DNA of 64,000 nucleotides, taken from Lysobacteraceae bacterium (GTDB lineage Bacteria; Pseudomonadota; Gammaproteobacteria; Xanthomonadales; Xanthomonadaceae). The stretch spans positions 91,674 to 155,673 of the forward strand of contig JAUXUI010000069.1 in assembly GCA_030681035.1 (NCBI GenBank), in the 5' to 3' direction. Shown in pieces: positions 1 through 64,000 of this stretch. Position 1 is the stretch's first letter. Each line of letters starts with the position of its first letter. The notes beneath the pieces are model-generated. The model saw only the letters and a program-made list of their open reading frames with translations. It was not told where the DNA came from and made no database searches. A program made the position numbers and the translations under genes.

Positions 1-1
1 C

Positions 2-1888
2 GATGGCAGCGTGCGCGCATTTGACGCGCCGCCAACGGTTGCCGAGGTTGCCGCGTCGATCGGTGCCGGGCTGGCCAAGGCCACGCTGGCCGGTAAAGTC
101 GATGGTCGTCTGGTCGATGCCAGCCTCGCCATCACCCACGATGCCAGCCTGGAAATCGTCACCGAAAAGCACGCCGATGCGCTGGAAATCCTGCGCCATT
201 CCACCGCGCATTTGTTGGCACAAGCGGTACAGCGCCTGTTCCCCGGCGCGCAGGTCACCATCGGCCCGGTGATCGACAACGGCTTCTACTACGATTTTGC
301 CTACGAGCGCCCGTTCACGCCCGAAGACTTGCCGCTGATCGAGGACGAGATGCGCAAGATCGTGGCGGAAAAGATGCCGGTCGAGCGCAGCGTGAAATCG
401 CGCGACGATGCGGTGGCGTTTTTCGAGGGCATCGGCGAGCACTACAAGGCCGAGATCATCGCATCGATCCCGGCCAGCGAGGATCTTTCACTGTACACCC
501 AGGGTGAGTTCACCGACCTGTGCCGTGGCCCGCACGTGCCCAGCACCGACAAGCTGCGCGCCTTCAAGTTGATGAAGGTGGCCGGTGCTTATTGGCGTGG
601 CGACAGCAATAACGCCATGCTTTCGCGCATCTATGGCACCGCATGGCTCAACGACAAGGACCTCAAGGCCTGGTTGACCCAGCTCGAAGAGGCGGAAAAG
701 CGCGATCATCGCAAGATCGGCAAGGCGCTGAATCTGTTCCACCAGCAGGAAGAAGCGCCGGGCATGGTGTTCTGGCATCCACGCGGTTGGGCGCTGTGGC
801 AGGTGGTGGAGCAGTACATGCGCGGCGTTTACCTGAGCTCGGGCTACCAGGAAGTGCGTTGCCCGCAGGTGCTCGACGTATCGCTGTGGAAGCGCTCCGG
901 GCATTGGGACAATTACCAGGAAAACATGTTTTTCACCGAGTCGGAAAAGCGCAGCTACGCGGTGAAGCCGATGAACTGCCCGGGCCATGTGCAGATATTC
1001 AATCATGGCCTGCACAGCTACCGTGACCTGCCGATCCGCTACGGCGAATTCGGTGCCTGCCATCGCAACGAGCCGTCCGGCGCGCTGCACGGCATCATGC
1101 GGGTGCGTGCTTTTACCCAGGATGATGGCCATATCTTCTGTACCCCCGAACAGATCGAGTCGGAGGTGACTGCCTTCCATCGCCAGGCGATGGCGGTCTA
1201 TGGCGATTTCGGTTTCACCGACATTTCGCTGAAAATCGCACTGCGCCCGGACAAGCGCCTCGGTGACGATGCAACGTGGGACAAGGCCGAGAATGCGCTG
1301 CGCGCGGCGCTCGCGGCGGCCGATGTGAGTTGGGAGGAATTGCCGGGCGAGGGTGCCTTCTACGGCCCAAAAATCGAATACCACATGCGCGATTCGATTG
1401 GGCGCGCGTGGCAGGTTGGCACTATGCAGGTCGATTTCATGATGCCCGAGCGGCTTGGCGCCGAATATATCGACGAGCACAGCCAGCGCCAGCATCCGGT
1501 GATGTTGCATCGGGCCATCGTCGGTTCGATGGAGCGCTTCATTGGTATCCTGATCGAGCACCACGCCGGGCACCTGCCGGTGTGGCTGGCGCCGGTGCAG
1601 GCGGTGGTGATGAACATCACCGATGCCCATGCGCCTTACGCCGAAAAGGTGAGTAAGGCATTGTTGGCAAAATGCTTGCGCGTACACGCTGACCTGCGCA
1701 ACGAGAAGGTGGGTTACAAGATTCGCGAGCACACCCTGCAAAGGGTGCCTTATCTGCTGGTGGTGGGTGAGCGCGAGCGTGACAGTGAAATGGTGGCGGT
1801 ACGCAGCCGCTCGGGTGAGGATTTGGGCAGCATGACGGTTGCGGATTGCGCCCGTTTGTTGTCGGCCCGCTCGCAACACGCCGCTTAG
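2..1888 (+). CDS. thrS: Threonyl-tRNA synthetase (5' end outside window)
   Basis: Charges tRNA-Thr with threonine in the cytoplasm. The reading frame is already open at base 2 (codons for D-G-S-V-R-A-F-D), which is the inside of the N-terminal TGS domain, so the true start lies upstream of the window. About 628 residues are visible, against roughly 640 in the family. After the TGS domain comes the editing/SAD domain with the [11 protein letters not shown] zinc-binding segment, then the class II catalytic core with the MNCPGH stretch, then the C-terminal anticodon-binding domain ([18 protein letters not shown]). It heads the conserved thrS-infC-rpmI-rplT-pheST order. The GTG at 11 could be called as a start, but the upstream codons continue the TGS domain, so it is internal. 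Family assignment is secure. Confidence 0.97.
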
Positions 1889-1942
1889 CGGTAAACTAAC
1901 AATGCTTGCGGCGCGAACAAATACACCGCAAGCTATTGCATC

Positions 1943-1992
1943 GAACCGGAAGCCCACCGCTTTCGGTTCTGGCCCGGCTACCACGTAGCCGG
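1943..1992 (+). promoter_or_regulatory. Two adjacent hairpins in the thrS-infC leader
   Basis: The first hairpin pairs 1943-1953 with 1959-1969 (11 bp including one G-U pair, 5-nt loop CCACC). The second pairs CCGGCTAC (1974-1981) with GTAGCCGG (1985-1992), 8 perfect bp around CAC. Neither is followed by a U-tract, so they do not look like intrinsic terminators. They end 28 bases before the infC start codon. A role in processing or control of infC translation is inferred, not shown. Confidence 0.5.
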
Positions 1993-2020
1993 AATCAGTA
2001 AACGGTTGGAGGATTGGCGA

Positions 2021-2539
2021 ATCAGTACCGAAAAGCAGAACCGAAAAAATGGCGAAATCCGCGTGCCGCGGCTTCGCGTGATTGGCGCCGATGGTGAAAT
2101 GATTGGCGTAATGACACGCGACGACGCGCTGCAGATGGCTGGTGACTCCGGGCTTGATCTGGTCGAGATTCAGCCCAACGCTGATCCACCGGTATGCCGG
2201 ATCATGGATTTCGGCAAACACCGCTTTGAGCAGCAGAAGAAGACCCAGGCTGCGAAGAAAAAGCAGAAGGTTGTCGAGATCAAGGAACTCAAGTTCCGTC
2301 CGGTAACCGACACCGCTGATTTCCAGGTGAAGATGCGCAATCTGCGTCGCTTCATCGAAGAAGGTGATCGGGTCAAGGTCAATATCCGGTTCAAGGGGCG
2401 CGAGATGGCGCACACCGAGCTGGGGCTTGCCATGGCCGCGAAGATCGAAGCCGATCTGGGCGATGAGGTGACTATCGAGCAGCGGCCGCGCCTGGAAGGC
2501 CGGCAGATGATCATGATGATCGCACCCAAGAAGAAGTAA
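2021..2539 (+). CDS. infC: Translation initiation factor IF-3, ATC start
   Basis: IF-3 binds the 30S subunit and checks start-codon and initiator tRNA selection. The protein begins ISTEKQNRKNGEIR and runs 172 residues: N-terminal domain with GLDLVEIQPNADPPVCRIMDFGK, a lysine-rich linker, and a C-terminal domain ending in GRQMIMMIAPKKK, all classic IF-3. The start chosen is ATC at 2021: a GGAGG Shine-Dalgarno sits at 2008-2012 with 8 bases spacing and there is no in-frame ATG or GTG at the N-terminus. The in-frame TTG at 2006 overlaps the GGAGG itself and is unlikely. Non-AUG starts are an established trait of infC and underlie autoregulation by IF-3. It lies downstream of thrS and upstream of rpmI-rplT. 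Confidence 0.95.
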   Translation: MSTEKQNRKNGEIRVPRLRVIGADGEMIGVMTRDDALQMAGDSGLDLVEIQPNADPPVCRIMDFGKHRFEQQKKTQAAKKKQKVVEIKELKFRPVTDTADFQVKMRNLRRFIEEGDRVKVNIRFKGREMAHTELGLAMAAKIEADLGDEVTIEQRPRLEGRQMIMMIAPKKK

Positions 2540-2590
2540 CGCCTCTGCGTGCTGCGTGGGCCAGTGCAAATCGGTCCGCGTGGCGGTGTA

Positions 2591-2656
2591 TGCAATCGGA
2601 ATCGTCCATCGCCGCCTGCTGGCGGACGATTCGACAGGCCAAATCCGGCGATTGCA
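2591..2656 (+). promoter_or_regulatory. Nested inverted repeats between infC and rpmI
   Basis: An outer perfect 8-bp stem TGCAATCG (2591-2598)/CGATTGCA (2649-2656) encloses a second perfect 8-bp stem AATCGTCC (2600-2607)/GGACGATT (2624-2631), itself containing a small GCC/GGC stem. It lies just 5' of the candidate rpmI promoter, so it would be present only on read-through transcripts from infC. It could be part of an L20-responsive leader or an RNA-processing site; both are inference. Confidence 0.45.
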
Positions 2657-2666
2657 TCAAAATGCT

Positions 2667-2695
2667 TTGCATAACAGCATGCAAGCTGCCATAAT
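2667..2695 (+). promoter_or_regulatory. Sigma-70-like promoter for rpmI-rplT
   Basis: TTGCAT (2667-2672), a 17-bp spacer, then CATAAT (2690-2695): good -35 and -10 matches with ideal spacing. Transcription would start near 2702, giving a leader of about 137 bases before rpmI. It lies in the non-coding gap after infC, so ribosomal proteins L35 and L20 can be made independently of infC. Confidence 0.6.
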
Positions 2696-2701
2696 TTGCG
2701 G

Positions 2702-2838
2702 CTCGCTCAGTATTTTCGAGTGGGCGTTTTACTGGACCAGCCCTGCGCAAGCAGGGCCTAAAAACCGGCACGGGCAGGATGGAAAGCGCGGTGACCCCGC
2801 CGCCCAGGTCAGTAGCAATTGCATAACAAGGACTTCCA
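2702..2838 (+). promoter_or_regulatory. Structured 5' leader of rpmI-rplT, candidate L20 autoregulatory RNA
   Basis: The leader contains a perfect 7-bp stem GCCCTGC (2740-2746)/GCAGGGC (2751-2757) closed by a GCAA tetraloop, and further complementary segments (ACTGGACC near 2731 and GGTCAGT near 2807, one bulge) that could form a long-range pairing around it. In enterobacteria L20 represses rpmI-rplT through a structured mRNA that mimics its rRNA site, so an L20-binding leader is expected at this position. Whether this RNA is bound by L20 is not shown. Confidence 0.45.
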
Positions 2839-3036
2839 ATGCCCAAGATCAAAACCAATCGGGGTGCCGCAAAACGCTTCCGGAAGACCGCTTCCGGCAA
2901 GTACAAGTGTGGCCACGCCAACCGTAGCCATATCCTCACCAAGAAGGCCACCAAGCGCAAGCGCAACCTGCGGCAGACGAACCATGTTCGTGCCGAGGAC
3001 GCCGGTCGTCTGGATCGCATGCTGCCCTATCTCTGA
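2839..3036 (+). CDS. rpmI: 50S ribosomal protein L35
   Basis: A small, very basic 65-residue protein starting [17 protein letters not shown] and ending MLPYL, the diagnostic L35 pattern and length. It is a structural component of the large ribosomal subunit. It is separated from infC by 299 bases holding a promoter and a structured leader, and from rplT by 13 bases, which places it in one transcript with rplT and under the same likely L20 feedback control. Confidence 0.98.
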
Positions 3037-3049
3037 GGAGGACTGAAAA

Positions 3050-3409
3050 ATGGCACGAGTCAAACGTGGTGTAACGGCGCGTCGGCGTCACAAGAAAATT
3101 CTCAAGCTGGCCAAGGGCTATTACAACGCCCGGCGCAAGGTGTTCCGTGTTGCCAAGCAGGCGGTAACGCGCGCCCAGCAATATGCCTACATCGGCCGCA
3201 AGCAGCGCAAGCGCCAGTTCCGTAGCCTGTGGATCGTTCGTATCAACGCCGGTGCCCGCATCTACGGCTTGAGCTACAGCCGCTTCATGAATGGCCTGAA
3301 GAAGGCCGGCATTACGCTTGATCGCAAGGTGCTGGCGGATCTCGCTGTGCGCGATATCGCTGCTTTCGGCCAGTTGGCCGAAAAAGCGAAGGGTGCGCTC
3401 GCGGCGTAA
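3050..3409 (+). CDS. rplT: 50S ribosomal protein L20
   Basis: The 119-residue protein starts [20 protein letters not shown] and has the long basic N-terminal helix and the [19 protein letters not shown] core typical of L20. L20 is an early assembly protein of the 50S subunit and in enterobacteria also the repressor of rpmI-rplT. A GAGGAGG ribosome-binding site lies a few bases before its ATG. It closes the rpmI-rplT pair; pheS follows after 164 bases. Confidence 0.98.
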
Positions 3410-3490
3410 CGCCAGACCTCACGCAACATGTCACTTGGTGGCGTGTTTGCGACAATGCGCAGAATCACCGGCGAGCTTTCGCCGGGGCGT

Positions 3491-3514
3491 GGGGAAGGGC
3501 GAAAGTCCTTCCCC
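3491..3514 (+). terminator. Hairpin between rplT and pheS, possible terminator/attenuator
   Basis: GGGGAAGG (3491-3498) and CCTTCCCC (3507-3514) form a perfect 8-bp stem with an 8-base loop, followed by ATTTGCGTTTT, which is moderately U-rich but not a clean U-tract. A smaller GGCGA/TCGCC stem precedes it. In enterobacteria pheST is controlled by attenuation at this place, but no convincing Phe-rich leader peptide is seen here. It may be a weak terminator of the ribosomal protein transcript. Confidence 0.4.
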
Positions 3515-3573
3515 ATTTGCGTTTTCATGGCCGCGTAAATTGCGCGGTGAGTTCGAACCAAGCGAGGTCAATC

Positions 3574-4569
3574 ATGAGCGACATCGCGTCCCTCGTCGCG
3601 TCCGCCACAGCGCAGATCGATGCGGCCGACAGCATTGAGGCGCTGGAAGCACAGCGGGTGCAGCTGTTGGGCAAGCAGGGGCAGATCACCGGGCTGTTGA
3701 AGGAACTGGGCAGCATGGCTGCCGACCAACGCAAGGCTGCCGGCGAAGCGGTCAATCGCGCCAAGGACGAGATCGGCACGCGTATCGCCGCTCGTCGCGA
3801 GCAGCTTGAGCAAGCGGTGCTGGCCGCACGCCTGTCCAGCGAGCGGCTTGATGTCACCCTGCCGGGCAGAAATGGCAGCCGCGCGCCGATGCACCCGATC
3901 AGTCGCACCAGCGAGCGGATCGCCGAGATTTTCGCGCGCATGGGCTACGAGCTGGCCGATGGCCCGGAAATCGAGGACGACTGGCACAACTTCGAGGCGC
4001 TGAACTTTCCGCCACATCACCCGGCACGGGCGATGCACGACACCTTCTATTTTCCGGATGGTCGCTTGCTGCGCACCCATACCTCGCCGGTGCAGGTGCG
4101 CTACATGCGCGAGCGCAAACCGCCATTCCGCATGATCGCCATCGGCAAGGTCTACCGCAGCGATTCCGATCAAACCCACTCGCCGATGTTTCATCAGATG
4201 GAAGGCTTGCTGATTGATGAAACCTCGAGTTTTGCCGATCTCAAGGGCACGTTGAAACAGTTCGTCGATACTTTCTTCGAACGTGACTTCGCCATGCGTT
4301 TTCGGCCCAGCTATTTTCCGTTTACCGAACCGTCGGCGGAAGTGGATATCCGCTGGGAGCAGCCGGACGGCAGCGCGCGCTGGCTGGAAGTGCTTGGCTG
4401 CGGCATGGTACATCCCAACGTCTTGCGTCAGTGCGGCATCGACCCGGAGCGCTATAGCGGTTTTGCGTTTGGTATCGGCATCGAGCGCTTCGCGATGTTG
4501 CGTTATGGCGTCAACGATTTGCGTGCTTTCTTCGAAAACGACCTGCGCTTCTTGCGGCAGTTTGCGTGA
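3574..4569 (+). CDS. pheS: Phenylalanyl-tRNA synthetase alpha subunit
   Basis: The alpha subunit holds the catalytic site of the heterotetrameric PheRS. The chosen ATG at 3574 ([20 protein letters not shown]) has a GCGAGG sequence upstream and gives 331 residues, the usual size; the frame is open further upstream but without homologous sequence. An N-terminal coiled coil (about residues 1-90) precedes the class II catalytic domain with [26 protein letters not shown], the Q/HQMEGL segment and the C-terminal [17 protein letters not shown] motif 3. Its partner pheT lies 284 bases downstream, separated by repeat DNA rather than the short gap normally seen. Confidence 0.97.
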
Positions 4570-4853
4570 GAAGCCGGGACCACGGGACCACGGGACCACG
4601 GGACCACGGGACCACGGGACCACGGGACTAAAGGATTGCGGGTGTTTGCTCATGCTTCTTGCTTTGGCTTTTTCAAGTCGCCAGTGATTGATGGGTTTCG
4701 CTACGCTCTACCCATCCTACGGACTTGAATGCTTCACGAAGGCTGCACAACACCGGGTTGGCCTCGATATGCTTTTCCGGGTCCCGGGTCCCGGGTCCCG
4801 GGTCCCGGGTCCCGAACGCCGAACACTGAATTCACTTTACCGGACACCACGCG
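4570..4853 (+). repeat. GGGAC/GGGTCCC foldback repeat element, copy 1, with nested repeat
   Basis: Starting at the pheS stop codon, GAAGCC is followed by seven GGGAC units at exact 8-base spacing (4576-4628). Further on lie five GGGTCCC heptamers (4779-4813). The two arrays are complementary and could fold into a long hairpin. Between them is a TTGCTTTGGCTTTTTC segment that also occurs in the copy at 45.4 kb, and an apparently nested different repeat, GATGGGTTTCGC...CTACCCATC (about 4690-4722). The rest up to the pheT ATG has no recognisable gene. The element sits inside the pheST operon. Confidence 0.8.
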
Positions 4854-7223
4854 ATGAAATTCCCTGAAAGCTGGCTGCGCCAACACGTTGCACACAACGC
4901 CACTGCCGAAGGTCTGGCCGAGCGCCTGACCGCGATTGGCCTGGAGGTGGAGGAGATGCAGCGTCTGGGCGAAGGCCTGGATGGTGTGGTGGTGGCGCGT
5001 ATCGTTTCGTGCTCGCCACATCCGCAAGCCGATCGCCTGCAAGTGTGTTCGGTCGATGCCGGCGGTTCCTCGCCGGTACAGATCGTCTGCGGTGCGCCCA
5101 ATGCGCGTCCCGGGCTGGTTGCGCCGCTGGCGGTGGTTGGCGCGAGCCTGCCCGGCGGTATCGCGATCAAGGCGGCCACGCTGCGCGGTGTTGAATCACA
5201 GGGGATGCTGTGCTCGGCGCGCGAGTTGGGCCTGGATACCGATGCTGCAGGCTTGATGGAACTGCCTGCCGATGCGCCGGTGGGGCAATCGCTGATGGAT
5301 TATCTGGGTTTGCCCGATACCAGCTATGAGATCAAGCTCACGCCGAACCGAGCTGATTGTTTCGGCATCCGCGGAATCGCCTATGACGTGGCCGCAGCCA
5401 CCGGTGCCGAGGTGCTGCCGTTTGTGGTCGAGCCGCTGGTTGCGGCGATTGAAGATGGGGTTGCGGTACAACTGGATGCCGGTGTCGCATGCCCACGCTA
5501 CTGCGGCCGGGTGATCTGCGGGATCGATCCTGATGTTGTCACCCCATTATGGATGCGCGAGCGGCTGCGGCGCTCGGGCGTGCGCCCGATCAGTTTTCTG
5601 GTCGATGTAACCCAGTACGTGATGCTGGATCTGGGCCAGCCGATGCATGCGTTTGATCGTGATCTTTTGAAGGGGCCGGTTGGCGTGCGTCTGGCGCGAT
5701 CCGGCGAAAGCCTGAAACTGCTCGACGAGCGCACGGTTGCTCTGGACGATGGCTTTGTGGTGATTACCGATGCCCAGCGCCCGGTTGCGCTGGCCGGGGT
5801 AATGGGCGGTTGGGATACCCGCGTCACCGAAGCCACTCGCAACGTGTTTCTGGAAAGCGCGCATTTCGCGCCCGATGCGATTATTGGCCGGGCGCGCCGC
5901 CTTGGCATGCACACCGATGCCTCGCATCGTTTCGAGCGCGGCGTCGATCCGGAATTGCCACGTCAGGCGCTCGAATACGCCACCCGTCTGATCCTCGATA
6001 TTGCCGGCGGCAAACCCGGCGCGGTGACCGAAGCGAGCGTGGCTGATGCGTTGCACGTTGCGCGCCCGGTTTCGCTGCGCCGAGCGCGTTTGCAGCGAGT
6101 GCTGGGTATCACCGTGAGTGATGGCGAGATCGAGCGAATCCTGCGCGCGCTTGGCATGGTGGTTGAGGCTACTGCTGATGGCTGGTCGGTGCTGCCGCCG
6201 AGCCGTCGTTTTGATATCGCCATCGAAGAAGACCTGATCGAAGAAGTCGTGCGCATTCATGGCTACGAGGCAGTGCCGACGACGCTGCCCAGCGGCAGTT
6301 TTCCGTTGCTGGTGCCGAGCGAGACCCGCGTTGCCGATGGTGAACTGCGCCGGCAACTGCTGGCACGGGATTATGCCGAGGCGGTGTGTTTTTCCTTTCT
6401 TGACGCGCAAACGCTGGCGCACTGGCAGCTCGATCATGGTGCGGTAACACTGGCCAACCCTTTGAGCGAAGAACTGGCGGTGATGCGCACAGCATTGTTG
6501 CCGGGTCTGGTGCAGGCGCTGGCGCGCAATCGTGACCGTCAACTGAGCCGGGTACGGCTGTTTGAGCTGGGCCGCGTGTTTCACACGGATGGTGTGGGCG
6601 AAACCCGTCGCATCGCGGCGGTGGCTTGCGGCACTGCCCACGCCGAGCAATGGGGCGTTGCCGAGCGTGAGCTTGAGTTCCATGACATCAAGGGTGATCT
6701 GGAGAGCCTGCTGGCACTGGCTGGCCCGCTCAACGTGCAATGGACGGGCGCCGATCTGCCATGGCTGCATCCCGGGCGCTCGGCCAGCGTGAAACGTGGC
6801 GAGCAGGTGCTGGGCTGGATCGGTGCCCTGCATCCGGCACTGCTGCGCGCGCTGGACCTGGATAGCGAGGTATGGGTGTTCGAAATGGACCTCGATGTGA
6901 TCGCACAGCGTGAGCTGGCGCGGGCCCGGCCACTGTCGCGGTTCCCGTCGGTACGTCGTGATCTGGCCGTGGTGGTGGCCGAAGCCACGCCGTGGGCGGC
7001 GGTGGAAGCCAGTGTGCGTGGCAGTCTGGGCGAGCGTCTCAATGCGCTGTCACTGTTTGACCAATATCAGGGGCCTGGGCTGGAATCAGGCACAAAAAGT
7101 CTTGCTATGGGCTTGATTTTGCACGACGTATCGCGCACTCTTACGGATCACGATGCCGACAGCGCTGTGGCTGACGTGGTCGCTGCCTTGGGTAGTGATT
7201 GCGGTGCAAGAATCAGGGGGTGA
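4854..7223 (+). CDS. pheT: Phenylalanyl-tRNA synthetase beta subunit
   Basis: The beta subunit binds tRNA-Phe and edits mischarged tyrosine. The 789-residue protein (family about 790-800) begins [12 protein letters not shown]. Domains in order: tRNA-binding OB fold (about 40-150, with [18 protein letters not shown]), B3/B4 editing domain (about 215-385, including [24 protein letters not shown]), B5 (about 405-475), inactive class II core ([18 protein letters not shown] onward), and the C-terminal FDX-ACB domain ([15 protein letters not shown]). It is transcribed in the same direction as pheS and ends one base before ihfA begins, indicating co-transcription with ihfA. Confidence 0.97.
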
Positions 7224-7224
7224 C

Positions 7225-7527
7225 ATGGCGTTGACCAAAGCAGAGATGGCAGAGCGGTTGTTTGAGCAGGTTGGCCTGAACAAGCGAGAAGCCAAAGAGT
7301 TCGTGGACGCGTTTTTCGACGCGTTGCGCGGCGCGTTGGAGCGTGGCCAGCAAGTCAAATTGTCGGGTTTCGGCAACTTCGACCTGCGCAGCAAGAACCA
7401 GCGCCCGGGGCGAAATCCCAAAACCGGTGAAGAGATTCCGATTTCAGCCAGAACGGTGGTGACCTTTCGCCCCGGTCAAAAGCTGAAGGAGCGCGTGGAA
7501 GCTTATTCCGGGAACGGGCGTGCTTGA
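7225..7527 (+). CDS. ihfA: Integration host factor alpha subunit
   Basis: IHF-alpha pairs with IHF-beta to bend DNA at specific sites in replication, recombination and transcription. The start chosen is ATG at 7225 ([20 protein letters not shown]), one base after the pheT stop and preceded by a GGGGG stretch inside pheT; this gives the standard length of 100 residues. The [29 protein letters not shown] segment is the DNA-binding arm of the HU/IHF family. It overlaps the following MerR-type gene by 8 bases. The pheT-ihfA order is widely conserved in gammaproteobacteria. Confidence 0.97.
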
Positions 7528-7876
7528 TCCGGGCAGTAATCGCGAACTGCCGCCGATTCCGGCCAAGCGCTACTTCACCATTGGTGAGGTCAGCGAGCTG
7601 TGCGACGTAAAACCGCATGTGCTGCGTTACTGGGAAACCGAGTTCGGCAATCTCAATCCGGTCAAGCGCCGCGGCAACCGGCGTTATTACCAACGCCACG
7701 ATGTGCTGATGATTCGCCAGATCCGCGCGTTGTTGTATGAAGAGGGCTACACCATCGGCGGTGCCCGTCAGCGGCTGGAAGGCGAGGCCGGGCGCAACGA
7801 GTCGAGCATGAGCGCGCAGGTGATACGCGAGGTGCGGCGCGAGCTGGAAGAAGTGTTGTTGTTGCTGCGGCGCTGA
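7520..7876 (+). CDS. MerR-family transcriptional regulator downstream of ihfA
   Basis: A 118-residue protein with GTG start overlapping the ihfA end by 8 bases. Residues about 17-85 form a winged helix-turn-helix of MerR type ([26 protein letters not shown], then [37 protein letters not shown]), followed by a short leucine-rich helix probably used for dimerisation. There is no C-terminal effector domain or metal-binding cysteine cluster. This short MerR protein between ihfA and tRNA-Pro is a conserved gammaproteobacterial arrangement, but its targets are not established. Regulation of its own operon is possible but not shown. Confidence 0.9.
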
Positions 7877-7959
7877 TCGCACGACGATCATCGTTTCAGG
7901 GCACTGTAGGGAACCTCGACGCAAGCATCGCATAATAGGTTTCAAGTGCTCACTCCGGG

Positions 7960-7965
7960 TATACT
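7960..7965 (+). promoter_or_regulatory. Probable -10 element of the tRNA-Pro gene
   Basis: TATACT at 7960-7965 is followed by the GC-rich stretch CGGCCGGGCGGC, as expected of a stringently controlled stable-RNA promoter. No good -35 hexamer is found 16-18 bases upstream. The tRNA starts 42 bases after the hexamer. Confidence 0.5.
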
Positions 7966-8007
7966 AATCGGCCGGGCGGCAAGCCCGGGTGTTAAAGCAA
8001 CACATGT

Positions 8008-8084
8008 CGGGGCGTAGCGCAGCCTGGTAGCGCATCTGCCTGGGGGGCAGAGGGTCGTGGGTTCAAATCCCGCCGCCCCGACCA
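8008..8084 (+). tRNA. tRNA-Pro (anticodon GGG)
   Basis: A complete cloverleaf of 77 nt with encoded CCA. Acceptor stem CGGGGCG (8008-8014) pairs with CGCCCCG (8074-8080), A discriminator, CCA at 8082-8084. The anticodon arm is TCTGC-CTGGGGG-GCAGA, placing GGG at 8042-8044, which reads CCC (and CCU) proline codons. The T-arm contains GGTTCAAATCC. It follows the ihfA-merR genes, a conserved position. No duplicated 3' end or integrase was seen that would mark it as an active integration site. Confidence 0.97.
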
Positions 8085-8200
8085 TTTACCGCGACACCGC
8101 GACATCGCGCCATGCGGTCATCGATTCGCGACGCCACTTCACCGCAAGTCATTCACGCCGCCTTGTTACACTGTGCGCTGGTGACCAGTGGGCAAGTCTC

Positions 8201-9145
8201 ATGCACATGCTTTATCCCGATATCGACGCGTTTGACCACGGCATGCTGCCGGTTGATGCCCGGCATACGCTGAATTACGAACAATGCGGGAACCCCAACG
8301 GCAAGCCGGTGGTGATCCTGCACGGCGGGCCGGGTGGCGGCTGCAACGCCAAAATGCGGCGCTTCCATGACCCCAAGGTCTACCGCATCATCCTGTTCGA
8401 TCAGCGCGGCGCCGGGCGCTCCACCCCGCATGCTGATCTGGTTGACAACACCACCTGGCATCTGGTGGCGGACATCGAAGCCCTGCGCAGCCATCTTGGC
8501 ATAGCGCGCTGGCAGGTGTTTGGCGGTTCCTGGGGCTCCACTCTGGCGCTGGCTTATGCGCAAACCCATCCACAGCGGGTGAGTGAACTGGTATTGCGCG
8601 GCATCTTCATGTTGCGACGCTGGGAACTGGAATGGTTCTACCAGGAGGGAGCTTCGCGCCTGTTCCCGGAGGCGTGGCAGCAGTACTTGAGTGCAATCCC
8701 GCTGGTCGAGCGCCATGACCTGATATCGGCCTACCATCGCCGCTTGACCAGTGATGACGCCGATACCCGGCTCGCAGCAGCGCGCGCGTGGTCGGTGTGG
8801 GAAGCGGCGACCAGCCTGTTGCATCCAGACCCGGCCTTCATCGGCGCGCATGAAGACCCCGCATTCGCGCTGGCATTCGCCCGTATCGAATGCCATTACT
8901 TCGTCAACGGTGGCTTCTTCGAGGTCGATGACCAGTTGTTGCGCGATGCCGACCGGCTGCGCGAGATACCCGGCGTAATCGTACACGGCCGTTACGATGT
9001 CGTGTGCCCGGTCACCAACGCCTGGGATCTGCATCAGGCGTGGCCCAAAGCCGATCTGGAAATCTGCGGAAGTTCAGGGCATTCCGCGTTTGAACCGGAA
9101 ATCGCCAGCGCGCTGGTGCGTACCACCGACCGCTTTCGGACGTGA
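8201..9145 (+). CDS. pip: Proline iminopeptidase (prolyl aminopeptidase)
   Basis: Alpha/beta-hydrolase of peptidase family S33 that releases N-terminal proline from peptides, probably in the cytoplasm since no signal peptide is seen. With ATG 8201 (MHMLYPDIDAFDHGML) it has 314 residues; ATG 8207 is equally possible and two residues shorter. Motifs: HGGPGGG oxyanion region (about residue 44), LFDQRGAGRS, the GGSWGST nucleophile elbow with catalytic Ser, HGRYDVVCP with the catalytic Asp, and GSSGHSAFEPE with the catalytic His. The frame is open further upstream, but that part has no family resemblance. It is monocistronic, between tRNA-Pro and the restriction-modification remnant. Confidence 0.93.
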   Translation: MHMLYPDIDAFDHGMLPVDARHTLNYEQCGNPNGKPVVILHGGPGGGCNAKMRRFHDPKVYRIILFDQRGAGRSTPHADLVDNTTWHLVADIEALRSHLGIARWQVFGGSWGSTLALAYAQTHPQRVSELVLRGIFMLRRWELEWFYQEGASRLFPEAWQQYLSAIPLVERHDLISAYHRRLTSDDADTRLAAARAWSVWEAATSLLHPDPAFIGAHEDPAFALAFARIECHYFVNGGFFEVDDQLLRDADRLREIPGVIVHGRYDVVCPVTNAWDLHQAWPKADLEICGSSGHSAFEPEIASALVRTTDRFRT

Positions 9146-9390
9146 TATGTGATGACTTTACGCGGAGAAGTGTCGGCCGCGCTGATCTGCACAATGGCGG
9201 CGGCAGATCACCTGCATCGCGGTCAGTTGCGTTTCAATCTGCACGTCATAGCGTTTGGATGGATGACGTGGAACAATGCGGGAGCCTCTTGAAACCATAG
9301 CGCTCGTTGCTGTGCTATTCAGTCACTACCCGCAACGTTGGTTGAGTGGTGAAGGTGATAGCGGGAATGCCGAAGAACGGATGGGATCAC

Positions 9391-10060
9391 ATGCCTAAGT
9401 GGGTCAATGCGGATAAACCGCACCTCTGGAAGTCCGATATCGCCGCCTCGGTTGACCAGTTCAATCAGTGGTTTATGCGTTTTGCGCCGGACGCGTTTCG
9501 CTCTACCCGTGTCAACACCAGCGCCGATGTCTGTGCCGCGCTGCGGGCAACCAATGACTTGCGCAATATCGGCGTGGTGACGCTGAAGCACAATCCGGCG
9601 TGCTATCCACGCTCCGCATGTGTACTGCTCTACCGCTGGCGGTGGACCGTTTGATTGGCTCGACGCCAGAGGCTATCGCAAGCAAGCACATCCCAACGGA
9701 ACGCCGCTGAAGGATATGGTTGCCGCGACGTACGCCTTCCGCATGAACCTGGCGGTCGGCAAGACGATGAAGGTGAACATCCCCGTGGACGTGGTGATCC
9801 AGCCCAGGAGGCTCCGCAAGGATCGGCTGCCCATTCTTGTCGAAGCCAAGTCAGCGGGAGATTTCACCAACACCAACAAGCGACGCAAAGAAGAGGCAAC
9901 CAAGATTCATCAACTCCAGGCGGCGTACGGCAAAACTGTGCCGTTCGTGCTCTTTTTGTGTGGTTACTTTGGCAGTGACTACTTGGGCTACGAAGCCGCC
10001 GAGGGCATTGACTGGGTCTGGGAACATCGTATCGACGACCTCGCGAGACTTGGACTGTAA
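9391..10060 (+). pseudogene. Decayed XamI-family type II restriction endonuclease
   Basis: Pieces of a XamI-like nuclease lie in three frames. The N-terminal part (MPKWVNADKPHLWKSDIAAS ... LRNIGVVTLKHNPA, 9391 to about 9599) loses frame at about 9597-9600. The next frame continues the family sequence from GTG 9600 as VLSTLRMCTALPLAVDRLIG. At about 9650-9660 this joins a third frame, WLDARGYR ... YAFRMNLAVGKTMKVNIPVD ... LVEAKSAGDFTNTNKRRKEE, running to 10060. So there is a one-base frameshift plus a deletion of the middle of the protein, by memory of the family about 110 or more residues. The EAKSAGDF segment, probably part of the active site, survives. The intact cognate-type methyltransferase starts 5 bases downstream. 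XamI from Xanthomonas cuts GTCGAC; the specificity here is inferred only. Confidence 0.85.
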
Positions 10061-10065
10061 TTCGC

Positions 10066-11661
10066 ATGTCTGCTTTCGAATGCCAGTTGGCCGAGTCACA
10101 ACGACAAGCCGTTCAAGCGGAGATCGATGCGCGCAAGTCGGCAAAGGAGCGAAATCGCCTTGGCCAATTCGCAACGCCCTATGCCCTTGCCGTCGAGATC
10201 GCCCATTACGTCGAATCCATCCTCGGCCAGCCCAACCAGCGCGTTCGTTTCGCCGATCCTTCCATCGGTTCGGGCAGTTTCTTTTCGGCAGCGCTTACTG
10301 TCTTCGGCTGCAAGCGAATCAGCAGCGCTATTGGGGTCGAGATCGACCCCGAATTTGCTGGCGCTGTTCATTGTTTGTGGAGCAATGCCGGGCTTGAGGT
10401 TGTCCACGGCGATTTTACTCGAGTCATTGCCAATGGCTCATGCCCACTTGCGCCCAACGTTGTTTTGGCGAACCCGCCTTACGTCCGGCACCATCACATG
10501 AGCCGTGAAGAGAAGGCACGTCTCCAGGCGTTGACGTTCAAGATGGTTGGAATTGACGTCAACGGGCTTGCAGGTCTTTACGTTTATTTTTTGCTGCTGG
10601 CGACGGCGTGGATGGAGGACGGTGGGGTTGCAGCATGGCTGGTTCCATCGGAGTTCATGGACGTCAACTACGGGGCTGCCCTCAAGCGTTTCCTTGCAGA
10701 TCGCGTGACATTGATTCGGGTGCATCGTTTTGACCCCAACGACGTTCAATTTGGCGACGCGCTGGTGTCGTCGGTCGTTCTGGTGTTTCGCAAGGCACCG
10801 CCCTCAGCGGATCATGAAGTTTTGTTCACCTTTGGCGGATCTCTAGCCGAACCGCGTGCAAGCGACCTCATTGCGCGCGAACGATTGCGTGAGGCTCGCA
10901 AGTGGACCGCATACCCAAATCATCTGAATAATGACCGGCATGCGGTTGCACTGGGCACTGGCCCGACGCTGGGCGATTTTTTTCGTGTTCAGCGCGGAAT
11001 TGCTACCGGTTGCAACAAGTTTTTCATACTCGAACGCGAGGTCGCTGCGAGGCTCGGACTTCCTGACAAATATCTTCGCCCCATCCTTCCCAGTCCGCGC
11101 CAGCTGAAAATCACGAAGATAGACGCTGACGCGGATGGCCACCCGCTGATCGACTCCCAGTTGTGCGTAGTTGACTGCAACTTGCCTGAGCCAATGGTTG
11201 CGGCCAACTATCCAGCCCTTTGGGCATACTTGCAAACCGCGCAGTCGCTCGGTGTCATGAGTGGCTATCTGATTGGCAAGCGCAGTCCTTGGTACAAGCA
11301 GGAACAGCGCGAGCCGAGTGATTTTTTGTGTACCTACATGGGGCGTGGCTCAGGCGATCAACCACCATTCCGGTTCATCTGGAACCGGTCAAAGGCAATT
11401 GCAACCAATCTGTATCTGATGCTCTACCCCAAGCCCAACCTCGCAGCGATGCTTCGGTGCTATCCGGAGCGCGCCGAGATTGTCCACACCTTGCTTGGGC
11501 AGGTCACTGGGAACGAACTTCGCGGCGAAGGCCGGGTATACGGTGGTGGCTTGAACAAAATCGAGCCGAGTGAACTGGCACGCATTTGTGCCGCATCATT
11601 TGTCGAACGTTGGCCGGAGATCAGAGGTGGCGGAGATGTTCAGGGCAAGTTGTTCGGCTAA
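10066..11661 (+). CDS. Type II N6-adenine DNA methyltransferase (XamI-type), orphaned
   Basis: A 531-residue gamma-class adenine methyltransferase. After a short N-terminal helix with RLGQFATPYALA (the X motif of this class), motif I is FADPSIGSGSF (about 63-72) and the catalytic motif IV is NPPY (136-139). A C-terminal target-recognition region follows (about 290-500). It methylates adenine in a double-stranded site; by its pairing with a XamI-like nuclease the site may be GTCGAC. The partner nuclease immediately upstream is broken, so this is an orphan modification enzyme with no self-protection role left. The gene looks somewhat less GC-rich than its neighbours, and the pair sits between the housekeeping genes pip and dnaB, which suggests acquisition by transfer. 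Confidence 0.92.
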   Translation: MSAFECQLAESQRQAVQAEIDARKSAKERNRLGQFATPYALAVEIAHYVESILGQPNQRVRFADPSIGSGSFFSAALTVFGCKRISSAIGVEIDPEFAGAVHCLWSNAGLEVVHGDFTRVIANGSCPLAPNVVLANPPYVRHHHMSREEKARLQALTFKMVGIDVNGLAGLYVYFLLLATAWMEDGGVAAWLVPSEFMDVNYGAALKRFLADRVTLIRVHRFDPNDVQFGDALVSSVVLVFRKAPPSADHEVLFTFGGSLAEPRASDLIARERLREARKWTAYPNHLNNDRHAVALGTGPTLGDFFRVQRGIATGCNKFFILEREVAARLGLPDKYLRPILPSPRQLKITKIDADADGHPLIDSQLCVVDCNLPEPMVAANYPALWAYLQTAQSLGVMSGYLIGKRSPWYKQEQREPSDFLCTYMGRGSGDQPPFRFIWNRSKAIATNLYLMLYPKPNLAAMLRCYPERAEIVHTLLGQVTGNELRGEGRVYGGGLNKIEPSELARICAASFVERWPEIRGGGDVQGKLFG

Positions 11662-11843
11662 GAAGTAGCTGCGAACGAGTTGATGTCAAGGATTGACCTT
11701 ACGCTGGTAGAACGCTTCCCTTGCCATGTGACGCAGTTCACGCAAGCACAACGGCATGGCCAAGGCAACACCGTCGCGCGCGGTGCGCCGGCTGCTGCCG
11801 CTGAGCCTGTATCATTTGCTGCCTGCTGATCGATCAAAAGCCC

Positions 11844-13229
11844 ATGTCCGCATTCCCTGACAACCGTAATGAACCGCGCATGGATGACTTGCGACTGCCG
11901 CCACAGGCGGTGGAGGCCGAGCAGGCGGTGCTGGGCGGTCTGATGCTGGCGCCTGACGCGCTGGATCGGGTTGCCGATGTGCTGGTCGAGGAGGATTTCT
12001 ATCGCCGCGATCATCGGGCGATTTTCCGCGCCGTGCGCGAGCTGGCATCCAAGAACAGCCCGTTTGACGCGATTACCCTGGGTGAATGGCTGGAAGCCAA
12101 CCAACTTGCGGAACAGGCCGGTGGCACCGCGTACTTGATCGAGCTGGCCAGCACCACGCCCTCGGCGGCGAATATTGCCGCGTATGCCGCGATCGTGCGT
12201 GAAAAGGCGATCATGCGGCAGTTGATCGATGCCGGCTCGAAGATCGTTGACAGTGCGTTTCAGCCGGCCGGCCGTGACAGCCAGGAAGTGCTGGCGCAGG
12301 CCGAGCAGGCGGTGTTCCGCATTGCCGAGCATGGCCGTCGTGGGCGGCAGGATTATGTGGCGCTGCGCGACGCCATGCGCGAAGCCTTCACGGTGTTGCA
12401 GGCGCGCTACGAAAACCAGTCCGATGTCACCGGTGTGCCGACCGGCTACACCGAGTTCGATCTGATCACGGCCGGCTTGCAGCCTTCGGATCTGCTGATT
12501 CTGGCGGCGCGCCCGGCGATGGGCAAAACCAGTCTGGCGTTGAATATTGCCGAATACGCGGCGCTGAAAACGCGCAAGGCCTGCGTGGTGTTTTCGATGG
12601 AAATGTCGGCGCCGCAGTTGGCGTTCCGCCTGATTTCCTCGATCGGCCGAATCAACCAGCAGCGGCTGCGTACCGGGCAACTGGAAGACGAGGACTGGAG
12701 CCGGGTCAATCATGCGATCCGGATGCTGTCGGAAGCCAAGATGTTCATCGACGACACCCCGGCGCTGTCGCCCGATGTGCTGCGCTCCAAGGCGCGGCGG
12801 CTCAAGCGCGAGCATGATCTGGGCCTGATCGTGATCGACTACCTGCAATTGATGCAGGTGCCGGGCAACAAGGAAAACCGCGCCACCGAGATTTCCGAGA
12901 TTTCGCGCAGCCTCAAGGCGCTGGCCAAGGAACTCAATGTGCCGGTGATCGCGCTGTCGCAGCTCAATCGCGGCCTTGAAACCCGCACCGACAAACGGCC
13001 GGTGATGGCGGATCTGCGCGAGTCGGGCGCGATCGAGCAGGACGCCGATCTGATCGTGTTCATTTACCGCGACGATTACTACAACCAGGATTCGCAGGAC
13101 AAAGGGCTGGCTGAAATCATTATCGGCAAGCACCGTAACGGCCCAACTGGCACGGTCAAGCTGCGCTTTTTCGGCGAATACACCCGCTTCGACAATCTGG
13201 CCCACGACAGTGTCGGCCGGATGGAGTAG
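11844..13229 (+). CDS. dnaB: Replicative DNA helicase
   Basis: Hexameric helicase that unwinds DNA at the replication fork. ATG 11844 gives 461 residues, close to E. coli DnaB. The N-terminal primase-interaction domain (PPQAVEAEQAVLGGLML ... to about 175) is joined by a linker to the RecA-like ATPase with Walker A ARPAMGKTSLALN (about residues 226-238), Walker B LIVIDYLQLM and the DNA-binding DLRESGAIEQDAD loop. No intein is present. The next gene, alr, starts 86 bases downstream, the same pairing as in other gammaproteobacteria. Confidence 0.98.
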   Translation: MSAFPDNRNEPRMDDLRLPPQAVEAEQAVLGGLMLAPDALDRVADVLVEEDFYRRDHRAIFRAVRELASKNSPFDAITLGEWLEANQLAEQAGGTAYLIELASTTPSAANIAAYAAIVREKAIMRQLIDAGSKIVDSAFQPAGRDSQEVLAQAEQAVFRIAEHGRRGRQDYVALRDAMREAFTVLQARYENQSDVTGVPTGYTEFDLITAGLQPSDLLILAARPAMGKTSLALNIAEYAALKTRKACVVFSMEMSAPQLAFRLISSIGRINQQRLRTGQLEDEDWSRVNHAIRMLSEAKMFIDDTPALSPDVLRSKARRLKREHDLGLIVIDYLQLMQVPGNKENRATEISEISRSLKALAKELNVPVIALSQLNRGLETRTDKRPVMADLRESGAIEQDADLIVFIYRDDYYNQDSQDKGLAEIIIGKHRNGPTGTVKLRFFGEYTRFDNLAHDSVGRME

Positions 13230-13315
13230 GTGCCCGCAAATCGCCACAATTTGGCCGCGCCAGGCCTGTTGCAGCGGCGATGCTATCACCTGAATGTTTC
13301 GAGTCTGATCTGCCC

Positions 13316-14392
13316 ATGAGCCGCCCAACCTGCGCCCACATCGACCTGGATGCCCTGCGCCATAATCTGGCCGCAGTGCGTTTGCGCGCGCCGGCGTCAC
13401 GGGTGATGGCGGTGGTCAAGGCCGATGGTTACGGCCACGGCCTGGAGCGTGTTGCGAAGGCGCTGGCGGGTGCCGATGCGTTTGGTGTGGCGGCACTGGC
13501 TGACGCCCAGCGTTTGCGCGCAGCCGGTCTGACGCAACGCATTGTGCTGCTTTCGGGTTTCGATGAACCGGCCGACCTGCCGTTGCTGCGGCAGTTGGCG
13601 GTCGATACCGTGATTCACCATCCGGCCCAGCTCGCCATGCTCGATGCACTCGATGCCGGCACGCCGATCCGCTGCTGGCTCAAGCTCGACACCGGGATGC
13701 ACCGGCTCGGTATTCCGGCTGCGGATGGCGCGTTGGTGGCTGCGCGGTTGCGTGCGATGCCAGCGGTTGACCCCGAACTGGTGCTGATGAGTCATTTTTC
13801 GCGTTCCGATGAGTTCGGCGACGCTGCCACCGCGGCGCAGATCGCCTGTTTCGAATCGGCTTGCCAGGGTATTTCCGGCGCACGGTCGCTGGCCAACTCC
13901 GCTGCGGTGCTCGGCTGGCCCGCAGCGCATGCCGACTGGGTGCGGCCGGGCGGGGCCTTGTACGGCATTTCGGTGGTGGACGGGCGCACCGGCGCGGATT
14001 TCGGCCTGCGCTCGGCGATGCGGCTATGCACCCGCTTGATTGCCGTGAACCAGGTGCGCGCCGGCGAGCCGGTCGGTTACGGTGCTCGCTTTGTCTGCCC
14101 CGAGGACATGGCGGTGGGTGTTGCCGCCATCGGTTATGGCGATGGCTACCCGCGCCATGTGCCATCGGGTACACCGGTGCTGGTCAATGGCCGGCGCGTG
14201 CCATTGATCGGAAGGGTATCGATGGATCTGATGACGCTCGATCTGCGCAGCCAGCCCGCTGCGCGGGTGGGTGATCCGGTGCAGTTGTGGGGGGCGGAGT
14301 TGCCAGTCGAAGTGATCGCCGCCGCCGCCGGCACCATAGGATATGAACTGACCTGCTCGATCACCCGGCGGGTGCAGTTTATCGAGGGCTGA
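13316..14392 (+). CDS. alr: Alanine racemase
   Basis: PLP-dependent interconversion of L- and D-alanine, supplying D-Ala for peptidoglycan. The ATG at 13316 (MSRPTCAHIDLDALRHNL) gives 358 residues, as in the family; the open frame reaches further upstream but without homology. The PLP lysine lies in VMAVVKADGYGHG (about residue 34). The second catalytic residue, a tyrosine, is expected in the VGYGARFVCPEDMAVGVAAIGYGDGYPR region, and the C-terminal beta domain carries LIGRVSMDLMTLDL. It follows dnaB in the same direction and may be co-transcribed with it. Confidence 0.96.
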   Translation: MSRPTCAHIDLDALRHNLAAVRLRAPASRVMAVVKADGYGHGLERVAKALAGADAFGVAALADAQRLRAAGLTQRIVLLSGFDEPADLPLLRQLAVDTVIHHPAQLAMLDALDAGTPIRCWLKLDTGMHRLGIPAADGALVAARLRAMPAVDPELVLMSHFSRSDEFGDAATAAQIACFESACQGISGARSLANSAAVLGWPAAHADWVRPGGALYGISVVDGRTGADFGLRSAMRLCTRLIAVNQVRAGEPVGYGARFVCPEDMAVGVAAIGYGDGYPRHVPSGTPVLVNGRRVPLIGRVSMDLMTLDLRSQPAARVGDPVQLWGAELPVEVIAAAAGTIGYELTCSITRRVQFIEG

Positions 14393-14472
14393 GCGCCGCT
14401 GCGTGGGTTGCGCCCGGTTCACGATCATGCTGCTTCACGAAGCGCTGACGTGGCGAACGGTACAGTGTAGCG

Positions 14473-15210
14473 ATGAACACAGTATTGATTACCGGTGCCA
14501 GCGGTGGCGTGGCCAAAGCCGCTGCCACCCAGTTGCATGACGCGGGCTGGGAGCTGCTTCGGGTTTCGCGCGACACCGATTCGCTCGATCCTGCGCTCGG
14601 CCCGGTGCTGTCGGCTGATGTGTCCAGCGAAGACGGTGCGCAAAACGCGCTGGATTGGGCATGCAGCCACTTCGATTCGCCGCCAATGGCAGTGATCCAT
14701 GCCGCCGGCAGCAGCCTGATTGCACCCATCGCTCGCACCCGTGTCGATCAGTATCGGGCGGTAATGGCAGCGAATCTGGATTCGGCATTCTTTGTCGCAC
14801 GGGCCTACGCCGCTGCGGTACACAAGTCGAAGCAGGGCGGTTCACTGGTGTTGTTTTCGTCGGTAGTTGCGCGCGTTGGGGTTGCCAATCATGCCGCGAT
14901 TGCGGCAGCAAAGGGCGGTGTCGAAGCGCTTGCACGTTCGCTGGCTGCGGATTTTTCGGCGTGTGGCCTGCGCGTGAACTGCATTGCACCGGGATTGATG
15001 CGCACACCGATGACGGCACGCTTGATCGCCAGCGATGCTGGCGCGGCACAGGCATCGGCGCAATATCCGTTGGGCCGACACGGCGAGGCCGCTGATGCCG
15101 CTGCATTGGCGGTGTTTTTGGCATCTGCCGCGTCGGCGTGGCTTAGCGGGCAGGTGATCGCACTCGATGGCGGATTTACTGCGGTTCGGCCTTACGTGAA
15201 GGCGGGTTGA
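14473..15210 (+). CDS. Short-chain dehydrogenase/reductase lacking the catalytic tyrosine
   Basis: A 245-residue Rossmann-fold protein of the SDR superfamily. The nucleotide-binding motif is TGASGGVA (7-14), where the last glycine of TGxxxGxG is alanine, and the structural AAG (about 77-79) is present. The usual YxxxK active site reads I143-A-A-A-K147, so the general-acid tyrosine is replaced by isoleucine while the lysine and upstream serines (129-130) stay. The C-terminal IALDGGF is normal. It could be a non-redox homologue, a structural protein or an enzyme with a different catalytic residue. The photolyase gene begins 4 bases after its stop, so the two are almost certainly co-transcribed. 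Substrate unknown. Confidence 0.85.
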   Translation: MNTVLITGASGGVAKAAATQLHDAGWELLRVSRDTDSLDPALGPVLSADVSSEDGAQNALDWACSHFDSPPMAVIHAAGSSLIAPIARTRVDQYRAVMAANLDSAFFVARAYAAAVHKSKQGGSLVLFSSVVARVGVANHAAIAAAKGGVEALARSLAADFSACGLRVNCIAPGLMRTPMTARLIASDAGAAQASAQYPLGRHGEAADAAALAVFLASAASAWLSGQVIALDGGFTAVRPYVKAG

Positions 15211-15214
15211 GGTA

Positions 15215-16654
15215 GTGGCGCGCGCCATCGTCTGGTTTCGCCGCGATTTGCGCCTGAGCGACAACCCGGCGCTGGCTGCGGCATTGGCCGACGGCTATCA
15301 GCCGATCCCGCTGTATATCCATGCCCCAGACGAGGAAGCGCCATGGGCGCCGGGTGCTGCATCGCGGGCATGGCTTGAGCGTTCATTGCGCGCGCTGGAT
15401 GCGGATTTGCGCGCGTGCGGCTCGCAATTGCTGGTGCTGCGCGGCGACAGTGGTACGCAGCTGCAATCGTTGATCGATGCCAGCTGTGCAACCGCGGTGT
15501 ACTGGAATCGCCTTTACGAGCCCGCCTGCATTGCCCGTGACCGCGTGCTCGAGGCCGCGTTGCGCGAGCGCAATATTGCGGTGTCGAGCCACAACGCCGC
15601 GTTGCTTGTAGAACCGTGGGAGGTGGCGACGCAAAAGGGCGGCCCGTACCGCGTGTTCACCCCATTCTGGCGCACGGCGCGGGCACGCTTGCCGGCGCAG
15701 TTTGCGGTTCCCTCGGCACCAGTCGTACTGCCGCCGTCGCCGGCAATCGCCGGTCATGCCATCGATTCGTTGGGGTTGTCGCCACACCCGCAATGGGATG
15801 CCGGGTTCTGGGTGCATTGGCAGCCGGGCGAGGCGGGCGCACAGGAAGCGCTGAGCGTGTTTCTCGATGATGCAGTGCGTGGCTACAAGGCGCAGCGCGA
15901 TATTCCCGGCCGGGTCGGCACCTCGCGCCTGTCGCCGCATCTGCATTTTGGCGAAATCTCGCCGCGTCAAATATGGAACGCGCTGGCGGCTGCCGAACTG
16001 CCAGCGCACTGCGACGAGCACTTGTTGCATTACCGCAACGAGTTGGGCTGGCGCGAGTTTTCCCACCATCTGTTGTTTCACTATCCGCATACGCCCGCGC
16101 ACAATCTGGATGCGCGCTTCGATGGCTTTGTCTGGGCGCCACCTGACCCGGTGTTGCTCAGAGCGTGGCAAAGCGGGCGCACCGGCGTGCCGCTGGTTGA
16201 TGCCGGGATGCGCGAGCTGTGGCACAGCGGCTGGATGCATAACCGGGTGCGCATGGTGGTGGCCAGTTTTTTGTGCAAAAACCTGCGCATTCACTGGACG
16301 CATGGTGCGCGATGGTTCTGGGATACTTTGGTGGACGCCGATCTGGCGGCCAACACCCAGGGCTGGCAATGGAGTGCTGGTACTGGGGCCGACGCCGCGC
16401 CGTATTTCCGGATTTTCAGCCCGGCATCACAGGCGGCGCGATTCGATCCCGACGGGGTATACATCCGGCGCTGGTGCCCAGAGCTGGCGGCCTTGCCCGA
16501 GCGTGCGCTGCACGCGCCGTGGCTGCATCGTGAGCTGGTTGCTCGCGTTGCGCCGTCGTATCCACAGCCGATAGTGGACATCCCGGCAAGCCGCGACGCA
16601 GCGCTGGCGGCATGGCAAACACTGCGCGCGTTGACGCCTACCGAACCGGCGTGA
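15215..16654 (+). CDS. phrB: Deoxyribodipyrimidine photolyase (CPD class I)
   Basis: Light-driven repair of cyclobutane pyrimidine dimers. GTG start 4 bases after the SDR stop; 479 residues, normal length. The N-terminal alpha/beta antenna-binding domain starts AIVWFRRDLRLSDNPAL, and the FAD-binding domain contains RVGTSRLSPHLHFGEISPR, RNELGWREFSHHLL, MRELWHSGWMHNRVRMVVASFL and the DADLAANTQGWQW signature with N and Q/W residues around the flavin. The C-terminal FSPASQAARFDPDGVYIRRWCPEL is also characteristic. DASH and 6-4 subfamilies fit less well by motif. Co-transcription with the SDR is likely. Confidence 0.94.
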   Translation: MARAIVWFRRDLRLSDNPALAAALADGYQPIPLYIHAPDEEAPWAPGAASRAWLERSLRALDADLRACGSQLLVLRGDSGTQLQSLIDASCATAVYWNRLYEPACIARDRVLEAALRERNIAVSSHNAALLVEPWEVATQKGGPYRVFTPFWRTARARLPAQFAVPSAPVVLPPSPAIAGHAIDSLGLSPHPQWDAGFWVHWQPGEAGAQEALSVFLDDAVRGYKAQRDIPGRVGTSRLSPHLHFGEISPRQIWNALAAAELPAHCDEHLLHYRNELGWREFSHHLLFHYPHTPAHNLDARFDGFVWAPPDPVLLRAWQSGRTGVPLVDAGMRELWHSGWMHNRVRMVVASFLCKNLRIHWTHGARWFWDTLVDADLAANTQGWQWSAGTGADAAPYFRIFSPASQAARFDPDGVYIRRWCPELAALPERALHAPWLHRELVARVAPSYPQPIVDIPASRDAALAAWQTLRALTPTEPA

Positions 16655-16686
16655 TTCACTGACCCACGGTAACGAGGGGCAGGGCA

Positions 16687-18144
16687 ATGGCGAAGATCGA
16701 CAAGGTTCGGCGTGAACCGATGTCGCGGGTGGATACCGCATGGTTGCGCATGGAACGCGCCACCAACCTGATGATGATCACCGGGGTGATGATGTTTGAT
16801 GAACCGATCACACTGGATCGGCTCAAGCGCATCATCAAGCAACGGTTTCTGGCCTATCCGCGCTTCCGACAAAAGACAGTCGATGCGGCGACGGGTGCTA
16901 TCTGGGAAGACGATAGCGACTTCGATCTGGATTGGCATGTACGCCTTACCGCGCTGCCTGGCCGCGGCGGCAAACGCGAGCTGGAGCGCCTGTGTGGCCA
17001 GTTGGCATCCACGCCACTGGACAAGACCAAGCCGCTCTGGCAATTCCATCTGGTCGAACGCTACGACGGCGGCAGCGCGCTGATCACCCGCATCCATCAT
17101 TGCTATGCCGATGGCATCGCGTTGGTGCAGGTGTTGCTGTCGTTGACCGATACCACCCGCAAAGCCAAGCCCGGTAGCGATCTCGCCAAAAAATGGTTGA
17201 AAGCCGACGGCGCCAAGGTGGCCGAGCGGGTAGGCGGTATCAACCGCGCAGTGCAGTTTGGCGAGCGCGTGCTGGAAAAGAGCATGGATTTTTATCGCGA
17301 CCCGAGTCTGGCCGGAGTGCTGGCGCGCGAAGGGGGCGAGATCGCGCGTGAGCTGGGCCACGCACTGAGCCTGTCCGACGATCCCAAGACCGTGTTGCGT
17401 GGTCGCCTCGGTGTCAGCAAGCGGGTCGCCTGGGCCGAGCCGCTGGATCTGGAAGAGGTCAAGGCCGTCAGTCGGGCGTTTGATTGCACCGTCAACGATG
17501 TGTTGATGGCAACCGCATCGGGTGCCTTGCGTGCCTACCTGATCGACCGTGGCGAGCGCATCGATGGCTTGACCGTGCGCGCTACGGTGCCGGTCAATCT
17601 GCGCCCGCTCGAACACGCGCGCAAGCTGGGCAATCACTTTGGTCTGGTGTTCCTTGAATTGCCGGTGGGCGAGGCCAACCCGGCCACCCGCCTGCATCGG
17701 GTCAAAGCGAGCATGGCCGAGCTGAAGACCTCGCGACAGGCGATTGTGGCGTATGGCTTGCTGGCGGCGATGGGCTTGGCGCCGCCCGCAGTGCAGCGCA
17801 CCGCGCTGGAACTGTTCAGCCGCAAGGCAACGGCGGTGGCAACCAATGTGCCGGGGCCGCAGATGCCGCTGTACATGGCCGGCAGCCAAATCCGCGAAAT
17901 GATGTTCTGGGTGCCGCAGACCGGTTCGATCGGCGTCGGCATTTCGATACTGAGTTATCACGGCCGCGTGCATTTCGGGTTGATCGGCGATGCCCGCCTG
18001 ATGCCCGACCCGGATGCGGTGATACGGCGCTTCCGCCCCGAGTTCGAGAAATTGCTGTATCTGGCGCTGATGGCCGATTGGGATGGCGTCGTAAAATCGG
18101 AAGACGCCGAGTCGGTGAATGATGCGCGCGTTGTCGCCGATTGA
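16687..18144 (+). CDS. Wax ester synthase/diacylglycerol acyltransferase (WS/DGAT)
   Basis: The 485-residue protein carries the acyltransferase active-site motif HHxxxDG as HHCYADG (about residues 137-143) and the C-terminal conserved segments GNHFGLVFLELPVG and TNVPGPQMPLYMAG of the bacterial WS/DGAT family. Such enzymes transfer acyl groups from acyl-CoA to fatty alcohols or diacylglycerol, making storage wax esters or triacylglycerol at the membrane. The start ATG 16687 lies just after GAGGGGCAGGGC, a purine-rich site. An acyl-CoA dehydrogenase follows in the same direction after 97 bases. The true acceptor (alcohol or diacylglycerol) cannot be read from sequence. Confidence 0.92.
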   Translation: MAKIDKVRREPMSRVDTAWLRMERATNLMMITGVMMFDEPITLDRLKRIIKQRFLAYPRFRQKTVDAATGAIWEDDSDFDLDWHVRLTALPGRGGKRELERLCGQLASTPLDKTKPLWQFHLVERYDGGSALITRIHHCYADGIALVQVLLSLTDTTRKAKPGSDLAKKWLKADGAKVAERVGGINRAVQFGERVLEKSMDFYRDPSLAGVLAREGGEIARELGHALSLSDDPKTVLRGRLGVSKRVAWAEPLDLEEVKAVSRAFDCTVNDVLMATASGALRAYLIDRGERIDGLTVRATVPVNLRPLEHARKLGNHFGLVFLELPVGEANPATRLHRVKASMAELKTSRQAIVAYGLLAAMGLAPPAVQRTALELFSRKATAVATNVPGPQMPLYMAGSQIREMMFWVPQTGSIGVGISILSYHGRVHFGLIGDARLMPDPDAVIRRFRPEFEKLLYLALMADWDGVVKSEDAESVNDARVVAD

Positions 18145-18199
18145 TGCCGGGATGCAACGCGCATGACGGCCATGTGCATCTGCAAACTGCGCACCGGGC

Positions 18200-18205
18200 T
18201 ACAAT
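18200..18205 (+). promoter_or_regulatory. Possible -10 box for the acyl-CoA dehydrogenase gene
   Basis: TACAAT at 18200-18205 lies 36 bases before the ATG in the 97-base gap after the WS/DGAT gene. No clear -35 hexamer is seen at 16-18 bases spacing, so the call is tentative. Confidence 0.35.
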
Positions 18206-18241
18206 GGCCGTTTACTTTTCGCTAGACAGGGAACCGACGCG

Positions 18242-19405
18242 ATGGACTTCAAGTTTACCGACGAGCAGTTGATGATTCAGGATGTGGCACGCCGCATCGC
18301 CCAGGAAAAAATTGCGCCGACTGCCGCCGAGTTTGATCGCAGTGGCGAGTTTCCACTCGAAAACATCCGCCTGCTTGGCGAAAACGGCCTGATGGGCATT
18401 GAAGTGCCGCACGAATACGGTGGCGCCGGCCTCGACAGCATCGGCTATGTGCTGGCAATGATCGAGATCGCCGCTGCCGACTGCGCGCACTCGACCATCA
18501 TGTCGGTCAACAACACCTTGTATTGCAACGGCCTGATGAAGTCCGGCACCGAGGAACAAAAGCACAAGTATGTAACCCCGATCGCCAGCGGTGTGGCGAT
18601 TGGTGCCTATGCGCTGACCGAGCCGCAGTCGGGTTCGGATGCGGTCAACATGCGCACCAAGGCGGTGTTGTCGGCCGATGGCGGCCACTACGTCGTCAAC
18701 GGCAAGAAGAGCTGGATCACCTCCGGCCCGGTCGCCAAGTACATCATGCTGTTTGCGGTCACCGACGCCAGCAAGGGCGCCAGGGGCATCAGCGCCTTCA
18801 TCATCGACACCGAGCGCGAAGGGTTTCATCGCGGCAAGACCGAGCCCAAGCTCGGCATTCGCGCTTCGGCGACCTGCGAGATCGAGTTCACCGACTACAA
18901 AGTGCCGGTTGAAGATCGCATCGGTGCAGAAGGCGAGGGCTTTCGCAACGCCATGGGTGTGCTCGATGCCGGCCGCATCGGCATCGCTTCGCAGGCGGTT
19001 GGCCTTGCCCGCGCCGCCTATGAGGCAACTGTGGCCTATGTCAAAGAACGCAAGGCGTTCGGCCAACCGATCGGCAGCTTCCAGATGACCCAAGCCAAGA
19101 TTGCCGACATGAAATGCCGGCTCGACGCCGCATGGTTGCTGACCCTGCGCGCGGCCTGGGCCAAGCAGCAGGCCGACAAGAATGGTGGGCGATTCTCCAC
19201 CGAAGCCTCGGTGGCCAAGCTGGTGGCCTCGGAAGCGGCGATGTTCATCACCCACCAGGCGGTGCAGATCCACGGCGGCATGGGCTATTCCAAGGAAATG
19301 CCGCTGGAGCGTTACTTCCGCGACGCCAAGATCACCGAAATCTACGAAGGCACCAGCGAGATCCAGCGTCTGGTCATCGCCCGCAACGAGACCGGCTTGC
19401 GTTGA
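18242..19405 (+). CDS. Acyl-CoA dehydrogenase
   Basis: FAD enzyme for the first step of beta-oxidation (or branched-chain acyl-CoA breakdown), passing electrons to ETF. 387 residues, family size. N-terminal helical domain starts MDFKFTDEQLMIQDVARRIAQEKIAP; the middle beta domain has YALTEPQSGSDA and SWITSGPVA; the C-terminal domain includes RIGIASQAVGLARAAYEATVAYVKERKAFGQPI and the catalytic glutamate in IYEGTSEIQRLVIAR. This resembles short-chain (butyryl-type) dehydrogenases, but chain length is a guess. The GGGAACC-containing sequence before the ATG gives a modest ribosome-binding site. It is followed by a repeat-rich gap and the convergent frd operon. Confidence 0.94.
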   Translation: MDFKFTDEQLMIQDVARRIAQEKIAPTAAEFDRSGEFPLENIRLLGENGLMGIEVPHEYGGAGLDSIGYVLAMIEIAAADCAHSTIMSVNNTLYCNGLMKSGTEEQKHKYVTPIASGVAIGAYALTEPQSGSDAVNMRTKAVLSADGGHYVVNGKKSWITSGPVAKYIMLFAVTDASKGARGISAFIIDTEREGFHRGKTEPKLGIRASATCEIEFTDYKVPVEDRIGAEGEGFRNAMGVLDAGRIGIASQAVGLARAAYEATVAYVKERKAFGQPIGSFQMTQAKIADMKCRLDAAWLLTLRAAWAKQQADKNGGRFSTEASVAKLVASEAAMFITHQAVQIHGGMGYSKEMPLERYFRDAKITEIYEGTSEIQRLVIARNETGLR

Positions 19406-19835
19406 TTGAGCGGGGACTCTTGAATCGGAAAAAGCTATAGAGCCCTTGGTCCGCAAAGGACGCAAAGGCAGTGACGTAGGATGGGTAGAGCGCAGCGAAA
19501 CCCATCATTGCCGAATGTAATCGATGGGTTTCGGTCGCTTCGCGACAGCGTTCACTGCGCGAACTACGCCTTCGCTTCGCTCGGTCGGGACTCGGGAAAG
19601 GCGTAAAGCCCCGGTCCGCAAAGAACGCAAAAGACGCAAATAGGAAGTGTTGAGCGACCGACCTCATTCCGGTCGCTCACAGGGTGAGCTCCTACAGGAA
19701 AACGTCGCCCGCCGCCCGTGGGAGCCCACCCTGTGGGCGACTGTCGGGTTTCACCGTGCTCTACCCATCCTCGGCTTCTTGCTTTCCTTTGCGCTCTTGG
19801 CGTCCTTTGCGGACCATTGCTTTTTTATCCCGGCT
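19406..19835. repeat. Repeat-filled intergenic region between acd and frdD
   Basis: No gene is seen in these 430 bases. It contains a GGATGGGTAGAGCGCAGCG / GGGTTTCACCGTGCTCTACCC type inverted repeat pair (about 19477-19509 and 19747-19774), GGTCCGCAAAGGACGCAAAG-type repeats (about 19449-19470 and 19613-19640) with an inverse copy near 19787-19817, and a REP-like GTAGGAGC palindrome in reverse (about 19670-19740, with CCCACCCTGTGGGCGAC). A short GGGACTCGGGA piece at about 19587 resembles the unit of the foldback element found at 4.6 and 45.4 kb. The two flanking transcription units converge here. Confidence 0.8.
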
Positions 19836-20189
19836 TTACAGCGCCAACACCGCCCAGACCAGTGCAAAGCTGGCCAATGTCGCGCTGCCGTAGCACAGGC
19901 GCGCGGCGAACGAGCGTGCGCCGTGGCTGCGTACCCCGATGTCCTGCAAGGTCATACGCAGCCGGTGCGCGGCGTGCCACAACAGCATCGCGATGACACC
20001 GAACAACACAATGCGCGACAACGGATTGCCAGCGAAGGCCAACACACGCTCGTAGTCGAGGTTGGCGGCCGGCATCAGTTGCACAGAGTCGAGCACAAAG
20101 ACCAGCATCAGCGCCGGCACCAGCAACGCGGCAAGCATGCCGCCGGCAGCGAACGGAAGCCACAATAGCGGTTTGTTGGATAGGCTCAT
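19836..20189 (-). CDS. frdD: Fumarate reductase subunit D (membrane anchor)
   Basis: A 117-residue hydrophobic protein with three predicted membrane helices, one of two anchors of quinol:fumarate reductase. Its start resembles FrdD (PLLWLPFAAGGMLAALLVPA), with Trp and Gly residues corresponding to those lining the quinol site in E. coli FrdD, and the DYERVLAF and LWHAAHRLRMTLQDIGV segments (histidine-containing second/third helix) also match. ATG start one base after the frdC stop. It ends the rquA-frdABCD operon and faces the convergent acyl-CoA dehydrogenase gene across repeat DNA. Confidence 0.9.
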   Translation of the reverse strand: MSLSNKPLLWLPFAAGGMLAALLVPALMLVFVLDSVQLMPAANLDYERVLAFAGNPLSRIVLFGVIAMLLWHAAHRLRMTLQDIGVRSHGARSFAARLCYGSATLASFALVWAVLAL

Positions 20190-20190
20190 G

Positions 20191-20577
20191 TCATGCTCCT
20201 GCCAGCAGCAAAACGAGGGCGCTCAACGCCACCCACAACAGGTAATGCGCAGCGGCGATCCACCACGCCGGAACCCGGCGGGCACCAATTTGCAACGGCA
20301 TGGTGCGTGGTGCCAGTGCGAACCAGGTGATGCTGTGGTAAATCGCAAACGCCAGCGCGATCAACTGCCACGCAATTGCCAACGGCGTTGCCAGTGCGGC
20401 GCGAAATGTCTGCCACGCTTCCGGCCCCTGGCCCAGTCGAAGCAGTGCAAAAATCAGCAGCACCGCGAATGCGCCAATCGGGATGCAGGTCAATTCACGC
20501 AGCATGTAACGCAGGTAGTTGGGTTGCTTCAGCCACCAGTTGGTGGGCAACTTCGGCGAGTAGACCTTGGCGTTCAT
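20191..20577 (-). CDS. frdC: Fumarate reductase subunit C (membrane anchor)
   Basis: The 128-residue product starts MNAKVYSPKLPTNWWLKQPN (ATG at 20577) and has three predicted membrane helices. YLRYMLRELTCIP aligns with the E. coli FrdC segment YRFYMLREGTAVP that contains Arg28/Glu29 of the quinol pocket, and GPEAWQTF and TWFALAP are further FrdC matches. An upstream in-frame extension exists but lies inside frdB and is not family-like. The ATG overlaps the frdB stop by 4 bases (ATGA), a sign of translational coupling. With FrdD it forms the haem-less quinol-oxidising anchor. Confidence 0.91.
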   Translation of the reverse strand: MNAKVYSPKLPTNWWLKQPNYLRYMLRELTCIPIGAFAVLLIFALLRLGQGPEAWQTFRAALATPLAIAWQLIALAFAIYHSITWFALAPRTMPLQIGARRVPAWWIAAAHYLLWVALSALVLLLAGA

Positions 20578-21338
20578 GAGCCACCTCCAGGGACGCGGCG
20601 CGCCAGCCATTGCAGACTGCTGGCGAGTTTCATTTGCTGGATGGCTCCGGCCGGATCAACGTGCTTCGGGCAGACCTCGGAACATTCGCCGATGAAGGTG
20701 CATTCCCACACGCCATCATCGCTGGCGGTGATTTCCATCCGTTCCAGCACGCCGCCATCGCGTGAGTCGAGGTTGTAGCGCTGCGCCAGCGCCAGTGCTG
20801 CAGGGCCGATATAGCCCTCATTGAGGGCCACCTGCGGGCAGGCGGCGTAACACAGCATGCAGTTGATGCACATCGACAGTGGTCGATACTTCGCCAGTTG
20901 CGCCGGGGTTTGTCGGTACTGGTCATCGCGCGGTGGCAGTTCGCGCGGGATCAGCCAGCTCTTGACCGCAGCCATGCCATCGACCAGGCGGTTCTGCTGT
21001 ACCACCAGATCGCGGATGACGCCGAGATTGGCCAGCGGTTCCACTTTGATTTGATCCGGCAGGTCGCGCATGAAGGCTTTGCACGACAGGGTAGGGTTGC
21101 CGTTGACCATCATCCCGCAACTGCCGCATACCGCCATATGGCACGACCAGCGGTAGCTCAGACTGCCGTCGAGGTGATCCTTGATGTGATTGAGCGCGTC
21201 GAGCACTGTCCACTCTTCGCAGCACGGCACCTCGTAGCTCTGCCAACTGGGTGTCGATTCCTGTTCCGGGCGGTAGCGGAGCACATCGATGGTGACGATG
21301 CGGGGGCTGTTGGCCTTGCTTGGGCTAATCGCGTTCAT
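20574..21338 (-). CDS. frdB: Fumarate reductase iron-sulfur subunit
   Basis: The 254-residue subunit carries electrons from quinol to FrdA through three Fe-S clusters. The N-terminal plant-type ferredoxin domain has [22 protein letters not shown] for the 2Fe-2S centre; the C-terminal domain has [12 protein letters not shown] and [17 protein letters not shown] for the 4Fe-4S and 3Fe-4S centres. The lysine in AIQQMK matches the E. coli FrdB Lys228 region at the quinol site. The sequence is closer to FrdB ([20 protein letters not shown] pattern) than to SdhB. Its ATG overlaps the frdA stop by 4 bases. Confidence 0.95.
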   Translation of the reverse strand: [254 protein letters not shown]

Positions 21339-23086
21339 GTCGCCGCTCCGCCGTAGACGCGCGCAGCCGGTTGCGAGCGCGTAATCGTGACCGGCTTGGT
21401 GCTGATGCTGGGCGGCTGCTCACCGCCGTAATGGACCAGGCTGTGATGCAGGAATTGCTGGTCGTCGCGTTCCGGGAAGTCCAGCCGCTGATGCGCGCCG
21501 CGCGATTCGCGCCGTGCCAGCGCGGCATGCACCATTGCCTCGCCGACGTCGAGCATCGCGCCCAGCTCCAGCGCCTGGAACAACTGCGTGTTGAACACCA
21601 TGCTGTGATCGTCGATCGACAGCGTGCGGTAACGCTGGCGCAGCGCGGCTACCTTTTTGCAGGCATCACGCAGCAACGCCTCCTCGCGATAGATACCCGC
21701 TGCACTCTCCATCAGATCGTGCAATTCGGTGCGCAGGCCGACGATGGTTTCGCTCGACTTCGGGCGTTCCAGCACAGCGCGCACAGCGGCGAAGGACTCG
21801 GCGATTGCCGGTTCCCATGCGGCCTCGTCGTGTTGCTTGCTGGCGCGCGCATGCTGCGCTGCCTGCAGACCGGCATGTTCGCCAAACACCAGGATTTCGG
21901 TCAGCGAATTGGAGCCCAAGCGGTTGGCGCCATTGATGCTGACACAGGCGCACTCGCCAGCGGCATACAGGCCATTGATTCGGGTTGCCGCATCGATGTT
22001 GGTATCGATTCCGCCCATGGTGTAATGCACCACCGGCCGTACCGGGATCGGTGCATACACCGGATCAACGCCGACGTAGGCGCGGGCCAGTTCGCGCACC
22101 ATCGGCAGGCGCTCGTCGATTACCTTTTCGCCGAGATGGCGGATATCCAGATGCACCACGTCGCCGAACTCGCTCTTGATGGTGCGGCCCTTGCGCTGTT
22201 CGTGCCAGAACGATTGACTGAGCCGGTCGCGCGGCCCGAGCTCCATTGCTTTTGGACGCGGGTGTGGCTCGGGCGGGCCGAGGTTGTAGTCTTGCAGATA
22301 ACGATAGCCATCCTTGTTGACCAGCAGGCCGCCTTCGCCGCGCGCGCCCTCGGTGATCAGGATGCCGGTGCCGGGCAGCCCGGTGGGATGGTACTGGACG
22401 AACTCGATGTCCTTGAGTGGCACGCCGGCACGATAGGCCATGGCCATGCCGTCGCCGGTCTTGATGGCGCCGTTGGTGGTGAATGGAAATACCCGGCCCG
22501 CACCGCCAGTGGCGATGATCACCGAACTGGCGAGAAACACGATCGGCTCACCCGACTGCATGTGCAGCGCAGTGATGCCGCCCACTGCGCCATCGGCACA
22601 CAACAAATCCAGCGCGAACACCTCATCAAAACGCTGGATGCTGGGGAACTGCTGCGAGGTCTGGAACAGGGTGTGCAGGATGTGGAAACCGCTCTTGTCG
22701 GCGGCAAACCAGGTGCGCTGGTGTTTCATGCCGCCAAACGAACGCACCTGCACAGCGCCGGCATCGTCACGGTTCCACGGGCAACCCCAATGTTCCAACT
22801 GACGCAAGGCCTTGGGCGCCTGTTCGACAAAGCGCTCGACCGCATCCTGATCGCACAACCAGTCGCCACCGCTGACGGTGTCGTTGAAATGCGCGTCCAA
22901 CGTGTCTGGCGACTTGATGACGCCGGCCGCGCCACCCTCGGCAGCCACGGTGTGGCTGCGCATCGGATAGACCTTCGACACCAGCGCCACGCGTAGCTTC
23001 GGGTCGCTCTGTGCCACCGCAATCGCGGCACGAAGGCCGGCGCCACCAGCACCCACGATCACCACATCGGCATGGACCGTACGCAT
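21335..23086 (-). CDS. frdA: Fumarate reductase flavoprotein subunit
   Basis: Catalyses reduction of fumarate to succinate on the cytoplasmic side of the membrane. The start ATG at 23086 (MRTVHADVVIVGAGGAG) lies two bases after the rquA stop and gives 583 residues. The FAD dinucleotide motif is GAGGAG (12-17); the covalent flavin histidine is in MRSHTVAAEGG (His45). ITEGARGEGG holds the catalytic arginine region, and MELGPRDRLSQSFWHEQRKGRTI is nearly identical to E. coli FrdA rather than SdhA. The C-terminal helical domain follows. Co-location with rquA and frdBCD indicates use in anaerobic fumarate respiration. Confidence 0.95.
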   Translation of the reverse strand: MRTVHADVVIVGAGGAGLRAAIAVAQSDPKLRVALVSKVYPMRSHTVAAEGGAAGVIKSPDTLDAHFNDTVSGGDWLCDQDAVERFVEQAPKALRQLEHWGCPWNRDDAGAVQVRSFGGMKHQRTWFAADKSGFHILHTLFQTSQQFPSIQRFDEVFALDLLCADGAVGGITALHMQSGEPIVFLASSVIIATGGAGRVFPFTTNGAIKTGDGMAMAYRAGVPLKDIEFVQYHPTGLPGTGILITEGARGEGGLLVNKDGYRYLQDYNLGPPEPHPRPKAMELGPRDRLSQSFWHEQRKGRTIKSEFGDVVHLDIRHLGEKVIDERLPMVRELARAYVGVDPVYAPIPVRPVVHYTMGGIDTNIDAATRINGLYAAGECACVSINGANRLGSNSLTEILVFGEHAGLQAAQHARASKQHDEAAWEPAIAESFAAVRAVLERPKSSETIVGLRTELHDLMESAAGIYREEALLRDACKKVAALRQRYRTLSIDDHSMVFNTQLFQALELGAMLDVGEAMVHAALARRESRGAHQRLDFPERDDQQFLHHSLVHYGGEQPPSISTKPVTITRSQPAARVYGGAAT

Positions 23087-23088
23087 GA

Positions 23089-23931
23089 TCAGACCTGCTC
23101 GACGCGATAGCGCCACACGCGATAGAAACCGCCGAGCATCCAGACCTTGTCCTCACACACCACCCGCTTGCCGGTGACTTCGCCGCATTCGGTCAACAGC
23201 GCGTCGAGATCGGTGTGCCACAGGCTGGGCAGGAACGGCTCGGCCTTGCCAAATATCCAGCGCAGCAGCGGCACGCGGTGGAACGGATGGGACTTGGTGA
23301 AACCGCCGTATTCAGCCAGCACCAAGCTGCCGCCGGGGCGCACTACGCGCAGCGCTTCGATCAGCGCCTTGCGGCGGGAGGGCACCGGCAGTTCGTGCAG
23401 CAGCAAGAACATGAAGGCGGTATCGAAATGGTCGCCCGGATAGGCAAGCGACTCGGCGTTCATGCGGGTCAGGGTGACATTGCCATCGAGGCCGAGCTTT
23501 TCCAGCTTGACCTGGGCGCGCTCCAACTGAATTGGCGCGATATCGATGACCGTCAACGGGTTGTCACCCAGCGCTTTGGCCGCCTTGGTGATCACGTTGC
23601 CGTAGGCCGATGCGATCATCAGCGTGGAACCAGCCTGGCTTGGGTGCAGCAGTCGTACCGTATTCTCGGTCAGCTTGCGGTACTGGCCGAACACGATGGT
23701 GTTGATGATCGGCTGGTGATCGAAGAACCACACCGCCGGGCGCCACAGGTAGGCCCACCAGTAATGCTTGACCAGGTAATCGGGTAGCGCCAGCGCATCG
23801 CCTGCTGCGGTATCCATTGCAACGCGTCGCGGCGGAATGCCGTACGGCCAGTTCTTGCCCTGCTGCGGCACGGTATTGAACAGGGGGGCCGGTATCGCTG
23901 GCACGGCTGGCTCGGAACGATCCTCATACAT
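23089..23931 (-). CDS. rquA: RquA-type rhodoquinone biosynthesis enzyme
   Basis: A 280-residue methyltransferase-fold protein matching RquA, which converts ubiquinone to rhodoquinone, the low-potential quinone used for fumarate reduction. Seen: the RquA-like N-terminal signature YLVKHYWWAYLWRPAVWFFD (52-71) and FGQYRKL (81-87); the SAM loop reads MIASAYGN (105-112) instead of the DxGxGxG of ordinary methyltransferases; then VIDIAPIQLERAQVKLEKLG and the LLLHELPVPSRRKALIEALRVVRPGG segment. Reported RquA enzymes use SAM as amino donor rather than for methylation. The first about 45 residues are a proline-rich extension. ATG 23931 has a GAGGGAG ribosome-binding site. frdA starts 2 bases after its stop, so product and consumer of rhodoquinone share one operon. 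An unrelated methyltransferase is possible but less likely. Confidence 0.83.
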   Translation of the reverse strand: MYEDRSEPAVPAIPAPLFNTVPQQGKNWPYGIPPRRVAMDTAAGDALALPDYLVKHYWWAYLWRPAVWFFDHQPIINTIVFGQYRKLTENTVRLLHPSQAGSTLMIASAYGNVITKAAKALGDNPLTVIDIAPIQLERAQVKLEKLGLDGNVTLTRMNAESLAYPGDHFDTAFMFLLLHELPVPSRRKALIEALRVVRPGGSLVLAEYGGFTKSHPFHRVPLLRWIFGKAEPFLPSLWHTDLDALLTECGEVTGKRVVCEDKVWMLGGFYRVWRYRVEQV

Positions 23932-24005
23932 GACAAGACTCCCTCGTTTGCGAGTGATGCGCCACGGTCTGGCAGGACGCAGCGCTTGGTGGACAGCTTG
24001 TGCCG

Positions 24006-24036
24006 ATTAGACGGTAAGCGTTTTGATAACCGTCAA
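24006..24036 (-). promoter_or_regulatory. FNR/Anr-like box and -10 upstream of rquA-frdABCD
   Basis: Read on the minus strand, TTGAC-GGTT-ATCAA (24036-24023) matches the FNR consensus TTGAT-N4-ATCAA at 9 of 10 positions. A TCTAAT hexamer (24011-24006) lies 11 bases further downstream and could be a -10. The box overlaps the stop codon of the asmA-like gene and lies about 92 bases before the rquA ATG. If TCTAAT is the -10, the box would be centred near -30, which is not the classical -41.5 activation position, so either another -10 is used or the fit is imperfect. Confidence 0.5.
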
Positions 24037-25730
24037 TTTCCGCCGTTATCCGATTCTTCGGGTGAAACTTCTTTTTTCTTTTTGCCAAACAGCCCTTTGA
24101 GCACTGCATCGGCCGCTTTTTCCTGCAACGCATCTTTATCGATCGTCGCATCGGCTGCACCATCACCACTCTTGCCGGCCAGCAAGCCGGACAATACCGC
24201 GCCAGCCACGGCGCGGGTTTCGAGTTTGAACTTCGGATCGTCGGCGGTGCCGGTTACCTTCAGTCCGATTCCGTCGCGGTTGCTCTTGCCGAGCGCGCCT
24301 TGCAACGCCAGTGCAATCGAGCCAGTGCCGGAGCCCTCGCCACTGCTGGAGAGCGCTGCATCGGGCGCGATGCGCAGCGCGAAATCGAGATTTTGTTTGG
24401 CGTCGAGCGTGCCGGCGCCGGTTACCTGTCCGATGTCGGTGATGATCGCGAGGATTTCGTCGAGATTCACTCCGTCGGGGTCTACCCGAAGCAATGTGCT
24501 GGCCGATTTGATTTCGGTATTGGCGGGTGCGTTCAGCCCGGCCAGGGTCATGACGCCAGCCAGTTTCCCGCCGAGGCTGAAGCCATTGAGCCGGCTGTTT
24601 TCCAGCTTCACCGGGCCACTGATGACCATGGCATCAAGCGCGCCGCGTGCATCGAGATCGAGGTTTAGCTGACCACCCTGCAATCGTGAGTTTTCCGGCA
24701 TTACGATACCGAGCATTGGCAACAGGCCTTGCACCTCATCCACCGCCAACGCCTTGCCATCGATGCTCAAATCGACGCGTAGTTGCTTGCCGCGGTTATC
24801 CAGTTGGCCGGCCAATGCCAGCACGGCAGCACCGAGGCTGAACTCGCCATTGCTGATCTGACCACGTTGGCTATTGAGGTCGTAGCGGGTGCGATGGGCG
24901 AAGCGAACCGGAGAAGGTGCCACCGCAGCATCCGGGAATAACCGCAATGCATCCAGTGTTGCGCTGCCGTCCAGGTCGATTTTCCCGGCGGTCGCATTGA
25001 GTTTGCCGCGATATGCCAGGGTGCCGGCCAGCCCGCCACCAGATAGCCCGGAGGCAAGGTCGAAACCGTCCAGAGTGAGCTCGGCACTGAACGGCGAGTT
25101 CATCATGTTGGCCGTCAGTAGCGGCCCGACCTGGGCATCGATCAGCATTTGCGCGCCGCCGGGACCAGTGCCGGTGATCTTGAGCGGGAACGTGCTGTCC
25201 ATGCTCATGTTGTCGGCGGTGATGTCCAGATCCGACAACATGCTTTGGCTGCCGTCGGCGAAGGCAAAGGTGACTTGCCCATCATTGATGCGCAGTGAAT
25301 CGATGCGCAGCGCGGGTGAATTGCTCTCAGGTGGGGTTTCGCCAGGTGTGAGCGAAACGAAGTTCCAGGTAGCCTTGCGGCCTTGTACCAGGCGGATCAC
25401 CGGTTGTTCCAGAATGAGGTGGGTGATTTGCAGTTCGCGTTTGCTGATCAGCGGCCATGGCGCTACCCGCACCGCCAGCTGATCGGCTTTGACGAATGGG
25501 AGTTTGGCGAACGCCGGGTCGTCGCCGATCTCGATGGCATCGGCGGTAAACGCCAGTTCGCGCAACGACAGGGTCATCTTGCCGATGCTCACCGGCCGTC
25601 CCAGTGCGCTGCTCAGGCTGGCCTCGATGCGCGGTCGGAATTGATCAACATCCACGGTCATCAGTGCGACAGCCAGGCCGCCGATGGCGATCACAAGCAG
25701 CAACACGATTCCGATCATCAGCTTTTTCAT
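24033..25730 (-). CDS. AsmA-family outer-membrane/lipid homeostasis protein
   Basis: The 565-residue protein starts MKKLMIGIVLLLVIAIGGLA (ATG 25730), an N-terminal membrane anchor, and continues with the AsmA pattern DVDQFRPRIEASLSSALGRPVSIGKMTLSL. The middle and C-terminal parts are repeated beta-strand segments, with the C-terminal AsmA_2-like stretch RLQGGQLNLDLDARGALDAMVISGPVKLENSRLNGFSLGGKLAGVMTLAGL. AsmA-like proteins span the periplasm and are linked to phospholipid transport to the outer membrane. The tail is charged (FGKKKKEVSPEESDNGGN). The frame is open upstream of the ATG, but the signal anchor sets the start. It lies in the same direction as rquA, 101 bases upstream of it. Confidence 0.88.
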   Translation of the reverse strand: MKKLMIGIVLLLVIAIGGLAVALMTVDVDQFRPRIEASLSSALGRPVSIGKMTLSLRELAFTADAIEIGDDPAFAKLPFVKADQLAVRVAPWPLISKRELQITHLILEQPVIRLVQGRKATWNFVSLTPGETPPESNSPALRIDSLRINDGQVTFAFADGSQSMLSDLDITADNMSMDSTFPLKITGTGPGGAQMLIDAQVGPLLTANMMNSPFSAELTLDGFDLASGLSGGGLAGTLAYRGKLNATAGKIDLDGSATLDALRLFPDAAVAPSPVRFAHRTRYDLNSQRGQISNGEFSLGAAVLALAGQLDNRGKQLRVDLSIDGKALAVDEVQGLLPMLGIVMPENSRLQGGQLNLDLDARGALDAMVISGPVKLENSRLNGFSLGGKLAGVMTLAGLNAPANTEIKSASTLLRVDPDGVNLDEILAIITDIGQVTGAGTLDAKQNLDFALRIAPDAALSSSGEGSGTGSIALALQGALGKSNRDGIGLKVTGTADDPKFKLETRAVAGAVLSGLLAGKSGDGAADATIDKDALQEKAADAVLKGLFGKKKKEVSPEESDNGGN

Positions 25731-25789
25731 GGTGTTCTCCGTCAATTGCCTGGTCGCAGGCCCGGTTGCGTTCAGCAACGGGTTTTCAC

Positions 25790-25817
25790 GCTATCACCGC
25801 AGCATGTCGGTGATAGC
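25790..25817. promoter_or_regulatory. Perfect inverted repeat in the asmA-M2 peptidase divergent region
   Basis: GCTATCACCG (25790-25799) and CGGTGATAGC (25808-25817) form a perfect 10-bp dyad around 8 bases. Just upstream is a second dyad, GTTGC/GCAAC near 25764-25779 with flanking CCC/GGG, followed by GGGTTTT. The position between two divergent genes fits an operator for a dimeric repressor or a transcript hairpin. No regulator is encoded nearby. Confidence 0.5.
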
Positions 25818-25920
25818 AACGGCGATACGCTTGGGCTTGCGCTGCGTATCGTGGCAGCATAGCCTGATCGCTTGTCCTGTGCCCGCAGCTTGCCTGCGCT
25901 CGAATATAAGGAATGCTCCC

Positions 25921-27849
25921 GTGAAAACCCGTCGCGCCTTGACCGCGCTGTCACTGTCGATTGCCCTTGCATTGTCCGCTGGTTGCAGCAAAACCCCCGA
26001 GCCAGCCAAACCCACGCCAGCCGATGCCGATGCGTTTGTCGATCGGGTCAATGAGCAACTGCGCATGGATTACCCCGAGGTCACCTCGGCGCAGTGGCTC
26101 GCATCGACCTACATCAACACCGACAGCCAACGCATATCCGCCAAGGCGCTGGAGCGCGCACTGGCGCAACTGGGTGAATATGTCGAAGAAGCGAAACAGT
26201 TCGATGGACTTGAGCTCAAGCCGGAAACGGCACGTGCCATCGCACTGCTGAAGCTGAGCACCGCGATGCCGGCGCCCAAGGACCCGGCCAAACTGGCCGA
26301 GTTGACGCAGTTGTCGACCAAAATGGAAGGTATGTACGGTGCCGGCAAATACTGCGCCGACGCTGACAAGCCAGAAACCTGTCGCGATCTGGGCGAGTTG
26401 TCCAGCACGCTGGCCAACAGCCGCGATTACGATGCGCAATTGGACGCTTGGCGCGGTTGGCGCACGATTTCGGTGCCGATACGCGCGGATTATCAGAAGT
26501 TTGCAGCGTTGCTCAACGAAGGCGCGAGCGAGTTGGGTTTTGCCAATGCTGGCGAGATGTGGCGCGCCGGCTACGACATGAGCCCGGCAGATTTTCAGGC
26601 CGAGACCGATCGTTTATGGGGGCAGGTCGAGCCCTTGTACAAGCAACTGCATTGCTATGTGCGCAGCGAGCTGGTGGAACGGTATGGACCTGCCAAGGGG
26701 CAGGTTGATGGCATGATTCCGGCGCATCTCACCGGCAATATGTGGGCGCAGCAATGGGGCAATATCTGGGATTTGGTCGAGCCGTACAAGGGGGCCGGTA
26801 GCCTGGATGTCGGCAGCACCTTGCGTGCGCATCGCGATACCGAGTTCAAGCGTTTGTTGGCCGATTTCAAAGGCTCGCCCACTGCCCTGGAACAGGCTGA
26901 ATTGAGCCATCAGGCCGACCTGGCGGTGGCAACCAAAATGACCCAGCGCGCCGAGGATTTCTATCGCTCGCTTGGTATGCCAGCGCTGCCGAAGACGTTC
27001 TATGAGCGCTCGCAGTTGATCAAGCCACGCGACCGCGATGTGGTCTGCCATGCCAGTGCCTGGGATATGGATTACCAGGGTGATGTGCGCATCAAGATGT
27101 GCATCGAGCCGAGCGAAGATGAGTTCACCACCATCTATCATGAGCTTGGGCATATCTTCTATTACCTGGCGTACAACCACTTGCCGCCGATCTTCCAGAG
27201 CGGCGCCCACGATGGGTTTCACGAGGCGATCGGCGACACCATGGTGTTGGCGATGACTCCGGGTTACCTCAGTTCAATCGGCCTGGTCGACAAGCCCAAG
27301 GTTTCCGAAGAGGCGCTGATCAACGGCCAATTGCGCATGGCGTTGGATAAGGTCGCCTTTCTGCCGTTCGGTTTGATGATCGACCGCTGGCGCTGGGGTG
27401 TGTTTGATGGCTCGATTACGCCAGAAAACTACAACAAGGCATGGTGGCAACTGCGCGCCAGGTATCAGGGCGTGGCGGCGGTGGGCGAGCGTGGCGAGGA
27501 GTTCTTCGATCCGGGCGCGAAATACCATGTGCCTGGCAACACGCCGTATACCCGCTATTTCCTCGCGCATATCCTGCAATTCCAGTTCTACAAAGCGCTG
27601 TGCGATGCCTCCGGTTACACAGGGCCGCTGCACGAGTGCAGCTTCTATGGCAACAAGGCGGCTGGCGAGAAGTTCTGGGCGATGCTGCAACACGGCCAGA
27701 GCCAGCCGTGGCCGCAGACACTCAAGGAACTGACCGGCTCCGAGCAGATGGATGCCAGCGCGATTCTGGATTATTTCGCTCCGCTCAAGACATGGCTGGA
27801 AGCGAAGAATGCCGGGCAGGAATGTGGCTGGCCGGGTGAGGGTGGCTGA
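25921..27849 (+). CDS. M2-family dipeptidyl carboxypeptidase (ACE homologue), lipoprotein
   Basis: Zinc metallopeptidase of the angiotensin-converting-enzyme family, removing C-terminal dipeptides. The GTG start at 25921 (MKTRRALTALSLSIALALSAGCSKTPEP) gives a lipoprotein signal with lipobox LSAGC, so it is expected to be anchored in the periplasm or outer membrane. The zinc site is HELGH (His407, Glu408, His411) with the downstream HEAIGD glutamate (Glu435). 642 residues, close to one ACE domain. A frame open further upstream has no family sequence. Homologues occur in Xanthomonas. It is transcribed divergently from the asmA-like gene and is probably monocistronic. Confidence 0.93.
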   Translation: MKTRRALTALSLSIALALSAGCSKTPEPAKPTPADADAFVDRVNEQLRMDYPEVTSAQWLASTYINTDSQRISAKALERALAQLGEYVEEAKQFDGLELKPETARAIALLKLSTAMPAPKDPAKLAELTQLSTKMEGMYGAGKYCADADKPETCRDLGELSSTLANSRDYDAQLDAWRGWRTISVPIRADYQKFAALLNEGASELGFANAGEMWRAGYDMSPADFQAETDRLWGQVEPLYKQLHCYVRSELVERYGPAKGQVDGMIPAHLTGNMWAQQWGNIWDLVEPYKGAGSLDVGSTLRAHRDTEFKRLLADFKGSPTALEQAELSHQADLAVATKMTQRAEDFYRSLGMPALPKTFYERSQLIKPRDRDVVCHASAWDMDYQGDVRIKMCIEPSEDEFTTIYHELGHIFYYLAYNHLPPIFQSGAHDGFHEAIGDTMVLAMTPGYLSSIGLVDKPKVSEEALINGQLRMALDKVAFLPFGLMIDRWRWGVFDGSITPENYNKAWWQLRARYQGVAAVGERGEEFFDPGAKYHVPGNTPYTRYFLAHILQFQFYKALCDASGYTGPLHECSFYGNKAAGEKFWAMLQHGQSQPWPQTLKELTGSEQMDASAILDYFAPLKTWLEAKNAGQECGWPGEGG

Positions 27850-28361
27850 GGGTAAACCCCATGCGTCGCCGGCTCCCACAGAAGCACAGCGCCGAGATTC
27901 CTGTAGGAGCTCAACCTGTGAGCGACCGTGACCCACCATCAACGCGTGTCGGGTCGCCCACACAGGGCTCCTACAGGGGTAGAGCACGGTTTTTTTGTAG
28001 GAGCGCACCCTGTGCGCGACCGTAATCCCACCATCAACGCGTGTCGGGTCGCCCACACAGGGCTCCTACAGGGGTAGATCACTGCTTTGTTGTAGGAGCG
28101 CACCCTGTGAGCGACCGTAATCTTTCAACCGGGGCGCACGCGGGTCGGTCGCTGCGCGACAACGCAGGCTGCGCCTGCTCCGCCCTCGACCGCTTCGCGG
28201 TTACGCGGGGCTTCGCCCCGACACTTCGCCGCTGCGCGGCTCGCTCGGTCACCCACACAGGGCTCCACAGGGGGCACTCCGCTCTTGGGAGCGCGCTTGC
28301 GCGCGAAGCACTTTCTGCAGCTTGTTCGCCTGTAGGCAGGCCCCACAGAAGCGCGGATCGA
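27850..28361. repeat. Cluster of REP-like palindromic repeats
   Basis: No gene is seen. Two near-identical pairs of inverted GTAGGAGC...CTCCTAC repeats (27902-27979 and 27996-28074) form a direct repeat of about 94 bases; both contain CACCCTGTG or a one-base variant, and CCATCAACGCGTGTCGGGTC between arms. A third, diverged pair runs from 28091 to about 28275, with a GC-rich stretch of small palindromes (such as GGGGCTTCGCCCC) in its spacer. A related GGGAGCGCGCTTGCGCGCGAAGC palindrome and a GCAGGCCCCACAGAAGC tail (about 28286-28350) end the block. It separates the M2 peptidase gene from the convergent serine hydrolase gene. Confidence 0.85.
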
Positions 28362-29591
28362 TCAGCGCTGCCGGCTGTATTTCTCGAACTCCAGCCAATC
28401 CGTGGCGGGCAGTTGCAGAGCCTTGTCAAGCAAGGTTGGAAACAAACCCGATGGCGCGCCACTTTCGCTGTTCCACAAGATCACCACGCCAAGATCGCGC
28501 TCCGGCAGGATGCCCATGATTGCGCGATAGCCTTGCACCGCGCCGGCATGATAAAGCAATGGGTGGCCGGCATAATCCATCACCCGCCAGCCGGTTGCGT
28601 AATGCGCATCACGCAGGCGATCGCGGCGCCAGCGTGAGCCGCGCAACTGGTCCGGGGTGCGTACCTGCTCCTTGTGGATCGTGTCGAGCAATGGCTGCGG
28701 AAGCACATCGGGACGATGCCCGGACTGTGCGATCAACCATTGCGCCATGTCGTTGACGCTGGCATTGACGCCGGCCGCCGGCGGCACCCGGTAATACGTT
28801 TCTTTAGGCCGCACCGGAGTCCAGCGTCCGCGGGAACGCACATGCGGGCGCGCCCAACTGGAGCTGGCTTCCAATGCATCACGGCCGTAGGTGGCACCGA
28901 GCATCCCGAGTGGATGGAATAGCCGCTTTTCCACCAAATGGTAATAAAAGTCGCCAGTGACCGCGAACACGACATCACCAATCAGGCTGAACGCGATATT
29001 TTGGTAGGCGTAGCAATCGCCGGGTGCGCAAATGACTGGCGCTTGATCAAGCTGCGCCACCAGCAATGGAAACGGTTCGTCGGCTTCCAGGCTGCGGTCC
29101 AGCGAATTGTATGGCAAGCCAACGCGGTGGCTGAGGATATCCATGACCGTCAGGTTCTCTGCCGATTTCATGTCAGCGAGCTTGAAGGCGGGCAGGTAGG
29201 TGTTGATGCGTGCGTCCCACGACAGCACGCCATCGCTGACCAGCATGGCGCTAAGCGTGCCGGCGAAGGATTTCGAGAGCGAGGCGATGCGAAACGTGGT
29301 GTCGGCGGTAATCGGTTGTCGATCCGTGCTGGACACCACGCCAAAACCGTAAGTTGACACGACCCTGCCATTTTGCACCACGGCCATCGCCAGGCCTGGA
29401 ATCCGCGCTTCGGTGACTACGCGCCTGGCCAGTCGTTCCACCCGTTTGCTGTCGGCGGTGACGTCGTAGGGTTTGGCGCTGTCGGGTTCAAGATTCTCCG
29501 CGTGTGCCGTCGTTGCGATGCTAGCGATGGTGGCCGCGCTGAACAGTAGCGCGATGAGCGGGCGGTAACAGGCGGAGGGTTTGCGGGGCAT
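28362..29591 (-). CDS. Beta-lactamase-fold serine hydrolase, secreted
   Basis: Penicillin-binding-protein-like hydrolase of the class C beta-lactamase/esterase family. ATG 29591 (MPRKPSACYRPLIALLFSAATIASIATTAHAEN) provides a signal peptide with cleavage after AHA, so it is periplasmic or secreted. Active-site motifs: SxxK as S104-L-S-K107, YxN as YQN in CYAYQNIAF, and HAG in LYHAGAVQGY. 409 residues. Substrate is not evident; relatives include D-aminopeptidases, esterases and AmpC, and a resistance role cannot be claimed. It is convergent with the M2 peptidase gene across a repeat cluster and divergent from lemA. Confidence 0.88.
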   Translation of the reverse strand: MPRKPSACYRPLIALLFSAATIASIATTAHAENLEPDSAKPYDVTADSKRVERLARRVVTEARIPGLAMAVVQNGRVVSTYGFGVVSSTDRQPITADTTFRIASLSKSFAGTLSAMLVSDGVLSWDARINTYLPAFKLADMKSAENLTVMDILSHRVGLPYNSLDRSLEADEPFPLLVAQLDQAPVICAPGDCYAYQNIAFSLIGDVVFAVTGDFYYHLVEKRLFHPLGMLGATYGRDALEASSSWARPHVRSRGRWTPVRPKETYYRVPPAAGVNASVNDMAQWLIAQSGHRPDVLPQPLLDTIHKEQVRTPDQLRGSRWRRDRLRDAHYATGWRVMDYAGHPLLYHAGAVQGYRAIMGILPERDLGVVILWNSESGAPSGLFPTLLDKALQLPATDWLEFEKYSRQR

Positions 29592-29791
29592 ATCGGTCTG
29601 AGTGTGAATACGGCTTACAGTATAGAGCGCGATCAAGGGCGTGCCTGAACAGGCGGGCGAAGCGATTGTCGGTGGATGTGTTGTCGTGAATCAAGATGAG
29701 TTGCGCAGTAACACCCTGTCGTGCTTTGCTTGGGTGATGGTGCCGCTGGTGGTGTCGCCAGCGTTTGGCCTTTCAATCAGGAGAAAAGTTC

Positions 29792-30373
29792 ATGGGCTGG
29801 ATCATATTGCTGCTACCGCTGGTTTTGGTGGTCTGGGCAGTGGGGATTTACAACGGGCTGATTACTGCTCGCAATGCCTTCAAGAACGCGTTTGCGCAGA
29901 TTGATGTGCAACTCAGCCGACGCCACGACCTGATACCGAATCTGGTTGAAGTGGCCAAGGGCTATCTCAAGCACGAGCGCGAAACGCTGGATGCGGTGAT
30001 TTCGGCGCGCGCGAAGGCGGTCAGCGGTCTGGGTGCGGCCAAGGCCGATCCGGGCAATGCGGCGGCGATGGCAAACCTGGGCGCCGACGAGGGCGCGCTT
30101 ACCGGTGCGCTGGGCCGCTTGATGATGGTGGCTGAAGCCTACCCGGAACTGAAGGCCAATCAGACCATGATGCAGCTTTCCGAAGAACTGAGCTCCACTG
30201 AAAACCGTGTTGCGTTTGCGCGGCAGGCGTTCAATGACGGTGTCATGGCGTACAACAATCGACGCGAGGTGTTCCCCAGCAATATCGTGGCCGGCATGTT
30301 CCAGTTCCAGCCGGCGGCCCTGCTGGAGATCACCACGCCGGATGCGCGTGTGGCGCCCAAGGTGGCGTTTTAA
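29792..30373 (+). CDS. lemA: LemA family protein
   Basis: A 193-residue protein with an N-terminal membrane helix (MGWIILLLPLVLVVWAVGIYNGL) and a helical-bundle domain carrying the LemA signature AFAQIDVQLSRRHDLIPNLVEVAKGYLKHERETLDAVISAR and ENRVAFARQAFNDGVMAYN. ATG 29792 has a clear AGGAGA ribosome-binding site; the frame continues upstream without homology. LemA proteins are commonly encoded beside membrane M48 proteases, as here (gap 27 bases). Their function is poorly defined. Confidence 0.95.
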   Translation: MGWIILLLPLVLVVWAVGIYNGLITARNAFKNAFAQIDVQLSRRHDLIPNLVEVAKGYLKHERETLDAVISARAKAVSGLGAAKADPGNAAAMANLGADEGALTGALGRLMMVAEAYPELKANQTMMQLSEELSSTENRVAFARQAFNDGVMAYNNRREVFPSNIVAGMFQFQPAALLEITTPDARVAPKVAF

Positions 30374-30400
30374 GTGCATCGCGGCGCGGGTTGACCGACA

Positions 30401-32341
30401 ATGAATTTTTTCGAGCGCCAGCAGACGGTGCGTGCGCAATCACGGCGTTTGATCCTGCTGTTTGTGCTGGCTGTGGCCGGCATTGTCTTTGTCGTGGATC
30501 TTTCGTTGCTGTTGTTGCTCGGGGTTTTCAAGGTCGATCAACTGGGTTTCTGGGAAAGTCTGGTTGCCCATCGCGGCGCGCTGGCCGTAACCAGTCTGTT
30601 GGTGTTGGCGATAATCGGCGTGGCCTCATTGGGCCGCATGCTGCAACTGCGCGGTGGTGGCGCGGCAGTAGCGCGCGAGTTGGGTGGCACCCAAGTGCCC
30701 GGTGATAGCCGCGATCCGGGTTATCGCCGGCTGCGCAATGTGGTCGAGGAAGTCGCCATCGCATCGGCATTGCCAGTGCCGGATATTTTCGTGCTGGAGC
30801 ACGAAGCCGGGATCAATGCTTTCGCCGCCGGTTGGAGCGCGTCTGATGCGGCCATCGCGGTGACCCGTGGCGCCATTGATCGCCTCAATCGCGATGAGTT
30901 GCAAGGCGTGGTGGCACACGAGTTCAGCCATATCCTGAATGGCGACATGCGCTTGAATATCCGTCTGATGGGGGTGTTGTTCGGAATATTGGCGCTCGGC
31001 CTGATCGGCCGCCAGGTATTGCGCCATGCGCGTTTCAGCCGCTCGCGGGGTTCAGCACAGGTCATGTTGTTCGGGTTGGCATTGCTGGTGTTTGGCGGCA
31101 TCGGCCTGTTCATTGCGCGCGTAATCAAGGCCGGGGTCAGCCGACAACGCGAGTATCTGGCTGATGCCTCGGCGGTGCAATTCACCCGCCAGACCCAGGG
31201 CCTGGCTTCGGCGTTGAAGAAGGTTGGGGCGGTGGCCGATGGCTCGCGTTTGAGCAGTGATCAGACCGAGCAGGTCAGCCATATGCTGTTCGGTGATGGG
31301 GTCGGCTACTCATCATTTTTTTCCAGCCATCCGCCCTTGCTCGAACGCATCAAGGCGCTTGAGCCGGGCTTTGTAGCGGCGCAGATGACGCAACTGCGAA
31401 AGCGCTGGCAACTCAGTCCGCCCGATGGGTTGGCCGAGGATCGCGGCATGGGCCTGGCCGAGCCGGCAATCGGCTTGCCATCTGTGGATGCGCTGATCGC
31501 TGAACGCCCAGCGCAGATGCCGGCACATGTTGGCAGCCCGGATATTGGCGACTACCAGCGTGCTGCAATGATCCATGCCGATATGCCCGAAGCGCTGGCA
31601 AATGCAGCACGCTCGCACCAGCATGTGGTTGCGATGTTGCTTGCCTTGTTGCATTCACCCGATGCTGTGCTGGCTGCACGCCAGCTCGCGTTGGTATCCG
31701 CGCGTCTTGGCGAAGACGTTGCCGTCGCAGTTTCATCGCAAATAGCTGCGCTGCGAGGCCTGCACCCGTTGCTGCGCCTGCCACTGGCGCAGCTGGCCTT
31801 TCCGGCACTACGGCGCAGGCCACGGCCGGAACTGGATGTTGTGCTCGCCACGGTAGATGCGTTGATCCACATCGATGGCCAGCTTGATCTGTTTGAATAT
31901 TGCCTGGCGACCCTGCTGCACACGCAGGTGATGCAGGCGCTCGATCCGGCGCAGCACTGGCAAGCCGGCAAGCACAAGTTGGTTGACTGCATCGTTTCGC
32001 TGCGTGATCTGCTGGCCGTATTGGCGCAGCAAGGGCATGCCGATGTGGGTTCCGCGCGGCATGCGTTTGTCGCCGGCTGGCATTGCCTGCTGCCGAATGT
32101 ACAAGTCCAATACCCGGCTACTGCGGTGTCGGTACGCGCACTGGATGCCGCCTGGCCGGAACTGGTTCGTCTCGCGCCGGCTGGCAAGACGGCACTGATC
32201 GAGGCGATGGCCGTTGCTGCTGCACACGATGATCAGATTACGCTGGCCGAGGCGGAATTGCTGCGTACCGTCTGTGCGCTGCTACAGTGTCCGCTGCCGC
32301 CGCTACGTGTTCTCGGCAACGCAGTGCCAGCGTCAAATTGA
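30401..32341 (+). CDS. M48 membrane metalloprotease with TerB-like C-terminal region
   Basis: A 646-residue protein. Two membrane helices (about 17-45 and 58-80) precede an M48 zinc protease domain with HEFSH (His173, Glu174, His177), the LPVPDIFVLEHEAGINAFAAG segment and the later REYLADASAVQFTR glutamate, with two more membrane helices around 190-240. The last about 330 residues are not protease; the end (AVAAAHDDQITLAEAELLRTVCALLQCPLPPL) resembles TerB-like helical domains. A role in membrane protein quality control is likely for the protease part. It forms a pair with lemA; folP follows after 27 bases. Confidence 0.9.
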   Translation: MNFFERQQTVRAQSRRLILLFVLAVAGIVFVVDLSLLLLLGVFKVDQLGFWESLVAHRGALAVTSLLVLAIIGVASLGRMLQLRGGGAAVARELGGTQVPGDSRDPGYRRLRNVVEEVAIASALPVPDIFVLEHEAGINAFAAGWSASDAAIAVTRGAIDRLNRDELQGVVAHEFSHILNGDMRLNIRLMGVLFGILALGLIGRQVLRHARFSRSRGSAQVMLFGLALLVFGGIGLFIARVIKAGVSRQREYLADASAVQFTRQTQGLASALKKVGAVADGSRLSSDQTEQVSHMLFGDGVGYSSFFSSHPPLLERIKALEPGFVAAQMTQLRKRWQLSPPDGLAEDRGMGLAEPAIGLPSVDALIAERPAQMPAHVGSPDIGDYQRAAMIHADMPEALANAARSHQHVVAMLLALLHSPDAVLAARQLALVSARLGEDVAVAVSSQIAALRGLHPLLRLPLAQLAFPALRRRPRPELDVVLATVDALIHIDGQLDLFEYCLATLLHTQVMQALDPAQHWQAGKHKLVDCIVSLRDLLAVLAQQGHADVGSARHAFVAGWHCLLPNVQVQYPATAVSVRALDAAWPELVRLAPAGKTALIEAMAVAAAHDDQITLAEAELLRTVCALLQCPLPPLRVLGNAVPASN

Positions 32342-32368
32342 GTCCCTGCATTTTCCGTTATTGGCCCA

Positions 32369-33277
32369 GTGATGTTCAGTGATCCCTCCATCCGTACCTT
32401 GGACTGTGCCGGCCGCGTATTGAGCCTTGATCGGCCGCGGGTGATGGGCATCGTCAACGTCACGCCGGACTCGTTCTCGGATGGTGGCTGCCATGCCGAC
32501 ACCGATGCGGCGGTGGCCTACGCGCTGGGTTTGATCGAACAAGGCGCAGATTTGCTGGATGTTGGCGGTGAATCGACCCGCCCCGGTGCCGATGCCGTGC
32601 CGCTCGATGTCGAACTGGCGCGCGTGCTGCTGGTGATCGAGCGACTGGCCGCACAATGCAGCGTACCGATTTCGGTGGATACGCGTCGCCCCGAAGTGAT
32701 GCGTGCAGCAGTAGCCGCAGGCGCTGGCATGATCAACGATGTCAGCGCGTTGGCGGGCGATGGTGCGCTGGATGCTGCTGCACAACTTGGCGTGCCTGTG
32801 GTGTTGATGCACATGCGCGGTGAGCCGCGCATGATGCAGGATGCCCCGCACTATGCTGATGTTGTGGCCGAAGTACACAGTTTTTTGGCGCAGCGCATTT
32901 TTGCCTGCGAGATGTCGGGCATCGACAAGAAACGCATGGTTGTTGATCCCGGCTTCGGCTTCGGCAAATCGCATGAGCACAATCTTGCATTGCTTGCCAA
33001 CCTGCGACGGTTTGCCGATCTGGGTGTGCCACTGATGGTTGGCCTTTCGCGCAAGCGATTGATCGGTGAGATTACCGGGCGGGCGTTGCCGGAACGGGTG
33101 CATGGCTCGGTTGCAGCGGCTTTGCTGGCGGTGGAGCGCGGCGCCGGTATCGTGCGGGTTCATGATGTGGCCGCTACCGTGGATGCATTGGCCATGGCGT
33201 GGGCGCTGCGGGATTACCTGTTGCCGGATGGCACCGTGGCGAAGGCGCCCGCGATTCGTTGGTCCGACGATGATTGA
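32369..33277 (+). CDS. folP: Dihydropteroate synthase
   Basis: Joins p-aminobenzoate to the pterin diphosphate in folate synthesis; the sulfonamide target. The start is GTG 32369 or the adjacent ATG 32372. About 301-302 residues, slightly longer than the usual 280 through an N-terminal extension. Motifs: MGIVNVTPDSFSDGG pterin-site loop, DVGGESTRPGA loop 2, ISVDTRRPEVMRAAVAAGAGMINDVSAL, DPGFGFGKSHEHNLALL and GLSRKR. It follows the M48 protease gene by 27 bases, so it may be transcribed with lemA-M48. In many genomes folP follows ftsH; here it does not. Confidence 0.95.
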   Translation: MMFSDPSIRTLDCAGRVLSLDRPRVMGIVNVTPDSFSDGGCHADTDAAVAYALGLIEQGADLLDVGGESTRPGADAVPLDVELARVLLVIERLAAQCSVPISVDTRRPEVMRAAVAAGAGMINDVSALAGDGALDAAAQLGVPVVLMHMRGEPRMMQDAPHYADVVAEVHSFLAQRIFACEMSGIDKKRMVVDPGFGFGKSHEHNLALLANLRRFADLGVPLMVGLSRKRLIGEITGRALPERVHGSVAAALLAVERGAGIVRVHDVAATVDALAMAWALRDYLLPDGTVAKAPAIRWSDDD

Positions 33278-33535
33278 GTTCTGCGCCCGGTCGCCCACAG
33301 GGTGGGCTCCTACAGTGCACAACACCGCTCTGTGTGGGATCGGGCCTTGCCCGCGAAGCTTCCGCAACGTTGTTCGCCGGCCGGCCGGCTCCCACAAAGG
33401 CACTCACTGGCACCAGCGGGCAACACAGTTGCTCTACAAAAGCGCAACGATCTCACCCTGTAGGAGCCCACCCTGTGGGCGACCGGGCGAAGCGAAGGCC
33501 CGACATTTTTCCCGCCGCACCCGGAGATTTATTCG
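33278..33535. repeat. REP-like repeat block between folP and tldD
   Basis: An inverted REP arm CCCACAGGGTGGGCTCCTAC (about 33293-33312) opens the block and a forward copy GTAGGAGCCCACCCTGTGGG (about 33461-33480) closes it. Between them are a GTGGGATCGGGCCTTGCCCGCGAAGC-type palindrome and the segment GTTCGCCGGCCGGCCGGCTC to CAACACAGTTGC, closely similar to 58317-58381. No gene is seen; the tldD start follows directly. Confidence 0.8.
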
Positions 33536-34978
33536 ATGACCAATTGCATCACCCACGCCGAGACGATACTACTCGCCCCATCGGGCCTCGCGGCGTCGGA
33601 TCTGGAGCGCACCTTTGCGGTGCTGCTTGGGCCGGGCGTGGATTTTGGTGATCTGTATTTTCAGCATTCCCGCCGCGAAAGCTGGGCGATGGAGGATGGC
33701 ATCGTCAAGGAGGGTAGCCACGCCATCGAGCAGGGCGTTGGCGTGCGTGCGGTCAGTGGTGAAAAGACCGGTTTTGCCTATTCCGATGACATTACTGCCC
33801 AAGCGCTGACGACCGCCGCCCACTCGGCGCGTGCTATTGCCCGTGACGGGCTGTCTGCCAATCCCAAGCCGCTGGTGCGTGGCCTTGCGCGTGGGCTGTA
33901 CTCGGCCGCCGACCCGATCGAGGGGATGGCGGTGGCGCAACGATTGGCTGCCCTGCGTGATACCGACAAGCTGCTGCGTGCGCTTGATCCACGGGTCAAG
34001 CAGGTGATGGTCAGCCTGACCGGCAGCATCGAAACTCTGCTGGTAGCGCGCAGTGATGGCCTGCTGGCGGCGGATGTGCGACCGCTGGTGCGTTTCAATG
34101 TACAGGTAATCGTCGAGCACCATGGCCGTCGTGAGAGCGGCTATGCCGGCGGTGGTGGCCGTTACGATTACGTGCAGTTGCTGGCCGACGGAAAACCGGA
34201 GAGCTGGGCACGCGAGGCGCTGCGTCAGGCGTTGGTGAATCTGGACGCTGGTCCGGCGCCGGCTGGCACCATGCCGGTGGTATTGGGGCCGGGCTGGCCC
34301 GGCGTGTTGTTGCATGAAGCCGTAGGGCATGGGCTGGAAGGCGATTTCAACCGCAAGGGCACTTCCACCTATGCTGGGCGCATTGGTGAGCGCGTGGCGG
34401 CACCCGGCGTCACCATCGTGGATGACGGTACGCTGGCGCAGCGGCGGGGTTCCTTGAACATCGATGACGAGGGTAACCCGAGCCGTTGCAATGTGTTGAT
34501 CGAAGATGGTGTGCTGCGCGGCTACATGCACGACATGCTCAGCGCGCGGCTAGCCGGTGTCAGCCCAACCGGCAATGGCCGCCGTGAAAGCTTTGCGCAC
34601 TTGCCGATGCCGCGCATGACCAATACCTACATGCTGCCCGGCGCACACGATCCGCAAGAAATCATCGCATCGGTCAAACGCGGCCTGTATGCGGTCAATT
34701 TTGGTGGGGGTCAGGTCGATATCACCAGTGGCAAGTTCGTGTTTTCCACCTCGGAGGCGTACCTGATCGAGAACGGCAAAGTTACCCGCCCGGTAAAAGG
34801 CGCTACGCTGATTGGCAATGGCCCGGAAACCATGGGCCGGGTCAGCATGATCGGGTCGGATCTGAAGCTTGATGAAGGCGTGGGTGTGTGCGGCAAGGAG
34901 GGCCAGAGCGTGCCGGTGGGTGTCGGCCAGCCAACCTTGCTGATTGACGCTTTGACGGTGGGTGGGACGCAGGCATGA
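33536..34978 (+). CDS. tldD: Metalloprotease TldD
   Basis: Subunit of the TldD/TldE (PmbA) protease that unfolds and cleaves peptides such as microcin precursors. ATG 33536 ([20 protein letters not shown]) gives 480 residues, as in E. coli. The zinc-binding [11 protein letters not shown] motif lies at about residues 261-271, and [22 protein letters not shown] is the conserved substrate/active-site region. The partner pmbA lies close by on the same strand, with yjgA on the opposite strand between them. Confidence 0.96.
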
Positions 34979-35010
34979 ATCTGATGGAGTGCCGTGGCTG
35001 TAATCAGTGC

Positions 35011-35535
35011 TCAGGCGTTGCCCAGCGTAGTGCGCAGCGTGCGCAGCAGTTCGCGTTGCGCCCGTGGTGGCTTGCTTTTGGCGCGTTCATCGCGGGCGTT
35101 GCGTACCAGTTGACGCAGCTGTTGACGATCACTGTGCGTATATTCCTGCAACCACTGCGCCAATGCCTCATCGCCTTCGGCTATCAGGCGCTCGCGCCAG
35201 TTTTCCGCCAAATGCAGGATCGCAGTTTCCTGTCGGCTGGCACCTTTGCTGTGTTCAATCTGTGCGCGGATGGCTGTCAGCGTTTCATCGTCCTCGCGGC
35301 GCATGTATTTGGCCAAAAGCTGGACTTGCCGCTTGTGCGCAATATGAGTTCGGATGGCCTGCGCTTGCGCGATATGTTCGCGAACCGCTTCCGGGATCGG
35401 CATTGCCTGCAGTTCGGCCGGTTTCAGCGCGACCAGCCGCTCAGCCAGGTCAAATACGGCCAGGGCCTCGCGTCGCTGCTGGCTGCGGCTGGGCCCTTCG
35501 AACTCCGGGTTGTCGCTGTCAGTGACTTCAGTCAT
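35011..35535 (-). CDS. yjgA: Ribosome-associated protein YjgA/DarP (DUF615)
   Basis: A 174-residue, highly charged helical protein with the DUF615 features [42 protein letters not shown] and [15 protein letters not shown]-like helices (here [15 protein letters not shown]). In E. coli the protein associates with late 50S precursors. ATG 35535 is preceded by GAGG on the minus strand. It is divergent from pmbA (35 bases between start codons), the same arrangement as in E. coli. Confidence 0.95.
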
Positions 35536-35570
35536 GGCGTTACCTCGTTGCGGTCAGTAAGGATACGCAG

Positions 35571-36932
35571 ATGAGCCCCCATTCCGCAAAAAAACAGCAA
35601 TTGCCGCAGGCGCGTCTTGACGAGTTGGCCGATATCGCCGCCACAGTACTCAAGCGTTGTCGTGCCCAGGGCGCCAGCGCAGCCGAGGTCAATGTCAGTG
35701 AAAGCCATGGCCTTGCGGTGGGTGTGCGCATGGGCGAGGTGGAGACGGTGGAGGATACCCGCGACCGCGGCCTGTCGCTCACGGTCTACTTTGGGCAACG
35801 CAAAGGCAATGCCAGTACCGCCGATCTGGCCACAACCAGTATCGAGCAGACGGTAAGCCAGGCTTGCGCAATCGCGCGCCATACCGAGGACGATCCGGCA
35901 GCGGGTCTGGCTGATCCCGAGCGTATGGCGCGGGAGTTCCCGGATTTCGATCTCTGGCATCCGTGGGTGATCGATGCCGAGCAAGCCATTGCCATGGGCA
36001 TTGCCTGTGAAACGGCCGGTCGGGATGCCGATGAGCGGATCAGCAATTCGGAGGGGGCTTCGGTCAACACCAATCAGAGTCTGGGCGTTTACGCCAATTC
36101 GCACGGTTTCATCGGGCGCGAGTGCGGCACCAGCCACAGCGTCAGCCTGTCGCTGATCGCCGGCAGTGGCGAAAACATGCAGCGTGACGACTGGTACAGT
36201 GCGGCGGTTGCTGCCGAGGACCTGGAGCCGGTCGATCAGATCGGGCGTCGCGCTGCCGAAAAAACGGTGGCGCGTCTTGCGCCGCGGCACGTAAAAACCG
36301 GTGATTACCCGGTGCTGTTCGCGCCGCAAGCGGCGCGCAGCCTGATTGGCCATTTGCTCGCTGCGGTATCCGGTGGCTCGCTGTACCGGCAAGCCAGCTT
36401 TCTGCTCGATAGCGCCGGGCAGCGCATCTTTCCGGCGTGGCTGAATATCCGCGAGCGGCCGCACCTTCGCCGTGGCTTTCGTTCGGCGGCGTTTGACGCC
36501 GAGGGCGTAGCGACCACCGATAATGACTTGATCCGTGACGGCGTGTTGGTGCGCTATGTGCTGGGCAGTTATTCGGCGCGCAAGTTGGGGCTGAGCTCAA
36601 CCGCCAATGCCGGTGGCATCCACAATCTGATTGTCGAACCGGGCTTGTTCGATCAAGCCGCGTTGTTGCGGCAAATGGGGCGCGGCTTGCTGATCACCGA
36701 GCTGATGGGGCAGGGTGTAAACACGATTACCGGCGACTATTCGCGCGGCGCGGCCGGGTTTCGCATCGAAAACGGGGTGATTGCCTATCCCGTTGATGAA
36801 ATCACCCTGGCCGGCAATTTGCGTGAGATGTTCGCGGCTATCGAAGCGGTGGGTAGCGACGTTGACCCGCGTTCATATCTGCTTACCGGCTCGATGTTGC
36901 TGGGCAAATTGACGGTTGCCGGTTCGGGTTGA
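35571..36932 (+). CDS. pmbA: Metalloprotease subunit PmbA/TldE
   Basis: The 453-residue partner of TldD. The N-terminal part has GASAAEVNVSESHGLAVGVRMGEVETVEDTRDRGLSLTVYFG; the C-terminal part contains GDYSRGAAGFRIENGVIAYPVDEITLAGNLREMF and the LRDGVLVRYVLGSYSARKLG region. It lacks the HExxxH zinc motif found in TldD, as expected for TldE. It is encoded divergently from yjgA. The next gene starts 59 bases after its stop. Confidence 0.96.
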   Translation: MSPHSAKKQQLPQARLDELADIAATVLKRCRAQGASAAEVNVSESHGLAVGVRMGEVETVEDTRDRGLSLTVYFGQRKGNASTADLATTSIEQTVSQACAIARHTEDDPAAGLADPERMAREFPDFDLWHPWVIDAEQAIAMGIACETAGRDADERISNSEGASVNTNQSLGVYANSHGFIGRECGTSHSVSLSLIAGSGENMQRDDWYSAAVAAEDLEPVDQIGRRAAEKTVARLAPRHVKTGDYPVLFAPQAARSLIGHLLAAVSGGSLYRQASFLLDSAGQRIFPAWLNIRERPHLRRGFRSAAFDAEGVATTDNDLIRDGVLVRYVLGSYSARKLGLSSTANAGGIHNLIVEPGLFDQAALLRQMGRGLLITELMGQGVNTITGDYSRGAAGFRIENGVIAYPVDEITLAGNLREMFAAIEAVGSDVDPRSYLLTGSMLLGKLTVAGSG

Positions 36933-36991
36933 CAAGTCGTTACGTCAGCGCAATCGTGTTGCCATACATTGCTGTATTACGGAGAAACGCC

Positions 36992-37399
36992 ATGACCGAT
37001 TTCGACAAACTCACCGAGGCACCGGCCGCTGGCAGTGACCGCCCGGACGCCGATCAGCGCACCTGGGGCATGTTCTGCCATCTGGCGGCATTGTCGGCAT
37101 TTTTCAGCGGTATCGGCTTTTTGCTCGGGCCGTTGATCGTGTGGCTGATCAAGCGTGACGAAATGCCCTTTGTCAATGATCAGGGCAAGGAGGCGTTGAA
37201 CTTCAATATTACGGTGCTCATTGCCTGCGTCGCGTTGTGGATCGTCACGCTGGTGACATTCGGTCTCGCGATGATTTTCACCATTCCATTGATGGTGGTG
37301 GTGGGCCTGGTCTGGTTGATCGTCACTATCGTCGCGGCGATCAAGGCCAATGAAGGCGAGTATTACCGCTACCCCTTCGCGCTACGCCTGATCAAGTAG
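36992..37399 (+). CDS. DUF4870 (Tic20-like) membrane protein
   Basis: A 135-residue protein with ATG 36992 after a GGAGA ribosome-binding site. The N-terminal 25 residues are polar; then comes RTWGMFCHLAALSAFFSGIGFLLGPLIVWLIKRDEMPFVNDQGKEALNFNITV, the DUF4870 signature, with three predicted membrane helices. An upstream in-frame extension overlapping pmbA is less likely. Function unknown; it is in the same direction as pmbA and convergent with ispA. Confidence 0.9.
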   Translation: MTDFDKLTEAPAAGSDRPDADQRTWGMFCHLAALSAFFSGIGFLLGPLIVWLIKRDEMPFVNDQGKEALNFNITVLIACVALWIVTLVTFGLAMIFTIPLMVVVGLVWLIVTIVAAIKANEGEYYRYPFALRLIK

Positions 37400-37463
37400 G
37401 GCAGTACAACCCGCGTTGCTGCGGTGATGCTTCGCGGATTGCAAAGGTCGCGAAGGCTGCGCA

Positions 37464-38342
37464 TCAATGGCTACGCTGCACCGCGAAGCGCGCCAGTTCG
37501 CGCAGCGGCTCAGCGCGGTTATCGAGCCCACTCAGTGCGGACTGCATTTCGGCGGCCAGCACGTCGAGTTGCTGACGTGAGGCAGCAATGCCAAGCACTG
37601 AAGGAAATGTCGATTTGTTCTGTGCGGCATCCTTGCCGGCAGTCTTGCCCAGCTGCGCCGAATTGCCCTCGATATCGAGCAGGTCATCGCGAATCTGAAA
37701 TGCGAGACCCAGTGCATTGGCATAAGCATCAAGCTGGGCAAGAATGCCCGGACTGGCACCGCCGATCAGTGCTCCGATACGCACGCTGCCTTGAATCAGG
37801 GCGCCGGTCTTGGCGCGATGCATCCGTTGCAGTGCGCTGATGGGCTGCTGCTGGCCAGTTGCCTCCAGATCCAGAGCCTGGCCACCGCACATGCCTGCTG
37901 AGCCGGCGGCAACGGCCAGCGTGTGCAGCAGTTTCACTCGAACATCGGCATCAGCGGGCGCGCGTGCCAGGCATTCGAAGGCCAGCGCTTGCAAGGCATC
38001 GCCAGCGAGAATTGCCGTGGCCTCATCAAAAGCGATATGTACGGTGGGTATTCCCCGGCGCAAAGCATCATCATCCATCGCGGGCAGATCGTCGTGTACC
38101 AGCGAATAGGCATGTATCAACTCGACTGCGACAGCGCCAGCGTCCAGAGCCTGCTCATCGGCGTGATGGATGGCGCCAGCGGCATAGACCAGCATCGGGC
38201 GCAAGCGTTTACCGCCTGATAAAACGGCATGGCGCATCGCTGTATGCAGTCGTGTCGGCGTTCGTCCGGCTTCGGGCAACACGCTATCGAGGGCGTGCTC
38301 AATACGCGCAAGCCAGATCGTGAAAGCGGGGTGAGTCAGCAT
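37464..38342 (-). CDS. ispA: Farnesyl diphosphate synthase
   Basis: Short-chain prenyltransferase making farnesyl diphosphate from IPP and DMAPP/GPP, precursor of quinone side chains and undecaprenyl phosphate. With ATG 38342 (MLTHPAFTIWLARIEHAL) it has 292 residues; a GTG at 38354 would add four. The first aspartate-rich motif is DDLPAMDDD and the second is FQIRDDLLDIEG, with GGKRLRPML before and KTAGKDAAQNKSTFPS at the C-terminus. xseB lies 45 bases upstream in the same direction, the usual xseB-ispA pair; the usual third member dxs is not present here. Confidence 0.95.
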   Translation of the reverse strand: MLTHPAFTIWLARIEHALDSVLPEAGRTPTRLHTAMRHAVLSGGKRLRPMLVYAAGAIHHADEQALDAGAVAVELIHAYSLVHDDLPAMDDDALRRGIPTVHIAFDEATAILAGDALQALAFECLARAPADADVRVKLLHTLAVAAGSAGMCGGQALDLEATGQQQPISALQRMHRAKTGALIQGSVRIGALIGGASPGILAQLDAYANALGLAFQIRDDLLDIEGNSAQLGKTAGKDAAQNKSTFPSVLGIAASRQQLDVLAAEMQSALSGLDNRAEPLRELARFAVQRSH

Positions 38343-38387
38343 GCTTGAGAGCACAGCGCGATTCGTTTGGCGTCGCAGCCAGCGTAT

Positions 38388-38702
38388 TTAGCTCGCATCC
38401 GGCTTGAAGTCGTCGGCGTTTTCAGGGTCCAGTGGATCGGACAGCAGCTTTACACGAAGTTCGGCGTCATCAAGCGCACCCCGGCATTGCCGATACAGCG
38501 CGATACCTCGCTCATAAGCGGTAAGGGAGTCTTCCAGCGCCAGATCGCCGGTCTCCATGCGCTGCACCAGCGTTTCGAGCTCATCCAGCGCATGTTCGAA
38601 GTTTGCCACTGGGCTGTTGGTCGCATCGCCACAACTCGCGTTGCATTCGCTACGCGTTCGCTTCGTTTGATCGATCACGTCGGTTTTGTCGGGGTTCGCC
38701 AT
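38388..38702 (-). CDS. xseB: Exodeoxyribonuclease VII small subunit
   Basis: Small subunit of the bidirectional single-strand exonuclease VII. ATG 38702 ([20 protein letters not shown]) gives 104 residues; the family core [39 protein letters not shown] is clear from about residue 35. The N-terminal about 30 residues are an extension beyond typical members, and an alternative start within it cannot be excluded. It is transcribed with ispA and divergently from the PilZ gene. Confidence 0.93.
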
Positions 38703-38884
38703 AGCCAAAGTGTGCAGGCAATGGCAGGTTAGGGTCAATCCCACGCATGTGCTGTTACCGGCGATGATGGCAATGCGGCTGGATGCTGCCCAATCGGCGA
38801 TAATTCACGCTAAGCTTGCACTATCGCGCCGCGTGGTGGCGTGCCCTTGAGCGTCAAGGCTCAGGTGTTTGACAGGAGATCGCA

Positions 38885-39241
38885 ATGTCAGTTGGCCCAG
38901 GTGCAAAGCAGGGTATTTTGTCACTCGCCATCAAGGACAAGGCCGCGCTCTATAGCGCCTACATGCCATTTGTGAAGGGGGGCGCTGTTTTCGTGCCGAC
39001 TCCCAAACGTTATTTCCTGGGGGATGAAGTTTTCTTGCTGCTGACCCTGCCTGAAGGCAATGACCGGTTACCGGTTGCCGGCAAGGTGATCTGGGTAACG
39101 CCGAGCGGTGCCCAGGGCAATCGCAATGCCGGTATTGGTGTGCAGATTGCCGACACCAATGATGGCCAGCTTATTCGTGGCAAAATTGAAACCCTGCTTG
39201 CAGGCATGCTGGATTCAGACAAGCCGACACATACTATGTAA
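38885..39241 (+). CDS. pilZ: PilZ-domain protein of the type IV pilus type
   Basis: A 118-residue protein with a single PilZ domain (ILSLAIKDKAALYSAYMPFVKGGAVFVPTPKRYFLGDEVFLLLTLPEG ... KVIWVTP ... GIGVQIAD). It lacks the N-terminal RxxxR and D/NxSxxG motifs needed for cyclic-di-GMP binding, like the PilZ proper of Xanthomonas and Pseudomonas that is needed for type IV pilus assembly. ATG 38885 has a GACAGGAGA ribosome-binding site. It is not beside holB/tmk where pilZ often lies. The next gene, an OmpV-like porin, starts 23 bases later. Confidence 0.9.
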   Translation: MSVGPGAKQGILSLAIKDKAALYSAYMPFVKGGAVFVPTPKRYFLGDEVFLLLTLPEGNDRLPVAGKVIWVTPSGAQGNRNAGIGVQIADTNDGQLIRGKIETLLAGMLDSDKPTHTM

Positions 39242-39264
39242 TCGTTGTCTGCAAGGATGGTGAG

Positions 39265-40074
39265 ATGCGTTGGATGGTGCTGGTGGTTAGCTGCCTGATG
39301 GTGGTTCCAACGATGGTGCTTGCTGAAGACAGCAAGTCTGAGCCAGGCCGGGGCCGCGACTTCGTTGCGCTCGGGCTGGGTGCCACACCCGACTACCTCG
39401 GTTCAAACGACTATCAGCTGGTGCCATTCGGATTTGCCAGCTATCGCGTAGGCGATGTGCGCTATACGTGGCAGGGGCTGTCGTTCAAGGCCGATTTTCT
39501 GGAATTGCGCAGTGGCGGCAACTGGGTGGGCGGCATCAGTTCAGGCTATGTGCCAGGGCGCCATGATGTCGATAACCCCTTGGTGGACCTGCTTCCGGAC
39601 ATCGCTGGCACGGTGGAGGTGGGTGCTTTCCTTGGCCGTCGTTTCCGCCATCTGTTCAATCGTTCCGACTCCCTGTCGGTGTCGCTTGGCACCATGGCCG
39701 ATATCGGTGGTGTCTACAGCGGCTATACGCTTGATCTCGGGCTGGATTACAGCACCGCGTTGTCCAAGCGTGTTCGGGCATTGGTCAATCTTGGTGCCGT
39801 GTATGCCAGCGAAGGGTTCATGGACACGCAGTTCGGTGTGGATGAACGCGGTTCAGTGGCCAGTGGATTGCCTGTGTTTGCGCCCGATGCCGGCATCCAT
39901 CAGGTGTCGGCTTCCGCCGGGCTGAACATGCAGTTGAATCACCGCTGGGGGGTTTTCGGGCAAGTGGCCTACACACGCCTCACCGGCGATGCGCGAGACA
40001 GCCCGGTTGTGCGTTTTGGTGGCGATCCTGATCAATGGCGGGTCGGTCTGGCACTTTCGTATCGACTGGATTGA
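39265..40074 (+). CDS. MipA/OmpV family outer-membrane protein
   Basis: The 269-residue protein has a signal peptide (MRWMVLVVSCLMVVPTMVLA, cleavage after VLA) and a beta-barrel pattern: alternating hydrophobic strands such as FVALGLGATPDYLGSNDYQLVPFGFASYRVGDV, GVFGQVAYTRLTGDARDSPVVR and the C-terminal VGLALSYRLD. This matches MipA/OmpV, outer-membrane proteins sometimes linked to murein synthesis scaffolds. It follows the PilZ gene by 23 bases and converges on puuB with an 18-base gap. Confidence 0.88.
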   Translation: MRWMVLVVSCLMVVPTMVLAEDSKSEPGRGRDFVALGLGATPDYLGSNDYQLVPFGFASYRVGDVRYTWQGLSFKADFLELRSGGNWVGGISSGYVPGRHDVDNPLVDLLPDIAGTVEVGAFLGRRFRHLFNRSDSLSVSLGTMADIGGVYSGYTLDLGLDYSTALSKRVRALVNLGAVYASEGFMDTQFGVDERGSVASGLPVFAPDAGIHQVSASAGLNMQLNHRWGVFGQVAYTRLTGDARDSPVVRFGGDPDQWRVGLALSYRLD

Positions 40075-40092
40075 CTGCGCAGCGCGCGTCAA

Positions 40093-41376
40093 TCACCACA
40101 ACGCGTCGCGCAATTTGAACCAGGCCATCGCCGCTACCAGCAATGGCGTGCGCAGCGCACGCCCACCCGGGAAATCGCGGTGGTGGATGCGTGCGAACAC
40201 ATCGAGCCGTTCAGCCTGGCCGCGGATCGCCTCGCCGATTACACGCCCGGCCAGGCCGGTGGCGGCGACACCATGGCCGGAAAAGCCCTGCGCAAAATAC
40301 ACGTTGTCATGCAGCCGGCCCCAATGCGGCGCGCGATTGCGGCTGATGTCGATCACACCGCCCCACAGGTACTCGAAATCGACGCCCTTCAGTTGCGGGA
40401 ATACCGTATGCATGCGGGCGCGCATCACCCCGCGCAGGTTTGGTGGTGGCAAGTTGGAATAACTGGCGCGACCACCAAACAGCAGGCGGTGATCGGCGCT
40501 GAGGCGGAAATAATCCAGTGCCCAGTTCATGTCGGCCACGGCCATGTCGTTGGTTATCAGCGCACGGGCGCGGTCGGCCCCCAGCGCTGGGGTAGCACCG
40601 ATATAGGTGCCCACCGGCATGATCTTGCGATCCAGTTCCGGCGCGATGCCTTTGACCAATGCGTTGCCGGCAAGCACCACAAAATCGCATTGCACGCTGC
40701 CGTGTTGTGTGTGCAATACCGGCCGCGCGCCGTGTTCCATCCGCAGCACCTTGCTGCCTTCGAAGATGCGTACGCCGGCCGCGCCGGCCGCACGCGCCAG
40801 ACCCAGGGTGTAGTTGAGCGGATGCAGATGCCCCGAGTTGGCGTCGTACAGGGCGCCGAGATAGCGCTCGGATGGCAGGGTGGCTTGCAATTGCTCGCGA
40901 TCCCACCATTGCAGCGGGTAGCCGTAGTGTTCGCCGAGTTCGTGCTGCCAATGCTTGAGTTCGCTGACCTGGCGGGGCCGGATCGCGACATGGGCGTGGC
41001 CAGCACGCCAGTCGCAGGCGATGTCGTGTTTCACGATCCGCTCGCGGATCATGCGCACGCCTTCCAGCGACCAATCGAACAGACGCCTTGCATCGGCCTT
41101 GCCGACCAGCGATTGCAGTTTGCCCTCGCCACAACCAAAACCGAAAATCACCTGGCCACCATTGCGGCCCGATGCGCCCCAGCCGACCGATTCGGATTCC
41201 AGCACGATCACCTTGTAACCGGCTTCGGCCAGTTCCAGTGCGCTGTTGAGGCCAGTCAGGCCAGCGCCGAGCACACAGACATCGGCCTGCAGCGCGCCTT
41301 GCAGACGCGGATGGGCCGCTGCGGCATGTGCGCTGGCGGCGTACCAGGAGGCGGGCTGTTGCGGTTTGTCGGGCAT
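40093..41376 (-). CDS. puuB: Gamma-glutamylputrescine oxidase-like FAD oxidoreductase
   Basis: A 427-residue DAO-family flavoprotein. ATG 41376 (MPDKPQQPASWYAASAHAAA) sets the start; the open frame upstream runs through intergenic repeats. FAD-binding VLGAGLTGLNSALELAEAGYKVIVLE and SVGWGASGRNGGQVIFGFGCGEGKL are followed by GALYDANSGHLHPLNYTLGLA and FAQGFSGHGVAATGLAGRVIGEAI, all close to E. coli PuuB. The reaction is oxidation of gamma-glutamyl-putrescine to the aminobutyraldehyde with release of ammonia and hydrogen peroxide. It lies downstream of puuA1 in the same direction, separated by a repeat-bearing gap of 164 bases. Confidence 0.9.
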   Translation of the reverse strand: MPDKPQQPASWYAASAHAAAAHPRLQGALQADVCVLGAGLTGLNSALELAEAGYKVIVLESESVGWGASGRNGGQVIFGFGCGEGKLQSLVGKADARRLFDWSLEGVRMIRERIVKHDIACDWRAGHAHVAIRPRQVSELKHWQHELGEHYGYPLQWWDREQLQATLPSERYLGALYDANSGHLHPLNYTLGLARAAGAAGVRIFEGSKVLRMEHGARPVLHTQHGSVQCDFVVLAGNALVKGIAPELDRKIMPVGTYIGATPALGADRARALITNDMAVADMNWALDYFRLSADHRLLFGGRASYSNLPPPNLRGVMRARMHTVFPQLKGVDFEYLWGGVIDISRNRAPHWGRLHDNVYFAQGFSGHGVAATGLAGRVIGEAIRGQAERLDVFARIHHRDFPGGRALRTPLLVAAMAWFKLRDALW

Positions 41377-41428
41377 GTGGGTTCTCGGATTGTTGGTGGC
41401 ATCTTTTTGCCAAGGGCGCCAAGAAACC

Positions 41429-41529
41429 GTAGGGGCGCGATTCATCGCGCCCTGATTCATCGCGCCCTGATTCATCGCGCCCTGATTCATCGCTGTCGGG
41501 TAATGGGTCGCAATGAATTGCGCCCCTAC
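41429..41529. repeat. Palindrome with a 15-bp tandem array between puuA1 and puuB
   Basis: GTAGGGGCGC at 41429 and GCGCCCCTAC ending at 41529 are arms of an inverted repeat; next to the arms lie ATTCAT and ATGAAT. Inside, the unit TTCATCGCGCCCTGA is repeated about three times in tandem with a fourth partial copy (about 41441-41495). The GTAGGGGCG...CGCCCCTAC type is a common bacterial intergenic palindrome; here its centre has expanded by tandem duplication. It lies in the puuA1-puuB transcript. Confidence 0.75.
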
Positions 41530-41540
41530 CGGCGCTGCTT

Positions 41541-42908
41541 TCACACCGCGCGCAGATACCACGCGTAGTCGAGGTCGGTAACCTCGCGATAGAAACTGCG
41601 CATTTCCTTGAGCTTTTGCTGGCCGTAGATATGGCGGAAATCGTTGCCGAAGGTTTGTGCAATGAAGTCGCTGGCCATGAAATCGGTGATGGTGTCGCGC
41701 CAGAACAGGGTGCGCGGTTCGGTCTGTTCATAAGCGTTGCCGATGATCGGCGGGCCCGGGTCGGGCTTGGTGTCGAGGCCATGCAGGATGCCGGCGAGCA
41801 CGGCAGCGGTGACCAGATACGGGTTGGCATCAGCGCCGGCGATGCGATGCTCGACGCGCACGTTGGCTTGGTTGCTGTGCGGAATGCGCATCGCCACGGT
41901 GCGGTTGTTGAAACCCCAGCAATCGTTGAGCGGCACGAAGGCATTGAGTACGAAGCGTCGGTAGCTGTTGGCGTGCGGCGCAAACAGCAGCATGCAGTCA
42001 CGCGACACCTGCTGCAGGCCACCGATGGCATGGCGCAGGGTGTCGGCGGGTGCGTCCTCGGTGCAGGCGAAGATGTTGTTGCCGTCGCGATCAAGCACGC
42101 TGACATGGATGTGAGTGCCGCTGCCGGCCTGATCCACGAACGGCTTGGCCATGAAGCTGGCGATCATGCCTTGCTGCTCCGCCACCGATTTGATCACGCG
42201 CTTGAGGTACAGCGCATCGTCGCAGGCAAGCACCGCGTCGTCGCGATGTTTGAGATTGATCTCGAATTGTCCGGGTGCGTACTCGGCAACGGCGGTATCG
42301 GCGGGAATGTTCTGCGCGGCACAGGCATCGGCCACCGCGTCGGTAAAACGCTGGTAATCGTTGAGGTCTTGCAGGTAGTAAACCTGCGTGGTGGTATTGC
42401 GCTCGCCGGTGGCAGGGTTGCGCGATGTGGTTGGACGACCACTGGCATCGAGTTCGCCATCGAGCAGATAAAACTCCAATTCAACGGCTACCACCGGCGT
42501 CAGTCCACGCTCGGCAAAGCGCTGTACCATGCGCTTCAGCACTTCGCGCGGATTGGCGGCGAACATGCCGCCTTTGGCGTCTTCCATCGCCAACAACAAC
42601 TGTGCCATTGGCCGCGCTTGCCACGGCAGCGGACGCAGCGACCCGGGTACCGGACGGCAAATGCGATCCTCATCGCCGATGTCGTAACCCAGGCCGGTTT
42701 CCTCTACCGTGTTGCCGGTGATGTCGGTGGCGATCAGCGACATCGGCAGGCACACGCCGTCGGCATACACTTTCTCCAGCGCGTCGCGGGTGATGCGTTT
42801 GCCGCGCAGCAGGCCGTTCATGTCGGGCAGGATCAGATCGATCGCGCTGCACTCGGGCATCTGCGCGAGGGTGGCGGCATCGGCGGGTGGCAGGCTTGGC
42901 TGGGTCAT
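41541..42908 (-). CDS. puuA: Gamma-glutamylputrescine synthetase (glutamine synthetase family), copy 1
   Basis: A 455-residue glutamine synthetase-fold ligase, shorter than GlnA. The N-terminal beta-grasp domain has DLILPDMNGLLRGKRI; the catalytic barrel has AVELEFYLLDG, QFEINLKHRDDAVLACDD, SGTHIHVSVLD, APHANSYRRF and RVEHRIAGADANPYLVTAAVLAG. It lacks the C-terminal adenylylation loop typical of GlnA. In context it adds glutamate to putrescine (or a related amine), corresponding to P. aeruginosa SpuI. It is divergent from puuD, with 348 bases between, and upstream of puuB. Confidence 0.9.
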   Translation of the reverse strand: MTQPSLPPADAATLAQMPECSAIDLILPDMNGLLRGKRITRDALEKVYADGVCLPMSLIATDITGNTVEETGLGYDIGDEDRICRPVPGSLRPLPWQARPMAQLLLAMEDAKGGMFAANPREVLKRMVQRFAERGLTPVVAVELEFYLLDGELDASGRPTTSRNPATGERNTTTQVYYLQDLNDYQRFTDAVADACAAQNIPADTAVAEYAPGQFEINLKHRDDAVLACDDALYLKRVIKSVAEQQGMIASFMAKPFVDQAGSGTHIHVSVLDRDGNNIFACTEDAPADTLRHAIGGLQQVSRDCMLLFAPHANSYRRFVLNAFVPLNDCWGFNNRTVAMRIPHSNQANVRVEHRIAGADANPYLVTAAVLAGILHGLDTKPDPGPPIIGNAYEQTEPRTLFWRDTITDFMASDFIAQTFGNDFRHIYGQQKLKEMRSFYREVTDLDYAWYLRAV

Positions 42909-43256
42909 GGCAAAAGTCGCTCAGGGAGTAGTTGGTTGGGGAGCCTCTTGAAACCTGTTGCGTGAAACGATTGCTGTGGTTGTTCTTGTACTGCCTTGTG
43001 CCACACATTCGGGCTGCTCGCGACGCATTAAAGCCGCTCCCGATACTATCAGAGGCAGCCAAAAAGTGTAAAAAATACTCAACATATGAGGTTTCTCTGG
43101 GCAGATGGCCAGCGCGACTGGTACGCCAAAGGTAGTGGTGATTGAGGTGGTGGTTGCCGATCCGTGGATTGCGGCTGGGTGAAATGTTGCAATGCCCGTT
43201 GATAAAATCAAACAGCCGGAGTAGTGTCGGGCGCTGAGTCCACGTCAGGTTTGCCT
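42909..43256. other. Divergent intergenic region puuA1 / puuD
   Basis: 348 bases without a gene. The middle (about 43058-43095) is AT-rich, with AAAAAGTGTAAAAAATACTCAACATATGAG, and is a likely place for divergent promoters and an operator, but no clear -35/-10 pair or long dyad could be assigned. GATAAAAT at 43201-43208 may contribute a -10 for puuD. The sequence GGGAGCCTCTTGAAACC (42939-42955) also occurs at 9280-9296. No regulator such as puuR is encoded here. Confidence 0.5.
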
Positions 43257-44012
43257 ATGCATCGTGCCCCGCTGATCGGTTTGCCGTCCGACCGCAAGAT
43301 GGTTGGTGTGCATCCGTTCCATTGTGTCGGTGAGAAGTACATCAGTGCGGCTGTGGTCGGTGCCGAGGCCTTGCCAGTGTTACTGCCATCGCTGCAACCG
43401 GCGCTGGATTGGGCGCAATTGCTGGACCGGCTTGATGGCCTGATTTTTACCGGGGCACCGAGCAATATTGAACCGCAACATTATTCCGATGAATCCTCCT
43501 ACGAGGGCAATCTGCACGACCCGGCACGCGATGCCAATACCTTGGGTCTGGTGCGTCTGGCGATAGCGCACAAATTGCCGATACTCGCGCTGTGTCGGGG
43601 ATTTCAGGAGGTCAATGTCGCGCTTGGCGGCAGCTTGTATCAAAAAGTGCATGAACAGCCGGGTTTCAATGATCACCGCGAAAACAAGGATGATCCGTTG
43701 GATCAGCAGTACGCACCCTCACATCTGGTGCATCTGGCCGAAGGTGGGGTTTTGCGGCAACTCGCTGGCAGTGACAGCGTGATGGTCAACTCCTTGCATG
43801 GGCAGGGTATCCGCACACTGGCCCCTGGTCTGGCAGTGGAAGCCACCGCGCCTGATGGTTTGATCGAGGCGATTCGCCTTGATCGCGCCGATACTTTTGT
43901 GCTGGCGGTGCAGTGGCATCCGGAGTGGAAGGTTGCACTAAACCCCTTTTATCTAGCGATATTCCATGCCTTTGCCGACGCCTGTCGGCAACGCATGAAC
44001 CAAAGAGTCTGA
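43257..44012 (+). CDS. puuD: Gamma-glutamyl-GABA hydrolase (class I glutamine amidotransferase-like)
   Basis: Splits gamma-glutamyl-GABA into GABA and glutamate. ATG 43257 (MHRAPLIGLPSDRKMVGVHP) gives 251 residues; an upstream GTG would add 11 unrelated residues. The nucleophile is the Cys in ILALCRGFQEVNVALGG (about residue 113) and the His-Glu pair is in VQWHPEWK. The HSYN/SNIEPQHY-type loop (FTGAPSNIEPQHYS) is as in PuuD/SpuA. The second PuuA paralogue begins 3 bases after its stop codon. Confidence 0.92.
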   Translation: MHRAPLIGLPSDRKMVGVHPFHCVGEKYISAAVVGAEALPVLLPSLQPALDWAQLLDRLDGLIFTGAPSNIEPQHYSDESSYEGNLHDPARDANTLGLVRLAIAHKLPILALCRGFQEVNVALGGSLYQKVHEQPGFNDHRENKDDPLDQQYAPSHLVHLAEGGVLRQLAGSDSVMVNSLHGQGIRTLAPGLAVEATAPDGLIEAIRLDRADTFVLAVQWHPEWKVALNPFYLAIFHAFADACRQRMNQRV

Positions 44013-44015
44013 ACC

Positions 44016-45404
44016 ATGGCCAAGAAACGCGTTGCCAAACCGCAAGCCGACCCCGAACAACAGGAAAGCTCACTCAAGCGTTGGCTCAAGGAGCGGCGCA
44101 TCACCGAGGTGGAATGCCTGGTGCCGGACATGACCGGCAATGCCCGCGGCAAGATCATCCCGGCGGCCAAGTTTTCGCACGATTACGGCACGCGGCTGCC
44201 CGAGGGCATCTTCGTTACCACCGTCACCGGCGATTTCCCGGATGAATACGACGACCTGGTATCACCGTCGGACTCCGACATGTACCTGCATCCCGATCCG
44301 GATACGGTGCGCATGGTGCCGTGGGCGACCGACCCCACCGCGCAGATCATCCACGATTGTTGCACCAAGGATGGCAGGCCGCACGAGTTGGCACCGCGTA
44401 ATGTGTTGCGGCGGGTGCTCGCGCTGTACGAGGGCTTGGGCATCGCGCCGGTGGTGGCGCCGGAAGTCGAGTTTTTCCTGGTGCAGCGCAATACCGACCC
44501 GGACCTGCCATTGCAACCGCCGGCGGGTCGCTCGGGAAGGCCGGAAACCGCGCGGCAATCGTACTCCATCGATGCGGTCAACGAGTTCGATCCCATTCTC
44601 GATCTGATGTACGACTTTTGCGATGCGATGGATCTCGATGTCGATACACTGATCCACGAAAGTGGTGCGGCGCAACTGGAAATCAACTTCGAGCATTCCG
44701 ATGCGCTGTCGCGCGCCGATCAGGTGTTTTTGTTCAAGCGCGCAATGCGCGAAGCCGCGATGCGTCACGGCGTTTATGCCACCTTCCTGGCCAAGCCGAT
44801 GAGCAACGAGCCGGGCAGTGCAATGCATATCCATCAAAGCCTGGTCGACGTCAAAACACGTCGCAACTTGTTCATGGGTAAAAAGCCCGGCCAGCACAGC
44901 GATTTGTTTTCGCATTATCTGGGCGGGTTGCAGAAGTACATTCCCATGGCGATGGCGTTGCTCGCGCCCAACGTCAACTCCTATCGGCGCTTGGCAATGG
45001 GCGAAGTGGCGCCGATCAATGTGCAATGGGGCTACGACAACCGCACCTGCGGCCTGCGCGTGCCAATGGATACGCCAGAGAACACGCGTGTTGAAAGCCG
45101 TTTTGCCGGTTCCGATGCCAACCCGTATCTTGCGATGGCAGCGACCCTGGCCTGTGGCTATCTGGGCATCAAGGAAAAGCTGATGCCAACCGAGCCGGTG
45201 AGTATCAGCGCCAAGACATTGGGGCAGGACTTGCCGCGTTCACTGGAAGAAGCGCTCGAATGGCTGCGCGATGCCGACGCCCTGCACGATGTATTGGGTG
45301 CGCGCTTCGTGCGCGCCTATTCGGCTGTCAAGAAGCGAGAGTACGAAACCTTCCTGCGGGTGATCAGTTCGTGGGAGCGCGAGTTTTTGCTGTTGACGGT
45401 GTGA
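44016..45404 (+). CDS. puuA: Gamma-glutamylputrescine synthetase (glutamine synthetase family), copy 2
   Basis: 462 residues, corresponding to P. aeruginosa SpuB. It has VECLVPDMTGNARGKIIPA, VAPEVEFFLVQ, AAQLEINFEHSDALSRADQVF, GSAMHIHQSL, APNVNSYRRL and RVESRFAGSDANPYLAMAATLA, so the ATP, glutamate and metal sites of the GS fold are present. It is only distantly similar to the copy at 41541-42908, so the pair are old paralogues rather than a recent duplication and may use different amines. It starts 3 bases after puuD. A foldback repeat element begins right at its stop codon. Confidence 0.9.
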   Translation: MAKKRVAKPQADPEQQESSLKRWLKERRITEVECLVPDMTGNARGKIIPAAKFSHDYGTRLPEGIFVTTVTGDFPDEYDDLVSPSDSDMYLHPDPDTVRMVPWATDPTAQIIHDCCTKDGRPHELAPRNVLRRVLALYEGLGIAPVVAPEVEFFLVQRNTDPDLPLQPPAGRSGRPETARQSYSIDAVNEFDPILDLMYDFCDAMDLDVDTLIHESGAAQLEINFEHSDALSRADQVFLFKRAMREAAMRHGVYATFLAKPMSNEPGSAMHIHQSLVDVKTRRNLFMGKKPGQHSDLFSHYLGGLQKYIPMAMALLAPNVNSYRRLAMGEVAPINVQWGYDNRTCGLRVPMDTPENTRVESRFAGSDANPYLAMAATLACGYLGIKEKLMPTEPVSISAKTLGQDLPRSLEEALEWLRDADALHDVLGARFVRAYSAVKKREYETFLRVISSWEREFLLLTV

Positions 45405-45545
45405 AGCCGGGACTCGGGACTCGGGACTCGGGACCTCGGGACCTCGGGACCTCGGGACGACAAGCGTGCGAATTTTCGCTTTGAGCCCTTGCTTCTCGCT
45501 TTGGATTTTCCGGGTCCCGGGTCCCGGGTCCCGGGTCCCGGCTTC
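45403..45545 (+). repeat. GGGAC/GGGTCCC foldback repeat element, copy 2
   Basis: Begins GAAGCCGGGAC (45403-45413, overlapping the puuA stop) and ends GTCCCGGCTTC (45535-45545), perfect 11-bp terminal inverted repeats. The left arm has seven GGGAC units, first at 7-base then at 8-base spacing (45409-45458); the right arm has four GGGTCCC heptamers (45512-45539). The spacer contains TTGCTTCTCGCTTTGGATTTTC, related to the spacer of the copy in the pheS-pheT gap. The element lies between puuA and spuC inside the polyamine gene run. Confidence 0.85.
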
Positions 45546-45598
45546 ATGGCACTCCAAACCAGCAATCCAATCGAGTCAACCAACGAAGGCAACCACTC

Positions 45599-46969
45599 AT
45601 GCCCCAACTCGACATCAAGCACCTGCAAGCACTCGATGCCGCGCATCACTTGCACCCATTCAACGACAACGCGGCGCTGGCGAAGCAGGGCACGCGTATC
45701 CTCACCCACGGCGAGGGTGTGTACGTGTGGGATGCCGACGGTAACAAAATGCTCGACGCCTTTGCCGGCCTGTGGTGCGTCAATATCGGTTATGGCCGCA
45801 AGGAACTGGGTGAGGTGGCAGCGCGGCAGATGACGCAACTGGCTTACTACAACAGCTTCTTCCAATGCACCACTGAACCCACCATCCGCCTCGCGGCGAA
45901 GCTGGCTGAACTTGCGCCAGGCGATTTGAATCATGTGTTCTTTGCCAACTCCGGTTCCGAGGCGAACGACACCATCCTGCGCATGGTCCGCCACTTCTGG
46001 GCGGTTCAGGGGCATCCGCAACGCAATATCGTGATCGGCCGCCACAACGGTTACCACGGCTCCACCGTGGCGGGCGCCAGTCTGGGCGGTATGAAGGGCA
46101 TGCATGCTCAGGGCGGCTTGCCGATCCCGGATATCCACCACATCGAGCCGCCCTTCTGGTTCGCCGATGGTGGTGATCTGGCGCCGGAAGCATACGGACT
46201 GGTGGCGGCGCAGCGGCTGGAGGCAAAGATTCTCGAGTTGGGCCCGGAGCGGGTTGCCGCTTTCATCGGCGAACCGATCATGGGGGCGATCGGGGTGTAT
46301 ATCCCGCCGATGAGCTACTGGCCGGAGATCGAACGCATCTGCCGCAAGTACGACGTGTTGTTGATTGCCGACGAAGTGATCTGTGGTTTTGGCCGTACCG
46401 GCGACTGGTTTGCCGCGCAGTATTTTGGATTCCAGCCCGACATCATGACCCTGGCCAAAGGCATCACCTCTGGCTATATCCCGCTCGGCGCGGTGATGTT
46501 CAACGACCGGGTTTCAAAGGTGCTGATGGAGCAGGGCGGCGAGTTGGCGCACGGTTATACCTACTCGGGGCACCCGGTGTGTACCGCGGTGGCACTGGAA
46601 AACATTCGCATCCTCGAAGACGAGAATATTGTCGGCATGTGCAAGACCGATACCGCCCCCTATCTGGCGCAACGCCTGCACGAGTTGGGCGATCATCCGC
46701 TGGTAGGCGAGGTTCGTGTGGCGGGTATGGTCGGCGCGCTGGAACTGGTGCCGGACAAGACGCAGCGCCGGTTTTTCAGCGAGCGCGGCAAGGTTGGCGC
46801 GCTGTGTCGCGACATGGCGCTGGGCAACGGGCTGATTCTGCGCGCCACCAACGATTCCATGCTGTTTTCACCACCGCTGATCATTACCCGGGCGCAGATC
46901 GATGAGTTGATCGAGAAAACCCGACGTTCCCTCGATCAGACCCTCGCTGCGATCGGCACTGCACGATGA
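45599..46969 (+). CDS. spuC: Putrescine-pyruvate aminotransferase (class III)
   Basis: PLP enzyme transferring the amino group of putrescine to pyruvate, giving 4-aminobutanal. 456 residues. Seen: LDAFAGLWCVNIGYGRKELGEVA near the N-terminus, FANSGSEANDTILRM, GRHNGYHGSTVAGASLGGM, DEVICGFGRTGDWFA, and the PLP lysine in LAKGITSGYIPLGA (Lys287). These agree with the SpuC/omega-transaminase group. ATG 45599 follows CGAAGG at modest spacing. It sits between puuA2 and the transporter genes, as in the Pseudomonas spu operon. Confidence 0.91.
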   Translation: MPQLDIKHLQALDAAHHLHPFNDNAALAKQGTRILTHGEGVYVWDADGNKMLDAFAGLWCVNIGYGRKELGEVAARQMTQLAYYNSFFQCTTEPTIRLAAKLAELAPGDLNHVFFANSGSEANDTILRMVRHFWAVQGHPQRNIVIGRHNGYHGSTVAGASLGGMKGMHAQGGLPIPDIHHIEPPFWFADGGDLAPEAYGLVAAQRLEAKILELGPERVAAFIGEPIMGAIGVYIPPMSYWPEIERICRKYDVLLIADEVICGFGRTGDWFAAQYFGFQPDIMTLAKGITSGYIPLGAVMFNDRVSKVLMEQGGELAHGYTYSGHPVCTAVALENIRILEDENIVGMCKTDTAPYLAQRLHELGDHPLVGEVRVAGMVGALELVPDKTQRRFFSERGKVGALCRDMALGNGLILRATNDSMLFSPPLIITRAQIDELIEKTRRSLDQTLAAIGTAR

Positions 46970-47099
46970 ACTGTAACTGCCGCCACACTGCGGGTACCAT
47001 CAAAACCGGGGCGCTGTGGCAGGCGGCACCCTTGGCCCGGCACCGTTTCCTGTCCATATGTGCTTGCCCATCCCCATCCACTTTTGCGGAGGAACCGTG

Positions 47100-48239
47100 A
47101 TGAATAAATTTCGATTGACTGCATGCATTGCTGCCGTGTTGATACTGGCAGGTTGTGGCAAGGACGCGTCCGCGCCGGAGGCGGCGAAGACGGCCGCCGC
47201 GCCGGCGCCCGAGGACAAGGTCCTGAACATCTATAACTGGTCGGATTACATTGCCGAGGACACCATCGCCAACTTCGAGGCCGAAACCGGCATCAAGGTG
47301 ACGTATGACGTATTCGACAGCAATGAGGTGCTGGAAGCCAAGCTGATGGCGGGTGGCACCGGTTACGACATCGTGGTGCCCTCGCTGTCGTTTCTGGCAC
47401 GCCAGATCAAGGCCGGCGTATTTCAGTCGCTGGATAAATCCAAACTGACCAACTACGCCAATCTCGACCCCGACTTGATGGCGCGCATCGCCAAAAGTGA
47501 TCCCGACAACGCGCATAGCGTGCCCTACCTGTGGGGTACCACCGGCATTGGCTACAACGTTGCCAAGGTCAAGGAAGCACTGGGCGACGATGCCCCGGTA
47601 CACAGTTGGGATCTGGTATTCAAGCCCGAGAACATCGCCAAGCTCAAGGATTGCGGTGTGGTGATGCTCGATACGCCGCAGGAAATCATTCCGAGCGTAC
47701 TCAACTATCTGGGCGAAGACCCCAACAGCTTTGACGAGGCGGTGATTCGCAAGGCCGAGGCCGTGCTCACCGCGATCAAGCCCAGCGTGCGTTATTTCCA
47801 TTCCTCGCAATACATCAACGATCTGGCCAATGGCGATATCTGTGTCGCGATCGGCTGGTCGGGCGATGTGTTCCAGGCGGCTGACCGCGCGGTTGAAGCC
47901 GAAAACGGGCAGGAGATTGCGTTCTCCATTCCGCAAGAAGGCGCGGCGATGTGGTTCGACATGCTGGCCATGCCCAAGGATGCGAAGCACCCGAACAATG
48001 CCTACCTGTTTTTTGATTACCTGTTGAAGCCCGAAGTCTCGGCGGCCATTTCCAGCTATGTCGCCTACGCCAGCGGCAACAAGGCGGCGCTACCACTGGT
48101 TGAGCCGGAAGTGCTCGAAAATCCTGGCGTGTACCCGAATGACGCGACCCGCGCCAAGTTGTTCACCTTTGCGGTATTGCCGCCGGAAGTGGATCGTTTG
48201 TACACCCGGATTTGGACTACCCTCAAAACCGGACAGTAA
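47100..48239 (+). CDS. spuD: Polyamine ABC transporter substrate-binding lipoprotein (PotF/SpuD type)
   Basis: Binds putrescine or spermidine in the periplasm for the ABC importer. ATG 47100 (or the adjoining GTG 47097) lies after GGAGGAACC. The N-terminus MNKFRLTACIAAVLILAGCGKD carries a lipobox LAGC, so the mature protein is a lipoprotein. The PotF/PotD core follows: LNIYNWSDYIAEDTIANFEAETGIKVTYDVFDSNEVLEAKLMAGGTGYDIVVPS, PYLWGTTGIGYN and CVAIGWSGDVFQA. 379 residues. Pseudomonas has two such genes (spuD, spuE); only one is here. potA-, potH- and potI-type genes follow. Confidence 0.92.
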   Translation: MNKFRLTACIAAVLILAGCGKDASAPEAAKTAAAPAPEDKVLNIYNWSDYIAEDTIANFEAETGIKVTYDVFDSNEVLEAKLMAGGTGYDIVVPSLSFLARQIKAGVFQSLDKSKLTNYANLDPDLMARIAKSDPDNAHSVPYLWGTTGIGYNVAKVKEALGDDAPVHSWDLVFKPENIAKLKDCGVVMLDTPQEIIPSVLNYLGEDPNSFDEAVIRKAEAVLTAIKPSVRYFHSSQYINDLANGDICVAIGWSGDVFQAADRAVEAENGQEIAFSIPQEGAAMWFDMLAMPKDAKHPNNAYLFFDYLLKPEVSAAISSYVAYASGNKAALPLVEPEVLENPGVYPNDATRAKLFTFAVLPPEVDRLYTRIWTTLKTGQ

Positions 48240-48290
48240 TCGCAACGTGTGGGCGGGTATTGCCCGCCCGCACCCTGTGGAGTGCGCGGC

Positions 48291-49460
48291 ATGGCTGAAG
48301 TGAATGAGCAAACGGTGACTGTAACCGGGCCGATTGCGGGCAGCACCGCCAACCGGACGGAACGGCTTGGCGAGGAGCATTACCTGCGTATCGATTCGGT
48401 ACGCAAGGAGTTCGATGGGTTTGTTGCCGTTGATAATGTCAGCCTGTCGATCCGGCAAGGCGAGATTTTCGCACTGCTTGGCGCCTCGGGTTGCGGTAAA
48501 TCGACCTTGCTACGCATGTTGGCCGGTTTCGAGCAGGCCAGTGCCGGTACCGTCACGCTCGACGGTACGGTGCTCAACGGTGTGCCGCCGTATCAGCGAC
48601 CGGTCAACATGATGTTTCAGTCCTACGCGCTGTTTCCGCACATGAGCGTGGAGCAGAACGTCGCATTCGGTCTCAAGCAGGATGGCTTGCCGAAGGAGCA
48701 GATCAGGGAGAAGGTAGCGCGGATGCTGTCGCTGGTACACATGGAAAGCATGGCCAAACGCAAGCCGCATCAACTTTCCGGTGGCCAGCAGCAGCGCGTG
48801 GCACTGGCACGTTCGTTGGCGAAAAGTCCGAAATTGTTGTTGCTCGATGAGCCGATGGGCGCGCTTGACAAGAAGTTGCGCGGCGAGATGCAGCTCGAGG
48901 TGGTCAATATCATCGAACGCCTGGGGGTGACCTGCGTGATGGTGACCCACGATCAGGAAGAAGCCATGACCATGGCGCACCGCATCGCGGTCATGGATGC
49001 CGGGCGTATCCGCCAAGTGGGCACCCCCGATGAAATCTACGAGCAACCGGCGAATCGCTTCACCGCCGAGTTCATCGGTTCGGTGAATCTGGTCGAAGGC
49101 AAGATCGACGAGGACCAAAAGGACTACATCACCATCCGCGCACCGATTCTGGATCACGCGATTTGCGTCGGCCACGGTGTGACCGGCTACGAAGGGCAGG
49201 AAGTTGCGCTGGCACTGCGTCCGGAGAAACTGGTGCTGAGCAAGGATGAGCCAGCGCAGCGCTACAACAAGACCCGCGGCGTAATCGAGGACATCGCTTA
49301 CTTCGGCAGCCACTCGGTGTATCACGTGCGCTTGCCGGGTGGCGAGCGGCTGATGGCAAACAGCGCCAATGCGCAGCGCTGGGCTTCGGATCGCTTCACT
49401 TGGGAAGATGAAATCTGGCTGAGCTGGGATGATCAGGCCGGCGTGGTACTGACCTCATGA
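48291..49460 (+). CDS. potA: Polyamine ABC transporter ATP-binding protein
   Basis: 389 residues; the ATPase of the putrescine/spermidine importer (PotG/SpuF). Walker A is LGASGCGKSTLLRMLAGF, signature LSGGQQQRVALARSLA, Walker B LLLLDEPMGALDKKL, H-loop VTHDQEEAMTMAHR. A C-terminal TOBE domain starts about residue 290 (ALRPEKLVLSKDEPAQ). ATG 48291 (MAEVNEQTVTV) is the start; the frame upstream of it is open but unrelated. Its stop overlaps the next gene's ATG by 4 bases. Confidence 0.95.
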   Translation: MAEVNEQTVTVTGPIAGSTANRTERLGEEHYLRIDSVRKEFDGFVAVDNVSLSIRQGEIFALLGASGCGKSTLLRMLAGFEQASAGTVTLDGTVLNGVPPYQRPVNMMFQSYALFPHMSVEQNVAFGLKQDGLPKEQIREKVARMLSLVHMESMAKRKPHQLSGGQQQRVALARSLAKSPKLLLLDEPMGALDKKLRGEMQLEVVNIIERLGVTCVMVTHDQEEAMTMAHRIAVMDAGRIRQVGTPDEIYEQPANRFTAEFIGSVNLVEGKIDEDQKDYITIRAPILDHAICVGHGVTGYEGQEVALALRPEKLVLSKDEPAQRYNKTRGVIEDIAYFGSHSVYHVRLPGGERLMANSANAQRWASDRFTWEDEIWLSWDDQAGVVLTS

Positions 49461-50365
49461 ATCGTGCCTTCAACCGGTGGTTGCCAGGGGCGCGCTGGGC
49501 AGTGATCGCCATTCCGTTCGCTTGGCTGTTGCTGTTTTTCGCCATTCCGTTCGCAATCACGTTGAAGATTTCCTTCGCCAGTTCGGCGATCGCCATGCCG
49601 CCCTACACGGATTTGCTGTCGTGGGAGGGTGACAAACTCAGCGTGCATTTGAACATCGGCAATTACCTTTTTCTGTTGCGCGACAGCCTGTACGTCAATG
49701 CGTATCTGAGTTCACTCAAGACAGCGTTGATTTCGACGGCGATCTGTCTGCTGATCGGCTACCCGATGGCTTACGCCATTTCACGCATGGAACCGGCGAC
49801 GCGCAATATTGCCTTGATGCTGGTGGTGCTGCCATCGTGGACCTCGTTCCTGATCCGCATCTATGCCTGGATTGGAATACTCAAGGGCAACGGCCTTGCC
49901 AACAATTTTCTGCAGTGGTTGGGTGTAATCGATCAACCGCTGGAGATGCTGCACACTCCGTTCGCGGTTTATATCGGCATCGTGTACGCCTACCTGCCAT
50001 TCATGATTCTGCCGCTGTATTCCAACATGGTGAAGCTGGACCGCCGGCTCGAAGAAGCCGCCTACGACCTCGGCGCCAAACCCTGGCGCGTATTTGTGTC
50101 GGTCACTTTGCCGCTGACCAAGGCCGGCATCATCGCCGGTTCGATGCTGGTGTTGATCCCGGTGGTCGGTGAGTTCGTCATCCCCGAGTTGCTGGGCGGC
50201 CCGAGCACGCTGATGATCGGCAAGGTGTTGTGGGATGAGTTCTTCAACAATCGCGACTGGCCGGTGGCAGCTGCGGTTTCCACGGTGATGCTGTTGTTGC
50301 TGGTGGTGCCAATCACCATCTTCCACCACTTCCAGGCCAAGGAATTGGAGCGCCAACTGTCATGA
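49457..50365 (+). CDS. potH: Polyamine ABC transporter permease 1
   Basis: 302-residue inner-membrane permease (PotH/SpuG type) with six predicted helices. The EAA loop for contact with the ATPase is EEAAYDLGAKPWRVFVSVTLPLTKAGI (about residues 200-226); PEL-type sequence VGEFVIPELLGGPSTLMIGKVLWDEFF is typical of this subfamily. ATG overlaps the potA stop (ATGA), and its own stop overlaps the next ATG, so the three genes are translationally coupled. Confidence 0.95.
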   Translation: MNRAFNRWLPGARWAVIAIPFAWLLLFFAIPFAITLKISFASSAIAMPPYTDLLSWEGDKLSVHLNIGNYLFLLRDSLYVNAYLSSLKTALISTAICLLIGYPMAYAISRMEPATRNIALMLVVLPSWTSFLIRIYAWIGILKGNGLANNFLQWLGVIDQPLEMLHTPFAVYIGIVYAYLPFMILPLYSNMVKLDRRLEEAAYDLGAKPWRVFVSVTLPLTKAGIIAGSMLVLIPVVGEFVIPELLGGPSTLMIGKVLWDEFFNNRDWPVAAAVSTVMLLLLVVPITIFHHFQAKELERQLS

Positions 50366-51210
50366 GCGCGAATCCAAAAACCGGCCGAATTGGCCTTGGC
50401 TTTCTGATTTTCGGCTTCGCATTTTTGTATGCGCCCATTGTCATTCTGGTGGTGTACTCGTTCAACGAGTCGCGTCTGGTGACGGTGTGGTCAGGATTTT
50501 CGTTCAAGTGGTATGTCGAGTTGTTTGCCGATACGCAGTTGATGGATGCAGCGTGGACCAGCTTGCGGGTGGCGTTCTACACCGCGTGTGCATCGGTGGT
50601 GCTGGGCACCATGTCGGCATTGATGCTGGTGCGGATGCGCAGCTTCAACGGCAAAACACTATTTGCCGGCATGATCACCGCGCCGCTGGTGATGCCTGAA
50701 GTAATCACCGGTTTATCGCTGTTGCTGCTGTTCGTTTCGTTCGGCGATATTTTCGGCTTCAATTTTCCGCGTGGCATGGTCACGATCTGGATTGCCCACG
50801 TCACCTTCTGCGTGGCCTTTGTCACCGTGGTGCTGACTTCGCGTCTGGGCGAGATGGATCGCGCGCTGGAAGAGGCCGCGATGGATCTGGGCGCCAACCG
50901 GCTCAAGGTGTTTTTTGTCATCACCTTGCCGATTATCGCGCCCGCACTGGTTTCCGGGTGGTTGCTGGCTTTCACCTTGTCGCTGGACGATCTGGTAATC
51001 GCCAGCTTCGTGTCGGGGCCATCGTCAACCACCTTGCCGATGAAGGTATTTTCGTCGGTACGGCTGGGCGTCAGCCCAAAGATCAACGCGCTGGCCACCT
51101 TGCTGATTGTGGTGATGTCGATTGCTGCGGCCATCGCCTGGTCGCTGATGGCACGCGAAGAACGCAAGCGCCAGCGCGACATGCGCATGGCAATTGCGCA
51201 GACTGATTGA
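50362..51210 (+). CDS. potI: Polyamine ABC transporter permease 2
   Basis: 282-residue inner-membrane permease (PotI/SpuH type). The N-terminus has LGFLIFGFAFLYAPIVILVVYSFNESRLVTVWSGFSFKWY, then six helices and the EAA loop EEAAMDLGANRLKVFFVITLPIIAPALVSG. The segment FVSGPSSTTLPMKVFSSVRLGVSPKINALATL is characteristic of polyamine permeases. Its ATG overlaps the preceding gene by 4 bases; the aldehyde dehydrogenase gene follows after 10 bases. Confidence 0.95.
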   Translation: MSANPKTGRIGLGFLIFGFAFLYAPIVILVVYSFNESRLVTVWSGFSFKWYVELFADTQLMDAAWTSLRVAFYTACASVVLGTMSALMLVRMRSFNGKTLFAGMITAPLVMPEVITGLSLLLLFVSFGDIFGFNFPRGMVTIWIAHVTFCVAFVTVVLTSRLGEMDRALEEAAMDLGANRLKVFFVITLPIIAPALVSGWLLAFTLSLDDLVIASFVSGPSSTTLPMKVFSSVRLGVSPKINALATLLIVVMSIAAAIAWSLMAREERKRQRDMRMAIAQTD

Positions 51211-51220
51211 GGAGTAGACG

Positions 51221-52582
51221 ATGGACGTTGACATCATCAACCCGTGGACGGGCAGCTGCGATTTTGCCTATGACTATATGGCCGAGGCCGAGGTCGAAGC
51301 CCTGCTGGCGGCTTCGGCGCGTGGCTTTGCCGATTGGTCGCGGCGCACGCTTACCGAACGTGCCGATGCACTTCGACAGGTGGCCACCGGGCTGCGCAGC
51401 GAACGTGAAACATTGGCGGCGCTGATGAGCGCCGAAATGGGCAAGTTGCGACGTGAAGGACTGGCCGAAATCGAAAAATCGGCATCGGCCTGTGAATACT
51501 ATGCCGAGCGCGCCAGTGATTATCTGGCTGACACCGCCGTTGCTACCGAGGCACAACGCAGTTACGTCAGCTACCAGCCGATCGGTTGCGTGCTGGCGAT
51601 CATGCCTTGGAATTTTCCGATCTGGCAGGTGTTCCGCTTTCTTGCCCCCGCCTTGATGGCCGGCAATGTGGCTTTGCTCAAGCACGCGATTACCGTGCCG
51701 CGCTGTGCCGATGCGATTGCCCGTATCGTTCATGCTGCTGGTGTGCCCACGGGCGTATTTGGCGTGTTGCACATCGATAACGATATGGCCGCGCGAGTGA
51801 TTGCTGATACGCGTATTGCGGCTGTTTCGCTCACTGGCAGCGAGCGTGCTGGTCGCTCGGTCGCAACGACTGCCGGCAAACACCTGAAGAAATGCGTCTT
51901 GGAGCTCGGCGGTAGCGATGCGTTTATCGTTCTCGATGATGCCGATATGGATCGTGCGATTGCAGTAGCGGTAGCGTCACGTTTTGGCAACGCCGGGCAA
52001 ACCTGTATTGCAGCGAAGCGCTTTATTGTGGTAAAAAAAGCGTTAAGTGCATTCACGGATCGCCTGACCGCAGCCGCTAATGGGCTGTTGGTTGGCGACC
52101 CGATGCAGGCGGCTACCGGGCTGGCGCCAATGGCGCGTGCTGATTTGCGCGATGCCATACACGCCCAGGTTGAACGCAGTGTTGCGGCCGGTGCCACCGT
52201 GCTGGCCGGGTGCAGGCTGCCGGATCATCCCTGTGCCTATCCAGCGAGTGTGCTGGCGGGTGTTGCGCCGGGTATGCCGGCTTGGGATGAAGAATTGTTC
52301 GGGCCGGTGGCCAGCGTGATTGCGGTTGCTGATGATGCACAGGCGGTGCAGGTGGCCAACGACACCCGTTTTGGCTTGGGCGCGAGTGTCTGGGGCGTGG
52401 ATAGGGATCGCGCCGAGCGGGTTGCCCGCCAGTTGGATGTCGGTGCGGTTTTTGTCAATGCGTTGGTGCGCTCGGATGTGCGCCTGCCATTTGGTGGCAC
52501 CAAGCAATCGGGTTATGGCCGGGAACTGGCCGAACATGGCATTCGCGAGTTCGTCAACATCCGCAGCGTGTGGGTGGATTGA
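51221..52582 (+). CDS. NAD(P)-dependent aldehyde dehydrogenase, succinate-semialdehyde type
   Basis: 453 residues of the ALDH superfamily with the catalytic glutamate in LELGGSD (Glu228) and nucleophile cysteine in GNAGQTCIA (Cys262). MPWNFPIWQVFRFLAPALMAGN and the C-terminal PFGGTKQSGYGRELAEHGIREFVN match the Sad/YneI group of succinate-semialdehyde dehydrogenases. Position directly after the polyamine transporter genes suggests it oxidises an aldehyde of putrescine breakdown (4-aminobutanal, its gamma-glutamyl form or succinate semialdehyde); which one cannot be told. ATG 51221 has GGAGTAG just upstream. Confidence 0.92.
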   Translation: MDVDIINPWTGSCDFAYDYMAEAEVEALLAASARGFADWSRRTLTERADALRQVATGLRSERETLAALMSAEMGKLRREGLAEIEKSASACEYYAERASDYLADTAVATEAQRSYVSYQPIGCVLAIMPWNFPIWQVFRFLAPALMAGNVALLKHAITVPRCADAIARIVHAAGVPTGVFGVLHIDNDMAARVIADTRIAAVSLTGSERAGRSVATTAGKHLKKCVLELGGSDAFIVLDDADMDRAIAVAVASRFGNAGQTCIAAKRFIVVKKALSAFTDRLTAAANGLLVGDPMQAATGLAPMARADLRDAIHAQVERSVAAGATVLAGCRLPDHPCAYPASVLAGVAPGMPAWDEELFGPVASVIAVADDAQAVQVANDTRFGLGASVWGVDRDRAERVARQLDVGAVFVNALVRSDVRLPFGGTKQSGYGRELAEHGIREFVNIRSVWVD

Positions 52583-52683
52583 TTTACCGACCAAGCCGGG
52601 AGGGAGCTTGGGCGACGAGATTCGGGAGCCAACACGCGTCGTCGATTCCGTTTTTTTGCAGTTCAACCAAAGGGGTGAAAACA

Positions 52684-53406
52684 ATGAAGCATTTGATCAA
52701 GTTGGGTCTGGCAGTGTCGCTCGTGGCCTGTATGCCGGCGCTGGCGCAAGAGGAAAGTGAGAGTGCATGGAGCGTCAGCGGCAATGTCACCGCGACCAGC
52801 GACTACATGTTCCGTGGCATCTCGCAGAGCAGTGAGAAGATTGCTTTGCAGCCGTCGTTCACCGTGGAACACGAGAGCGGTTTGTACGGTTATGTGTGGG
52901 CTTCCAACGTTGATTTTGATACCGCCGGCGACGGCATCAACATCGAGGTTGATTATGGCCTTGGCTGGAACACCGATGTTTCCGATGGCGTAAATCTGGA
53001 TCTGTCAGCCGTTCGCTACACCTATCCCGGTTCCAACAGCGGCTTTGGCATCGACTACAACGAATATCTGGCCAAGGTCACGGTTGCCGAGAACTATTAC
53101 GCAATGTTCGGTTACACCGACGATTACGCCAACAGCGGCGAAAGCGCAACGTATTATCAGGTCGGTAGCGACTGGGACATCGGCGAAACCGGGGTCGCGC
53201 TGTCGCTGGCGGCTGGCCTGAATGATTTCGACAATGTGGCTGGTGACCGTTTTTGGGACATCCAAGTGGGCTTCAGCAAGGATTTTGGGCCGGTCAACCT
53301 GGGTCTGGCCTATATCGATACTGCCGGGTTCAGCGGCGACTTTACCGACAAAGACATCGCCAATGCCCGCGTCGTGCTGACCGCATCGCTGGATTTCGAT
53401 TTCTAA
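52684..53406 (+). CDS. TorF-family putative porin (outer membrane)
   Basis: A 240-residue protein with a signal peptide (MKHLIKLGLAVSLVACMPALAQ, cleavage after ALA) and a beta-barrel pattern beginning WSVSGNVTATSDYMFRGISQS, the hallmark of the TIGR02001/TorF group of proteobacterial outer-membrane proteins, and ending in the aromatic C-terminal DFDF. Substrate unknown; some members are located near nutrient uptake genes, and here it follows the polyamine importer by 101 bases, with AAAGGGGTGAAAAC as ribosome-binding region. Confidence 0.88.
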   Translation: MKHLIKLGLAVSLVACMPALAQEESESAWSVSGNVTATSDYMFRGISQSSEKIALQPSFTVEHESGLYGYVWASNVDFDTAGDGINIEVDYGLGWNTDVSDGVNLDLSAVRYTYPGSNSGFGIDYNEYLAKVTVAENYYAMFGYTDDYANSGESATYYQVGSDWDIGETGVALSLAAGLNDFDNVAGDRFWDIQVGFSKDFGPVNLGLAYIDTAGFSGDFTDKDIANARVVLTASLDFDF

Positions 53407-53415
53407 AACGTGATT

Positions 53416-53444
53416 GCCACGGAGCCGACAACCGGCTCCGTGGC
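53416..53444 (+). terminator. Strong hairpin after the TorF-like porin gene
   Basis: GCCACGGAGCCG (53416-53427) pairs perfectly with CGGCTCCGTGGC (53433-53444), a 12-bp stem with loop ACAAC, 10 bases after the stop codon. There is no U-tract behind it; on the minus strand AATCACGTTTT follows, so it could serve the convergent HIT gene in part. It probably stabilises or terminates the porin mRNA. Confidence 0.6.
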
Positions 53445-53479
53445 GGATGAGTGCAACCACGGTTTGACCTGCTTTGCCG

Positions 53480-53887
53480 CTACCCCAATCGCTCGATCAA
53501 CCGTCGCGATCGTTCACTCAATTGCTCTGGCGTATACGGCCGGGCCTGGGTTCGACCCCACACTGGCGATGGCCATGCCGGATCGCTGGTGTAGCGGGCA
53601 ATCACATGCACATGCAACTGCGGCACCACATTGCCCAGCGCTGCCACATTCAGCTTGTCCGGGGCGAACAAATCCTTCAGCGCGTTCTCAGTGTCGGTGA
53701 TCGCTTCGATCAAGGTGCGCCGTTGGTTGGCATTGAGGTCGAACAATTCACAGGCATCGGCAACACGTGGCACCAGTATCAGCCACGGGTAGTTGGCGTC
53801 GTCCATCAGCCGTACGTCGCACAAGTCGCCACTTACCAGAGGATGGCTGTCATTTGCCAGTTGCGGGTCGAGCTGCCAGGGATTCAT
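53480..53887 (-). CDS. HIT-domain nucleotide hydrolase/transferase
   Basis: A 135-residue histidine triad protein. The triad is QLHVHVIAR (about residues 90-98), slightly short of the canonical HxHxHxx in that the first position is glutamine (Q-L-H-V-H-V). The N-terminus has VRLMDDANYPWLILVPRV, typical of this proteobacterial HIT branch. Likely acts on nucleoside phosphoramidates or adenylated compounds. Convergent with the porin gene and monocistronic; the CBS gene lies 138 bases upstream. Confidence 0.9.
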   Translation of the reverse strand: MNPWQLDPQLANDSHPLVSGDLCDVRLMDDANYPWLILVPRVADACELFDLNANQRRTLIEAITDTENALKDLFAPDKLNVAALGNVVPQLHVHVIARYTSDPAWPSPVWGRTQARPYTPEQLSERSRRLIERLG

Positions 53888-54025
53888 TTCAGGGTCCGTT
53901 CAAAAAAGGCCAAAGTTCGCGCCAGCGCGTCGACGGCGGATGCGTTGCAATCGGCGCGTTGGCAAAGTGCTTGCATCGCGTTTGGCACACTCGCGGAATA
54001 TCAGTGCGGGCGGGCGCGCTTGCCT

Positions 54026-54457
54026 TCAGCCGGCGATATAGTGTTGCAACTGCTCGATCTCGATTTGCTGGTCTTCGATGACCGCACGCACCAGATCGCC
54101 AATCGACACCATGCCGAGCACGGGGCCATTATCGTCGACTACCGGCAAGTGACGTATGCGCATGCCGGTCATCACCTGCATGCAGTGCGTGGTGGTTTTG
54201 TCGGGCTCTACGGTGATTACCGGAGCGCTCATGATTTCGTGAACCAACGTGGTGGCGGAGGTTCGGCCCTTGAGGATCACCTTGCGCGAATAGTCGCGCT
54301 CGGACACGATGCCAACCAGTTGACCGTTGCGGATCACCAGCAGGGCACCGACGTGGGTTTCGGCCATTCGCTGCACGGCTTGCAGCACCGAGTCGTCTGC
54401 GGCAATGGTGATGATGCGATCAGGCTTGGCTTGCAATAACTGGGCAACAGTACGCAT
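54026..54457 (-). CDS. CBS-domain protein
   Basis: 143 residues forming one CBS pair: domain 1 about residues 8-63 (DRIITIAADDSVLQAVQRMAETHVGALLVIRNGQLVGIVSERDYSRKV) and domain 2 about 75-130 (VITVEPDKTTTHCMQVMTGMRIRHLPVVDDNGPVLGMVSIGDLVRAVI). Such stand-alone pairs bind adenine nucleotides and act as energy sensors, though the partner here is unknown. The start is ATG 54457 (MRTVAQLLQAKPDR), with GGAGG in the minus-strand sequence upstream; the longer open frame upstream is unrelated. Divergent from rimO. Confidence 0.92.
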   Translation of the reverse strand: MRTVAQLLQAKPDRIITIAADDSVLQAVQRMAETHVGALLVIRNGQLVGIVSERDYSRKVILKGRTSATTLVHEIMSAPVITVEPDKTTTHCMQVMTGMRIRHLPVVDDNGPVLGMVSIGDLVRAVIEDQQIEIEQLQHYIAG

Positions 54458-54661
54458 GACAACCTCCATCGTTGTACACAGCAATGCCAGCATCGCGCCG
54501 AAATGCATTTGAAGCAAGCAATGCGGCGCATTTAATCGACGCAGCTTTGTTGAGACAACGCAACAGCGCCAGGAAGCCGGCCATTCGCTTGCCTGCAAGC
54601 ACGCTTCCGGCCAGTCGAGCACGTATAATCGCCAGCCCCGCCCGCAACATCGGTTCATCTA

Positions 54662-56008
54662 ATGGCTGTCAGCAATCCCAAAGTCGGCTTCGTCAGTCTC
54701 GGCTGCCCCAAGGCGCTGGTTGATTCCGAGCGCATCCTCACCCAATTGCGTGCCGAAGGCTACGACATCGTGCCCAGCTACGATGCTGCTGACGTGGTGG
54801 TGGTGAACACCTGCGGTTTCATCGACTCCGCCGTCACCGAGTCTCTCGATGCGATTGGTGAGGCGTTGGCCGAGAACGGCAAGGTGATCGTCACCGGTTG
54901 CCTTGGCAAGCGCCCGGAGCAGATCCGCGCCGTGCATCCGGATGTGCTGGCGATCAGCGGGCCGCAGGATTATGCCAGCGTGATGGATGCGGTACATGTG
55001 GCACTGCCACAACGCCACGACCCGTTCATCGATCTGATGCCGCGCCGCGATGACGAGGTTGGTGTCAAGCTCACGCCGAAACACTACGCCTACCTGAAGA
55101 TTTCCGAAGGCTGCAATCATCGCTGCAGCTTTTGCATCATCCCCAGCATGCGCGGTGATTTGGTGTCGCGGCCGGTGGATGAGGTGCTGCGCGAAGCGGA
55201 GAAGCTGGCGCGCAACGGCGTCAAGGAACTGCTGGTGATCTCGCAGGACACCAGTGCCTACGGCGTCGATCTCAAGTACGCCGAACGCGAGTGGCGCGGC
55301 AAGCCGTATCAAACGCGGATGAAAGCGCTGTGCGAAGGCCTTTCGGAGCTGGGCATCTGGACTCGGCTGCACTACGTCTATCCGTATCCACACGTGGATG
55401 CCATCGTGCCGCTGATGGCTGAAGGCAAGCTGTTGCCGTATCTGGACATTCCTTTCCAGCACGCCAGCCCGCGCATCCTCAAACTAATGAAGCGCCCCGG
55501 CGCCGTCGACAAGACCCTGGAGCGGATCGTGCGCTGGCGCGCGATGTGCCCGGATATCACCATCCGCAGCACCTTCATCGTCGGTTTCCCCGGCGAGACC
55601 GATGCCGAGTTCGAGCAATTGCTGGATTTCATCGATCAGGCCGAACTCGACCGCGTCGGTGCTTTTGCCTATTCGCCGGTCGAAGGTGCAGCCGCCAATG
55701 CGCTGCCCGACCCGGTGCCGGAGGAGGTCAAGCGTGATCGCCTGGCCCGGTTCATGGCCCTGCAAGCCGAAATCAGCGAGGAAAAGCTGGCGCGCAAGGT
55801 GGGCACCATGCAGCGCGTTCTGGTAGACCTGATCGACGGCGAGCTGGCGATTGCCCGTTCCATGGCCGATGCGCCGGAAATAGACGGCCTGGTGCAGATT
55901 CAGGATGGTGCCGAGGCCGGTCTCAAGCCCGGCGACTTTGCCGATGTGCGCATCATGGGCAGCGATGAGCACGACTTGTATGCATTGGTGAACGACGAGG
56001 TGGATTGA
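54662..56008 (+). CDS. rimO: Ribosomal protein S12 methylthiotransferase
   Basis: Radical-SAM enzyme that adds a methylthio group to Asp88 of ribosomal protein S12. 448 residues. The N-terminal UPF0004 domain has its cluster cysteines at 15, 51 and 80; the radical-SAM domain has CNHRCSFC (Cys151, 155, 158); a C-terminal TRAM domain follows (about 375-445). [16 protein letters not shown] and [10 protein letters not shown] distinguish RimO from MiaB. ATG 54662. No paired gene; convergent with pyrC, 45 bases between stops. Confidence 0.96.
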
Positions 56009-56053
56009 GCCGAATTGCGCGCGGCTTTATCGCGTGCTTGAGCGTGCGTCGGT

Positions 56054-57091
56054 TCAGGCATCCAGCACGCCATCGAATTGCCAGTCCAGCGTTTGTCCGG
56101 CATGGAATGGCACCAGTTCGCCGATCCGATCGGGTACCGGTTGCGGGGTGCGCAGCAGGCGTACCTTACGGGTGTTCAGCGGCAAGCCGTAAAAGCGCGG
56201 GCCGAACTCGGAAGCAAAGCCTTCAAGCTTTGGCAGCGCCGATTCTTGCTCGAATACCGTGGCGTAGCTTTCCAGTGCCATCGGCGCGTTGAAAATGCCG
56301 GCGCAGCCACAGGCGCTTTCCTTGGCGTCGCTGGCATGCGGTGCGGTGTCGGTGCCGAGGAAAAACTTCGGGTTGCCTGAGGTGGCAGCGCGGCGCAGGC
56401 TCAGCCGATGCCGTTCGCGCTTGAGCACCGGCAGGCAATACAGGTGTGGGCGGATGCCGCCGGCAAACAGCGCATTGCGGCTGACGGCCAGGTGGTGCGG
56501 GGTGATGGTGGCAGCAACAGTGGCCGGCGCGGCACTGACAAACTGTACCGCGTCATCGGTGGTGATGTGTTCCAGTACCACCTTGAGTGCGGGGAAATCG
56601 CTCAATAACGGGCTCAATACGCGCTCGATGAACACCGCCTCACGATCAAAAATATCGATATCGGCGTCGGTGACCTCGCCGTGGATCAACAAGGGCATGC
56701 CGAGCGTCTGCATCCGTTCCAGCACACGATGAATCTTCGCGATGGCGGTGACGCCATGTTCGGAATTGGTGGTGGCATTGGCCGGGTACAGCTTGCAGGC
56801 GGTGAACACGCCTTGTTCGAAACCGCGCGCGATTTCATCGGCAGCGATGTCGTCGGTGAGGTAGGCGGTCATCAGCGGGGTGAATGCGCTATCCCCGGCT
56901 GCGGCCTTGATGCGCTGACGATAGGCTTGTGCGGTCGCGATGGTGGTGATTGGCGGGCGCAGATTCGGCATCACGATGGCGCGGGCGAACTGGCGCGCGC
57001 TGTGGCCGACCACGGCGCGCAGCATGTCGCCGTCGCGCAGGTGGGTGTGCCAATCGTCCGGCTGGCGCAGGATGAGGGTGTCGGGTGGCAT
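56054..57091 (-). CDS. pyrC: Dihydroorotase (class II, homodimeric)
   Basis: Third step of pyrimidine biosynthesis. 345 residues from ATG 57091 ([24 protein letters not shown]). The first metal histidines are in DDWHTHLRD; the carboxylated lysine is in [31 protein letters not shown] and GTDTAPH supply further metal ligands and the catalytic aspartate. The ATG overlaps the accA stop by one base (TGATG), so the gene is probably translated from the accA transcript. Long in-frame extension upstream lies inside accA and is not part of the protein. Confidence 0.95.
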
Positions 57092-58050
57092 CAGACTGCG
57101 GCGTAGGCGCCGTAGCCGCGCAGGCGCTGGTAGCGTCGTTGCAGCCGGGTATCGGGGTCGAGTGCCTCCAGCGCAGCCAACTCGTTGAGCAGCACCGCCT
57201 TGAGCCGGATCGCCATCGCCTTGGGGTTGCGGTGGGCACCGCCGATCGGCTCGCGGATTACCTTGTCGATCAGGCCGTGACCGAACAGCCGACGCGCAGT
57301 CAGGCCCAGCGCTTCGGCGGCATCCTTGGCCTTTTCGGCGGATTTCCACAGGATCGAGGCGCAGCCCTCGGGCGAGATCACCGAATAGGTGCTGTATTCG
57401 AGCATCAGGGTGCGATCGCCCACACCGATGGCCAGCGCACCGCCGGAGCCGCCTTCGCCGATCACGGTGCAAATCACCGGCACCTTGAGCTCGGCCATCT
57501 CGATCAGGTTGCGGGCGATGGACTCGCTCTGGCCGCGTTCCTCGGCGCCAACGCCGGGGTAGGCGCCGGGGGTGTCGATAAAGGTGAAGATGGGCAAGTG
57601 GAAACGTTCGGCCATCTTCATCAGCCGCAACGCCTTGCGATAGCCTTCCGGGCGCGGCATGCCGAAATTGCGGCGAATCTTGCTTTTGGTGTCGCGGCCC
57701 TTCTGATGGCCGATCACCATCACCGAACGGCCGTGGATGCGGGCCAGACCGCCAACAATGGCCGCGTCGTCGGCATAGGCACGATCACCGGCCAGCTCGT
57801 GAAACTCCTCGCACATCAGGCCGAGGTAATCCAGGGTATACGGCCGCGCCGGGTGGCGCGCCAGTTGCGCGACCTGCCATGCGCTGAGGTTGCGGAAGAT
57901 TTCGGCAGAACGGATACGCAGCTTGTTGCGCAGGCCGCGCACTTCGGTTTCCACATCCAGCGCTGGCCCATGGCTGGCATTGCGCAGGTCCTGGATCTTG
58001 GCTTCCAGTTCGGCGATGGGTTTTTCAAAGTCGAGATAGGTTGCGTTCAT
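57091..58050 (-). CDS. accA: Acetyl-CoA carboxylase carboxyltransferase alpha subunit
   Basis: Transfers carboxyl from biotin carboxyl carrier protein to acetyl-CoA with AccD, first step of fatty acid synthesis. ATG 58050 ([20 protein letters not shown]) gives 319 residues, the E. coli length. [41 protein letters not shown] and [21 protein letters not shown] are family hallmarks. It lies downstream of dnaE as in other gammaproteobacteria, but with a 483-base repeat block in between, and is followed by overlapping pyrC. Confidence 0.97.
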
Positions 58051-58533
58051 GCACGGGCGTTTTCGGGGCAAGGTGCAAGTATAGCGTCAGCAACGCGGTT
58101 GACGGGCCTGTGAGCGACCGTGATCGATCATCCAATGCGCGCGGGTCGCCCACACAGGGCTCCTACAGGGGTATGGCATCGTTTCTGTAGGAGCTCACCC
58201 TGTGAGCGACCGTGATTTCACCTTCAACGCGTAATCGGGTCGCCCACACAGGGCTCCTACAGGGGACGTTCACCGCTTTCGTGGGTGCGCGCCTGCGCGC
58301 GAGGCTTCTCGCGACATTGTTCGCCGGCAGGCCGGCTCCCACGGAAGCACTGGCTCGCACCGGCGGGCAATACAGTTGCTTCTACAGAGGCAGTACACCA
58401 CTTTGTTGTAGGAGCGCTGTCTGTGCGACCGCGATCGTTCGTCCGGGGCGTGCGCAAGTCGCCCGCAGAGTCAGGCCCAGGCCTGATCTGGCAGGGCTCC
58501 AAGGGTCGCACGGTAGGTTTCAAGAGGTGCCTG
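58051..58533. repeat. REP-like repeat block between dnaE and accA
   Basis: No gene is seen. Several GTAGGAGC...CTCCTAC inverted pairs occur: GGGCTCCTACAG at about 58154-58165, a full pair about 58185-58263 (GTAGGAGCTCACCCTGTGAG to CACAGGGCTCCTACAGGG), and a diverged arm GTAGGAGCGCTGTCTGTGCG at about 58409-58428. Between is a GTGGGTGCGCGCCTGCGCGCGAGGC-type palindrome and the GTTCGCCGGCAGGCCGGCTC to CAATACAGTTGC segment, which resembles 33364-33432. GGTTTCAAGAGG (58516-58527) recurs in inverse at two other gaps. Confidence 0.82.
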
Positions 58534-62022
<3,489 letters not shown>

Positions 62023-62185
62023 GGGCGTCGGCGTGGCACGGTCTTGGCCCAGTCAGGTTAAGTGGCGGCAGGGGGCGCTACGGGGGAGCCTTACGATACC
62101 CGCTTCAACTGCGGGCAAAGGGCATGATGCAGGGTAAGCGGGCCAAGCGGTCATCACAAGCCTTGACGGCAATCACTTGTGGCGC

Positions 62186-63469
62186 TCAGCGCCGGCGCAG
62201 GCGATAAACCACTGCACCAACGGCTATGGCAGCGGCTCCGGCAAGCAGATTCTCGGTGGTTGTGGCCAGCAACAGCACCAGCGACACCGCCAGCGCCAGC
62301 AGCGGGATCAGGCGTCCGCCGGGCAGGGCCAGCGCACCGGGCTTGTCGGCGTAGCGTTTTTGCAACACCAGCAGCGATGCCGCCGTGCCGATGTAGGTTG
62401 CCAGCCGCGCCACCACCGACAACAGCGCCAGCTGCACGAAGTCGCCCGACAGCGCCAGCACCAACGCGATTGCGGCCGGCACCACAATGGCCGCCACCGG
62501 GGTATGCCAGCGCGGGTGGACGCGCGCAAACAGTGCCGGGCCATAGCCATCGACCGCCAGAGCGTACAAATAGCGCGGCCCCATCAACACACTGTTGCCG
62601 ATGTTGCCGAGGATCGACACTACCGCGCCAACGGTCAGCAGCAGCACGGCTGCCGGGCCGGCAATGCGGCCTGCGGCTTCGGCCAGCGGCGCGGTTGATG
62701 TCGCCAGATTCGGCAACGTGCCAAGTGCAACCGCCTGGATCGCAACATAAGTGAGCGTGACCACTGCGATCATGGTCAGCATCGCAAACGGCACATCGCG
62801 TTTCGGGTTTTTATACTCTGCGGCTGCGGCTGGGGTGTTCTCGAAGCCGGCGTAGGCGAACAGCAGCAGCAGTGCCGCTTCGGTGAGGTTGGCGCGAACC
62901 GGCACGGCCGAACCGCTGAGATTCCCCCAATCCATGTAGAACACGCCGACCGCGACGAAGATCAGCAACGGTGCCAATTTGGCCAACGTAAGCACCACCG
63001 CCATCTGCGCGCCGGACTTGACGCCGACGACATTGACCCAGGTGACCGCGCCGATGCCGAGCACGATCACCGCAGTGTGGGCCGGGCCGTGCGCCGCAGC
63101 CGGCCACAGCGCCGACATCGCCAGCGCCAGGCCGTTGGCCAGTGCGGCGATCGATGCGATGCGGGTCAGCCAGGCCATCCAGCCGACCTCAAAACCGATG
63201 AAGTCGCCGAACGCCTCGCGGGTGTACAGATACGCGCCGCCGGCCTGATCGAAATAGCTTGCCGCCTGCGCGTAACACAGCACTAGCAGCGAGGCCGCCA
63301 GCCCGGCCAGCAGCACCGCCCACAGGCTTGCCGGGCCGAGCAGCGCCGCCGCCGCTGCTGGCAACAGATAAATGCCACTGCCGATCACGTCATTGATCGA
63401 CAGGCCGACGATTTGCCAGCGCGAGACCGCGCGAATCAGGGTCGGCGCGTTGTCAGTGGTTTGGCTCAA
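62186..63469 (-). CDS. APC-superfamily amino-acid permease, TTG start
   Basis: A 428-residue, 12-helix membrane protein. The chosen start is TTG 63469 (MSQTTDNAPTLIRAVSRWQIV); there is no ATG or GTG close by in frame, and a longer version would run into the upstream DUF4442 gene. The first helices carry VGLSINDVIGSGIYLLPAAAAALLGPASLW, the APC signature with the GSGI unwound helix, and later AYAGFENTPAAAAEYKNPKRDVPFA and ILGNIGNSVLMGPRYLYALAVDGYGP. The transported amino acid or amine is unknown. It lies 163 bases upstream of dnaE in the same direction, without clear linkage. Confidence 0.88.
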   Translation of the reverse strand: MSQTTDNAPTLIRAVSRWQIVGLSINDVIGSGIYLLPAAAAALLGPASLWAVLLAGLAASLLVLCYAQAASYFDQAGGAYLYTREAFGDFIGFEVGWMAWLTRIASIAALANGLALAMSALWPAAAHGPAHTAVIVLGIGAVTWVNVVGVKSGAQMAVVLTLAKLAPLLIFVAVGVFYMDWGNLSGSAVPVRANLTEAALLLLFAYAGFENTPAAAAEYKNPKRDVPFAMLTMIAVVTLTYVAIQAVALGTLPNLATSTAPLAEAAGRIAGPAAVLLLTVGAVVSILGNIGNSVLMGPRYLYALAVDGYGPALFARVHPRWHTPVAAIVVPAAIALVLALSGDFVQLALLSVVARLATYIGTAASLLVLQKRYADKPGALALPGGRLIPLLALAVSLVLLLATTTENLLAGAAAIAVGAVVYRLRRR

Positions 63470-63515
63470 TGTGTGCGGTCCTGCGAGCAACAATGGCGCA
63501 CAGATTAACCGACAT

Positions 63516-63986
63516 TCACGCCGGTTGGCCGCCGCCATCGACCGGCCGCTTGTGGCGTATGTAAAGCTGCTTGCGAACTTTCGCCACCACCTCACCATCG
63601 GCACCGTGAACGGCAACCTCGAACCAGTGCCTGACCCGCTCGCCGCGATCAGCTGCAGCACGCAGCGAGGCGAGCGTTTGCGCATCAAGCTGGAAGTCGG
63701 CGGTTACCGTGCCACGGCCGGGCTTGACGAACTCGATATGCGCGGCCTTGTCCCAGACGATGTAGTCGCTACCGAGCTGGTGCAACAACATCATCATGAA
63801 AAACGGATCGGTCATCGCAAACAGGCTGCCGCCGAAATGGCTGCCGACATAATTACGGTTGTACCAGCGCTGATGCAGTGCGACCCGCACCGTGCTGAAA
63901 TCGTCCGCGATCCGCTGCACCCGAATGCCCGAGCAGGCAAACGGTGGCCACAGATTCATCAACAGCCGTAAACGCGATGCCTTCAT
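63516..63986 (-). CDS. DUF4442 hotdog-fold protein (thioesterase-like)
   Basis: A 156-residue hotdog-fold protein starting MKASRLRLLMNLWPPFACSGIRVQRIADDF. The central part RWYNRNYVGSHFGGSLFAMTDPFFMMMLLHQLG (about 41-73) is the DUF4442 pattern, similar in position to the active helix of 4-hydroxybenzoyl-CoA/PaaI thioesterases, and the C-terminus ends KVRKQLYIRHKRP. No clear catalytic residue set can be assigned, and substrate is unknown. It precedes the permease gene by 46 bases in the same direction. The window ends 14 bases upstream of the start codon. Confidence 0.85.
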   Translation of the reverse strand: MKASRLRLLMNLWPPFACSGIRVQRIADDFSTVRVALHQRWYNRNYVGSHFGGSLFAMTDPFFMMMLLHQLGSDYIVWDKAAHIEFVKPGRGTVTADFQLDAQTLASLRAAADRGERVRHWFEVAVHGADGEVVAKVRKQLYIRHKRPVDGGGQPA

Positions 63987-64000
63987 CGTCAGAACAACAA

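What the first reader, a model, noticed from the sequence alone, without database searches (positions are those of the whole stretch)
9391..11661. Dead XamI-like restriction nuclease beside an intact methyltransferase
Fragments of one nuclease can be read in three successive frames: an upstream one-base frameshift at about 9597-9600 and an internal deletion joining VDRLIG to WLDARGYR at about 9655. The methyltransferase just downstream is full length with intact motifs. The locus is a snapshot of a restriction-modification system losing restriction and leaving an orphan methylase between pip and dnaB.
Basis: partly seen in the sequence, partly recalled or inferred. Interest (0 to 1): 0.6.

Follow-up and report, generated by a model that had tools for sequence, protein, structure and literature searches.

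The report
Recently broken restriction enzyme, surviving methylase
A bacterial DNA-cutting defence enzyme has lately been knocked out by two small DNA lesions while its protective partner enzyme stays whole; a close relative still has an unbroken pair, so this is a clear but ordinary example of a known kind of decay.

Summary
Window 9391-10060 is a XamI-family (PF09572) restriction endonuclease gene broken by two lesions: one base missing from a G run (9597-9598) and a 286-bp deletion whose ends share the repeat GATTGGCT (now 9653-9660). The adjacent 531-aa N6-adenine methyltransferase (10066-11661) is open and keeps its motifs. A public contig (L018, PHBH01000098.1, probably mis-binned) has the same pip-R-M-dnaB arrangement at 97-98% identity with an uninterrupted endonuclease, so the damage is measured, not guessed. 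The three other genomes held for this genus have pip next to dnaB without the pair. The pair is less diverged between window and L018 than its flanks (fourfold differences 17/399 against 10/41), and the nuclease probably died late: its window-branch substitutions are 4 synonymous, 1 non-synonymous. Among 72 relatives with room upstream, 13 endonucleases and 2 methyltransferases are not intact. GTCGAC specificity and active methylation are untested. Orphan methylases beside degraded endonucleases are described in print, so this is a new member of a known kind.

The parts
9391..9597 (+). N-terminal piece of the XamI-family endonuclease (codons 1-69 in the correct frame); the open frame runs on out of register to a stop at 9652-9654
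9597..9598 (+). first lesion: GG where L018 has GGG, a one-base frameshift
9599..9652 (+). short middle piece (..LSTLRMCTALPLAVDRL..) readable only in the shifted frame; holds the one non-synonymous change of the window branch, at a residue that is Pro in 12 of 12 outgroups with that codon
9653..9660 (+). second lesion: junction of a 286-bp deletion (residues about 89-183 of the endonuclease), at the single remaining copy of the 8-bp repeat GATTGGCT
9653..10060 (+). C-terminal piece of the endonuclease with the predicted catalytic core (D229, E247, K249 in L018 numbering); lies in an open frame of 146 codons that begins at a GTG, 9620
10066..11661 (+). intact 531-aa N6-adenine DNA methyltransferase (Eco57I and N6_Mtase domains; DPSIGSGSF and NPPY motifs, motif names recalled)
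9140..11795 (+). block present here but not between pip and dnaB in the three other genomes of the genus (acquired R-M block)
8057..9145 (+). flanking pip, prolyl aminopeptidase (listed ORF; the true start is probably downstream of 8084, since a tRNA-Pro overlaps the listed start and the family match begins at residue 57)
11844..13229 (+). flanking dnaB

Best explanation
A XamI-type restriction-modification pair was acquired between pip and dnaB. In this lineage the nuclease gene then suffered a one-base loss in a G run and a 286-bp deletion between 8-bp direct repeats (replication slippage or short-homology recombination), in unknown order; by reading frame either alone removes a full-length nuclease. 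The methyltransferase just downstream was spared and presumably still methylates its site, now as an orphan. Loss of the nuclease before the methylase is the tolerated order, since the reverse would expose the chromosome. Shown: both lesions, the uninterrupted sister allele, R-M-free pip-dnaB junctions in three same-genus genomes, low divergence of the block, open methyltransferase. Inferred: loss of cutting, persistence of methylation, target GTCGAC (recalled for XamI), mechanism of the deletion.
For: Family matches of both pieces; uninterrupted allele L018, 333-codon ORF, RE_XamI match over profile 1-256 of 256 at 4.6e-98; lesions read against it. The 21 endonucleases picked for alignment (picked as uninterrupted) have matching sequence across both lesion sites; by that alignment 32 of 89 invariant residues are deleted (22) or out of frame (10) here. 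Siblings G002, G001 and G003 have 149, 21 and 258 unmatched bases between the pip and dnaB matches, against 2631-2656 here, and no PF09572 match (0 of 3 siblings). Methyltransferase changes between window and L018: 17 synonymous, 5 non-synonymous against 73% non-synonymous expected at random, p 1e-6; window branch 6 and 2, p 0.006.
Against: No reads, expression or methylome. The methyltransferase's window-branch change R102H falls at a residue that is Arg in 12 of 13 outgroups, so loss of its activity is not excluded. The substitutions that show constraint may pre-date the nuclease's death, so they do not prove that the orphan is under selection now. L018's organism is known only from its short flanks (171 and 68 coding bases). 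The GTCGAC count does not support or refute.
Confidence: 0.92

Rival explanations
1. Assembly or consensus error: the organism has an intact endonuclease and one or both lesions are artefacts.
For: Draft assembly in 144 contigs; a one-base loss in a G run is a typical consensus error; two methyltransferases among 72 relatives carry stops beside an uninterrupted endonuclease, which suggests that some single lesions in such draft genomes are errors.
Against: A 286-bp deletion with an 8-bp repeat at its ends is a usual biological deletion and too long for a base-calling error; two separate lesions would have to be wrong; a non-synonymous change at a conserved Pro lies between them.
Confidence: 0.05
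2. The C-terminal piece is not debris but still makes a small protein (from GTG 9620 or ATG 9716) holding the catalytic core, with some function of its own.
For: The open frame of 146 codons keeps D229, E247 and K249 and 42 of 89 invariant residues; in the predicted fold the deletion ends near the border between the helical part (10-188) and the beta core (209-318), and several small nuclease chains align within about 174-318; its differences from L018 are 7 synonymous, 1 non-synonymous, that one on the L018 branch; relatives L095 (18 N-terminal residues joined in frame to 174-319) and L064 (120-318) also keep the C-terminal part.
Against: No convincing start was found; a recent death explains the same substitution counts; parts next to the methyltransferase start may persist only because deletions reaching it are not tolerated; the commoner state among non-intact relatives is a stop or frameshift (8 of 13).
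Confidence: 0.03

Closest known systems
XamI-family type II R-M systems (PF09572 endonuclease with an adjacent N6-adenine methylase)
   Same: Both proteins, order R then M with 5 bases between the genes in window and L018, full family match in the sister allele; the same order is annotated on a Corynebacterium glutamicum plasmid
   Different: The endonuclease here is broken; the recognition site of this pair is not known
Orphan methyltransferases beside degraded endonuclease genes (Seshasayee et al., as told in passages of PMC6471742)
   Same: Intact methylase next to a relic nuclease; horizontally acquired
   Different: Here an uninterrupted allele and R-M-free sites in the same genus are also at hand, so acquisition and death can be ordered
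Modification methylase BseCI (PDB 7qw5), nearest solved structure of the methylase by sequence
   Same: Profile match at E 7.3e-21
   Different: The match covers profile positions 28-245 of 529 only

Membership tests
XamI-type R-M system (functional) | PF09572 endonuclease domain | tested here: met
   C piece 5.4e-47, profile 131-256 of 256; sister allele L018 complete, 1-256
XamI-type R-M system (functional) | uninterrupted endonuclease gene | tested here: not met
   frameshift and 286-bp deletion
XamI-type R-M system (functional) | adjacent adenine methyltransferase (type II model PDLC03328) | tested here: met
   E 1.3e-158, residues 5-513
XamI-type R-M system (functional) | recognition of GTCGAC (recalled for XamI) | not testable with these tools
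   GTCGAC is under-represented in the window genome sample (O/E 0.39) but also in two siblings without the system (0.29, 0.45), so the count does not decide
Orphan methyltransferase from R-M decay | intact methyltransferase with catalytic motifs | tested here: met
   531 aa open; DPSIGSGSF and NPPY present, the NPPYVRHHH stretch invariant in 21 aligned sequences
Orphan methyltransferase from R-M decay | no second endonuclease of the same family elsewhere in the genome | tested here: met
   one PF09572 match in the genome, this one; cognate endonucleases of other families were not looked for
Orphan methyltransferase from R-M decay | methylation in the cell | not testable with these tools
   needs a long-read methylome

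The most novel reading that the evidence does not exclude
Endonuclease decay in this family may leave a selected remnant: the C-terminal catalytic core kept as a small stand-alone nuclease beside the methylase, reached separately here, in L095 (in-frame deletion, 166-codon ORF) and perhaps in L064 (residues 120-318).
Probability: 0.04. Interest if true: 0.5.

Novelty: new member of a known kind. Interest (0 to 1): 0.22.

Why it matters
It is a tidy worked case of how a restriction-modification pair is gained, loses its nuclease first and leaves a methylase: R-M-free site, uninterrupted allele and broken allele are all at hand for one genus. That allows the steps to be ordered, which a single genome does not. 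It does not change the general picture.

Tried and rejected
Site avoidance: GTCGAC O/E 0.39 in 344,569 bases of the window genome (window included), 0.29 in 278,984 of G002 and 0.45 in 295,778 of G003, siblings without the system; rejected as evidence (G001 was not counted). Block boundaries: among the 20 of 26 direct-repeat families shown for 9100-11900, the only pair with one copy near each end is a 12-nt one at 92% (9259 and 11880), taken as chance; an integrase was not searched for. The only tRNA found in 7000-14000 is at 8008-8084, on the far side of pip. Promoter-like and terminator-like sites were near the shuffled expectation (1 against 1.0, 4 against 3.1). A solved relative of the endonuclease by sequence: none below E 0.9 (one match, E 0.96). 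Foldseek gave one match below E 0.001 (1xmx, 7.4e-4, low TM-score); the second look ranked BstEII (Z 11.4) and BsoBI (Z 10.4) first. The tool warns that best Z values of 7 to 8 are common without kinship, so this fits a PD-(D/E)XK nuclease (a class name recalled) and no more. The methylase on mobile elements: relatives at 44-50% on 6 viral contigs and below 60% on 120 of 72,556 plasmid records, 20 listed; no close source found. Papers: searches. Judged from listed titles and abstract beginnings only (one search listed 20 of 822, 15 of 17), none describes this locus; one search found none. One search found two papers, on Xanthomonas albilineans and on a species close to it; one passage of PMC3542200 was read.

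Full report
What is there. Reading 9391-10060 in its three frames gives MPKWVN...LKHNP, then LSTLRMCTALPLAVDRLIG, then WLDARGYR...LARLGL. The C piece matches Pfam RE_XamI (5.4e-47; the N piece has no Pfam match) and both pieces match the PADLOC endonuclease model PDLC03552, at 2-67 and 181-312. Downstream, 10066-11661 encodes an uninterrupted 531-aa adenine methyltransferase (PF07669, PF02384; PDLC03328 at 1.3e-158), with the DPSIGSGSF and NPPY motifs in place (motif roles recalled). Left and right neighbours are prolyl aminopeptidase and DnaB.

The uninterrupted allele. A scan of genome contigs with the methyltransferase (416 relatives, best 80 kept) put first L018, contig PHBH01000098.1, 3230 bp, filed under a deltaproteobacterial MAG. 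Apart from the 286 bp, it aligns over its whole length to window 8969-11911 at 97-98% identity, including parts of pip and dnaB, and carries an endonuclease of 333 codons (318 from the inner ATG) without interruption. That protein matches RE_XamI over the complete profile. Relative to it the window lacks one base of a GGG run and 286 bp; the ends of the missing stretch share GATTGGCT. The two losses together do not restore the frame. Of 89 residues invariant among 21 family members, 15 lie in the N piece, 10 out of frame, 22 in the deletion and 42, with D229, E247 and K249, in the C piece (these three as catalytic is by motif, not tested).

Relatives. Of 199 genomes searched (the window's own among them, most of the rest from the same genus, family or order), 13 have a match to the methyltransferase at E 0.001 or better. 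Apart from the window's own, two come near full length, G060 (51%) and G116 (47%), and both have an uninterrupted endonuclease match upstream.

History of the block. Three other genomes of the genus are held. In all three pip and dnaB are neighbours; 149, 21 and 258 unmatched bases separate the matches in G002, G001 and G003, where the window has 2631-2656. None has a PF09572 match (0 of 3). L018's flanks are nearest to G002's: no difference at 43 fourfold sites, against 10 of 41 between L018 and the window; yet the R-M genes of L018 and the window differ at only 17 of 399 fourfold sites (Fisher p 4e-5 for block against flanks; the flanks are short). L018 and G002 are not identical: one synonymous and one non-synonymous codon differ in the pip flank, and 5 of 110 bases on the dnaB side, none of them in its 68 coding bases. 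The whole dnaB of window and G002 differs at 44 of 243 fourfold sites. So the pair probably came to, or moved between, these lineages after they split, and is present in some members of G002's lineage and not in others. How it moved is not known.

Time of death. Polarised with 13 outgroups, the window branch of the endonuclease shows 4 synonymous and 1 non-synonymous change in 224 surviving codons (74% non-synonymous expected at random; p 0.018), and the L018 branch also 4 and 1. Much of the window branch was therefore probably lived with a working nuclease, or the surviving piece is still constrained; the numbers are small. The methyltransferase has 17 synonymous and 5 non-synonymous changes in all, 6 and 2 of them on the window branch.

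How usual this is. Of 80 loci, 72 hold at least 1 kb upstream of the methyltransferase; 8 with less were dropped (L020, L023, L052, L056, L060, L074, L089, L096). In 59 of the 72 (L018 among them) the endonuclease match reads through in one frame; in 13 it does not: stops in 6 (L040, L043, L058, L063, L069, L081), frameshifts in 2 (L054, L097), truncation in 2 (L064, L095), none found in 3 (L047, L078, L086). Four of the six stops lie near an end of the gene: at codons 12 and 15 of the aligned stretch (L069, L081), where a later start could serve, and within its last 17 to 25 codons (L063, L040). L047 seems to keep a short tail (HRIDDLSKLVLN) of the nuclease in frame before its methylase, resembling the family's end HRIDDLAKLGL. 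In the same 72, two methyltransferases carry internal stops (L035, L083), both beside an uninterrupted endonuclease match, so some single lesions may be sequencing errors. The comparison 13 against 2 (Fisher p 0.005) is biased, because the loci were found by their methyltransferase.

Function. The predicted fold of L018's endonuclease (mean pLDDT 82.4, pTM 0.69) has a helical part, 10-188, and a beta core, 209-318; the second look at solved structures ranks the restriction enzymes BstEII and BsoBI first (Z 11.4 and 10.4), with the tool's caution that middling Z is common. The deletion takes most of the later helical part. The methyltransferase profile matches BseCI methylase, which fits N6-adenine methylation. 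XamI's site GTCGAC is recalled; whether this pair shares it is not known, and word counts do not help.

What is known. PMC6471742 (passages read) reports from Seshasayee et al. that a number of orphan methyltransferases neighbour degraded endonuclease genes, and says, citing Oliveira et al., that the change from R-M methyltransferase to orphan is infrequent. The review PMC12707154 (passages read) describes orphan modifiers in general. This locus is a well-documented further case, not a new kind.

Noticed in passing
L018 (PHBH01000098.1, 1-3230): Contig filed under a deltaproteobacterial MAG, but its pip and dnaB flanks match the window's genus (0 of 43 fourfold differences from G002): probably mis-binned.
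   Followed up: partly
genome samples of G000 (344,569 bases) and G002 (278,984 bases): GTGCAC is very rare (O/E 0.06 in G000, 0.15 in G002; not among the ten lowest in G003): a hint of another restriction system or other avoidance in this genus.
   Followed up: no
L035 1113-2675 and L083 6001-7518: Methyltransferase with internal stops beside an uninterrupted XamI-type endonuclease match, the dangerous order of loss; sequencing error or an inactive nuclease is likely.
   Followed up: partly
L095 3842-4342: In-frame internal deletion leaves an endonuclease ORF of 166 codons with the first 18 residues joined to the catalytic core.
   Followed up: partly
window 8008-8084: tRNA-Pro (GGG) overlaps the mechanically listed GTG start of pip at 8057, so pip probably starts further downstream.
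   Followed up: partly
L109 (G003), spacer between pip and dnaB: A stretch of 59 bases matches itself exactly at a spacing of 52, so a 52-bp unit is repeated in tandem in this sibling's spacer.
   Followed up: no
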